This document shows, in pieces, positions 1 to 64,000 of a stretch of 64,000 bases of DNA (position 1 is the stretch's first letter; the number at the start of each line of letters is the position of its first letter). A model generated the notes under the pieces. That model was not told where the DNA came from and made no database searches. It saw only the letters and a program-made list of their open reading frames with translations. The DNA is taken from positions 2,300,001-2,364,000 of the forward strand of contig JAXDDX010000060.1 of the NCBI GenBank assembly GCA_034670405.1, given 5' to 3'. The translations under genes and the position numbers were made by a program. This DNA comes from Hoplostethus atlanticus. Lineage: Eukaryota > Chordata > Actinopteri > Trachichthyiformes > Trachichthyidae.

Positions 1-702
1 GTGAAATGTGTTGTGTTAAACGATAATGGTTTTGCAAGTATTGAAGGTAACCGGCGTGACAACACTGTTTTTAATGTACGGCGGCCACACTCCACGCATG
101 TTTGTACTGCAAGTTTACGATAGCTAGCTGGCTAGCTGAACCTGTTTTCTAGAGCAAAGTGAAACAGCAATCCCCTGCATGAAACTTTGTCGAAATTGTT
201 TCCAGTAATACTCACAATTCAGGTACGATTACGCTATTCTTTTTTATTATTTTGGCTAAATCTAGGAAAGATAACCAATGAATTGTATTGTTTGCGATAC
301 GATACTATTATCCTCACTTCCATGTATGTGGTGTTGGCGTTAGCTTCCCCTCAGCTAGATACATGTTATAAGCTAACCTGACGTTACATTAAATGCATAT
401 TTTTAAGACGTCACCTGGAAGCTAAATGCTAGTAAAGTAGCCTTACACGTCTCACAAGGGAGAACGCTTTTACCATTCAATGATGTCGCAATATGTTCCC
501 CTTTTTGCCCTTAGGGATTCCCCATATCAATGTGGTATGAATATGGTTATTTCCTGGCTTTAGCGCCAGTTTGACACTCCTCGTAATGGACTCCTGAAAT
601 CTCTGGATTGAGCAACTCATCAGGCAGGGCCAGAGACCTTGCGGGTTTTGGACCAGAGGTCGCCACTCAACCTACATCTGCCCTCACAAGCAGAGGGAGC
701 AC
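1..702 (+). promoter_or_regulatory. Upstream region and 5' UTR of the otulin gene
   Basis: No protein gene is visible here. The segment precedes the first otulin coding exon and should contain its promoter and 5' UTR. A pyrimidine-rich stretch ending in AG at 513-514 looks like a splice acceptor, and an AG/GTACGA donor-like junction lies near 222-223, so a noncoding 5' exon spliced to an exon starting at 515 is possible. An upstream ATG at 493 is in frame with the chosen start but meets a stop after 15 codons. No TATA box is obvious. The transcription start cannot be fixed from sequence alone. Confidence 0.4.
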
Positions 703-3700
703 ATGGGGAACTGCTGCTGTCCTGGTACCAGTCCCTGTGACAGTGTGGAAGAAAGAAGTGGCTTGTTGCACGATGCTTCTAAGGCCACAGCGCCCACAGC
801 CGAGGCAGGAACGGTGGGCGAATTCCAGCACAGTCCGGAAGCAGATGATGACGTGAGGTAAGACCAACATCTTGGTAGTGGTTCCCTTCAAGCCCTCCAG
901 AGGGGTTGGAGAAATACCCAGATGTCACTGATTTCACTCGCTAGAGGTTAGTGCAGTAAGAAATTGTTTACAGATGACTATTTTGATGATAGGTTTCCCT
1001 AACCACTTACAGTAGTAGTACAATTCTATACAAAATCATAACTAACTACAAAATCTGTGATCCAACACTATTGATTTGCGGGTCCTCGACGTGAAAAGCT
1101 TTAGGATGCGATCACACTTATAGTGTGTTTTCTTTGGTCCAAACTAGTTGAAAGGTTTATTTTGTTGCATTTTTATATTTGGTTCATTTAGGTTCACACT
1201 GCCCAATTACAAGTGAACCAGGGTAAATTAAAGTCACATGGACTCACTAGTAGTTAGTTTAAGAGATTTGGTAACCTGTCATCTCCTGCGAGATTGAAAA
1301 GGGGGGCAGGAGGAATCAAAAGAAATCCAGTTCCAGTCCCTGTAAATTAAGCTAAACATAATGTATTTGTCTGTGCTCTTTGCTGTAATTTACCATCTCT
1401 GGTCTTCATACAAGGTAAGAACACATGAATTAAATAGCTACATATGACCATCAGTCCAGACTGCAGTTTGCCCTCAGTTCAGTTTGTTACGCTCAGCTTT
1501 CCAAACACAGTAACCACTGGCTGTCAGATGTCAACATCCATAAAACCGCATGGAACAACGGTCGACCACTGAACAACATACTTGTAAAACCGTATGTTTT
1601 GGGGTCGCTTCCTGTAGGTGGTATGATTACGTTGGCACTCCTAACGAACCACACTGCAGTTCACACAGTGAGGTTATTTGTTGGGCACCCAAGTTGGAAT
1701 GGCATTGTTCTTATGTTGCCAAATGCCAAACTCCAGAGTTTGATTTAACCACTCCAAACACGCTGGTGTGAACATGCCCTAGAGTCCCTGGTCTAGACAT
1801 CAGAGATCCGAGTTGTGATGTAACCAAGGCCCTGATTGGCATGTGTGCTGTATTATATTGAATTGTATTTCTGTATTATGTAACATTGCTGATGCCCTCT
1901 GTCGTGTTACTTAGGAAAACAAGTGACAAGGCCAACATCAAGAAGGAGGAAAAGGTTGTGACTATACAGGTGAAGCAGAGTCCCCAGGCCAGAGAGACAG
2001 AGTCTAAGACTCAGAAGAATGGACCCCTTCAGAAGGAATTCACACGGACAAAGACACCTTCTCCCAGCAAAGGTGCTGCACTCAAAGAAAACTCAGCCAA
2101 CAAAGCACAAGACAAATATGTGACGGAAACTGCCATCGACGACAGACCCTGTGAACCGCCATGCACTTTAGAATCCCCACAGGACGAATGTGATGTAGCC
2201 GATGGGGAGGTATTTACAGAAACAAAGGTAGTGGAGGAACATCTAGCCGTAGTGCCGGACAAAATCCCTGAGGGCATCTCACAAGCAGCCGAGGCAGTCT
2301 GCCCGGAAGACACCCCCAGGGCAGAAATACTGACAGAGCACATTGCAACAGAAACCGTCCACGGTGATGATGGTGAAGAGCAAGACGATGTCTCCAAAAC
2401 GACCACTGACAATGCTGCGGTCAAACCCTCAGGGGAGTTCACTCACTGTAATGAAGTGTCATCTCTGCCAGACACTCAGCAGCCTGCAGAGGCTTGTCAG
2501 GCGTTGTCCATCTCTGTGTCCAGCCAGGAGATCAGCACAGAGTCATCCCTTACTGGAAATGCCCCTCAGTCACCCTCCCACTCATCTGCATCTCCTAGCC
2601 GGTAAGTCATATGGCAAGATTAGCAGCTTAATTTCAGTAGAATAAAAGAGTGCGCAACTATTCTCCGAGTACTCATTTTTTGAAATGGTCACAATGAACA
2701 GAGACAGGAACAGTATAGTTGTACCGGTATTGAAACGTGCACTCACAAGTCATCGGTGTGCTGCTGTATCTTTCTGCTATCTTCTTGTGTCCAGTGCTGT
2801 GACAAAGCAGAGCGAATCAGAGAATGGGAGCTGTTCCGTGTACAAGGAGACCGGCCTCGAGGACGTAAAAAGCCATGATGTTTCTGAGCCATCTCCTGGA
2901 ACGGACTCCACGGGACTCAATCACGATGATGTGGAGCATGACTCCGCCAGCACTGTCAGGGGGCCAGAGACCACAAGTCCCTCAGCAGCCAGCGAAAGGT
3001 CAGTGGGTTCAGATTTTATGAGGACCTTGTTTACCAAAGTTGTTGCTTATGTTTTTGCTAGCCTCAATGTGGCCACTAGGGGGCGTAAGGACAGCACAGC
3101 TAGTCAGTTGCAGTTACACAATCATTGTCAGACTCTCCCCTAAGGGTTTGAATGAAAGAACTCATGGTATGTAATGTTTGTGTCTTAACCGCACCGGTCC
3201 TCTGAGGGAAAATCAAGTCTAAAATGTTTTTCAACTGTACGTTGCAGTTCCTCTGCAAGCCCCATAACCTCTTTCAACTATTCTATTGTGACATGAAATA
3301 TCCATTTCATACTATAAGCATGATCCTCCAGAGGCGGATTGGGTGTCATAGCATTGTATTATTTGTCTGACAGTTGAATAATAGACTTTGAGTGTATATA
3401 AAGAGGGAAGACTAACGAGACACCATAACCAGCGAGTTCTTCTCATTCTGTTGTGCATAGATAGTAATGCAGAGCCCTCATACATGTACTCAAATCCAAT
3501 ACAAGCATGTTATTGGATGTATGTTCTCTCCAGCTCAAAGTCCTACAAGGATGCAAAGCCAGATCTCCAGTGTGCAGCCATCAGCTTGAAGGAGGTCGCT
3601 TCCTTGGAGAACCTTGTGCAGGATATTGGGGAGGAAACTGTGTTCAAAGCAAAAGAAGACGGAGATGTCCCCAAAGCCGAGGAGACGGTGGAGACGGAGA

Positions 3701-6700
3701 AGACGGAGAAGACGGCAGAGATGGAGAAGACGGAGAAGACGGAGAAGACGGAGAAGACGGAGGAGACGGAGGAGACAGAGGAGACGGAGGGTGCTTCCAC
3801 AGAGGCCGTGACTAAGGCTGAGGAAGACCTTACTGGAAAAGAGAAGCCGGTGGCGATCACATCCGCTGACGTGGAGGATGATGTGCTACCTGCCCTGGAG
3901 CAGGATGACTTTGCTGAAGAGGGCAGTGGGAATAGGTTTGTAAAGGTTACTTTTGGTCACTGCTTTGTCCTTACTCAGATAATCTTTTTGGCCATCATAA
4001 GAATGAACGAGTCAGTTGCAAATGAGAAGGTATGATGATGTAACTGAAATTTTAAAACGGTGTGCTCATAGGGTTCAGTGTGTTGTTTAGAGTTTCTCAT
4101 AATGTTCATTGATCAATTGGAGCTCAAGTCAACCCCATTTTTGTGTTTCCTCTTAGTGATGAAGACTTGTATAGAGGAGCTGAGGAGCTTTCACCAACAC
4201 AAGTTAAAACAGGACCAGTGCCTCTGTTAGAAATCACACGTCAGTATATCCAAAACATTGTGTGCACCATTATATTTTAACGTAGAACACAATACTACAT
4301 CTATACTGTCCATATAAAACACACAATAGTCATTTTTGTCATGACAATCGTATTCTCTTACTTTCCTGTGGCTTACTTAGTTCCCAAGGTGGAGGACAGA
4401 TGCAGTTTGGCCCCAGCAGTGGATATTCTGTCCTATAGTGAGAGAGAGTGGAAAGGAAACACTGCCAAAAGCGCTCTTATTAGAAAGGTCAGTGCATGTA
4501 GCTCTTGGAAGACTGTGTTTCAGATCATGGCCAGTTGTTGTTGTGTTTTTTATTATATCCAAGTGGTATCCCTGTGTGCTCTAGGGTTATAAAGAGATGT
4601 CCCAGAGGTTCGGCAGCCTGAGGAGAGTGAGAGGAGACAACTACTGTGCCCTCAGAGCCACTCTGTTCCAGGTGCTTTCTCACAGCACCCAGCTGCCAGC
4701 GTGGCTGCAGCAGGAGGACATCGCTATGGTAAATGCTTTCATAGTGAGGGGATATTACTTGCATGTGACACGTTTAGCCTAACTATGTTGTGCAACTCTG
4801 TGTACACTGAGAGTGAAATACTTGCCCCCCCCCAGAGGAATGGCGGCATTCTCAGCAGCAAGATAGTAAAGATAAATTTACCAACTCACATAACTAAGTG
4901 ATATATATTTAATACTGTGAATATCTCTGCTGTTGTGAAAATGGCTCATGCTTCAGTCTGACTTGTTTTAACGCTTTGTGGTTACAGTTGCCTAAGGAAC
5001 TGGAGGCCCGGGAAGGACTGATAAGTCAGTGGATGTTTCCTGGAGAATGCCAACAGGGAGACGGGGCGGGGGATGCCACCCAACAGCTAAAACATTACAT
5101 GGAGCTTCTCCGAACTAGGGTACTGGCTATAGATCTTCCAAGGACCATATATACCGTCTCAAAGTATTCTAAAGACTCTAAACCACTATAGTATATTTAG
5201 GGCCTCTGTGGACACTGGGGCGACTGACATTCACCCACAGCTTTTGGCTGTGATTGCTACCATATGTTGAAAGGTTGAAGTTTAAGTGCTGCACTGCACA
5301 CTCTCTCATGGCTTTCTGTGTGTCATTACAAAAGTGCAATAATACTCTCAGAGGTATGGATGGACCCTCAACATCAAGTAAACACTTTCAACAGTTCTGT
5401 AACATGAACTGCAGTACCACTTTACTATAACAACATGAGGCCCTGAGAAACGTTTATTGGCACTCATTGCCGCTGGTGGCTCGTTAGGACTTCTGGTGTT
5501 TATTGCACAGGGTTTGGTTTTTGAAAGTCATTCCTTTTATGCGTGGTAGCTGTGTTAGTTTTCTTAGCTTGACAGTCTTAAGTTTCACTTTGAATAGACT
5601 CTCCATGTCTGTTTTTCTGGTCATCACCAGTTCCACAGGCATTGGTATGTGTGTGTGTATATATAGAAGACATAATCATCATTGTGTCATTTTTGTTTAG
5701 TGGCAGGCTGCAGTGGGCTGCTCCAGTGCTGAGGAGCGCCAGCAGCTGTGTGAACACGTGTTCCAGGGAGGAGAGGAGGAGCTGGGGCTGCTGGAGGCTC
5801 TCAAGCTGCTGATGCTGGGCAGAGCCATGGAGCTGCACAGCTGCATGCAGGCGGGAGGAGACGTCCCCATCTTCTGCTGGCTCCTCTTCGCCCGGGACTC
5901 CTCCGAGAGTCCGCGCACCTTCCTTTCCAACCACCTAAGCCATGTGGGCTTCAGCGGGGGGCTGGAGCAGGTAAGATAAACCATGTGGCATCTGCCCTCC
6001 GTGAACACGCATGGTACCCAGTTCCCTTTTGTTTACTGTTCAACCACTCATTCATTTGAAAAGGTTTTATTAGCAACATACAATACTTTCCTGGCAGGCA
6101 GAGCAGATTTACATTCACCTTTATGGTAAACAACACTTACTAGTTATTGGCTGCTGTAGTATTCTGACCTATTCAGATCCAACAGTACATTTCCAGGGTA
6201 CCCAGTAACAGTACAACCCCACAAACAGTAATTCCTCTCACCTACAAACAGGAAACTACAACATAGGGACGTCATGTTAGCCTGAAAACATTTCCCTACA
6301 ACATTGGACTGTACAGAACTGAAAATTGAAACGTCATTGTTGTCATAATGAACGAAAACAAAAATTAAGGATGGATTTTTCTGAGCTTGGGTCTGTAGCT
6401 TTTTCATTATCTACAGCAACACATGCTGAAACTTGAACTCCTGTTCCTGTTCTCACTACCACTGCATCATCATTCTCAAGGGCAGGGAGATTCTGAGTGG
6501 CTTAATTGTTATTTTCACTCTTTAATTAGGGGGTTACTACTGCCATTGACACTGTTGTGGCACTGTTTCCATATCGACACTCACACCACCCATAAATATC
6601 ATTTACTTGTACGGCTGATTAAATATTGTGCTGGCAAGTGTGCATGTTTATCTTAGTTTCTGGCTGTGTGTTGTGGCTTCCTGCAGGTGGAGATGTTTCT

Positions 6701-6896
6701 TCTGGGATACGCCTTGCAGTGCACCATTCAAGTTTACAGACTGTACATGGCTGACACGGAGGAGTTTGTCACATATTACCCAGATGACCATAAAGAAGAC
6801 TGGCCGTCTGTGTGCCTCATTACAGAGGATGACCGCCATTACAACGTCCCACTTGTAGAGGCTGCAGAACTACCCAAGGAACTCACCTCTAGCTGA
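703..6896 (+). CDS. otulin: OTULIN-type linear (Met1) ubiquitin deubiquitinase, long N-terminally extended form, 10 coding exons
   Basis: Exons: 703-857, 1915-2601, 2795-2998, 3534-3935, 4157-4239, 4381-4487, 4585-4728, 4988-5119, 5701-5970 and 6687-6896. All have GT/AG borders and matching phases, giving 797 residues against 352 in human OTULIN. The family cleaves Met1-linked ubiquitin chains made by LUBAC. The PIM that binds the HOIP PUB domain is in exon 5 ([10 protein letters not shown], Tyr488). The OTU domain spans about 525-785: Tyr529 and Trp534 match human Tyr91 and Trp96, [13 protein letters not shown] carries catalytic Cys567, Glu754 matches human Glu314, and DRHYN carries His779 and Asn781. 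Intact catalytic residues argue for OTULIN and against the inactive paralogue OTULINL. Residues 1-480 are unlike human: MGNCCC start, then an acidic Thr/Glu/Pro-rich region with a Lys-Thr-Glu repeat. The C-terminus ends TSS, not ETSL. The ATG at 703 has a mediocre context (C at -3, G at +4). The OTU half is near certain; the first four exons are supported by unbroken phase but need transcripts. Confidence 0.87.
3691..3789 (+). repeat. 9-bp coding minisatellite in otulin exon 4 (Lys-Thr-Glu / Glu-Thr-Glu repeat)
   Basis: Tandem, slightly degenerate copies of GAGAAGACG, drifting to GAGGAGACG, lie inside exon 4. They encode a run of Glu-Lys-Thr and then Glu-Glu-Thr triplets at about residues 401-432. 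The period is a multiple of three, so copy-number change would keep the frame. The tract is highly charged and probably disordered. Confidence 0.9.
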
Positions 6897-7953
6897 TTGC
6901 CACTGTAGAGAATCTCCTGCCATACACATGAAACACTCCTCAGGTTGATTAAGAAGAGTAGATTTATGCCAATTCAAAATGTTCATTTGAGACCCAGTGC
7001 AAGATGTGATTTACCCATTTTGTGCACACTGTACTGCAACCAGTTTTCTATGTGGGTATGTGTACATATATTTGGATCTGATATTGATAGATCAACTCGA
7101 TCAGCTCCAAGTTGGATCGTAATGTGTAATTTTGAGTTTACAGCTGGAGAAAAAAAAAAGCACATTTCTGACCAGGAATGAACCTAGTGTGTTGGATTCC
7201 TTTGTAAAATCATGACTAAAACCCACACAATGCAGCAACATATAATTCATAACTGAATGGATCCTTAGTGTTAACAATGGAATTTTGGCACTATTTGTTT
7301 GATGCAGAATTGCGTAGTAATATTGTTTTTTATGTTAAAGAAAGATGAATTGTGCATTTTAACTTGTTAAATTAAGCAGTGTGAGAGTGTTTGGGTTATT
7401 AGTAAACCTGCTGAGTCTGATATGAATTGATTTTATCAGGCTTAGCTAGATGAAAATTGGAAAGAGAATTGCAAGATTGATTGAGACATGATTTGTCTGT
7501 GTATGTTTGCAGGTGGATGTGTGTGAGATACTTGATGTGTGTGTGAGATACTTGATGTGTAACATGTTGCCTTTAACAAAGCTGCTCTTGGAGAAAAACG
7601 TGCCAATGTTGCTGCACATACTGGCAACAGTCTCAACCACCAGCCACTGGGTTCTACAGTAGTGAAGCCTTGCTTGGTCCTCCATGTTGCCTTAGTAATA
7701 ATGCACAATAAGAATGAACGTTTGTAATTGGTGATAAGGCCATTTTTTTGCCCTAATTCCTGAGCAGGTGAAGGCGATAAGCTAACATTTACATTGATTA
7801 TGCCATTTGCAGAAATTATGCTCTTTCACTGTCAGATTTTTTGGATGGCATTTAAATTAAATAAAACTACAATGTTTTGTAAACGTTTTTGTTCATTTCT
7901 CTTGAGTATGATTGAGGTCTTTAGACAAGGTAATAATAATAAAGCAATTTATT
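6897..7953 (+). terminator. otulin 3' UTR with two polyadenylation signals
   Basis: This AT-rich noncoding stretch follows the otulin stop codon. AATAAA occurs at 7860-7865 and at 7938-7943, giving a 3' UTR of about 1.0 kb. The second signal forms an inverted repeat with TTTATT at 7948-7953, which is AATAAA for the opposite-strand ankh gene. A 20-bp direct duplication (GTGTGTGAGATACTTGATGT) lies at about 7520-7560. No other feature is seen. Confidence 0.6.
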
Positions 7954-8756
7954 TGCCAAATAAGAATGCCTATACATTATATACAGTACATACGACAGTC
8001 TGAATACGCTACCAGGAAAATAGAAGTGCTTGGCAAAACAAAAGTAGATAGACTCCCAGACTGCATGGAAAGTGGACAATCATAATAGTATTCTGGAACA
8101 CGCAATGATATACTGAGGGATTCCTGATCCCTCTGGGCAATTAAATATACACATTGCATCACCTATATAAAACAACAATAATCTGTACACCATTTTATGT
8201 AAAATACGATTGCACAACCCAACAAGTCCCACATGATGTCCCTATGTTTGAAGTCAAGCAAGGCATTGTTGCTTAATCTTGATAAAATAACATAAAATAT
8301 TGATCTCTGTATTTCGGCAACTCCACTACCACTCGACAGACATTTCATTCTGGTTGCGGAGGAGGAAAAGTTCTCCTGTGTCGTTTTCCCTTGTTCATTT
8401 CAGTAAACACATGAAAGTGGTTAATACACCCTCTCTGATGTAATGATGTAAAACTATGGAAACTGTCCAGAAGATTGGAAGACATCAAGGTATATACACT
8501 GATGAATGAACACTTTTGAGGTGCATGGCTTTCTTTACAGTGTGCGTCGTAATGGTGGATAGGTCAACATATAGAAGACCTTGTCTTCTAAAAACTTGTC
8601 ACTCTTATTTAGTTCATTCTATAAGGAGAGCATCTCAAACCAAACCATACTCAGGTCCTCTTCCCTTTCCAGCACTGTAACACTCCACGGTCTCCTCTTC
8701 AGCAATGCCTCGTTTCCATGTGGAAGTCAGCTTCACTTTGCCCCTGTTCAGAGAGT
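7948..8756 (-). terminator. ankh 3' UTR and polyadenylation signal
   Basis: This is noncoding sequence after the ankh stop codon (8757-8759, minus strand). The first good AATAAA on the minus strand is the complement of TTTATT at 7948-7953, which would give a 3' UTR of about 0.8 kb. It lies only 4 bp from the otulin signal, so the two convergent genes probably end within a few tens of bases of each other or overlap. Confidence 0.55.
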
Positions 8757-17140
<8,384 letters not shown>

Positions 17141-17550
17141 ATACGTTGACAAGGTTTAAAGCAAACACACGAATGAACGATTACCGATCAGTTATATTTT
17201 CCTGAATGAATGTGTATGGAAAAATAAATAGATAAACCAACTGCCTGCTGTTGTTTTCTGTAAATAATAACGGTTCATTGAATGAAGGCAACAGGTTTCA
17301 CATAGAGAGAAAGCCCACAAACTTGCTTGTGACAATTGTTACTACACGTAGGATGAATTAGGCCCTATGTTGAAATATATATCTGTACCTTGTATATGTA
17401 ATGTATGGACGTGCTTGAGCCTTATTATGTATAATAATCTGATAAAGCCTTGGTATGGCGATAGTGCAATGCTGACCCCTGGTGGACAAGGCGGGGAAGC
17501 AGAATGTGTCTAAAGACGTTATCAAAAGTTATTTTGCAACCTCTTATTTC

Positions 17551-17615
17551 TTTGTTTATTTAACCTTTATTTAACCAGGCAAGTCAATTAAGAACAAATT
17601 CCTATTTAGAGTGAA
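17551..17615. repeat. Dispersed fish repeat fragment
   Basis: The segment contains TTTATTTAACCAGGCAAGTC followed by AATTAAGAACAAATTC. This resembles a repeat very common in ray-finned fish genomes (TTTATTTAACCAGG...GAGAACAA). The match is from memory, and the element class is uncertain. Confidence 0.5.
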
Positions 17616-18256
17616 AAGTCTTCTTGATAGGGAATTGGGTAAGGGAGCCAAAATGTGATGTCAGTTGTGTAACTGAGACTGATTTAACTATTAGAGGTTC
17701 TAGGTTATTCTCATAATCACTTTACCACAGAATATAAACTACTTTTATAAATTAGCTGCCCACGTGCTTATTTTACTTAATAGTTAATATTACACATCAC
17801 ATGTATACTGTACCTCCCTTTGATCCTTTTCACACACTATGTTTTGCATACATAGTAATTATCTCAGTACTGTAGTTAATGCCAGCTGGGCAAACTCTAC
17901 CTTTACATTGCAAAAGAGCATAGCGTATAGGAGAGCCAACTCAGCAGCTTTGAGTAATGTTGAAGTTATTTGCACTTCTGATGCCTGAGAGAGGTTCCAC
18001 ACAGTCTTTTACTACCAGTGATGTTACATGACTTTACCTAGCAGCTGTAAACAAGGTCAGATGCAAGTATATTTTGTGAGTTCATATCTGAGGCTGAAAT
18101 AATCAATTCCATTATAATGTTAGGATTTTCTTCTTTCTTCTATCTCTTCATCGAGTTTCCATCGGTAGAGATTATAAACAAGATTTTTTTTCCCACCAAA
18201 CAGTCCAGAAGTGTGTTTCGTGTGGCACATGTACTACCTCTCTGAATGTAAGTCTG

Positions 18257-18371
<115 letters not shown>

Positions 18372-19482
18372 GAGGTCTGGGGGTAAGAAAGAATGTGTGT
18401 GAAGGGGAATGAGGGTTTGCAAACATATGTCTTGTGAATCAATACAGTGATCTCAATTCAGTGGCGGGTTGTTTGCTTTTGTGGTTGCTGTTGCAGGTTG
18501 ATGCTTAAGTATTAGTGACTTTGGATCAGATCTTTGATGTTGGCATAAACACCTTCATTTCTGTATAAATTCTCCATGGCTTGGAAAAAAGTGTTTACAA
18601 GTTTCCCAGATTATTAAATCTACCCGGGGCCAACCAATGCTTTCCCCCTTTATCTAATTTTGTGGTTTGGAGCGGTCTGAACATATTTAGTCTCATTTTG
18701 CTTGTTTATGTTTTTCCCTGACTAGGAAACTAACTCTTTATTGGGTTTCCATTGGTAGAGAACTGTGAGGCTTTCTTTAGGGTAGTAGAGGAAACCATGT
18801 AGTTTTAGCACACCACTATTAATGCCTATTCGCTGATCAACATTTATCAAATAAGATGTTTCATGGCTTTAATTCCAACAAGTCTATGGTGGCCCTATAG
18901 GCACACATTTCCATGCTAACTAAAAACTCAAATCAAGAATCAACATACACATGCAATACATATCAAAAGTCTGGTAGACATTTGCAGAGCTGCCCCAGGA
19001 CCTAACAGGGATCCTAAGCAGGATTTGGTTTACCAGTGTAATAAACAATAAAATATATAAGCAACACCATGTTTATGTTTTGGGGGAAAAAATCACTATA
19101 GAAGTAAAATACTGCAATGCATATCACTGTCTAACATTTTCAAATAACTGAAAACAATGATCACCAATCAAATCACTTTGCCTTGCTTCCCTAGTCTCAC
19201 AGCGCAAAACCAAAAACAGTACAGCACTAATGTGATGTTATATAAACAGAATTAATCACTAACCACAAATGAATGTCATAAATAGTTTGCTTGCTTCAGC
19301 AAAGCACACTTATATTCTCTTATTGACTTCTTTATTATTATTATTAATTATTACTACTACTACTACTACTACTACATCTTTCAATACTATTACTACTACA
19401 GCTGTAAATGCTACTACTACGTCTACTAATACTTCAACTACTACTGCTACTACTACTACTTCTGCTAATACTTCAACTACTA

Positions 19483-19797
19483 TGTGGCAAGGTGCCACAT
19501 TACCGGGGTCCGTGACAGACAGAGACATACACGGGAGGAGAGTTAACTGGCCAGCACGGCCGTTTTATTAACACGTCCACAATAATAAACCCGGCCCGGC
19601 GTTGACGGCAGTGTAGAGCGCCGTCTTCCCCGGCGCGCGCCTCCTCCCTCCCGGCAGGTCAGCCGCGGAGCACCAAGGCTGCCCCAGCCTGCCAGGCTTC
19701 CAGGGGCATCCCGCCCCAACCCCGACTGGTCAGCCCTTGCAGGCTGCTCCCGACTGCAACCTCCGGAGCTCGGCTCACCCTCCTCCCATCTGCCACA
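19483..19797. mobile_element. GC-rich 315-bp insertion with LTR-like ends (candidate solo LTR)
   Basis: The segment starts TGTGGCA and ends TGCCACA, so it has TG...CA borders and a 7-bp inverted terminal repeat. It is flanked by TACTA on both sides (19478-19482 and 19798-19802). It is very GC- and CpG-rich, unlike the surrounding triplets. AATAAA-type signals occur on both strands in the 19560-19590 region, so orientation is open. Because the target is itself a TAC repeat, the 5-bp duplication could be coincidence; a small DNA transposon is an alternative. Confidence 0.55.
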
Positions 19798-19920
19798 TAC
19801 TACTATTTCTGCTGCAGCTACTACTACTACTACATCTGCTAATACTTCTACTACTAATAATACTCCCGCTACTACTACTATGACTTCTAACACTACTACT
19901 TCTGCTAATACTTTAACTAG

Positions 19921-20278
19921 TGTGGTAGAAGAAAATAATGGTGCATACCATGTCAGTATTTCTTATGTCAACCATTTTCTATCACTACCTCTTTGTATTG
20001 TACTCCACCATTTTGTATTACTACTGAACAAACTGCTAGTGGGAAACTACTGATAGTCTTGTTGTTATCTATGCACATATGTTATTATGGCCTGGCAGTG
20101 ACCTTGTAGTTTCTATGAAACCTCATCCCTAACTGCTCTTCCCTCAGAGATCTGCACACCCCATACAGTGTGTATCTCTCCTGAGCACTCAGCTATTGCA
20201 AATAAATATACTCAAGTAAATCATGACTTGACATGACTTGAACTCTTAAGTTACTTCAGTTACCGTTTTTATTCAACA
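19921..20278 (+). mobile_element. 358-bp candidate solo LTR
   Basis: Borders are TGTGG...CAACA (TG...CA), flanked by a perfect 5-bp duplication ACTAG at 19916-19920 and 20279-20283. An AATAAA at 20201-20206, about 75 bp before the end, fits an R/U5 arrangement on the plus strand. There is no internal coding region, as expected for an LTR left by recombination between the two ends of a retroelement. The family is not identified. Confidence 0.65.
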
Positions 20279-21451
20279 ACTAGTACTACTACTGCTGCTA
20301 ATACTGCAACTGCTACTAAGACTACTACTTCTGCTGCTACTGCTAGCTCAAGTCATTCACTACAGTGGCCTTATCTGCCCAATTGCAAGCAAATCAGCCC
20401 CTTGCCTCAAGAGACAACAAACTCTTTCCCCAGGTACACCACATTGTCTGGTTCACTTCCCTTATACCCCAAACCCCCTGACGCTGGACTGGGTCCCCCA
20501 ACTTGTCTGAACTCTGTTGCCCTTCTACAGAGACCATCAGGACGGATCCTTCAAATCCAGCCACGACAGACCCAGCAGCCCACTGTACCCCGTCAGCGGC
20601 TTTTAGACCACAGTTGACTTAGAAGTCGCTCAGGAAGGGCTGTTCAGACACCACAGAGACTTTTATTGGAAGTGGACTCTACCCCCCTGCCAACCCTTTG
20701 GTTACACACCCTTTGCTGAGATTCCCCCTTTCACATACTCCCCTCACATGCATTCACTCTCTTATACTGACACATGGATACCTAGACATTTCTTTGTTGA
20801 TACCCACATTATACTGACATGTACACAAGGACCCTCAGTTGTTAAAGGGACACACACACATATATTATATGCACATACAAAAGGAAGACTGAAGACAGAC
20901 TGTTGCTACAAGTACATTACTTTTATTATTTGCACATTTGCTCTATTGGACCTACATGGTGGTGCCAGCCGTGCTTGCTAGGAGATGTCTGGAACTGCAA
21001 AGCCTTTTTTAAATTACCATCCAACAAAACACAGAAACAAATGTCCCTCATCTATCTATGATTGTGTCTTCATTATACCAAAGGATAGTGACAAACCTCC
21101 ATCAAATTTACTCCAGTCAATCCCCTCATGCACAAAACTGTGCCACAATGATTGGCGGGTGGGCTGTTGCCATGGTTTGGAACAGAACAGCAGATCATTT
21201 AAAAAAAAATATGTATTGGAAGAAAATCATAATATTTTTTGGAAGAAAATATAATAATGGCATAGCAAACCAGACTCAATACAACTCTTATGGAAATCAC
21301 TCACATGCATTCCCATTTTCCTTGTTAGTTATTTTTCCTGTTAAAGCTACACTAGGCAAGATTTTTGTAAAAGTACATCCATGTTATCTTTTCTTCCATG
21401 TTATCTTTTATCTTTTTTATTTGATCTTTTATCAACTGAGAAGAGCACCCG

Positions 21452-21460
21452 CCCCCCCCC

Positions 21461-21527
<67 letters not shown>
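21452..21527. repeat. Poly-C (26 nt) joined to (CA)n
   Basis: A run of 26 C residues passes directly into about 25 CA units. It is simple sequence, likely unstable and error-prone in assembly. Confidence 0.95.
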
Positions 21528-21529
<2 letters not shown>

Positions 21530-24500
21530 CAAGTTAGACTGTATGTAGCTGTGGTATGTCAATAATTGTCACTGTCAATAATTAATGACACAATTAGCTC
21601 TTGAGGGATCTGACAGATCTGCCATGCTTTCTTTGTCGGTTGCTTAGTTCGCCACTATTGATTTTCTGCTCCATTCCAAAGACATTTCGTCATAGCATGT
21701 TGTCGAATTGTGTCCCGGCTGTGCAAAAAGAAGCACACTCTGTATATCTCTGTATGTGCCTGCTTGTCTGTCAGCCTTTCTGTATACTTATACTGTATAT
21801 GTATATGTTATTCTATCCCTGGGTATCCAGTCCCTTGTCAAACAGAGCAGACCTGAGAGACGGATAGACACAGAAAGAGATCAAAACACTGACACACAAT
21901 TGATTAAAAACTCAACGGTACATCCTCTACGTACTTAATTGGGGCCCCGTCTTGGCCACCCAGCAAAATTGTTTTTTTGAAGTCGGCACCAGGCTGACCT
22001 ATTATTGTGATCCAACAGTCAGTGGAGTGTTTACTTTGTAGAACTCAATGTGCCAAGGGAAGACGAAGTGGATGAGGCATATGAAACTGACACTGAGCTG
22101 GCGGCCGAGACTGAACAGCGAGGCTGGAAAGAAAGAGTATGCCGCGTGCAAGTTGGGTGCTGAGGATTTGTAGCCACATGCACGACTAGTTTACACAGGA
22201 AGGTTTGGATGTGTGGTCAGGAATGATGGCAGGCCACAAAAGGCAGCTTGTGAAGAAGAGCGGCCGGTGGCTCTAGGTGAAAAGAAAGAAAAACAGTGGG
22301 ACGGAAAATCTACCTCATGACTAAAACAGCTGTGATATATCACATGACGGCAGAGCTACAGTGGCAGAGGTACGTAGTCATACACCGCTCTCATCTTGGT
22401 GTCATTGGTGTCGTAATTAAGCTTAATGTTTGCCAACAGTCTCTGAACTGTTGAGCAAGCCATTTCTAGCTAGAAGGGTCAGCTTTCCCTTTACCCTACT
22501 TCTGAAGTGTTGAAGGGGTTAGAAATGATTGGGTGCAATGTTGTGAACTAGGAATATAATATAAGACTAGATAACTAAAGTTAAGTCACCTTTTTAGGTT
22601 GATGAGGTAAATTCATGGTATAAATCATATTAAGTAGTATCACACTGATGTAAGTTATGTGAGAATCTTTTGATATTATAAATAATGAGAACCATAAATT
22701 AATGTTTTTAATATATGGTGCTATTATTTTGCTGTAGAGCATTCTGGAGGTGTTGTGGGTCTAACTCAATGAAACATCTGTGATGGGAGGAGTTCACCTG
22801 ATAACCACTCTGACCCGCTCTTCTGTCCTCCAACATCCAAGCTAGGTTTCTGCATAGGTGCTCACCAAAACGGCACTAGGGTTTTATTGTTTCTATATTT
22901 CCAGGACAAGCGACATAGAGTGCTTGTCCAGCAAAACCTTTTTCTGATGTTCAAAACTCTAGACATGAGAAGGTAGCAATTTGGCAGCATTTTCTTGAAT
23001 AAAACTTGATACAGTTGATTTGCGCAATCCATTTTTAAGCACCACGATGCATATTGTCAAGTTTTTGTACCACAAAATTCTTTGCCAAAAATTCATCACA
23101 CCCTTTATGTGTGGACTACAACCATAACTACAAAAGCTCCCAAGGCTCCCAAGGAACAATATGTGTGTATGTACTTGTCATACTGTCACTTGTCACTATG
23201 TTGACAATGACTTTGTGTTTTTAACGTTTTTGTGGGACTATGCCAGTTGAAGCCAAATGTAATTCTGCACCTTTGATGGAAAATAAAGTTGTATCGTGAT
23301 CCAATGGGGTTGCAAATATATTGCTACATCTCTACTATTCTGTACTGATCAGGGGTGATGATGAGAGAGAGGAATAGAATAGAAAATGACCACACTACAC
23401 ATGTATACACATCTGGTGGCGGTGATCACTATCACAGCATCCCAAAGAGAGGAAAGAAGAAAAGGGATGAAGATCAGAGGAAAGGAGAGGAGATGTGATT
23501 TCAGTTTTAAGTTTTTCTTATCCAATTTCTCTATTAATGTAAACATTAAAATTGTACAAGATTGTCTCTCTCCTCTTCTTTTCTGGCCTCTTCTCTCTTC
23601 CTCTCTCCTCTTCCCCATTAATCTACTCCCTGGCTATTACTTGACTATTGATTCATTCTTACTGAACCACATATCCCATAATGTGCTTATGAAGAATCAT
23701 TTGTTCACTCTAAAATCCCGCAAAGTCTTGGTTGGCTATCATTGAGATTATGTTTGTGTAACATATAAAATATTTAACGTTTTTTCTCCAATGTGGCAAG
23801 TTAGACCAAACGAAGCCAGAAGGTTAATAGGCCTACTCATGCATTTCTGTTTGAATTTCCTTCCTGTGTTGATAGTAAAACAGTACTTAAAGAGTACTTG
23901 TGCTGAACTGACAAAACATCCCTAATAAATTCATTTTTAAATAACTGTAGCATTGCAAACTGTGCAAAAAGTCATGAGGGATTAATACTATTTTGAGAAG
24001 GTGATTTCGTAATATTTTATGGGAAACAGTAGTTTAACTATCTTTTCAGTACTTATGTGATGAAATTGTAATTGATATTCTAATAACGGACCATCTACTG
24101 CTACCAAAAATTATATTTTTAAGCTCATTATAAATAGCTACCCTACCATTTTTAGATTAATGTTTTGGTGAGGTAGTACATTACTCTTGATGACTCTAGA
24201 TGACTGATAAACAGCTCGATTGGCCTGCTTGTAATTAACAACTTTGTTTTGTTTCATCATTTCTTAGTGTTATGCCACAGTTTATTCAAAGCAATCTCTC
24301 CATTTGTGAGTGATGTGTGAGGTTTGTGGGCAGCTGATCCATCTGATCTGGTCAGAGCCTGGCTGCTCTCCTCGGTCCTCCAAGACTTTGACCAGCAGAG
24401 GGCGCTCCAAGCCCGTTCAATTTCCCACACTATAGCAGAGGAAGGGCAGTTCCATGGAAATGCAGTAGCTGTTCCCATCTGATATGATGTCTTTAATTGA

Positions 24501-24553
24501 TTGAGTCCTGTAATTAATTGGTGTCGATCTAAACTTAACAACAATGAACAATC

Positions 24554-24595
24554 ATGGCCAGCAAGAGTAGCCCGACTGTTCCCTTTCGTCTGCAG
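24554..24595 (+). other. Candidate alternative first coding exon for myc
   Basis: An ATG in good context (A at -3, G at +4) opens 14 codons reading MASKSSPTVPFRLQ, followed directly by a CAG/GTAAAC splice donor. Its phase (0) matches the myc exon 2 acceptor at 25913, from where the frame is open through seven further codons into the MYC start. An out-of-frame ATG lies just upstream at 24544. No transcript evidence is available, and the arrangement could be chance. Confidence 0.25.
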
Positions 24596-25254
24596 GTAAA
24601 CCTGTTTCTTACAAATTACAGTTATTTAGACTCACTCCCTCCAACACCAATTGAATTCACCTGTCTGCTTGCCGCTTGATCGAGGTAAGCCTCCTGCACC
24701 AGCGCACTTCACTTAAACATCTCATTTAGTTTAATTTTTCGCTGAAATATCTGTTGTGCAAAACATCTGTTATTTAATGTACTATTCAACAAGTAGCACA
24801 GTCCATCTGCAGGCAGCAATGCTATCTATTAAGACACTTAAACTAGGCTACAATTAATAAACAGCAGTCCTTACTAGTGGGTTAATTACGTTGCGACATT
24901 TGGGTAAACTGCGAGACTCACCCGCTTTCATTGGTCAGTTTGGTGGTTTGGGGTTTTGAGTCTGTTAGGTGGGACAGTCTTTTAGAAATAACTTAGACTG
25001 CTTATCGTTCACTTACTACATTATTATTACTTGCGTGTCTCCAGTCAATGGATGGAATCCTCTACTCTAACCCCTCCCACTTCGTCTCCTTCCACGACAA
25101 CTAGACCCAGTCAAAATAAACCCAAATGGAACAAATAATCCCGACGAATACATTTTGTTATGATCATAAATCACTTTGTGGGTGCGAAGATGATTTTCAG
25201 TGGCAAAAGTGGACATGGGTTTATTCTGTGTATGTGTGTTTAGACTGAGAGAGG

Positions 25255-25278
25255 CCAATGAGAGTTTAGCGGGAAAAA
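25255..25278 (+). promoter_or_regulatory. Putative myc core promoter elements (CCAAT and E2F-type site)
   Basis: CCAAT is at 25255-25259 and GCGGGAAAA at 25269-25277. The second matches the E2F-binding consensus and resembles the E2F site of the mammalian MYC P2 promoter. No clear TATA box follows. Transcription probably starts shortly downstream, since exon 1 ends at 25580. Confidence 0.5.
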
Positions 25279-25580
25279 ATCGTCGCGGAAGGATACATCC
25301 ACGGAGAGTAAAACAACCTTTTTATTGAACCCGGCGGAGCGCTCAGCTGTGATTCTCATGCTGCCGGTGACAGACTGCGCTTCATCCTCACTCGGTCGCG
25401 GTTCCAGCCTTTGAACTTCATGCATGCTTTACCTCGCTCAAACAGTCTCACTGAAAACAACCTCAAGATCTCGCCGCCATGAATTAATGTTTCTATCGTG
25501 CTGGAATACTTCTGTTGGGTTTTTTCGCATTTTGGGCCGGTTTCTCTCCGACTTCTCTCGCCAACATTTTCAAATCTAAG
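25279..25580 (+). other. myc exon 1 (noncoding leader) with two overlapping short upstream ORFs
   Basis: Vertebrate MYC genes have a noncoding first exon. Here CpG-rich sequence ends in CTAAG followed by GTAAGA at 25581, a strong donor, with the exon 2 acceptor at 25912. The 5' end is not determined. ATG-AAT-TAA at 25479-25487 sits in an ideal GCCGCC context. Its stop overlaps the next ATG (TAATG), which opens a 30-codon ORF (25487-25579) ending one base before the exon boundary. Both are out of reach of the MYC frame. Confidence 0.6.
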
Positions 25581-25699
25581 GTAAGAAGAAGGGTGGGTGG
25601 GTGTTCCTGGAGCTTGCACGTTCAATAATCCCCACAGCAGTTAGTTAAAATGCATTAGTCTGATGTTATTGGCGTTTATGGAAGATGATTTGAAGATGA

Positions 25700-27585
<1,886 letters not shown>

Positions 27586-27980
27586 GTTTGAATTATAGAC
27601 TTTTTGGCCTTCATGTTTTTTATGCAAGTTCAGACTTAGTGTGTACAGTTAATATTGCATGCAAATGCAAAAGGATTAAGGTTCTTGGAATCTTGTTTGA
27701 TTTCCATGTTAAAACTGCCTCGATTGAAGTTATGGGTGGGTTAAATATTTAAAGTTTATTTTTATTAATAAAATATTAAAAATGGGTCTACCCAGTTGGG
27801 CACCCAAACTAAAATATAAATTTTTATGTTTTGTATATAATTAATATTTCCTAAGAAATGTATTTTTGGATCTCAATTGTCTGGATGTTCAGACCCAGTT
27901 GTTTTCAGTGTTCGGTTTTCCATTATGTTCCTAGATTCTTTTGAAATATAAAGACGTTTCTTCTTGAATTTGTGTCTTTC
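27586..27980 (+). terminator. myc 3' UTR and polyadenylation signal
   Basis: This short, very AT-rich 3' UTR has several ATTT/ATATTT elements, as expected for the unstable MYC message. AATAAA is at 27767-27772. A second, weaker AATATAAAG-type signal near 27945 is followed by T-rich sequence and may be the distal site. Confidence 0.6.
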
Positions 27981-29104
27981 ATTCCATTGCAAAACACTTC
28001 ACATTTGCTCATCATTCCCAATGTGAGCCAAAACCCACATTAATGCATGCTGTGATTTCAGGAAGTGCAGGATGCAATATTGTGGTTTACTTTAATGAAT
28101 GAACAACAAAAATGGCCACACAAATCAGTGCAGTCAAGTATTTTGCATAGAGTCCTGTACTGAAGCTGATGTCATGGAGTGTTCAGGTTTTTAATGTGCT
28201 TGAAGCGAAAGCAGTTGTTTACATTCCTTCACTGATAAGTGGTCAGAGGTAAACAGAGAGCTAACTGTAGAAATGAGTAACATCTCTACTTAAACATGCA
28301 GTTTTGATGTGTCCACATGAGGAAGACAAGGTAAGCTGAAAATTGCTTAAAAATGTGGCCAACACCAGCCAGACCATGATCTCCATTATGTGAGAGAAAT
28401 TCTCCAGAGTTTCACTTCCTAGTCATCTCAACTGTAAGTCATCAGTCTTTGGCTCCTTTTAACCTAGATGAGTTTGGAAATAAGCCATTCAAGGTATCAC
28501 TATATGAATGGGAGCACTAGACACATATTTCACTGAGGGTAATGTTTTCAGAGACAGCCCCATTTCAGTTTTGGGAACAGAAGGAATTCTGAACTGAACT
28601 AAACATGTTTTGCCTTGAATGTATTTGAGTGACAGAAGCTTAAACCTGCGACCTCAAGCAAACTCATCCAACAGCCCTGATTTCTCACTGGATCAAATAA
28701 TTACATGCGTCATGACATATTAGATGTATTCAACTCAAATTTAGCATATGGCAACAAAACCTAGGGTGGCACACACAGTTACATCATTTATTGACAAAGA
28801 CTTTTTGCCTCTGCTGATGGTAGTAAAGAATATTATATTAAAATGAACAATAGCCTATTGAGAGGTGTTATCTTGTGACGAAAAATAACTGTACTATTCC
28901 TATAATACAGTTTGGAAGGTTACTATACAAATATCACAGGAAAACCATGTCCCTGTAGGAATATTACTAAAATATTATAGTGATACCATAGGAGAAAATA
29001 AAAACAAAGCACGATAAAGTCACTATAAACGTACTATTGATGCACCACAGATAAACAATAAGTCTCTCTAGTAATATTACACAGATTGGATTCCAGTCTT
29101 GCCA
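27981..29104. other. Intergenic spacer downstream of myc
   Basis: AT-rich sequence with no coding signal and no recognised repeat, between the myc 3' end and a CpG-rich patch at 29.1 kb. Confidence 0.6.
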
Positions 29105-29112
29105 TGACGTCA
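29105..29112. promoter_or_regulatory. Palindromic CRE site in a CpG-rich patch
   Basis: TGACGTCA, the full cAMP response element bound by CREB/ATF factors, is followed by CGCG. It sits in an isolated CpG-rich island of about 100 bp in AT-rich surroundings, just upstream of the candidate noncoding exon. Confidence 0.55.
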
Positions 29113-29129
29113 CGCGTTCTATCCTGAGC

Positions 29130-29251
29130 GCTCCATTGAGCGCGTGGTCGCGAGCACATGGAAGTGAGGTCGAGATTTGTCTGAAAGACGCGCAACTGAT
29201 CATCTGAAAAAAGGAATATAACAAGGCAGCCAAAGCAGCCCGAATAGACCG
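29130..29251 (+). ncRNA. Candidate first exon of a pvt1-like long noncoding RNA
   Basis: A CpG-rich stretch starts downstream of the CRE and ends at a strong donor (CCG/GTAAGC, intron from 29252). GAGCGCGTGG (29138-29147) and, 4 bp on, GAGCACATGG (29152-29161) match in order and spacing two blocks that I recall from the start of human PVT1 exon 1. The position, downstream of MYC on the same strand with no coding gene between, is also that of PVT1. No long ORF crosses it on the plus strand. The 5' end and all downstream exons are unknown. PVT1 homology is inferred from memory, not aligned; an unrelated promoter remains possible. Confidence 0.45.
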
Positions 29252-30145
29252 GTAAGCGTTCTCGATATTGAGCTACAGCGTTTCCTATCGATGCATCAAT
29301 TTAACCAGGTCTATTGAGACAGATTATATAGACCTGATATTATCATAAAGTTAAATATCTAGCTCTGTGTGTCTAGTACTGAAACTTGCTCAATTGGTAG
29401 GCAATGCAAGGCAATGTTTACTAGCTTACATAGCGACTTTGTAGTGGTTCAAATAGATTTTTGGACTGGAACTATTTGGTTTTTTTTAATCAAACTATTG
29501 TTCTCAGGACAAGTGTTATTTTCGGTAGGCATCTCTTTTGTCTGTCCAACTCCACTTTATACCATAGACTCTACAGGAGGAGATTGCACAGCACTGTGTC
29601 TGTTAGCCTATTGTTTGTTCAACTGTTCTCACTGATGGGATGCTTACTTTATCTTTTCTGCATAGAAGCTTCTCTCACATTATGTAAGACCTTTTTCTCT
29701 GTGGTCTACAAAACCTGGTACATACTTAAAGCACTGAGGTCTGCTTGTTTTATCTGTTGTCAGTGCGATAGTGCAGTGATTTGCTTGATAACAAAAGATG
29801 ATAAAAGGCACCCATGATAGCATCAGGTAATGCACACGCTGTTTCATCCCTGTTCGCCTTACCTTGAATTTATAGGCTGGCATTTTGCATTATATGGGGC
29901 TCAGTTATTCGTAGCAAGCACAATAGCTGTAAACTACATTTTTATTTTCTCGAGTGGGAGAGACCTATGAATGTCGAGCATCATAAAAATGCACTTTACT
30001 TGGTGGAGCAACCCGTCTGAGACATGAGGTAACACTGACACATGGGAAGAGGATCTCAAAGGTCGGATTAATGTTGAGTCAGTAGATAGACAACACTGCT
30101 AGTAAAGTGAGGGGGTAAAGTGAGTGGGTAAGGTGTGGGGGGGGG

Positions 30146-30290
30146 CTGCAAGGTGGCGTAGTGAATAGGGAAACTGTCCTTTAACTAGATGGCCTGGGTT
30201 CAAGCATCCACCCTGCTGAAGTGTCCTCGAGCAAGACGTTGAATCCCTACCACATCCAGGGTGTTGTCCCGTCGGTGACCCCGCTCAAAC
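30146..30290 (+). repeat. SINE-like fragment (tRNA-derived type)
   Basis: It contains GCAAGGTGGCGTAGTG, then a box-B-like GGGTTCAAGCATCC, then TGAAGTGTCCTCGAGCAAGA with GTTGAATCCC. The order and wording resemble fish tRNA-derived SINEs. The copy is degenerate and has no intact tRNA fold. Confidence 0.6.
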
Positions 30291-30938
30291 GGAAAAATAG
30301 ATCAGTAGAGTATCACCAAAACACATCATCCATGGACCAGGAGAGACGTTTCTTTTTTCAGATGAGTTCAGAGTTCCTGCATAAAAGTCCAGGGATCGAT
30401 CCTCACCATTGACACAGCCCGGTATAGCAACAACACAATATAAGGTCGACTACAGTGCGCACATCAGAACTGAGTCAGACCTATAGATGCTTTAAATAAG
30501 GAAGGGTGTTTTTATTTTGAGTGCTGCTGTGATTACAAAGACTATGGGTTTGTCTACTACTTTGAAGCTTGTGAGGCATGATACTCTTCGTCAATGGGTT
30601 TTGTCTCACACTATTGATTATAAATGCTATGAAGGTTAGAGCGTAACCTAGAGCACTTTGTGTTCTTTAGGAGAACATAAGGAGACTCATGCCAAACTTC
30701 ACTACCTCACCACAAGGACTGCACACATACTTGGGCAGCCAGGAATACATGGAGGTCTGCTGTTATGTAATCTGTGTTTTTCAGAGTTCGAAGCTGGAAT
30801 AGATTAAGCAGTGATACTCCTTAAATCGAGGTTGTAGCTGCTTGCCAGTGAATCTTTTCTCCGGCTGCATCTCATTCTACAGCATCATTATTATCAAATG
30901 ACATCACTTTCCTTTTTGGAAATACACTACCTATTTTG

Positions 30939-30941
<3 letters not shown>

Positions 30942-30973
<32 letters not shown>
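30942..30973. repeat. (TC)n microsatellite
   Basis: Simple dinucleotide run of about 16 units. Confidence 0.95.
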
Positions 30974-30979
<6 letters not shown>

Positions 30980-32917
30980 AGCCAACAGTCTATGCTTTTA
31001 TTGGCGGTGGCGACCTGTGTTTGGCTGCCAACTTCTTGCCTGCACAGTGTGAGACATTTGACCATGAGAGTGTTTAGGAATAAGTTGGAGAGAAATAGGA
31101 AAACTGCGCTCTTGAATGCAACACCACCCTAAACTTAAGAAGGGATGGGATCTCATTCCACTTTACGACCCCAGGTCCTCTACTTTCTGTTAACAGCTGG
31201 TTAAGGCTATTCTTAGCAGCTTCAATTGTGCAAATTCCCTTTCGTCACATTTTCAACTTGTAGGCAACACAACTATTGCAATCCAGTTTTCACACTGCAG
31301 GTTAATATATGCATTACTGTGGCAAGGGGGTTGGGATTTTTTTTCCTTCAGCAAGCTGTCTTAAATGTTCACTTCTTGGATTTAAATAAGTTGACTGAGT
31401 ATCAAGCCCCAGAAAAGAACCATTGGGAGCTGTGCTGTAGGGCGGTCACAGCCTTGTCTGGCTGTTATGTAACACTACTGGTCCCTCTGGTGAATGATGT
31501 CATTTGCTAACCCTATGCACTTTTAAAATGTATACATTTTGATAAAGAGTAGAAAATATCAAGTTTGGAAAATCGTACTATTCTCCGAGCCAATTTAAAA
31601 CCGTCTTTTGGGCTGGACTTTTCTTAAAAATATCCAGAACAGGCACTGCAGCTCAAAGGAAGTCTAGATTACTAACATAACAATACCTTTAGACCAGTGG
31701 GAACACTACCTGTAGAAGTCCCTTTTTTTTTTTTTTTTTATCCTTCCTCTCAAATGTGCAGCATTTAGTACATGACCACAGTAATCTCATAGAAGGCCTC
31801 TCTGAAAAGCCTTTTGTCGCAACCCAACTTTTCAAGGCCCTTCGTCCATCCACATTCAGATGGAACACTGTTGGAAAAAAGCTGCTGAATAGCGGGAATC
31901 TGTCAGCTTTTTTCCATTTGCATGCAGGGGATGTCAGTGCATAGCAGAGTGTGGAGAGCATTGTCATGTGTTATATTGTAACGATCCTCATCAAAGCACA
32001 GTGTACTGGCTGGATTAGAGCTAATTCTCCCATGAGAGTTTCCCTGGCCATGGGGCACACAGGCCTAGTTGTGCTTGGGCCTGTTAGCCCCCACAAGGGG
32101 CCAGGAAGAGGGCGTGTTTTTTGAAGCCAAGTCTTGGTGGAGCAGGGGATGTTGCAGGAGTGGCTAGACGGACTCAGCAGGCACTAATGCAAATCAAATG
32201 TCAGTGAAAGTGAGAATATGTGTGTTGTGTTTTACATACACGGGCCAGACATGACCATGAAGCAGACCTGGGGGGTCCGGCACCGTGGAGTTCCAAGAGC
32301 ACCTCCTCTTTTTGCACTCTTTGTATGGAATGGAGATAAAGTAACGTTGGTTCAGTACGTCGATCAAAGGTCCATAGGTGTAAAGCCAGAAGCCCCTCAT
32401 GAGAAGGATGTGAGTCTTTGATCCTACTTGGAGTTTACGTTTCATTGCCTTAAATAATCTAATGGTTCAATATTGAGGAGTAGGGCATATTACTCGTACT
32501 GACATTACTTGTGATTGGTGGCTGACCACAGGCCCTTCCTCCACAAACCCAAAATGCCACCAATGCGGCAGTAGTAGACACGCGTTCACAATATTATTAT
32601 TTTTTTTTTGTAGAAAAAGTGCAACCTCAACCTCATTTTGGGCAAATAGATAAAGTGGGTCATGTAACACAAACTTTGTTTTCGTAATGACCAACTGCCT
32701 CTATCAGCAAACGGTAGGCCTACTTAGGAACAACCCTGATAGAAACTCCCACCACACAGCCACTGTGCCCCCATCAGTATCACAACTACAAAATGTTCTA
32801 CTGTAACTCTCCGTTTTCACTCTGTTTTGCTGTTATCTTAGTAAACAGCTTAGTAAGTCAGCTGTCCGTGTACCGTTAAACCCCACCTCTCCTTTGTTGT
32901 GATTAGTTGGCTCACAA

Positions 32918-32990
32918 AAAAAGAGAAAGCGCTCCGCTCTGCCTAAAAAGACGCCTGGTGCAGCGTCTTTCCGAAGTGGCTGCTTTCTCT
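32918..32990. repeat. Two-part inverted repeat (imperfect hairpin)
   Basis: AAAGACGC (32947-32954) and GCGTCTTT (32963-32970) form a perfect 8-bp stem around an 8-nt loop. Outside them, AGAGAAAGC (32922-32930) pairs with GCTTTCTCT (32982-32990). The arms are separated by unpaired stretches. It may be the core of a small foldback transposon. Confidence 0.6.
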
Positions 32991-34187
32991 CCTCTTTTTG
33001 ACTGCCCCCATTGACTTGCGTGTTAAAAAAAAAAAAGCACAGGCAGCTTCAAAAAGTCAAATAGTGTGAATATGCCCTTAATAGGTCAAGGTGGGGTGAC
33101 GGCAAGATACCCGGTCAGAGCTACATCCCGTCTTTTCTCTCTATAAGTAGCCCATACACAGTTTATGCCACCAAATGGCATACTTTCTCTCACACTTGTA
33201 AACACACCCGGGAGGTTTGAGTTAACCACCCATCGTAAGAGTGAGGAGACGTGGCCCTTAACTGCTGTCAGACAGCTGTGTCTCGCATAGCTGGATAGGT
33301 AGAGCATGGCAGCGAGGGTTAGGAGCTGGAGCCACCCATACTAAACACTAATACACAAACGGTAGTGTGGAGGGCAGCATCAAGAAGGAGGGAAAGCTTG
33401 TTCCACTTCCCATGTTCTCTGGATGAGATGAGTCACACTCCGCAAACAATGTGTTTGAGTTTGCTGTCGGTGTACCTCAGGCGTGGAAGGGGAGAACAGA
33501 CACAAACTGTTTGACTGACCTACATACTGTGTTTACGTGTCCTGCCACTGTTGTAGTGCAAGGAGTTAGCCTTTTTGAAAGGAAACATACCTACACGTTT
33601 AATGAGTGGCTTCACAGCTCCATTGTTGGACTGACGGAGCAGAGGAGGAGCACAAGGTGGAGAGACGTCTTTCTTTGCCTACAGCAGTAAAAGGCATAGA
33701 TCACCAGTGTCGAGTCTGTTTAAGATGACACCTGATACACGACACCTATAGGACACCTAATGGATTTGTTGCCAATATTGCCACATATTCAGCACCAGTC
33801 CAGCTTATATCTTCCGTTCATCAGTGTTTTTACAGAGAGAGACACTTGGACCAAACGGACATGGGATGACGTGCTGCCATGACAGGTCCAGCGCGCAGTG
33901 TAACTTAATGATCATTAAAACAACATTAATGAAATATTAATAGTGCCTTGTCAGTGCCAACTCTCTCCATCATTCGCTCATCAGGGGTTGGAGGTCAGGC
34001 TGCTGTCTGTCTGTCAGAATTCATTAGACTGATTAACAGGCCCCGCAAAAGGTTAATGTAGTTTTACTCCAGGCCGGCACGTTAGAGAGAGTAGTCTACC
34101 CACCATCATGGATATGGTGTTCATGAAACCAGAAGTAAAATAGAAACCATTGCAGTAGTAGAGTGATGACATCATCTCCTATCTTTT

Positions 34188-34262
34188 ACATTACATTACA
34201 GGCATTTGGCAGACGCTTTTATAGCGACTTACAATAAGTGCATTTAACATAGGTAGGCAAGA
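34188..34262 (+). repeat. Dispersed fish repeat fragment (TTACATTACA...GCAGACGCTTTTAT type)
   Basis: TTACATTACAGGCATTTGGC with AGACGCTTTTATAGCGACTT and ACAATAAGTGC closely resembles a repeat seen very widely in teleost genomes. A more decayed copy is at about 61595-61655. The element class is uncertain. Confidence 0.6.
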
Positions 34263-37200
34263 GAACTACTAGTCACCAGAAAGCGTAAGTGCATTTCCTT
34301 TCTTCTGCACTTTCTTGTGTTGTGTTGTTTTACTAGGAAGTGTGAAAGCCGCTGGTGGCTGACCCTTTAAAAACAAGCCGCCAGAGGCACGTCTGCGGCC
34401 GTCGAAATACACACCAGTACAGTGTCATTAGGTGTCACAGGACATCCTAGTGACACCGGGCCCTCGCTAAACGTAGCCCAGTCTTTGTTCAGAGAGCCTT
34501 GGGCTGTCACTCCGGCTCTCCAATTGTCTGTCTGGCCGAACAGACGCAGGCAGCGGAGAGTAGAGGTCAGAGGAGAGGTAGCTTTGTAATCGAATTTAAG
34601 CGCCGGCCCAGCCCATCCACCGATAACACACAACACACCACTCAGAGGGTTGTTTCCCCCCACAGTAATGTACCTTATCATGACAGGGCATGAGATCTAA
34701 GATACAGCTAAGGGTAAGATGCAGAGGTTAGTGACATTGAAAGGACTCGGTTTACGTGCACTACATTGACTCTTAATGAAATTACTAGCACCTGTATAAA
34801 GTACTAGACAGGCTGATTGTGATTTTGGGCATTAAACGTCACAAGCACGAGTCTGTTTCAGAGCAGACGCATCAGTCCTGCCGTGGAAATCACATGAGTG
34901 TGCGGTGAGCCTCTAAGGTACAGTGCAGTGGCTCCTCGCTTCTCGGTGCAATGCCTTTATACCACTTCATAGATCTTAGCCTTCCTCCTTTCCATTCGGA
35001 TCTGATGGGAAGCTGCGGGCACACTGATCTAGCTCCCTTTTGATGTGCTGACTGTCTGTCCCTGGGGTGGTTTTGATTGCCTCTTTACTCCCTCCCTATG
35101 TAAGTCAATAGGAGCCAGCCTGCCATCTGGGGGAATTGATACCTCTGCTGAATCATACTATTAAAGTGCTCCTCCATCTTCCTGTCCGCGGTCTCTGGCC
35201 CTACACCGCCGCACAACCCCATTCCCCTCCTGTCTCTTTCTAGGGGAAGATAGGCTGAGGGGATGTGGCCGATCTTATTGCTAGAGATGCGGTAGGCTTC
35301 TCTGCTCAGCGGGACTAAGAACTCGTGAGTCTTTATTTTTACAAACGTGGGTGAATGCCAGTCGTCGATGTCGTAATGTCTTTAAATGGATGTCCCCGAT
35401 ACCACTGCACTTATTTTTAGTGGGCATATCATATCCATATATGAGAAACGTCATATAGCTTGACTCAGTGTGTAGATTGGTACTTTGAAGAGGTTATGTT
35501 GGGCTGCGGGGGAGTTGGCACATACATAAGCGGTACATTGTTCTACTAATTCATACTAGGATGTTCAGTTATGTTTGTCTGGAACCAGCCCCACCCCCCC
35601 CAGGCCACAGCCACTTCAAAATCGAATGATTATTTTTCAAACAGTGAGTTGCTTTAATCCGTTTTAGTAAAATAGGACTTTAAATTGTTCAGTGACCAAG
35701 AATGCTGGGATGCTTTGATACGATCCAGTCGCTATTCAGTTCTTCTTACGGTGGAATCTTCTATTTCAGGGAAAAGCTTCAGTGTCAGGCTATGGTCATC
35801 TGGTCACTGAAAAGGTAACAACAAATCCTAAAACAAATGTTTGTTTATTGGTGGGATTACTGGCAGGCCATAAATTATTCCCTCACGCCTCCAAAGTCAC
35901 CACTTTTTTTTAGTTATTTTTAGAGGACAGTTGTGAAAACATCGATAGTGACAACAGAGGAACAGAAGTGGCAGCCAGCTGACACCTCAACCCTCTAATG
36001 GAGATACAGTGTGAGGAGGAGGAGAGTTTGTGCCACTGCTGACTTGTCACTGTGAGCCCAGCAGGCTCATCCTGGTCCTGATTAATGGAGCTGTCTGCTG
36101 TGCCTCGGAGGGGAAGAGCAGGGCTGTTTTCCCATTGACTGAGGACCCGTTTATTTGCCCACAACAGATGGGCCCCCCGGGGCCCCCGGCTCATTTGCAC
36201 CTCCCCTGCCATCCATGCTCAGCATCCTCCATCTTCATCAGCATTCAGGTTCCTGAGCACAGCAGTCTGACCTACAGGTCACCTCTGTCACTTGTCCACC
36301 TTCCCAAAGTTGCCAGTGGCCCGTTATTCTGTTGTCCTCAGTTAGAGCTTTCATTTTTCCTTTTTTGCTCTCTCTCAGCAGGAGGATGTTGCGTTGGCAG
36401 TGACAGATCTAGTGGTGTCCGTAGGATTTTATTCATAGGATAACTTCTTGGAGTATGCTCCTACTTAGACATCCAGATTTATCATAATAGCGGTGCTGCC
36501 ACAGTACTATGGTGTTCTCCTATCTATCCAGTGATATTACTCCATCCTCTTATTTCATGCCCCCTCTACAGGGCATGTGTATCATCATATACAGCATTAC
36601 TGCTACAGCGTTAGTCCTACTTTCTAAAGCTTTCAATTCTTTACAGAATATCTACATATAACTTAATCAATGTGGTTCATCGACAATCAGTTTTTCTGGT
36701 TTGAATCATTTATACGTCAATCACAATTACCAAATATATTGAAATGTATGTGTGCCAAAGTGCATTTTTTTTGTCAGTGATTGTTATTATTGTGCACACA
36801 AAAAGCCTGCGTGATTTTACTTTAATCTTTAATCTAATCAAGTTCTGCCAAATTAGACAAATGCAAGATCAAACGTACAAATTCTTTGTCCCTTTATCGT
36901 CTGAGCCCGAAAGACGGGCATGGCCATGTCTTATGAGCCTTTAATTCACACGACAGATTGTCTGAGATTTTTGCGATAAATTCTACATCATGGATCAAGA
37001 CAGTTTTGAAGCCCCTCCATCAATTGTTTCAAATGTATGAATCACATCCATTGTTTAATCTCCGATTTTAATGGAGCTTATGCAAGAATCCTATCTTGAA
37101 TATTTTCTTTTATCCTCTTCTGTCCTCTGCCATACTCTATAGCGACGGGACATTGTTTGCTCTCGGTGCTGATGGCTGTTATTCTTTTCACTATCAGTGA

Positions 37201-40200
37201 GATGCAGGATGGGGCCTTTTTTCAGTTGCTGCTGATTCACCACAGATCAGAGTGCATGCATGAGTTTGCTTGGTTTCCCTCCGACATTGCATGATACAAT
37301 GTACTACTATGCACTTTGTACACCATTGTTATAGGGGGGGGAGGGACATTTAACTTATAACTGGTCTTTGGATAGATATTAGGGTTTAGTTGTCCCAGTC
37401 AAATCACTCCATACCTTTTTTATCCAAAGCATTTATGACAGATCTAGAAAAGCCATGACCGCTGACCATTGTTCCTTGATTACATTTAGGAATAGCTTTC
37501 TCCCCCTGATTATTTATTATCTCTGGAGACTGAACTCTGTTTGACTCTGTGCACTAAGGATACTGCCACGGCCACTTTTTTAGTATTACTGACAAGTAAA
37601 ACAGATGCTTCAATTGGGAGAATTAGCTAGATCTCCAAATGCATGTAAACTGATTTAAGGATTACGAATGAGAGAGTGGAGTCAATCCTGCTCTCCACAG
37701 CTCTCTCTCTCTCTCTCTTCACCATTCCCTTCGTTCTCTTTAATGTTCCTCTCTGTACTGCTACCCTTTCTCCTCCACCACAGAAGTGATGTACTGGCAT
37801 TCCTCTCTTCCCACCCCATTTGGCTCAGCAATTGTTCTCCAAGGTGATCAGGCTGACAAATGGCATCGCAATCTGATTGCTTTATTACAGAGGGGAACAG
37901 TTTAGGTTTTTTCCAATCCAACAGATCTCCACTCTTCTGAGACCGCCGTTTTTTTACGTATCCCATCTATCACTCCATTCAGGTGATGGGGTAAATACTG
38001 TCTAAAAAAAAAAACGGGCTAGCACATGCTATTGTACACCTCACTCTTTTGTGATCGTGAATGGTACGTTTGCAGCTGATCAGATGGCTAGTTTCTTTGT
38101 CTATAATGCCCTCACATGGTGCTCCAGCCTACCTCCGTTTAATCTCTTTGGGCCTGAGCCAACTCTAAATGCACTGATCTCCTCTTTTCAGAGAGACAGC
38201 AATGTCAGCAGTGTTGTGCTTCTCCCCTGAGCCCCCTAGCAGACCCCTGGGTCCCTGTCTCCCATGCCCTGAAAAGGAGGTTGAACCTGTGTGGACCAGC
38301 GCCGTAAAGTGGCCTGGTACTCATCACCCGCTGGAGGTGTTTTGTCTAAAGCTTTTTCATTCATTTACTCTACTGTGCAAGTGTGTCTTTAACATTAAAC
38401 AAGCAAGGGCCGACGTGTAAATATTTAGCCTTCCATGTTTGAGAGAGTTCAAAGGCGGCCGAAGAAATGAATGGGGGACATTCTCCGACTTCCCAGTACA
38501 TGCCACTTTTTATCTCAGCCCAGATAAAAGAGGCTGAATTGAATGTCCATAAGGGAATTTCACTGCACTGTAGAGTGCTACATCTATTTCTCTCCCTAAC
38601 TAACCATGGCTTCATTGTGAAGGGGACAACAATAAATCAGGAACACATGCCGTCAGAGTAGAATTGAGGGCACGTAGAACCATCCAGTCCTGCCTGTCCC
38701 TTGAGCTACCCACCACAGTTGTTGATTAATGCATGCTTCCAATTAAAAGTAGAATATCCACTGTCCCGTAAAGGTAGGTTAGCTATTGGTTATTACTCAA
38801 ACTGACCGGCATGCCTGTGTGTTTAAGTGAAAGCTTGAAAGGCCAGGGCACAGTGTGACAGGTCATGGCTGGGAGGCTCGAAGGGTCATTTCAGGCATGA
38901 GTCCCGTCGCCGTGATTTAAAAGCTGACTTGTGTCCACTATGCAGACTCCCCGGTCAGAAAGGTCTTGACCCTTTTAAAGCTTTGTCGCTCTGTGAGAAG
39001 AATGAATTGACTGCAATTAGTGGACTTCCTCATTGATAGGCCTAGCTAAATTTAGGCTAATTGCATTCCTTCTCCCCGGTTATTGATGGTGGATAACAAT
39101 GTTGGACTTCTCTTGATGGAGGTGTTCAAGTATATACCTACACTATTTCTTTTCCATGTCTCTTCCTCAGCACTGAATTTCAGCTGCTGCCCTCCGGTCC
39201 ATATTTTTATCTACAGCATCTGATGGGTTATGAACGACCGGGTCATCAATCAGGAGAACTCAACTCATGGAAAATACCAAAGCTGTCAATGAAAAAGCTA
39301 TTGCTATTTGATGAAAATGCTTTTTTTTTTTCTTTTTCCTATGTTTTTTTTCACCGGGTTGGTAATGCAACCGGGATACATTTTACAGACATTGATGAAG
39401 TTTTTAATCAAATCAAGTTGCTCATGAAGTATATGAGACTATTGTCAGACCTGTGAATGCGAATGAATGATAGAATAATTTTACGTCATTTCTTCTGCCT
39501 CTGGGGGAACAAATTGGGAGCTAAGAAACGGAAAGACCCAAATTCAATTTTTGTGCCTGAATCTCAGAATAACAATACGGTCATTCTTACAGCAGGAAAT
39601 AAACACTCACCCAACAGAATGCTGATGTGAGGGTTGGTTGTTCATTTATTTGATTTGTGTGGGACGCTTTCTTAATGACTGGAAGTGAGGATGAAAGAAA
39701 AATGCCATGAATGTAGCCATTTGGTCCAGAACAGTCGCGCTTATATAAGAGACAGGCTAGTATATCGTGATGAGCAGTTCATAGGATCATGCTTCCTCCA
39801 ACTATTTCTACTGTCTGCGTCGCATAACAATCCCAGAGAAATTGATTGGTCTTCAGAGAAACCCAGTGAAACTCCAAGATAGACTTAGCCTACATTGCAC
39901 ACCAAGGACAATGGCCATCATTTATCAAGTGAGCCTATGACCCAGTTTAATCTTAAATGGAGTATGCTCTGTTTTTTCCACCAAAATCTCTATCACTTTG
40001 AACTCCGCTGCACAAGAAAGAACAAACTCATGTCTTCCAAGAGAGTGTACTTTCTTATTTGGAAAAGCGGGTAAGCTGTCCAGTAGTGTGGAATTGAGTC
40101 TGCATCGGTAGTTGTATCTTGTAGAATCCCAAAATGACAAAATACGCCTTCGTGAATTATTCATCTCACATAGTCCATACTGAAAAATACGACCCCAGCA

Positions 40201-43200
40201 CTCCGCAAACACACAGGAGAGCTTTCTCAACACTCAAATCGCTCCACTGATTTCATTGAAAGCACTCGTGTGCCGCCTGTGTTTTTCAGTTTGGGAAATT
40301 GCCAAATGTGGATGTGCATTCCCCCATATTGAATCTTGCAGTCATATCAATGTGTAGGAAAATTTCAAAATGAGTCGGGCTAGTTTCCCCATCACCGTCT
40401 TGGTGTTCAAATGTGCGGGGATCTTTTTAAAAGTGGCACGATGAAGGACTATCATTGTGTTCAATTGAAACCATTTGAGCATCGTAGGTTCTCAAGGCTG
40501 AATGCTCCCGTCTTACTCGTCTTTCTCCTCACTCCTTCAGAGGAAAATGGGTGACCATTCATTCTGGATCTGCACCTGTTGAGTGGAGTGTGTGTCCTTC
40601 CCGTTTTACGTCTTGAATTTATAGCCCTCAGCTGGAGGGACGACCTTTCACTCTGTCTCTATAGGATGGCTACAGCAGCTGTGATGGCATCGCTGGCTCC
40701 TGATGTAAAAGACATTGAGGCGGATTAGGGCTCTCTGCGCCTTGAACCTGATATCTGCCTGATTTGACATGGCATTTCCATCATTTCCTGTTAGTTTTCT
40801 ATCTATTGGATTGAGAAGAAATAAATAAAAAAAAGGTGGAATCAGTTCTCCTTGTGGTTGTTCTATGGTTCCTCTATCACTCATTTGTAACTATTGAATT
40901 TCACTCAAAGAGAAGCAGGAAGAGGCTAATGAAATGCCCCCTGTCTTTCAGATGTGTGGTCCTTGGCACCAGAAAAGGGACCAGTACTTTTATGAGGCTA
41001 GCAGCTGTGTGAGGAGAAACATTAGCAACGCTGACTCATTACAAAGAGTAGCTGAAAACTCTGTGCCAACTTATTTCTGGTTTGGCAGTGATGGATGCCC
41101 GACATGTAACACACATCCACTGACTAACAGCATCTCAGTCTGAGTAGAAATCTCAGTGTTGTTATGGATGATTTTAGGAAGTGCTCCATTACACAGCAGC
41201 TCCTCTTGCCCGCTGGCTCTCCTCTGGAGCAGCTGTTGGTCAGCATGTCAGTGGGTAATCTCTGAAACAGAGGCTGCTAATGAGCCCGGAGCTGTTTAGG
41301 AAGGCCTGGTCCTGAACCCCGCCATCACAACAGCGCTAAGTGACGAGGTTCCCCTGCTGCATCCGGAGGGACAGTGGGGTCAATATGGTGCCTGTCACAT
41401 AAAATCTGAAAAGGAGCTCTTTCATCTGAGGCTCGAGTTGTGTGGTGTCCTGGCTTTGCCGTTTCCTCATCATGTGGTCCGGCTGAAGATGCGGGGAGTC
41501 TTTCCGCAGTCCAGACATTGACCACGGTGGTCAGCGTGCTGGGGAGGGACCCCCAAACCGGAGTGGTCCAGGTCAGACCTTTAACCTCACTCCAGGATCA
41601 TTTCTGCTGACAGTTGCCCCTTGTGGGTGTTTAGGTGTGATCTAGTGGCTTATGGGTAATGAGCTTGTTGTCGATGAAAGATGGGTAGCAGATCACCAGT
41701 GGTGCCCCCTCTGAAGCAGCCTGCCGGCCACTGCTAGCAGGGATACTGTTGCACATTCCTCCTGGATCACGTTACAGCAGAGATATGAAGCATCTGGAGT
41801 TTGACAAGTTTAGTAACCGGTGACTTAAAGGGGCTGACATTGCTTTCATTAAACTAGTTAGAGGCAGATCACTGCAGGTCCCAGATCTCCTTAGGCTGTG
41901 ACAGTAGTTAGACTGGGCCAGAGAGGGAATAATATTCTTAAGAATGTAAATACTGAACTATTACTGAATGACGTGGTTTTATTGCCGTGAACGAGAACTT
42001 AGTGAATCAAAAGGTATAATGTTTCTAATTTGTTTATTGCTTGGTAGTGGCCTAGATGTTTGATGGTGATCCTTTTTCCACGTGTCCCTGTTTACCTGTG
42101 CCGATATCATGGCCTTACAGTTCTCCATTAGACTGTGAAGACAAATGCTTCCCTGTGTGACTTACTGTAAATGAGACTACCCCTGTGTTGTTATCAAGTG
42201 ACTGACTCGGTTTGATCAGCTTCAAATGAAATGGGAATTCCCACAGTGAATGAAAGTCAAACTGTGTATTTGTCACTGCAATCTCTCGCACACCTCCAGT
42301 GTATTAAAAGCAGTTAGTTTGTTTGGCCTCTTGCTGCTTGTCACGTATGAGTAGCAGTGGCGCGTAAATGAAAGTGCAGTACATAATTGGTTTGGATATG
42401 AGGGTGCAGTGCCTGTCTGTCCACATTGTGCATTTATGAGCGTTGCGTACTGCATAGTGCATGTGACTGAGTGTTACTGCACAGCAGGTTTTCTCTCCGC
42501 GTCAGGTTTAGCCAGTCCAGTCTCCATACCAAATACCAGATACCAAACTTCCAGAAATAGGGGTGCGATCACGTGAGAGGCAGTGGGGCACTACGCCAAT
42601 TGGGTCCTGTTCTTTACGACCCCTCCCTTCCTCGTGCACATTCCTTTCAATGCTCTGTCAGCCCCCTGGAAATACATTTTGACTGACACGTGGCCTCACT
42701 ACTTTTACAGCCATTCAGCCGCCCAAGCAGTCCCACCCCCGCGTGGACCATATAATGCCCCGCGCACAGGACAATGATGGTGGCAATCAATACGTCAGTC
42801 GTAAAACGATACGTGGCGGGAGTCCCTGTCATTGAAGGGTTCATTTAGACTGTTTATAGCTACCTTATATGGCACCCTTGGGTGATGTGTCTCCCCTCTA
42901 GCGTGTTCACATCCAGCAAACACACCTTGCTCTTCATTTTTTTTTTCGCACTCAACAATTTTGCGAAGATGATACTGAATCCTGATACTAGGTTTCAGTG
43001 TGGGGTTTTTAGAGTAGGTCATTGTGTGGGTCGTATGTCTAGGACTGTTAGGAGGAAAAGACCCGACACTGTTGTGATTCACAGAGGAGGGGCAGCAACA
43101 CAAAGATTACATCCCATACAGAAGTAGACTATTTGACTTCAATCTTCATCTTCGGAGGACAATCTGAATAGTCATTTTCACTGAAATGTACAAGCTACTG

Positions 43201-43674
43201 AAACATGTGGGGACTCAACACATGTCGACATATGACATGTTTTGCATTCAGACATTCCTAAGCGACTTTCCCCCTCAGCTATACACATCAGGTGCAGTGA
43301 AAGGAAGTGGAGGAGCATGAACTGAGCAATCCAAGAGAAAGTAACGATCACTCCAGATAATGTCTCCTTGTCTCTTCAGAGCAGAGCGGCTCAAGACAAA
43401 GTCATCGCCCGCTGTTTTGACGTGTTATGAAAATTGCCCATAGCATTAGAACTGAACACTTTGTCACGTGACTTCTAACACTGCATACCTATGAAAACTA
43501 GAAGGGACTCGGAGAGCGCAAACCGCCGCCAACGCTCAGCATTCTTATCGCTTGAGTTTTAAGTGAAAGGGATTTCTTGACCCTGCAAACATACCCTTAG
43601 GATTCAAGTCTCTATCTCCCTTAGTTACACAGTCATAGCTAAAACTACAATAGTCATCCAATGGCAGGAATCCC

Positions 43675-43835
43675 AGATCTGCATCACCAGCAAAATCCAA
43701 TCAATTGTTCCTTGGCCCAAGACCCATCTGTTTACCAGATTTCATGGAAATCCGTTTTTGCGACATGCTGCTGACAGACAGACAAACAAACTGACTGGGG
43801 CAACAACATAACCTCCTTGGCAAAGGTATAATGGA
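43675..43835 (+). mobile_element. 3' end of a non-LTR retrotransposon (RTE/Rex-like) or derived SINE
   Basis: The text runs from a region with 'ATTTCATGGAAATC' through 'GACAGACAGACAAAC' to 'ACATAACCTCCTTGGC'. This resembles the common 3' tail of fish RTE/Rex-type LINEs as I recall it. There is no reverse transcriptase frame, only the tail. Confidence 0.5.
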
Positions 43836-45774
43836 CATAGTTTGAATAATTGGCTGTAATATTGGAATAGTAGCAAGTTTAGCTTTTGTTTGCCTCTGTT
43901 ATCTCTATTGCAGGGCCAATTTGCTTTACAACTTCTGCTTAGAGGATCTGTAACTGGCAGAGTAAAAGGAGTGGTTTGACACGCGGTATTTCAACAGGTC
44001 TTGGAGTTTGAAACGACAAGGCAGTTATGTTAAAGGGTTCCCCTCAGTGAAGCAAGTGTGATCATGAACAGTCATATCTGCACTCTGACACGTTTTCTGC
44101 TTTCTGTTTTGCAGGGGGATTGTTACAGACCCTCTTACAGTATTCGGTCTTATTGCAGCTGCTGCGCCCAGCGACGATTGGGGATATGGATCTGAATGGG
44201 ACGGATGCAGAGGTGGACAGTGTAGGATTCAATTTCATTTGGGTACCCGTGAGGATGTTCTTTATTGTGATTATGGGTACTTAATTGACCATAAAAAAAA
44301 ATTCAAGTTTTCTCATTTTCAATTTCTTCTTAAAATATCTGTTTTATTCTTGTTTATTTGGCTTTATCTATTGAATAACATTAATGGAAAAGTATCTCTC
44401 TCTTTCACACACACACACCCCTACCCTGCATGGTTTATCATATTATCTATTTCCCCTTTTTCTTTGAGAGGACACAGACCCACCCTGAATGGGGCCCCTG
44501 TGGTGCTTTGCACTGTGGTTGGGAAGTACCTAGTGTTACAACTGTCATGCTGGTCTACTTAAAGAGACAGTCTTAGTGGAGACCTGGTTGATGTACACTA
44601 CATTCTCCCGTTAGGTCTTTTCAGTGACATTCATAAGAGGCAGTACAGTATAATCTTTATAGCCTTAATATTGAGTGAGTACCCTGTCTACTATAATTTA
44701 GGGTTACCAGTATCCAAAATGTATTTTTTGGCTCACCTACCAAAGGCTGATAAATGAAAAAAATTGACCTGCCAAGAATAATTTTACCGGACAAATAAAT
44801 AAATATGTCGCCCAACCTTTTCTATGCTATTTTGTGCACAGAATCAGCTACTATGTGAGTAAATTTAGAGTTTTAATTTAAAAACCTCATCACTCACTTA
44901 TACAACGGATGTTAACCATCCAGGCAAAGGAGAAACAGGATAGAAAAGTAAAGGTAAGACGCTACCACTTTGTGTAGAGCATAATAACAGGCAGCCAATC
45001 AGGAGCCTGTCTGATACAGAGCCTTTAGTTTGCTTTTATTTGATTGGCTCACGGCGAGAGACCTTGTATGGTGGCCGGCAGGGACAAAGTTTGAGAACAG
45101 GCAAAGACCAAGGCACAAACAAATTCAGATTTCCAAGCATGTAGAGGTGAAAGAGGATGATTTTTGTTTTGCAGGGATGTTACTAACTTGTATATGTTGT
45201 GTGCACATTTGTGTCTATCCTCTGTATGAGTTCATTTCATTATTTTCCTTCTTGTAAAACAGTTTTTTGCATTTTTCCCTATTGAGTGTGTTCAGAAAGC
45301 GGTGCAATTGACTGAATAAACTTTTCAGTTTGGCGGTTTTAGTGGATGTGTGTTTTCTTACTGTCCAATAAGCAAGTGAACTACACTCATTACATTCCAC
45401 CAAACACTGAAGCTAAACGTGGATTTTCTGCACCACCTCCTCCTGCTGACAACTGCAAAGAGTGAAATCAGTCATTCTGTAAATGTGCTTATCATACAAA
45501 GGATCCATTTACACAAACACACCAGACACACACTGTATCTCCATTACAACATACCTCTATTACAACATCCTAACAACAACACAGAGTATGTGTTGCCCTG
45601 CTCACTCACTCACTGCTATTTCAATGCAAAGGTTCCATATGGTTCAAACATGTTTTTTACTGCCCACAGTAAAGACCGCTGACATATCACTAAAGTCTGT
45701 ACACATATATACATCAATACATCTAGTACACGTGACATTTTTTTGGCAGCAGCACAGCGTCAGCCGGCGAGCAG

Positions 45775-45830
45775 GCACAGCTGGAGCAGTGAGGGATCAG
45801 TGCCTTGCTCAGGGGCACTATATGATGTAG
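45775..45830 (+). repeat. Short SINE-like fragment
   Basis: GGAGCAGTGAGGGATCAGTG followed by CCTTGCTCAGGGGCACT matches a phrase widespread in fish tRNA-derived SINEs. Fragment only. Confidence 0.55.
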
Positions 45831-46678
45831 TAGCTTTGGTGAATAGTCAGTTCACTGTCTTCGGCATTTCCAGTTCATTTGGCATCTCTTGGTATCACTC
45901 CAGAGCAGGTGTTAGCCCACCTCATAAACTTCCCGCTACATCTCATATTGGTTCTTTCAGCCCTCCATAAACCATTAGTCACATGGTGAGTCAACTGGCT
46001 GTCCACCTGTAACTGCCGCCCTCACTTTCTATCGTTTTATCGTCCTTGACAAACGGCACATTTTTTTAATTTTTTTTTCAGCTTGTCCCCTCCCACACTC
46101 TAGTCTCGGTTTCAGCTTTCACTTTAAAGGTCACTCACAGGTGTTTTAGTGTCTACATGGGACAACTGTTACAAGTGAGAACAAACACCGGTGGGCAGCC
46201 TCAAATTGCGCCAGGTTAAAAAGTCCCATTTTGTCTGATTGTTCGCTCTCATTTGAAGCTTGGTTAGATCTGAAGGAAAGTGAGAGGGTTAAACAAACAG
46301 AAACCTCATTAAAAGAAACCTCTGTCAACCTCCCACTCCCTATTCTGAAGAACAGGAATGCACTGCCATGCCTCACCTCCCACGCAACGTTGCTCTAGGA
46401 CTTCAGGTAATGAATGAACTGGGGATGCCCACCCAGCAACCAGGAAACAAAGAAAATTGCAATCCTGGACAACCTGACTCCCAGCTTGGTGAAGGATCAC
46501 TGAGTTTCCCACCATCGTGCCATCTCATTATACCGGAGGTAGCCACAGATGGTTTAACACACACAAACATACACTTGACATACAGTGGCATTTGTACCCA
46601 GATACACACAAAATGCACTCACCATTGTTATAGTATATATTGCAGGGGATTTTGACGCCTCAGGCAACCATTGCTTTT

Positions 46679-46770
46679 GGTTTGTTTATACTAGATATTT
46701 ATGGTTTGTTTATACTAGATATTTATGGTTTGTTTATACTAGATATTTATGGTTTGTTTATACTGGATAT
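46679..46770. repeat. 24-bp tandem repeat, four copies
   Basis: The unit begins GGTTTGTTTATACTAGATAT and is 24 bp long. There are three near-identical copies from 46679 to 46750 and a fourth partial copy with TACTGG for TACTAG. The copies are adjacent, with no spacers. Confidence 0.95.
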
Positions 46771-47086
46771 TGTCTTGAAATTTTTGACATCTTACTTATT
46801 AATCATCCTCCCACATATGAGCTGTAGTATTTCACCTTCAAAAAGGGAAATCACCTTCCTTAAGCTCCTGATGCTCTTGCCGTTTCAATAAAAGTTTACA
46901 TAGCTCCAAACTGTAGTTTGATGTAAAATCTAAGGAAACTAAATATGTGATGTTGTGTAACAAAGGGGCGCTACCTGGAGCCGTCATGCTTTACAGTCCT
47001 GTACATGTCAATTTAATGGCTTAAAATGCTGCTTCACCTGTCATTCTGTTCACAAGGGATCAGTTAATTTACTAGACAGTAAAGAT

Positions 47087-47089
<3 letters not shown>

Positions 47090-47136
<47 letters not shown>
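47090..47136. repeat. (TG)n-(TA)n composite microsatellite
   Basis: TG dinucleotides pass into TA dinucleotides directly beside the inverted-repeat element that begins at 47137. Some mariner-type MITEs insert at TA, so the position is plausible. Confidence 0.9.
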
Positions 47137-47397
47137 CAGTGCCTTGCAAAAGTATTCAAAGTATTTTGCACATTTTGTTGTACTATTAAGTTATTACAAA
47201 ACGGATGGAAGGATCAAAATGAAAAGAACAGAACAACCCCTTTTTTCAACATTTCAGATTACGGTTACTCAGATGTCATATTTAGATTGTATTTAGCAAT
47301 TCTGAAAATTGGTTTCCATTCAGACTTTCTTTTGTAAACTTAACAAATTAACAAAATGTGCAAAAAGTCAAGGTAGTTTGAATACTACTGGGCACTG
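47137..47397. mobile_element. 261-bp MITE-like element with inverted terminal repeats
   Basis: The left end reads CAGTGCCTTGCAAAAGTATT, and the complement of the right end reads CAGTGCCCAGTAGTATTCAA. Similarity continues with gaps inward to TTTTGCACATTTTGTT on both arms. This is a type common in teleosts (Tc1/mariner-like MITE with CAGTGCCTTGC ends). The left flank is TA; a matching right duplication is not clear. No transposase frame. Confidence 0.7.
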
Positions 47398-49128
47398 TCT
47401 GTATATACTATGTGCATATCAAGATATTAAAGTGGTAAAGATATTGTTAATGTGTCACAAATGTTGATTGACATTGCAAGTATTCTGGTTGATTGTACAT
47501 TCACAAGAGTCAGTGAAGATGATTGATAACGCATCCATCATCCCAACTATTTTGAAAGAAATTAAATCAGTTTGTGTTTCCATGTATTCTGTATCAAGTT
47601 AGTTTGGTCTTTTTTTATAGCCCATTCTCTCAGTTTGAATCTATAGGGTATCAGTGGGTAAACCAGTGTGAAATACTCATCATCTGACCATAGATTTGCC
47701 ATGTAACAAAGTATTACAATAGATAAGTAAAGCTGATCCGCATTATAAAGTCCCTCACCTTTCACTATCATCATTTGGTTCATTTCTACATATAAACTGG
47801 GCAGAGCTTTTCCATTTAGGAAAACAGCTTGACTGTCTGACCTTACAGTCAGTGGTCCAGCCCCAGTTCACGCCCTCTGCCTTTTGATGTGGCTGCTCTG
47901 TTTGTTCACCAGCGCCAGTGGTCTGCTCTCTCCCATTGAACAATGTGCCACTGGCTAAATCCCTCACCCTGGCTGGCAGAAGCATTGTTATCATTTTACT
48001 CTAGGAGGTGTGAAACATGCGGTCCCATTCACACCTCACGAGTCGTGGCTGCAGGGTCTGCTCTGCTCAGACCTGAGAATCAGGTGCGACTTAACACCTG
48101 CACTCAAATGTTTCAAATTCAACATGGGTTTTCTCTATCAGACACTCGGCACTCTGTTGGCAGAACGGCCCTGCTGACCAAGCAGGAGCTCCGTCTGCTA
48201 CCTGAAACCATGAATCAAAGACTGATGATGCATAGTCCTACATAGATGTCTAGCTTTAAAATCATACCATGATGCCAACTCACTTCTAGAGTCTGAAGAC
48301 TAACATTAAAAAAACATCAATTAACTGTTTCCTGAGTCTCCACTGAAGTTGAGTGACAAAAGTTCCATTAGTGAGAGAAACTACTGAGATGTAGCGGCAA
48401 CATAAAGAGGTTGGCAGTGGTTACTCATTGATAAGTATCCCAGACTAAATGGCAACACCTTAAGTGAAGATCAAGCTCTTCAATATTTACAGAGGAAACT
48501 GTGACTTTGTATTTGCTTAAACTACAATGAGCCGCCGAAGTATCTGTAGTGAGCTGGACTGCTGTGGTTTTACAACTCATTGTCATGAATACGTTAGAGT
48601 AGAAACTGGAGAGGAAACCAAAACTACACCAAGTTCCTCCTGTCTTGACAACTGTACCAACACCATAAATGGAAGAGAGCTCCATTCACAAATTTGCACC
48701 CTGTGAACCCGCGGCAGCACCCAATCGGCCCTGTGGCATCAAGACTAGCGGATGACTTGTAACTTGTCACAGCAAAGGGCACAGGCAGACACATGCACGC
48801 ACACGTCCTATAGAGGCAAAGCAGAGCACTATTCCACTACGGGGTCTTTGCGCAAGTGCACCGTATTGTACATGAAGCCAAATAATGGATAGACAAAATG
48901 TCGCGTCAAACCGTGGATTTTTCTAATCCACGCAGTCTTTCGAACTCCATGCAGAAATAGCTGACTTTCCTCCCTACATACTTTTTGCATACACTCTGTA
49001 GCCTTGCATTCTGAGTAGAAAGGGGCTTTTTCTAAGATCTATTACTTGACACTGAAACCCTTTTACCTTGTTCTGTCTACTTTCACAAGTCATCAGATAC
49101 ACAGTGGTTTGTAGAGCAATGAAACTTG

Positions 49129-49131
<3 letters not shown>

Positions 49132-49166
<35 letters not shown>
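49132..49166. repeat. (GT)n microsatellite
   Basis: Simple dinucleotide run of about 17 units. Confidence 0.95.
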
Positions 49167-49167
<1 letters not shown>

Positions 49168-50554
49168 ACTCAGGAGTAATTTGAAAGTGAAACAAAATTT
49201 TTTTTTTCTAACAGCAGTCATCAGTATATTTTCAGGGCCACGTAGATCGTATTTCACATACAAAATGACGGGAGGCGCAAAATGAAGAAATGTGTGTGTT
49301 TTATGTGTTTTTATGTGTAGGGCTTAAAGAGTTATCATAGTAACCAGTAGTGAGTCGATGGATCCCAGGGTCTGTCTTACTGTATAGACAAGTACCACCA
49401 CCATAGGCCACTGAGGGTACACAGTGAGTTATAAATAGAACAGGCCCCTTAAGCATCTTCATCAGCTAATCTTCAATTAAAATAACTGCTCAGACCATCA
49501 GTCATTTAATCCCTTTATCTAATGGACGAGGGCCAGCTTGACTAGACTGATGTACATGCATCTGTGTGTGTGTGTATATGCTTCGGTGAGTGAGTGTGAG
49601 TGTGCATGTTTGTGTGTGAATGCATCTTGTTATCTTTACCATCGAGACATATTATACAGCCCCCACTACAGACTCTCTCGCACATAAACATCTATCTCGG
49701 ACAGATCTTAGATATACAATACTTCCCGTAAAGCTTCCCTGAAGTGCATCTCTAAATTAAAAAAGTGTCCGGGCGTGCTGCAGGTGAGCAGCTGACTTTG
49801 GCGTTCCCAGCCCTTGTGTGTGTAAAAAAAAAAAAAATAGTCAGACAGCTGTGGGAGGTCTCTCAGTGCCTGTACTTGGCAGGAATGTGTTCCAAAGTAT
49901 GCCCTCTCCTGAGTCAAACACTAGCACAGGCTGCTACTTGCTCCTGTCCAACTGATCTGCCCGCCCACACGTGGGAAAGCACTTTCCAGGAATCATGCTC
50001 CACCGGTCTCCATGCCCAGCCAGGCACTTTTATTTCATTTAAACCCATCACTTTGTTTGGGTTAGAAAGATTCCTTAAAATAACATTCTGTACAGTAAGG
50101 CACAGTAAAAGGCTATAAAGTTCCAATGTAAATTTAAACAGCGGCCTTTAATCAAAGGCTTGGCTCGGAGTCACAAATAACGATGATACAACCGAAAGTG
50201 ATCTTAATGCTGCCAGCACACCCTATACTGCTGAACAAGCCACAGTATACTGAACTGTCACAGACTGTATAGACTTTAACCACTGCACATTTCCAACACA
50301 CTATATCAAAAGGCTTTCGCTATTCAGCCCACCCCATTCCTGGCACTGAAACAGAGGCTGTGGCACTGCCATGACTGCTGAGGTTTTCAGTTAGGTTGCA
50401 TTTGAACGTGGAACTATGACGGAGTATTGAATGGAATTTATCCCAGAACACTGTCAGTGCTATGTATGGATCTGATGGTTATTAAGCTTTAAAAAAAAAA
50501 GGCTTCCCAGCAGACCCCTGACATTTGTAATGTGGAATCTCTGCATACTGTTAG

Positions 50555-50578
50555 TGCTGCTGCTGCTGCTGCTGCTGC
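50555..50578. repeat. (GCT)8 trinucleotide repeat
   Basis: Eight GCT units in noncoding sequence. Confidence 0.95.
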
Positions 50579-51353
50579 ACTAACTGAATCATACTTGACC
50601 GCAGTGTAAATATTTTTTCCATTCCAAGGTAACTATCTGGATTTTTTTCTTTCTTTCATTTCTACATGTTTTTGTTGTCAAAGTAAGACTCTGACCCACA
50701 TGACACTGGTTGCATGTGTGTTTTTCAGTACCATCATAACTGTCAACTGCCTATAGGGAACTCATTTCACGCTGTCACACAATGAGTGTTACATAAAATA
50801 AGAAGTTATTTTTGGATTGCAAAGAAAACGATAAGATGCTTTTGACGCCTGTGGAAAATGTACAGCAATATAGATATTGAAAAATTCATTTTTGCTTAAT
50901 CTATTTTGTCAAGCATCTTCATTCTGAGTCACGGTTAGGGGAAGTTTGTGTTCCCTGTATGCATATACGCTGGTTGTGAGACGTAGCGCTGTTTCTTGAT
51001 GTGCCATCTAGAAATCATACTCTCTGCCCCGGGGGCCTCCCCGTGTCACCCGAGCTCTCACTTCTGCTAAGCATGCATCCATCGCACCATTAACCTCAAT
51101 GAACTTACTTACTGTGTACTACTGGAGGGGGGGAAAAAATGATCATGTCAGTCATGTCTTACTCAAGGCTTTTCTGTTGAATTATGCCCACACCACCACC
51201 TTGTGCCTTGTTTGATGAAATATAACTAACTAATAATGGATCGTTCTGAGTCACTATTACAGGATAACCAAGCCTCACATTTGAATTTCACCTGCTGCTT
51301 CAGTTGACTCACAAGCCAAACACATATTGAATGTCACGTGATCAGAATTTCCT

Positions 51354-51937
51354 TTAAGGGACTACACCGACTTTTTGGGAGTTTGGCTCATTGGTCAATA
51401 TAGTAATAATAATAATAATGACGAGAAGATCGGCACCAAAATGATCTCTTTGTCTGGTGGATAGCTCTGTCTGGTGCTCATGCTAACGCTTTAGCATTCT
51501 TTAGGCTATGTAATCGTAGGTGATTGGTAGTATCCAAACTATGAAGATAGACCTTTTAGTAATCTAAAGTTGGTACTGGATTTTATTCTATTGCCTGTAG
51601 ATTCATGACTTATTGCAACATAATCTCTATATTCATTATTAGTGAAGTTCATTACAAATCAACAGCACACAAACTGGCCAACTTCTACTTTACCAATCCA
51701 CTAAACAAGCCTGGCAGGTTTAGACTCATTCAGATTAACTAACCGTCCAGCCTTAGTGCCTTAAAGTTCACATTTCCTCACTTTTAGGATAATGCTTGCA
51801 GTAATGGCCAACAATTAGCTTAACATACTGTATGCTAAAGCGTTAGCATGCACACGAAGCAGAGCTACCGGACTGAGACGGTTTTGGTAAGGTGACCAAT
51901 AAAGGCAAACTCACAAAAAGTCGATATAGTCCTTTAA
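51354..51937. mobile_element. piggyBac-like MITE, about 580 bp, with TTAA ends and long inverted repeats
   Basis: TTAA at 51354-51357 and at 51934-51937 frame the element. The left arm reads GGGACTACACCGACTTTTTG, and the complement of the right arm reads AGGACTATATCGACTTTTTG. Pairing continues inward through AGTTTGGC / AGTTTGCC, TTGGTCA and, further in, CATGCTAACGCTTTAGCAT on both arms, so the arms are over 100 bp long. TTAA target duplication is the hallmark of piggyBac transposons. No transposase frame is present, so it is nonautonomous. Confidence 0.75.
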
Positions 51938-54820
51938 TGGCAATTACCGCCGGAGTCGGTAGCAGCTGGTCCAAGGAGATGCCTGCTGTCTGCGTTGAGC
52001 AGGAGGAAAGTTGTCAGAGGGTCTTTCCACGCTAACAGCAGGGGGCCAACAAGTGAATTACCCTCGCGTTTACACAGATGCTGACATTTAGACGGGGCCA
52101 TGAGAAAGGGAAAAGACAGAGGGATCAAATTGCAAACAGCTACTCTAGGTTTAGTACACCTGAAATTCTCTGTGGTTATAGTAGAACGTGTTGTTAGGGG
52201 AGCACAGGACATCTCACTAGTTTGTTTGCCTGCTGGGTTTGTGTTAGTGGGTGACACTGTTGCCTTTGCCACCCCCCCCCCCCCTCCCTCCCAGGGGTCT
52301 CCCCTTGTGAAAGGATCAGTTGGTAAGGCTGTGTGAATGTTGGTTAAGCAAACTAACATCCCTCTTGGCTGCTTTCTGACACCTTCTGATCTTGAACCTG
52401 TGGAAAAGGGAGACTGCCATTCACTTTTTTCACAGTTTAAGAATCAGACAAATAGAGCTTGTTGAACCTTTATGAAAAGCATACTACCAGTGCATTCAAC
52501 ATTCAAATGACACAATAGAAGATTGCATCAGAAACCATTCAGAAGAAAATCAACCTACTTGTTCGGGGTCCATTGTGGTAAACCATACTCTGCACCTTTT
52601 AACGTCTGCACTTTCATTGTAGGACATGTGTGTGCTGCGACTTCATCAGAGCCCTGCTGACATTTCTAGGAACGATGCTCGTTCGAAGAATTCGGAGCGA
52701 CCTGTTCCTAAAATAAAACACGGTTTCCTCTTTGCGTCAGTTGAGGTGCGTTCAGTTTTAAACACTGCCATTTGTACTTCTAGGTACTGTAGCGGTACAG
52801 ACCAATTAACACACAGACATAATGAGCCAGAGGTGTCTGTAGAGGAGTATCGCTGAGGAAATAAGGTCAGAAATGTGCATGAAATATGCATCAACTAAAC
52901 ATACAGTCCAATTTGTTGAAGAATAATTCAGAGCCATGTACTGATATTAGGCTGCAGCAGACTCCCTTGTGGATGGGGTGCTCTGGAGGGTGTCAGCATT
53001 TTGGGATGTTAATTGGGAAAAGTTGGTATAGGAGATCCCCCTCCCCCACCCCCTCCTCCCTTCTTACCCTCCTCACCTCCTGTTCGCCGCTTCAGTTCGA
53101 GCATCGGTTATTAGAATTGCAAATTGCAAGCGGACCGGCTTCTGAATCAGAATTATTAATGGCCGAGCCGTTTGAAGTTTATTTGGGGAGGTTTCTAACT
53201 TCACAGATGAACATGGGAACTATTTAGCTTCGTGAGCCTCGTTTCTACGTTGGGGCAGCTTGGAAGACACATTTCTCAACTTCAAAAAATATACAAATGC
53301 TCATGGTGTTAAGATCTGATACATTTTCAGATGAATTGTGGGAGAAGCTCAATATAAAAATCTCTTTTTCTAGGGCATGAGGGTGTGTGGACTCTGTAGG
53401 TGACACATGCAGTGACTTATCTCTGGCAAACTTCTCGTCGTAAAGTAGGCTTTCGTGATTCATCCAACTAAGTTCATGCAATAATCTGTTGACTTTTCTG
53501 AACATGCATTTCTGATGTGGAGAATGTTAGTAACCACCCAGAGAACCACCCAGATTTAAAGGAACTGTTCATTCAACATGAGATCACAGGGCTTCCTGAT
53601 TTAATAATACCTACAGTCACTCCAATAAATCCATCAATTTTAATGGGCCATTTATTAAATAAGGCATTCTCTTGACTTCTGGAGTCTGAGACATTGTGGA
53701 GCCAACAAGTATACAGAAAGCCAGCTCCACTTTCCACCCACTATGTGGGTTGGGATCTGATGGGCAGAGACCTTGTGACGTTAGCACTAGAACAGCTCCG
53801 GTCTCAAACCCTCTCTCATGGAGAAACCACAATTGGATCAAGGCTTATAATTTGCAGTGCAGTGGCGTGAGGCATCTCCCATCTAATATAGTGCCTGTTG
53901 TTCGGGATGAGTATAGTTCTGGAGAAGCAGCGTAGAATCATGTGCATCCACAAATGACAGTTCAACCCCATAAAAGAGCCACACACTCGACAAAGTTCAC
54001 AGAGTACACTTCCCATCAGAAAAGAGAAAATGAGTTCACTGTTTCTTTCAATCTAATGCGTTACTAGCAAGTGATAAGACAGCAACATCAGATGCAGGTC
54101 TAATAAAGGTCAACGAGGAGGGAACATTTGATGATTCAACACAGAATGCAGAGAAAATTACTTCCTCCGGAAAAGATGACTGTGGGGAATAACGCCCTTG
54201 ACCTCACGAGGAAGCTTTCATTAAAGAAAGTGAATAAATCAATTATTGTCTGTGCGTAGTCAGAGGCGCAAGACCAAAATGTCTATTTTATTAGTCACCG
54301 CGTTCATAAATAGGCTGATTAGAATGAGTGCGGGGTGTGAGGATCATGTGCTGCAGTGTGACAGACAGTGAATGCTGGACTCCATGACCGTGAATGGCCG
54401 GTTGTGTTAGCTCAATGAGGAGGAGACTCGGGGATGCTGTGTACATGAAGGGCCCTCTGTGTCTCTGCCGTGCACACAAGTATGCATCTCATTACTAACG
54501 TTGGACTGAAATAACTCCACGGCTCAGGGCTTTTGGGCCTGAGGCCACCTCAGCTGAGCCCTGACCCACGCCATCCACAAACTTGACCCTCCAACGTCAT
54601 ACTGTACTCTCCCTGCGATGAACATGTACAGTACAGAGTGCACAGACACACACAGCCTCTCCTCAGACAGAGTCAAAGAAATTGGGCAAAGTACACGCCT
54701 GTGGAAAACCTGCAGTTGTCAGCAACATGCATCCAGCAGCGTATGACCATTGTGTGAGACTTAATCAGAGTGATTGTAGGGCTCTAAGTCTTATCAGCTA
54801 AGATCATGATAAGCGAATGA

Positions 54821-54822
<2 letters not shown>

Positions 54823-54856
<34 letters not shown>

Positions 54857-54885
54857 TACACACATACATACACACATAGGCGCCG
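54823..54885. repeat. (CA)n/(CATA)n microsatellite
   Basis: CA units pass into ACATACATAC-type tetranucleotides. The sequence just after it (GGCGCCGATTTATGTTTTTG, CCAGTGGGTGCTC) resembles the border of a dispersed fish repeat, but the class is uncertain. Confidence 0.85.
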
Positions 54886-56543
54886 ATTTATGTTTTTGCC
54901 AGTGGGTGCTCAAATTAAGTGAATACCACCAAGGTGAAGATTGTCACAAAATCACTTTTATTGCGCTTGCTTTAGTAATTACCGTGGTGCAGGCTACTGT
55001 CATCTGTCGGACGTAGACACACACCGAAACGAAATGCAACACTGCTCTGCTACAAATTCATCACTGGTGGTGGATCCTCACTTTGACTGTCCCAGTGATT
55101 AGGAGTACCCTTTTTTGCATTCTACCCCTCACTTTTTTTTTTTTCAAATATTCACGCATGAATCTGCCCACATGAGACAGTGTAGGTGTGGGAGCCTACG
55201 ATTGGGGGATTTTTTTTCTGCTGTGTTCTGGGTGAGAAAAATGGAGCAGCCTTTGATCAGAAAACAACTGAGCACACAGCCTGAGGCCGTAGAAAACGCC
55301 TGTGATTATTACTCTGTTACTGTGACGTATAATATGATTTCAAATAAAACAAATCTTATCTGGTACAAAAAAAATGACATAAAATTGCTCCAAAAAATCA
55401 GATCACGGGCTGCAAAAAAATGCCCTCTAAAAATAAGGTTAATTTCTCACCTGACACACATGCTTATGCACAACACGCCCACACTTCCGGTTCCTTGAAA
55501 CATCCTGCCAGGGCCTTTACATTTCATTGCCTGAGTCATAAATCTGGTCCAGACCCCCATCAGGAAGCTGGTTGAGCCTCTTACTAGAGAGGTTGCCCCC
55601 ACTACACCATTACCCAGTGAACCCTCTTACCTCCCATTCCAACCCTGTGACAGAGACCCACAGCTGCTGCATGGTTGTCTCCATCCCTCACTGTCAAAAC
55701 ATGGCACCCACCCAAAGTCCTGTTCAGTAGTAGCTGCTTACTACCTGGGACAGCTGCCAAGGCCTCTGCAAAGAGATACTGTATGTACAATAGTTGTAGC
55801 TTTGGCACTAATCCCCACTGAGCTATAGTGTGTGTGCATGTGTGTGTGTGTGTGTGTGCAAGCATATGCAACACCTGAGTTTGAACTCATTCTGATTAAT
55901 CAACCACTGCTGTCTTGCTGATTTGCTCATTAACTAATGATGTTTGAATGACTGCTCTTAACTGCCATCAGCAGGTGGACCGAGCAATCCAGAGGCATCT
56001 CAGTGCAAAGATCACTAATAAACACTCCCTATCTAGAGAGTTTATCTTCAGGTCTGCTCTGACAGTTATGTGGGGGGGGGCACCCGGTCAGGTTATTCAA
56101 AGTGTCCAAGGGAGAGACAACTTCATGAGAATCGCTGCCGAATTTCTGAAACCAATCCCCCAGAGGCCTCAAATACTGCAGGTGTTGAGAGCTCATCTGG
56201 AGAACAGTTGTCACCTCAGGTTAAGGCCTGGCTGCTCTTGCAAAATACAAAGTACAGTTCCAAGTATTGCAAAACAGCAACGTTTAGATAACTGTAGAAA
56301 CTATGTCAACCCTGAGAATTTCATTTATTCCCACCAGGTTTTGCAAGAGTGCCAGTGATTGTGTGTGTCTGTCCTCTCCGTGTATTGATCCCATTATTTT
56401 CCTTTATAGAAGAATTGTTTTAGTGCTATTGTCTCCAGAAGGGCGTACTGTATGTGCCAGTGTGTGTGTGTGTTTGTTTATATATGCAATCTTGTAAACC
56501 ACGTGTCAAAACTTACTCTTGTGTGTATGTGTGTGCAAATGTG

Positions 56544-56574
<31 letters not shown>
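56544..56574. repeat. (GT)n microsatellite
   Basis: Simple dinucleotide run in noncoding sequence. Confidence 0.9.
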
Positions 56575-56578
<4 letters not shown>

Positions 56579-58314
56579 AACGGGGGGTTCGGGGTGGGGC
56601 AGAAGAGGGATGACCTGCGGCTTCACGTGTAAGTGCTCCATGTGACGTACCTGTTATTGACACTGAGCATTCATGGGCTCCTGCGGGACCCTTGAACTTG
56701 AGAAGCCGTCCCTGGGAGCAGCGCTGGAGGGCTGGGGAGTTCAGCACAGTTAATGTTCAACCCTTTGATCTCTGCCGAGAACTCGCATTCCCCGAATTCC
56801 TCACCAACATTTCCAGGGGTAGAGACTATGAATGGCTCTACAGAAGACAGTTAGCAACTCTCCCATGCTCTCTCTTTTTTTTTCTCTCGCTTTGGAAAAG
56901 CACGGCAGAAATGAAACAGAGCTTGGGGTTGTTCGACTTTAGGGGCTCTCTGGCAGGAACCTTTTCAGTTTCAGTTTGAACTTCAGACATCATTGTCCCA
57001 TGACTTGTGACATTTACTCTAAATGTACTTTTGATAGGAGCCTTTGATCTTGGTGACTGTGACAAAAGCAAACAAGTGGACTTGAAACTTCTGTGTTTGG
57101 GTGAACCTCCACGTTTGTATGCGTCATGATCTCTGGCCAAATAAGATGAGCTCATGGGGATGTGATGTTTTCAGAGGTTCACCTGTCCTCACCCTTAAAA
57201 CCGTGTATCCATGCCAGATCTGGTTGGAGTGACCCAGTGGCAGGAACCCTGAGTATTGAGCAATGGGTCAAGCCTGGGGGAGAATGATTCAGGACTGTGT
57301 TATCGACAATGAACTGAAACTCTTATCCTACCCTGAAACTCTTATCCTTGACCTATGTAAGCATGCAACCTCCACGTTTGGACATTTACTGCATTTCAGC
57401 CTTAGATACAAAATGAACAAACTTTTTAAAATTACAATAAAGTGATCACACCTGGGGGAAATATGTTGTGTGTGATAAAACTCAGCAGATGTCACCAATT
57501 TATGACGCCCAGCACAGTGATCTCTCTGAGTACCGCAGTAAAATGCTGATTGATTGCATTAGATGTTTTATATTGTTGGAGTGGTGGGCTTAGGAGGTTT
57601 TAGTGTGAGGGTTATTAACTAATGGAGGAGATAATCCCAGGTAAGAGTCACACGCTGGGACCCAATGTACAAGGAACAGCCTTCACTTAACCTCAGCCAA
57701 AATGCTGAGATCGCAAACCCTGGCCCCATTTGTCGCCGGGCAGACTTCATTCTTAAGTGCCATCTGTGCCTAAGAGGCCTTTATTGGACAAGGAGCTACA
57801 GCTGGGTCTGTGTGCAGCCTTGGACGGTAGTTCACAGATCAAGGTGAGCCAATGAGAATGACTTTGATGGACCTTGTTGGCTTTGGCATTGACAGTAGCA
57901 GTGAGCCACACTATAGGCTGATTGGTAATCAGTAAGGAAAGCTGATGTTGGCTTCGGTGGTCTTCTGGTGAGGGATCAGACTGTAGGGAATGAATGAATG
58001 AAGCACATAATCATTATGACGGCAACGCTTTACAAACAGGAGCATCTCCATGTCAATCTGGTCAAAGAACAAATGGCCTGTGGCACCTTTGCTCACACCA
58101 TCTTGCCTTTTGTTTCCTGTCGGCAATGTTCTGACACTCACAACAGTCAGAGAATGAGATCAGCATCTGAGCGTGTGCAGAAGCTCCTGACATCACCAGC
58201 CCAGGGGAGTGCAGAGAGAAAATGGTTTGAACCTCACCACCATCGCCAATCACCAAACGGCCAGATCGTGATGGACTGCACCATTGTGTCTGAGCGGAGA
58301 GGGGAGGTGTGTGT

Positions 58315-58341
58315 GGGGGGGGGGGGGGGGGGGGGGGGGGG
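58315..58341. repeat. Run of 27 G residues
   Basis: An uninterrupted G homopolymer in noncoding sequence. It can form a G-quadruplex, and its exact length may be an assembly artefact. Confidence 0.9.
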
Positions 58342-61300
58342 TGGTGTCACCATGAGGTAAACCCTCTCTGGCTTGACAGTGACATCAGAGGATCTGTGAT
58401 ATAATCCTCTTACTGTACGCTGTATGCCGTAATGGGTGAGGTGAGCTTCAGTTACACCTCTCCCAGCTGCCCTGCAGAGCCACAGTGGAGGGACTTGAGG
58501 CAAAGATGACAGGCAGTTTGTAACCCAGCTCCAAATTTACTCATCACAGCCACTTTGTTCTCTGTTTTATGTCTTTATTGAATGGATTGTAGCAGCTGGG
58601 AAGTTTATGATCCTCTTTACCGGTGCAGCGGCCATAGCCGTGCTGATGATGACTTATGCCCGGTGCCATGCTCGTCCTCTCCATCCATCTCTTTGCGTTT
58701 TAAAGCTCCTTGGAAAACAATGTGTGGGACCCCCGTGTTCAGATGCTGTTCCAGGAAAACGCTTTGCTGTGGGAATACGAGTCTTTTCCTTGTGACTTGT
58801 GCAATGGAATGATGTTTTATGAGCGCATGTACAGTTTTACACTTGCCTCCTTAAGCTGAGATAAGTGCTGCCTGTGTTATTAACCTTTATGATTCAGGTG
58901 TGCACAAGGCTCGTCCTGCCTCTGGCCCTGTCGTCTAAATCCACATTGTGTATGAAGACACACTGTGGGAGGAGCAGTGTTTGGAGTCCAGCAGCCCTTT
59001 AACACACTTACACAGGATTAGAAGCAAAGCGCCTGGGGAATGGATGACATATCACACTCTGGCGGAGCTCAATATTTCTAGGGAGCTGCAACATTTTCAA
59101 AACCCATAGCCATTGCATTCACACCCCCACTGGCTTCCGTGCAATCTTGTTTCGGAGAAACCTGGCGGTGGTGGGGGGGGTTTGGGGGTTGTCCACACTG
59201 GATTCTGCCTATTTGGGGACTTTCAGTGCTGCTGTTGCAGCTGCTGAATTTCTCACAGTAGCAATTTCAAGGACGCCAAAGTGAATTACACATAGGAGTA
59301 GGGTCCGCATTAGGTAAAATCTCTCTGCCTAATCCACACAATCCCGTCCTCCTCAGCTAATTCCATACCAGCAATTCAAAAAGTGCTACAGCAAATGCCC
59401 ACATACACACTCGTGCTTCCACGAAGACACATTGCCACATACACACACATGCTTACGCATTCCCTTATCCTCTCACAAGCACACACACACTCATATCCTC
59501 TCTCTCTCTCTCTCACAAACATTTTTGTGAGCATCTCTGATATGCATGAGCAATAATTAAGAGGCTTGGGGATTAAAGGCACTATGCTTGCCTGAAGAGG
59601 CGCGCAGTGGGAGGTGTCACCTAAACACCAAGTGCCGATTAGATAATTGAGCAACGAAGAACAACACATTTTCTTGACGTTAAAGGATATCATAGGAGCT
59701 GTTAAAGGCAGGAAAACACAGGACAAAAGAGAAGCAGCTATCAGAGGCCTGTGCCGGTTGGTGTGTGACGTCTGCGTGGAGATTGATACCAGAGTAGGAG
59801 GAGTGTGTGTGAACCGGCAGCCTGTCTGCGTTTGCTCCATCCTTCACCCTGCTCTTATCCCACAAGGCCTCAGTGCCTTTCTCTTCCTCTAGTGTGTCTT
59901 ATCAGGGGACAGCTCGTCAGGGACACACGTGCCATCGTTCTGACACTGACCGCGGGTCATTGAAATGCAAACAGAGAACACACTAAACCAAATGGGGTCG
60001 AAGAGCAGCAAATATTTGGCCAAGACCTTTTTTCACTGATGGAGCCAGCCTGTTTATGGTCGATGAAACAAGGTCAGAGCAGATGGCCGTTCAGAGCACG
60101 CCGCTTTCATTTTAACCGTCCTCAAGTCGAATCAACCCAATATCGCTACTCGTAGTAGCAGGAGAGGATGTGCTTCGGCCTGACCATCCTGTATTCTTGA
60201 ACATTCTTGAACACGATGAAGCCAGTTTAACATCTGGAATATAATAATTAACTCTAAAACCAATTCAGTGTAAAATGAATAGTTACACAGTTACTTGATA
60301 CGATGCAGGGGGGAGTGGAAACCGTTCGGGACGTAAGCCCACCCTCAAGAGAACGAGCTGTTCTATGAAATGTCATCAAACTGTCACACGGTCAGAGTCC
60401 AGCTACAGGAGAGTAGCTCCCTCTATCTACCAAAACCAAAAGAGAAAGAGACTGCATGAACGTCTCTGTGAGCTCTCTGACTGATGCTGAGCCAGACCTA
60501 ATGGTTTTGGAGGAGGGATACTTTATATATTAGTCACTCTATGAACAGTCATATATCGTGTGTTGTTGGTGATACCGGAAACCTCAAACCTCCTCCTCCT
60601 AACAAGTGATTGAATCATATATTGAAATCATTTTTTTTTTTCTTAAAACAAGCCAATGGAGTGAAATCACTTTTCCCGTGTTTGAAGAATTTTCAACAAA
60701 CACGTGGCAGTATCTTGAAATGTTTTATTTTAGAATAGAATAGAATAGAAAAAACGTTATTATCCATTTCTGGAAAGTTGTCTTTGAGTGTCTTTTCCGT
60801 GGTTACATGAAAAACAATCATCATCATCATGAACACAAACAGACAACACAGAACACTTTGAGATAATGCCACTTGATTCTTGACATTTCTTGAAATAAGC
60901 TGTATTGAAATTGTATTGAAACAGGGGGAGTGATCACACTGACTGGCACCCACCTCCCATTGGCAGATATGTTCACTATTCAAAATAGACTCAATACAAG
61001 ATCAAATGACTTGTTAAAACTGTTTGTTTTTGTAGTGTAGAGACTGAAGGTAGCTTGTTTGTTAGCTGCTCCAGGGAAATGCAGTGATACGATATAAGGT
61101 GTTGCTGAAAAGATGAAAAGGTACATACAGCTCTACACAGCTTTGGTTGTTGTTGTTTTTTAAGGAATCTGTTACATCAGTCAAATGGTTGATGATCCTG
61201 CTAAACTCCACTGTGATTCCCGAGGGTCAGTATCTCAGAGCCAATTAGAGCTGAGCTAAATTGTTTTTTTTTTCTGATATGGAAAATGATAATGAAGTTA

Positions 61301-61594
61301 ACCTGCTGTAACGTACAGTAGTCTTCGTCATACCGTCCCGCCTGGAGAGGTCTGTTGTGATCTGACTGTCTCGCTCCATGGGAAATGATGCTTTTGACAT
61401 TTATAGCTGCAGCACATCCATCCCTGACGCACTTGTTGTTTGCCCTTTGTTTTATTGAGCATGATGAGTCACTCTTTCCCCTCTACTGTCCAGTACAGCC
61501 AACTCTGTTACCACGGCGATATATCCTCCAGACAGTAGCCACAACAGGATTGATCAAATGGTCGATGTGATGTGACGACGGCAGCACGGACTGA

Positions 61595-61655
61595 CTTTCA
61601 TTTTAGCCGTTTAGCTGACGCACCTAACCAGAGTGACTTGCAATGACGGAGCAGG
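61595..61655 (+). repeat. Decayed dispersed fish repeat
   Basis: TTTTAGCCGTTTAGCTGACG followed by AGAGTGACTTGCAATGAC resembles the same widespread 'TTTAGCTGACGC...GTGACTTACA' repeat as the copy at 34.2 kb, with a deletion in the middle. Confidence 0.5.
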
Positions 61656-62491
61656 TTGGGGGCCATTAGGATGCTTTTGCAAGGGACATGGCTGCTGATG
61701 GACACACACTGCAAGGACACACCCCTACTCTGGACAACTCGTTCACAGTCAGCTTATTCTGTCTGCCACCATCATCTACAGAAGCACCTTTACACAGATC
61801 GTTTTTCTCTGCCTCAGGTGCTCTGGCGTGGCTCAGCGGGGCATGCGGGTGCTACGTTACTGGTACAAAGCCCCAACAATGTCATTGTGATCTCTGCTTT
61901 ATTATAACCTCTAATTGGAGTGAAGCATCCTGAAAGACTTTCTCCGTTAATGCACTGACATCTCAGTGCGAACAGCGGCATTGGTGTTGCTGTGAGATGT
62001 GTGTTTTTTGAATTTCTTCTTAATATCCTCCAAACAAAGCAAGGTTATCCACCCGTTGTGGAATTGTTTTACTTTTGGAAGAAATCAAACAAGCTAAAAG
62101 GCGAAACCGTTTATACCGTCCAACACAAAGCAGGCTGTTTTTTTTTATTCCTTTGGCTGAATCACAGCGGTCTGAACTGACAAAGAGAATTTGGCCTTTT
62201 GTTTGGCTATCATCTGTAGCTTTAATGAGGATACCACACACGGGCAGTATTTTAACAGGCTGTGTTAAGGCCTAATGAAGGGAGCGTTGGGTCAGACTGA
62301 ATGGTAATGAGGCTAGCTGCTTAGGGACTCTGCCTTCGATCGCCCATTAATCAGCACATTCCTCTCCCTCACACTCACACACTCTCTCTTTCTCCCAACC
62401 TCTTACGCTCTCTCTCTCTCTCATTTTCTCTCCTCTGTAATTACACAGCAAAATTCTCCCTACAGGCAGCTGACTGTGGATGCTCACAATA

Positions 62492-62504
62492 CACTCTCTC
62501 TCTC

Positions 62505-62541
<37 letters not shown>
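62492..62541. repeat. (CT)n microsatellite
   Basis: A CT run with one CCCC interruption, part of a larger CT-rich stretch from about 62360. Arg-Glu reading frames on the minus strand are artefacts of it. Confidence 0.95.
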
Positions 62542-62542
<1 letters not shown>

Positions 62543-63594
62543 ACACACACACACACTTTCCCCTCTTTCTCTCTTCCTGTCAAGGTATCAGAAAGAGGCC
62601 CATTTCCTCCTCAGTACTGCTGAGAGAGACAAGGGTGGGCGGAGGCCGAGTCGTTCAAACAGACACGGAGAGGAGAGGTAGCCATTAGTGGAAACATCTC
62701 GGGAATAACTGTGTCTCCACAAAGCAGAGGGGTGTCAGTGTTTGAGTTTCCTTTTCGGTGTAATCTCTTTGAGTGGTTTGAGTGCCCCGTCAATTGATAA
62801 GTGACATCTACCAGCCACCCAGGGTAGACTAGCAACCGCATCCGACTGCACAAATGAAATGTTTTTCGAAGCCTGTTGCTTGCGCGATGATGTCATTTCA
62901 CAGTAAAAGCAGAGCAACCGCTGAAAAAGGAGTCACAAACAAAAGCAGTTATGTCATGTGGCGTAGTGGAGCTATGGAAACCCCTAACACAGCTGTCAAT
63001 AGGATGTACTGAAACAATTAAAATAGTGGTGGTACTCTATCTGACATGCACCAATAGATGGAAGACCAACAAACACAATGCAGAACAACAAATGCACATA
63101 TACTGTATACAGCCATCTGGCAGGAGAGAGGGGGAGCGAGTTCAGAGCCGTTCAGAGCAGCTTTGATTGGATCCGTCCTCCATAGCGCCCAGGGTTTAAA
63201 CTTAGTGGGAAAGTCTAGTTCCTGTGGGAGCTACATAGCCTAAACTATATGATTGACTCATACATTTCTCTGCTATAATTGTGTCCTTTAAAAAAGTTGC
63301 CCCACTCGTGGGCAAGTAAATATAGATCTACAAGTAACAATGACTGAGTCTGCACCAGGGTTATTATAGTTAAGAGTTTTTATTCTTATTTGAATTTCAG
63401 TTTATTTTTAGTTCGCTTCCAGTGTGGGTTTAGGTTTTAGTGTAGTTTTAGTTTTGTTTTCAGTTCTAGTTTCAGCATTTTTGGTAGGGGTGGTATTTTT
63501 AAATGGTATAATAATTGAAGTTCAGAGCAGGTATTTTGTATGTTTGCAACAGGTGTTGTGATACAAACAAACGTACACAACGATAATTTTTGTT

Positions 63595-63755
63595 GGCATT
63601 TTGTCTTTATTTGACAGTCAGTAGAGAGAGACAGGAAGGATCAGGTGAAAGAGGAGGGATGACACGCGACACAGGTCCCAGACCGGATTCAAACCCGGGA
63701 CGTCACGGTTATGTGGTTTGCACCTTAGACCACGGAGACACCAAGATGCCCTACT
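63595..63755 (-). mobile_element. tRNA-derived SINE, minus strand
   Basis: On the minus strand the element starts near GGGCATCTTGGTGTC. It has an A-box-like TGGTCTAAGGTGC and a B box GGTTTGAATCC (consensus GGTTCGANTCC), spaced as in RNA polymerase III promoters. After that come CCTCTTTCACCTG-type unrelated sequence and a tail toward 63595. This is a well-known layout in fish genomes. The tRNA portion does not fold as an intact tRNA. Confidence 0.7.
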
Positions 63756-64000
63756 TACATAGATTTTTAAATTACCCTGCACATAAATAGAAAGACAAAC
63801 ACTGAAAACATTTCACATACATTTGTATTTTATTTCAGTTAGTTTTACATGTAGACGAGATGAGTTGTAGTTTGTATCTTTATTTCATTTTACAACAGTA
63901 TTTTCTAACACCTAGTTTTCATCTTAGTTTTAGTTTTAGTTTACTATAATGACCTTGGTCTGCACATGGACAGAGGCGGCCAACAAGCCCTGGAATACAG

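Follow-up and report, generated by a model that had tools for sequence, protein, structure and literature searches.

An ANKH-linked otulin gene of Hoplostethus atlanticus with a plausible membrane anchor in its first exon

The otulin gene, its surroundings and its second copy

The window, by which we mean the whole stretch of 64,000 nucleotides analysed here, corresponds to C60:2300001-2364000 of the 633-Mb Hoplostethus atlanticus genome. Between its positions 703 and 6896, on the plus strand, we rebuilt by hand and by script an otulin gene of ten exons, in which all junctions are GT-AG and the phases are consistent. Its predicted product has 797 residues and is followed by a stop codon at 6894-6896. 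The exons are:

703-857, plus strand: exon 1, coding, residues 1-52; candidate site of acylation with Gly2, Cys4-6 and Pro7; acidic dileucine at E17RSGLL22
1915-2601, plus strand: exon 2, residues 52-281; acidic low-complexity extension; phase 2-2 (symmetric)
2795-2998, plus strand: exon 3, residues 281-349; phase 2-2
3534-3935, plus strand: exon 4, residues 349-483; phase 2-2; 9-bp tandem array; first internal Met is residue 412
4157-4239, plus strand: exon 5, residues 483-511; PIM-like LUBAC-binding motif (Tyr488)
4381-4487, plus strand: exon 6, in which the OTU (Peptidase_C101) domain begins
4585-4728, plus strand: exon 7, carrying the predicted catalytic Cys567
4988-5119, plus strand: exon 8, coding
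5701-5970, plus strand: exon 9, coding
6687-6896, plus strand: exon 10, with His779 and Asn781 (DDRHYNVPL); C-terminus ELTSS-stop, without a class I PDZ-binding motif

The original prediction had assigned this gene to OTULIN, and the assignment is borne out by both profile and structure searches. The Pfam family PF16218 (Peptidase_C101) matches residues 518-783 with E = 1.5e-135 and 451 bits against a cut-off of 27, and human OTULIN structures came out on top in a search of the PDB (E about 1e-85). An identity as OTULINL (FAM105A) was dropped, given the weaker PDB match of FAM105A (6drm, E = 1.5e-61) and the presence of the active-site cysteine. Cys567, His779 and Asn781 lie at the places aligned with the catalytic Cys (Cys129 in human), His and Asn of OTULIN. 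The OTULIN family (C101) cleaves Met1-linked ubiquitin only, and the same specificity is predicted for the fish protein. The exon 5 motif DEDLYRG is PIM-like by inspection and keeps the Tyr and Arg that correspond to human Tyr56 and Arg57. These two residues of the human OTULIN PIM are reported to matter for HOIP binding (PMC13414579), and the fish motif may be read as a putative PIM that would bind the PUB domain of HOIP. Queried against PDB chains of 20 or more residues, the fish PIM peptide returned 0 matches. At the level of sequence, the window gene is OTULIN with its catalytic-type residues and a PIM-like motif intact.

Ahead of the OTULIN core, four extra 5' exons contribute an acidic stretch of low complexity, about 483 residues long, that starts with MGNCCCP. 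Residues 1-483 are composed of 22% Glu+Asp and 21% Ser+Thr and contain no Trp. The PIM tyrosine, which is Tyr56 in human OTULIN, is Tyr488 in the fish protein, placing about 430 more residues ahead of the PIM in the latter. Exons 2, 3 and 4 each span a multiple of three bases and are of phase 2-2, so that any combination of them could be skipped in frame. When exon 1 is joined computationally to exon 5 the frame stays open and gives a form of 366 residues, not far from the 352 in human OTULIN, in which the 52 exon 1 residues lead straight into the PIM exon. Within coding exon 4, a 9-bp tandem array of GAGAAGACG (3679-3789, 12.3 copies) encodes a Glu-Lys-Thr repeat, whose length is possibly variable between individuals.

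Convergent with otulin, an ANKH gene lies at window positions 12439-16581 on the minus strand. A genome search detected ANKH at no other locus, its 8 matches all falling on C60; as OTULIN also neighbours ANKH in human, the window otulin is the copy in the conserved neighbourhood. Two frames on the minus strand, 8757-9110 and 9692-9892, look like the last ANKH exons, and no Pfam family was found in them. Beyond ANKH, at 25700-27585 on the plus strand, there is a MYC-family gene with Myc_N, HLH and Myc leucine zipper matches, whose second coding part includes a long run of Glu and Asp. An open frame without a Pfam match (L015 7930-8472, plus strand), situated some 2.2 kb ahead of exon 1, may be the final exon of a gene upstream.

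Besides the window gene there is one other otulin in the genome, on C198; all ten scored matches (E <= 0.01) fall at the two loci, six at one and four at the other. Its catalytic exons are 42-69% identical to those of the window copy and its PIM is present. As the probable first coding exon of this copy we identified:

C198:606705-606796, minus strand: probable first coding exon of the C198 otulin, MTQQLEIPPDRIASSSESDTASDIVTAIAS, 690 bases before the PIM exon

This candidate starts with MTQQLEIPPDR and is short, without Gly2 or N-terminal cysteines. It has A at -3 and a phase 2 donor AG/GTAATG that scores 3.5; over the 56.9 kb that precede the C198 PIM exon, 16 candidates pass a score of 2.5. 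CpG observed/expected around the candidate exon is 0.82-0.84, the median being 0.29. After splicing, about 30 residues would come before the PIM exon, which is nearer the human layout. In the same 56.9 kb, a search for MG-Cys starts (Cys in residues 3-6, at least 15 open codons) gave six weak candidates and no convincing one. The MGNCCC head is thus probably specific to the window copy, having been either gained there or lost in the C198 copy; this specificity weighs little either way. A further candidate exon of phase 2-2, ending in SLATLREEPVLCQGEWISGFKSSPED, was seen at C198:608433-608606 (minus strand), 2.4 kb upstream of the C198 PIM exon. Relatives of exon 9 were sought among viral contigs (4 pattern matches) and genome contigs (72 pattern matches), with 0 confirmed.

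Acylation and sorting motifs in the N-terminal head

The original prediction held that the start of exon 1 fits an N-myristoylation site. We noted that Gly2, Asn3 and Cys6 indeed fit, but that Pro7 goes against both motifs examined. The PROSITE pattern PS00008 reads G-{EDRKHPFYW}-x(2)-[STAGCN]-{P}, as given in PMC6741125; of its four restricted positions, G-N-C-C-C-P passes at three and breaks the final {P} with Pro7. This last element is missing from the pattern as printed in PMC9405953, and the absence of proline is described in PMC2829124 as the sole restriction on the sixth residue (Gly being the first). In the newer NMT motif, MG[^DEFRWY]X[^DEKR][ACGST][KR] (PMC9018777), positions 2-6 pass and Pro stands at position 7, where Lys or Arg is wanted. 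According to the same source this requirement is not absolute, in that peptides without a positive charge there may be accepted (PMC9018777). Under the terms searched, PMC9361279, PMC4550359 and PMC12858966 yielded nothing on proline at that motif position. The membrane reading of the head is reasonable as a hypothesis but is specifically weakened by Pro7, which also lowers our estimate for myristoylation of Gly2 itself, a modification that we regard as possible but somewhat doubtful.

Four cysteines of exon 1 lie close to Gly2, namely Cys4, Cys5, Cys6 and Cys12. S-acylation of Cys4 and Cys6 is plausible. In a Galpha-o heptapeptide whose Cys was moved to position 4 (MGNC), palmitate labelling was kept, and the peptide went from the Golgi to the plasma membrane and to endocytic membranes derived from it (PMC9018777). 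The change S6C likewise raised plasma-membrane localisation, while Cys5 alone made a poor substrate (PMC9018777). Gly2 with at least two Cys among residues 3-6 is rare, being seen in 0.02% of random proteins built with a generic composition. We consider S-acylation of the cysteine cluster, with or without myristoylation of Gly2, and the consequent presence of a fraction of OTULIN on membranes, to be slightly less than an even call; a membrane anchor on the fish OTULIN is to this extent plausible, though unproven. As the MGNC heptapeptide reaches the plasma membrane (PMC9018777), its behaviour counts against lysosomes as the first destination, and the endolysosomal location first proposed for the protein is not indicated.

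The match to [DE]xxxL[LI] in EERSGLL, which had also been pointed out previously, is real, and E17RSGLL22 is the only such match in residues 1-483; its function as a sorting signal is predicted. When residues 7-51 were shuffled (n=20,000), the motif appeared anywhere in 1.0% of cases and near the N-terminus in 0.5%. In random proteins of the same generic composition, it falls within the first 26 residues in 3.2%.

The best-surviving alternative, to which we grant a substantial chance that is nonetheless somewhat below even, is that ATG703 is the real start and the N-terminus is simply not lipidated. MGNCCC would then be the TGC-rich, low-complexity beginning of a fast-evolving disordered tail, the protein would be cytosolic like human OTULIN, and the dileucine would go unused since the protein never meets a membrane. 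The break of PS00008 at Pro7 favours this, as do the acidic, Ser/Thr-rich and Trp-free composition of residues 1-483 and the probable first exon of the C198 paralog, which is devoid of such a head; as the latter copy apparently lacks it, nothing shows selection keeping the head. It is also favoured by the frequency of the underlying DNA string, which is about that of chance: the whole 633 Mb contain the MGNCCC pattern 3 times against a hand-estimated expectation of about 1, its reversed control gives 0, and the two other occurrences look, by eye, unlike gene starts. ATGGGNAAYTGY is present once in the window, where 0.22 are expected, and at least one occurrence was seen in 18 of 100 shuffles. 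Only the fact that a well-formed gene opens with it gives the string meaning. On the opposite side stand the rarity of Gly2 followed so closely by at least two cysteines and the occurrence of an N-terminal dileucine above the level of shuffles.

The position of the translation start

The earlier account of exon 1 was accurate in its codons and phases: 703-857 on the plus strand comprises 51 codons plus two bases and joins 1915 in phase, and the numbering given for Gly2, Cys4-6, Glu17, Leu21 and Leu22 is correct. A TGA lies in frame at 595, and between that stop and ATG703 the frame contains no other ATG. Since Met is absent between residues 1 and 412 of the product, the open exons 2-4 need either ATG703 or an ATG in intron 1. 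Two features bear on this choice:

1-500, plus strand: CpG-rich stretch by CpG observed/expected, probable promoter and 5' leader
1892-1914, plus strand: alternative in-frame ATG in intron 1, overlapping the exon 2 splice acceptor; C at -3 and C at +4

CpG observed/expected is 1.06 in the 500-bp segment that starts at -249 and 0.93 in the one that starts at 1, against a median of 0.39 and a 90th percentile of 0.60 for the window as a whole. A non-coding leader exon is possible: there is a donor at 223, and a strong acceptor has its end at 514, so that the leader might be spliced from 223 to 515. ATG703 has C at -3 and G at +4, and so has no purine at -3. Short upstream ATGs are present, four of which (530, 537, 543 and 586) would remain even if the leader were spliced at 514. 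The exon 1 donor AG/GTAAGA at 857/858 ranks in the top 0.33% of GT dinucleotides in the window by a simple position matrix.

The frame of exon 1 does not stand out by its codon usage. Its in-frame score of 0.275 bits per codon is below those of the other two plus-strand frames (0.317 and 0.442) and was reached by 6.5% of 5,000 open random segments; 703-857 is also open in a second plus-strand frame and in minus-strand frames. This lack of discrimination, together with the upstream ATGs, leaves some room for the view that exon 1 is not, or not the only, start of otulin, translation beginning elsewhere, for example at ATG1892, which is in frame with exon 2 and reads into it, or the 703 exon being an alternative one. 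We judge this to be quite unlikely: ATG1892 is embedded in the pyrimidine-rich acceptor of exon 2 and has C at both -3 and +4, the CpG peak lies upstream of exon 1 with none in intron 1, and the donor of exon 1 is both strong and in the right phase. The placement of exon 1 as the first coding exon of otulin is thus supported, as far as sequence can speak to it, and we consider it likely that ATG703 is the translation start.

A search of the genome with exon 1 matched only its own locus, and none of the Pfam families matched it up to E = 10. That exon 1 is a piece of an upstream gene was dropped as a candidate, because it has its own ATG after an in-frame stop and the CpG peak lies in between.

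Possible action at membranes and likeness to known systems

A LAMTOR1-like endolysosomal anchor, as originally proposed, has in its favour the MG start with cysteines and an acidic dileucine, LAMTOR1 being myristoylated at Gly2 and lysosomal (PMC10940682), but we regard it as very improbable in view of Pro7, of a similarity to this genome's LAMTOR1 first exon that is not above shuffles, of the plasma-membrane destination of the MGNC heptapeptide (PMC9018777) and of the early and recycling endosomal localisation of the MGNC-bearing RNF11 (PMC7697665).

The explanation that we find best overall, and that we advance with slightly less than even confidence, is that of a real, ANKH-linked fish otulin in which the head encoded by exon 1 is a plausible membrane anchor. 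Translation would start at ATG703, and the N-terminal cysteines would be S-acylated with or without myristoylation of Gly2. If the protein is so anchored, it might follow the pattern of RNF11, reaching the plasma membrane and being sorted through its dileucine by AP-2 or GGA to early or recycling endosomes, an itinerary that by analogy is conceivable but on the unlikely side; a LAMTOR1-like residence on lysosomes would be improbable even then. The anchored enzyme would trim LUBAC-made linear ubiquitin near receptors, and the second copy, with its short start free of Gly2 and cysteines, would constitute a soluble form. In the 366-residue enzyme that skipping of exons 2-4 would yield, the PIM exon would follow the anchor without anything in between. 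In a more speculative extension, which we think fairly unlikely, this fish would divide OTULIN between a soluble copy with a short start and an acylated, ANKH-linked one. The RNF11-style head of the latter, with its endocytic dileucine, would tether LUBAC-bound OTULIN to the plasma membrane and to early or recycling endosomes, taking the place of the C-terminal SNX27 link of tetrapods, and skipping of the symmetric exons 2-4 would tune how far the enzyme sits from its anchor.

OTULIN, which trims linear ubiquitin chains, keeps inflammatory signalling by linear ubiquitin in check. If the head is used as proposed, a tagged OTULIN beside an untagged paralog would make the action of OTULIN at membranes testable with one-residue mutants; if it is not, this is an ordinary fast-evolving disordered N-terminus. 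In zebrafish, a reduction of otulina in eggs lowered both fertility and several Wnt transcripts (PMC6631549), so that a phenotype to rescue exists; no mention of the N-terminus of zebrafish otulina, which was mutated in that egg-quality study, was found in the accessible parts of it. In the titles and abstract openings of the open-licence otulin papers listed, no lipidated or N-terminally extended OTULIN is described.

In comparison with its relatives, the fish gene keeps the catalytic domain, the catalytic-type residues and the PIM-like motif of OTULIN, along with ANKH, the neighbour of the human gene. It differs in its MG-Cys start, in the long stretch ahead of the PIM and at the C-terminus. 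The human protein ends in the PDZ-binding ETSL, which binds SNX27 and provides an endosomal link, and whose conservation is described for mammals and tetrapods (PMC6754446), whereas the window copy ends in ELTSS and the C198 copy in NVPVE, both without a class I PDZ-binding or SNX27-binding tail. A membrane link at the end of the protein opposite to that of the SNX27 motif would be an interesting swap. OTULINL (FAM105A) is a membrane-associated paralogue with a related OTU fold; it differs in being inactive according to the PDB, and its known anchor is an N-terminal hydrophobic membrane segment rather than a lipid.

LAMTOR1 (p18) shares with the fish head an MG start with cysteines, and human LAMTOR1 has an acidic dileucine downstream of its start. 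It is, however, a lysosomal scaffold and no enzyme, and its first exon in this genome, which begins with MGCCYSSENETTEQV and is present in two copies, is not alignable with exon 1: over only 15-odd residues, an equally good alignment is reached by 63% of MG-fixed shuffles, so that the resemblance to LAMTOR1 originally proposed is weak, and weaker than that to RNF11. The two LAMTOR1-type first exons, C3:15826351 and C3:15830238 (L030 and L031), are 3.9 kb apart and differ at one residue over 70 translated codons; either they arose by tandem duplication in recent times or the assembly has created the second copy.

RNF11 is the better analogue, by design rather than by descent. It shares with the fish head the MGNC start, Cys4 and an acidic dileucine located no further in than residue 22; with OTULIN it shares the role of restraining NF-kB through ubiquitin. 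It differs in being an E3 ligase and in having Lys at position 6 and Ser at position 7. Two RNF11-type first exons, beginning with MGNCLKSPTSDDISLLHESQSD, are found in this genome. The alignment score of exon 1 with the fish RNF11 exon was reached by 3.2% of full shuffles and by 31% of 2,000 MGNC-fixed shuffles; as the alignment beyond MGNC is at the level of chance, descent from RNF11 exon 1 was dropped. RNF11 is myristoylated at Gly2 and palmitoylated at Cys4, and its DxxxLL at residues 11-16 binds AP-2 (PMC7697665); its effect on NF-kB needs the myristoylation site (PMC3416671). We count this precedent in favour of a membrane anchor on the fish OTULIN, for RNF11 is a ubiquitin regulator of NF-kB in which MGNC combined with DxxxLL serves for endosomal targeting.
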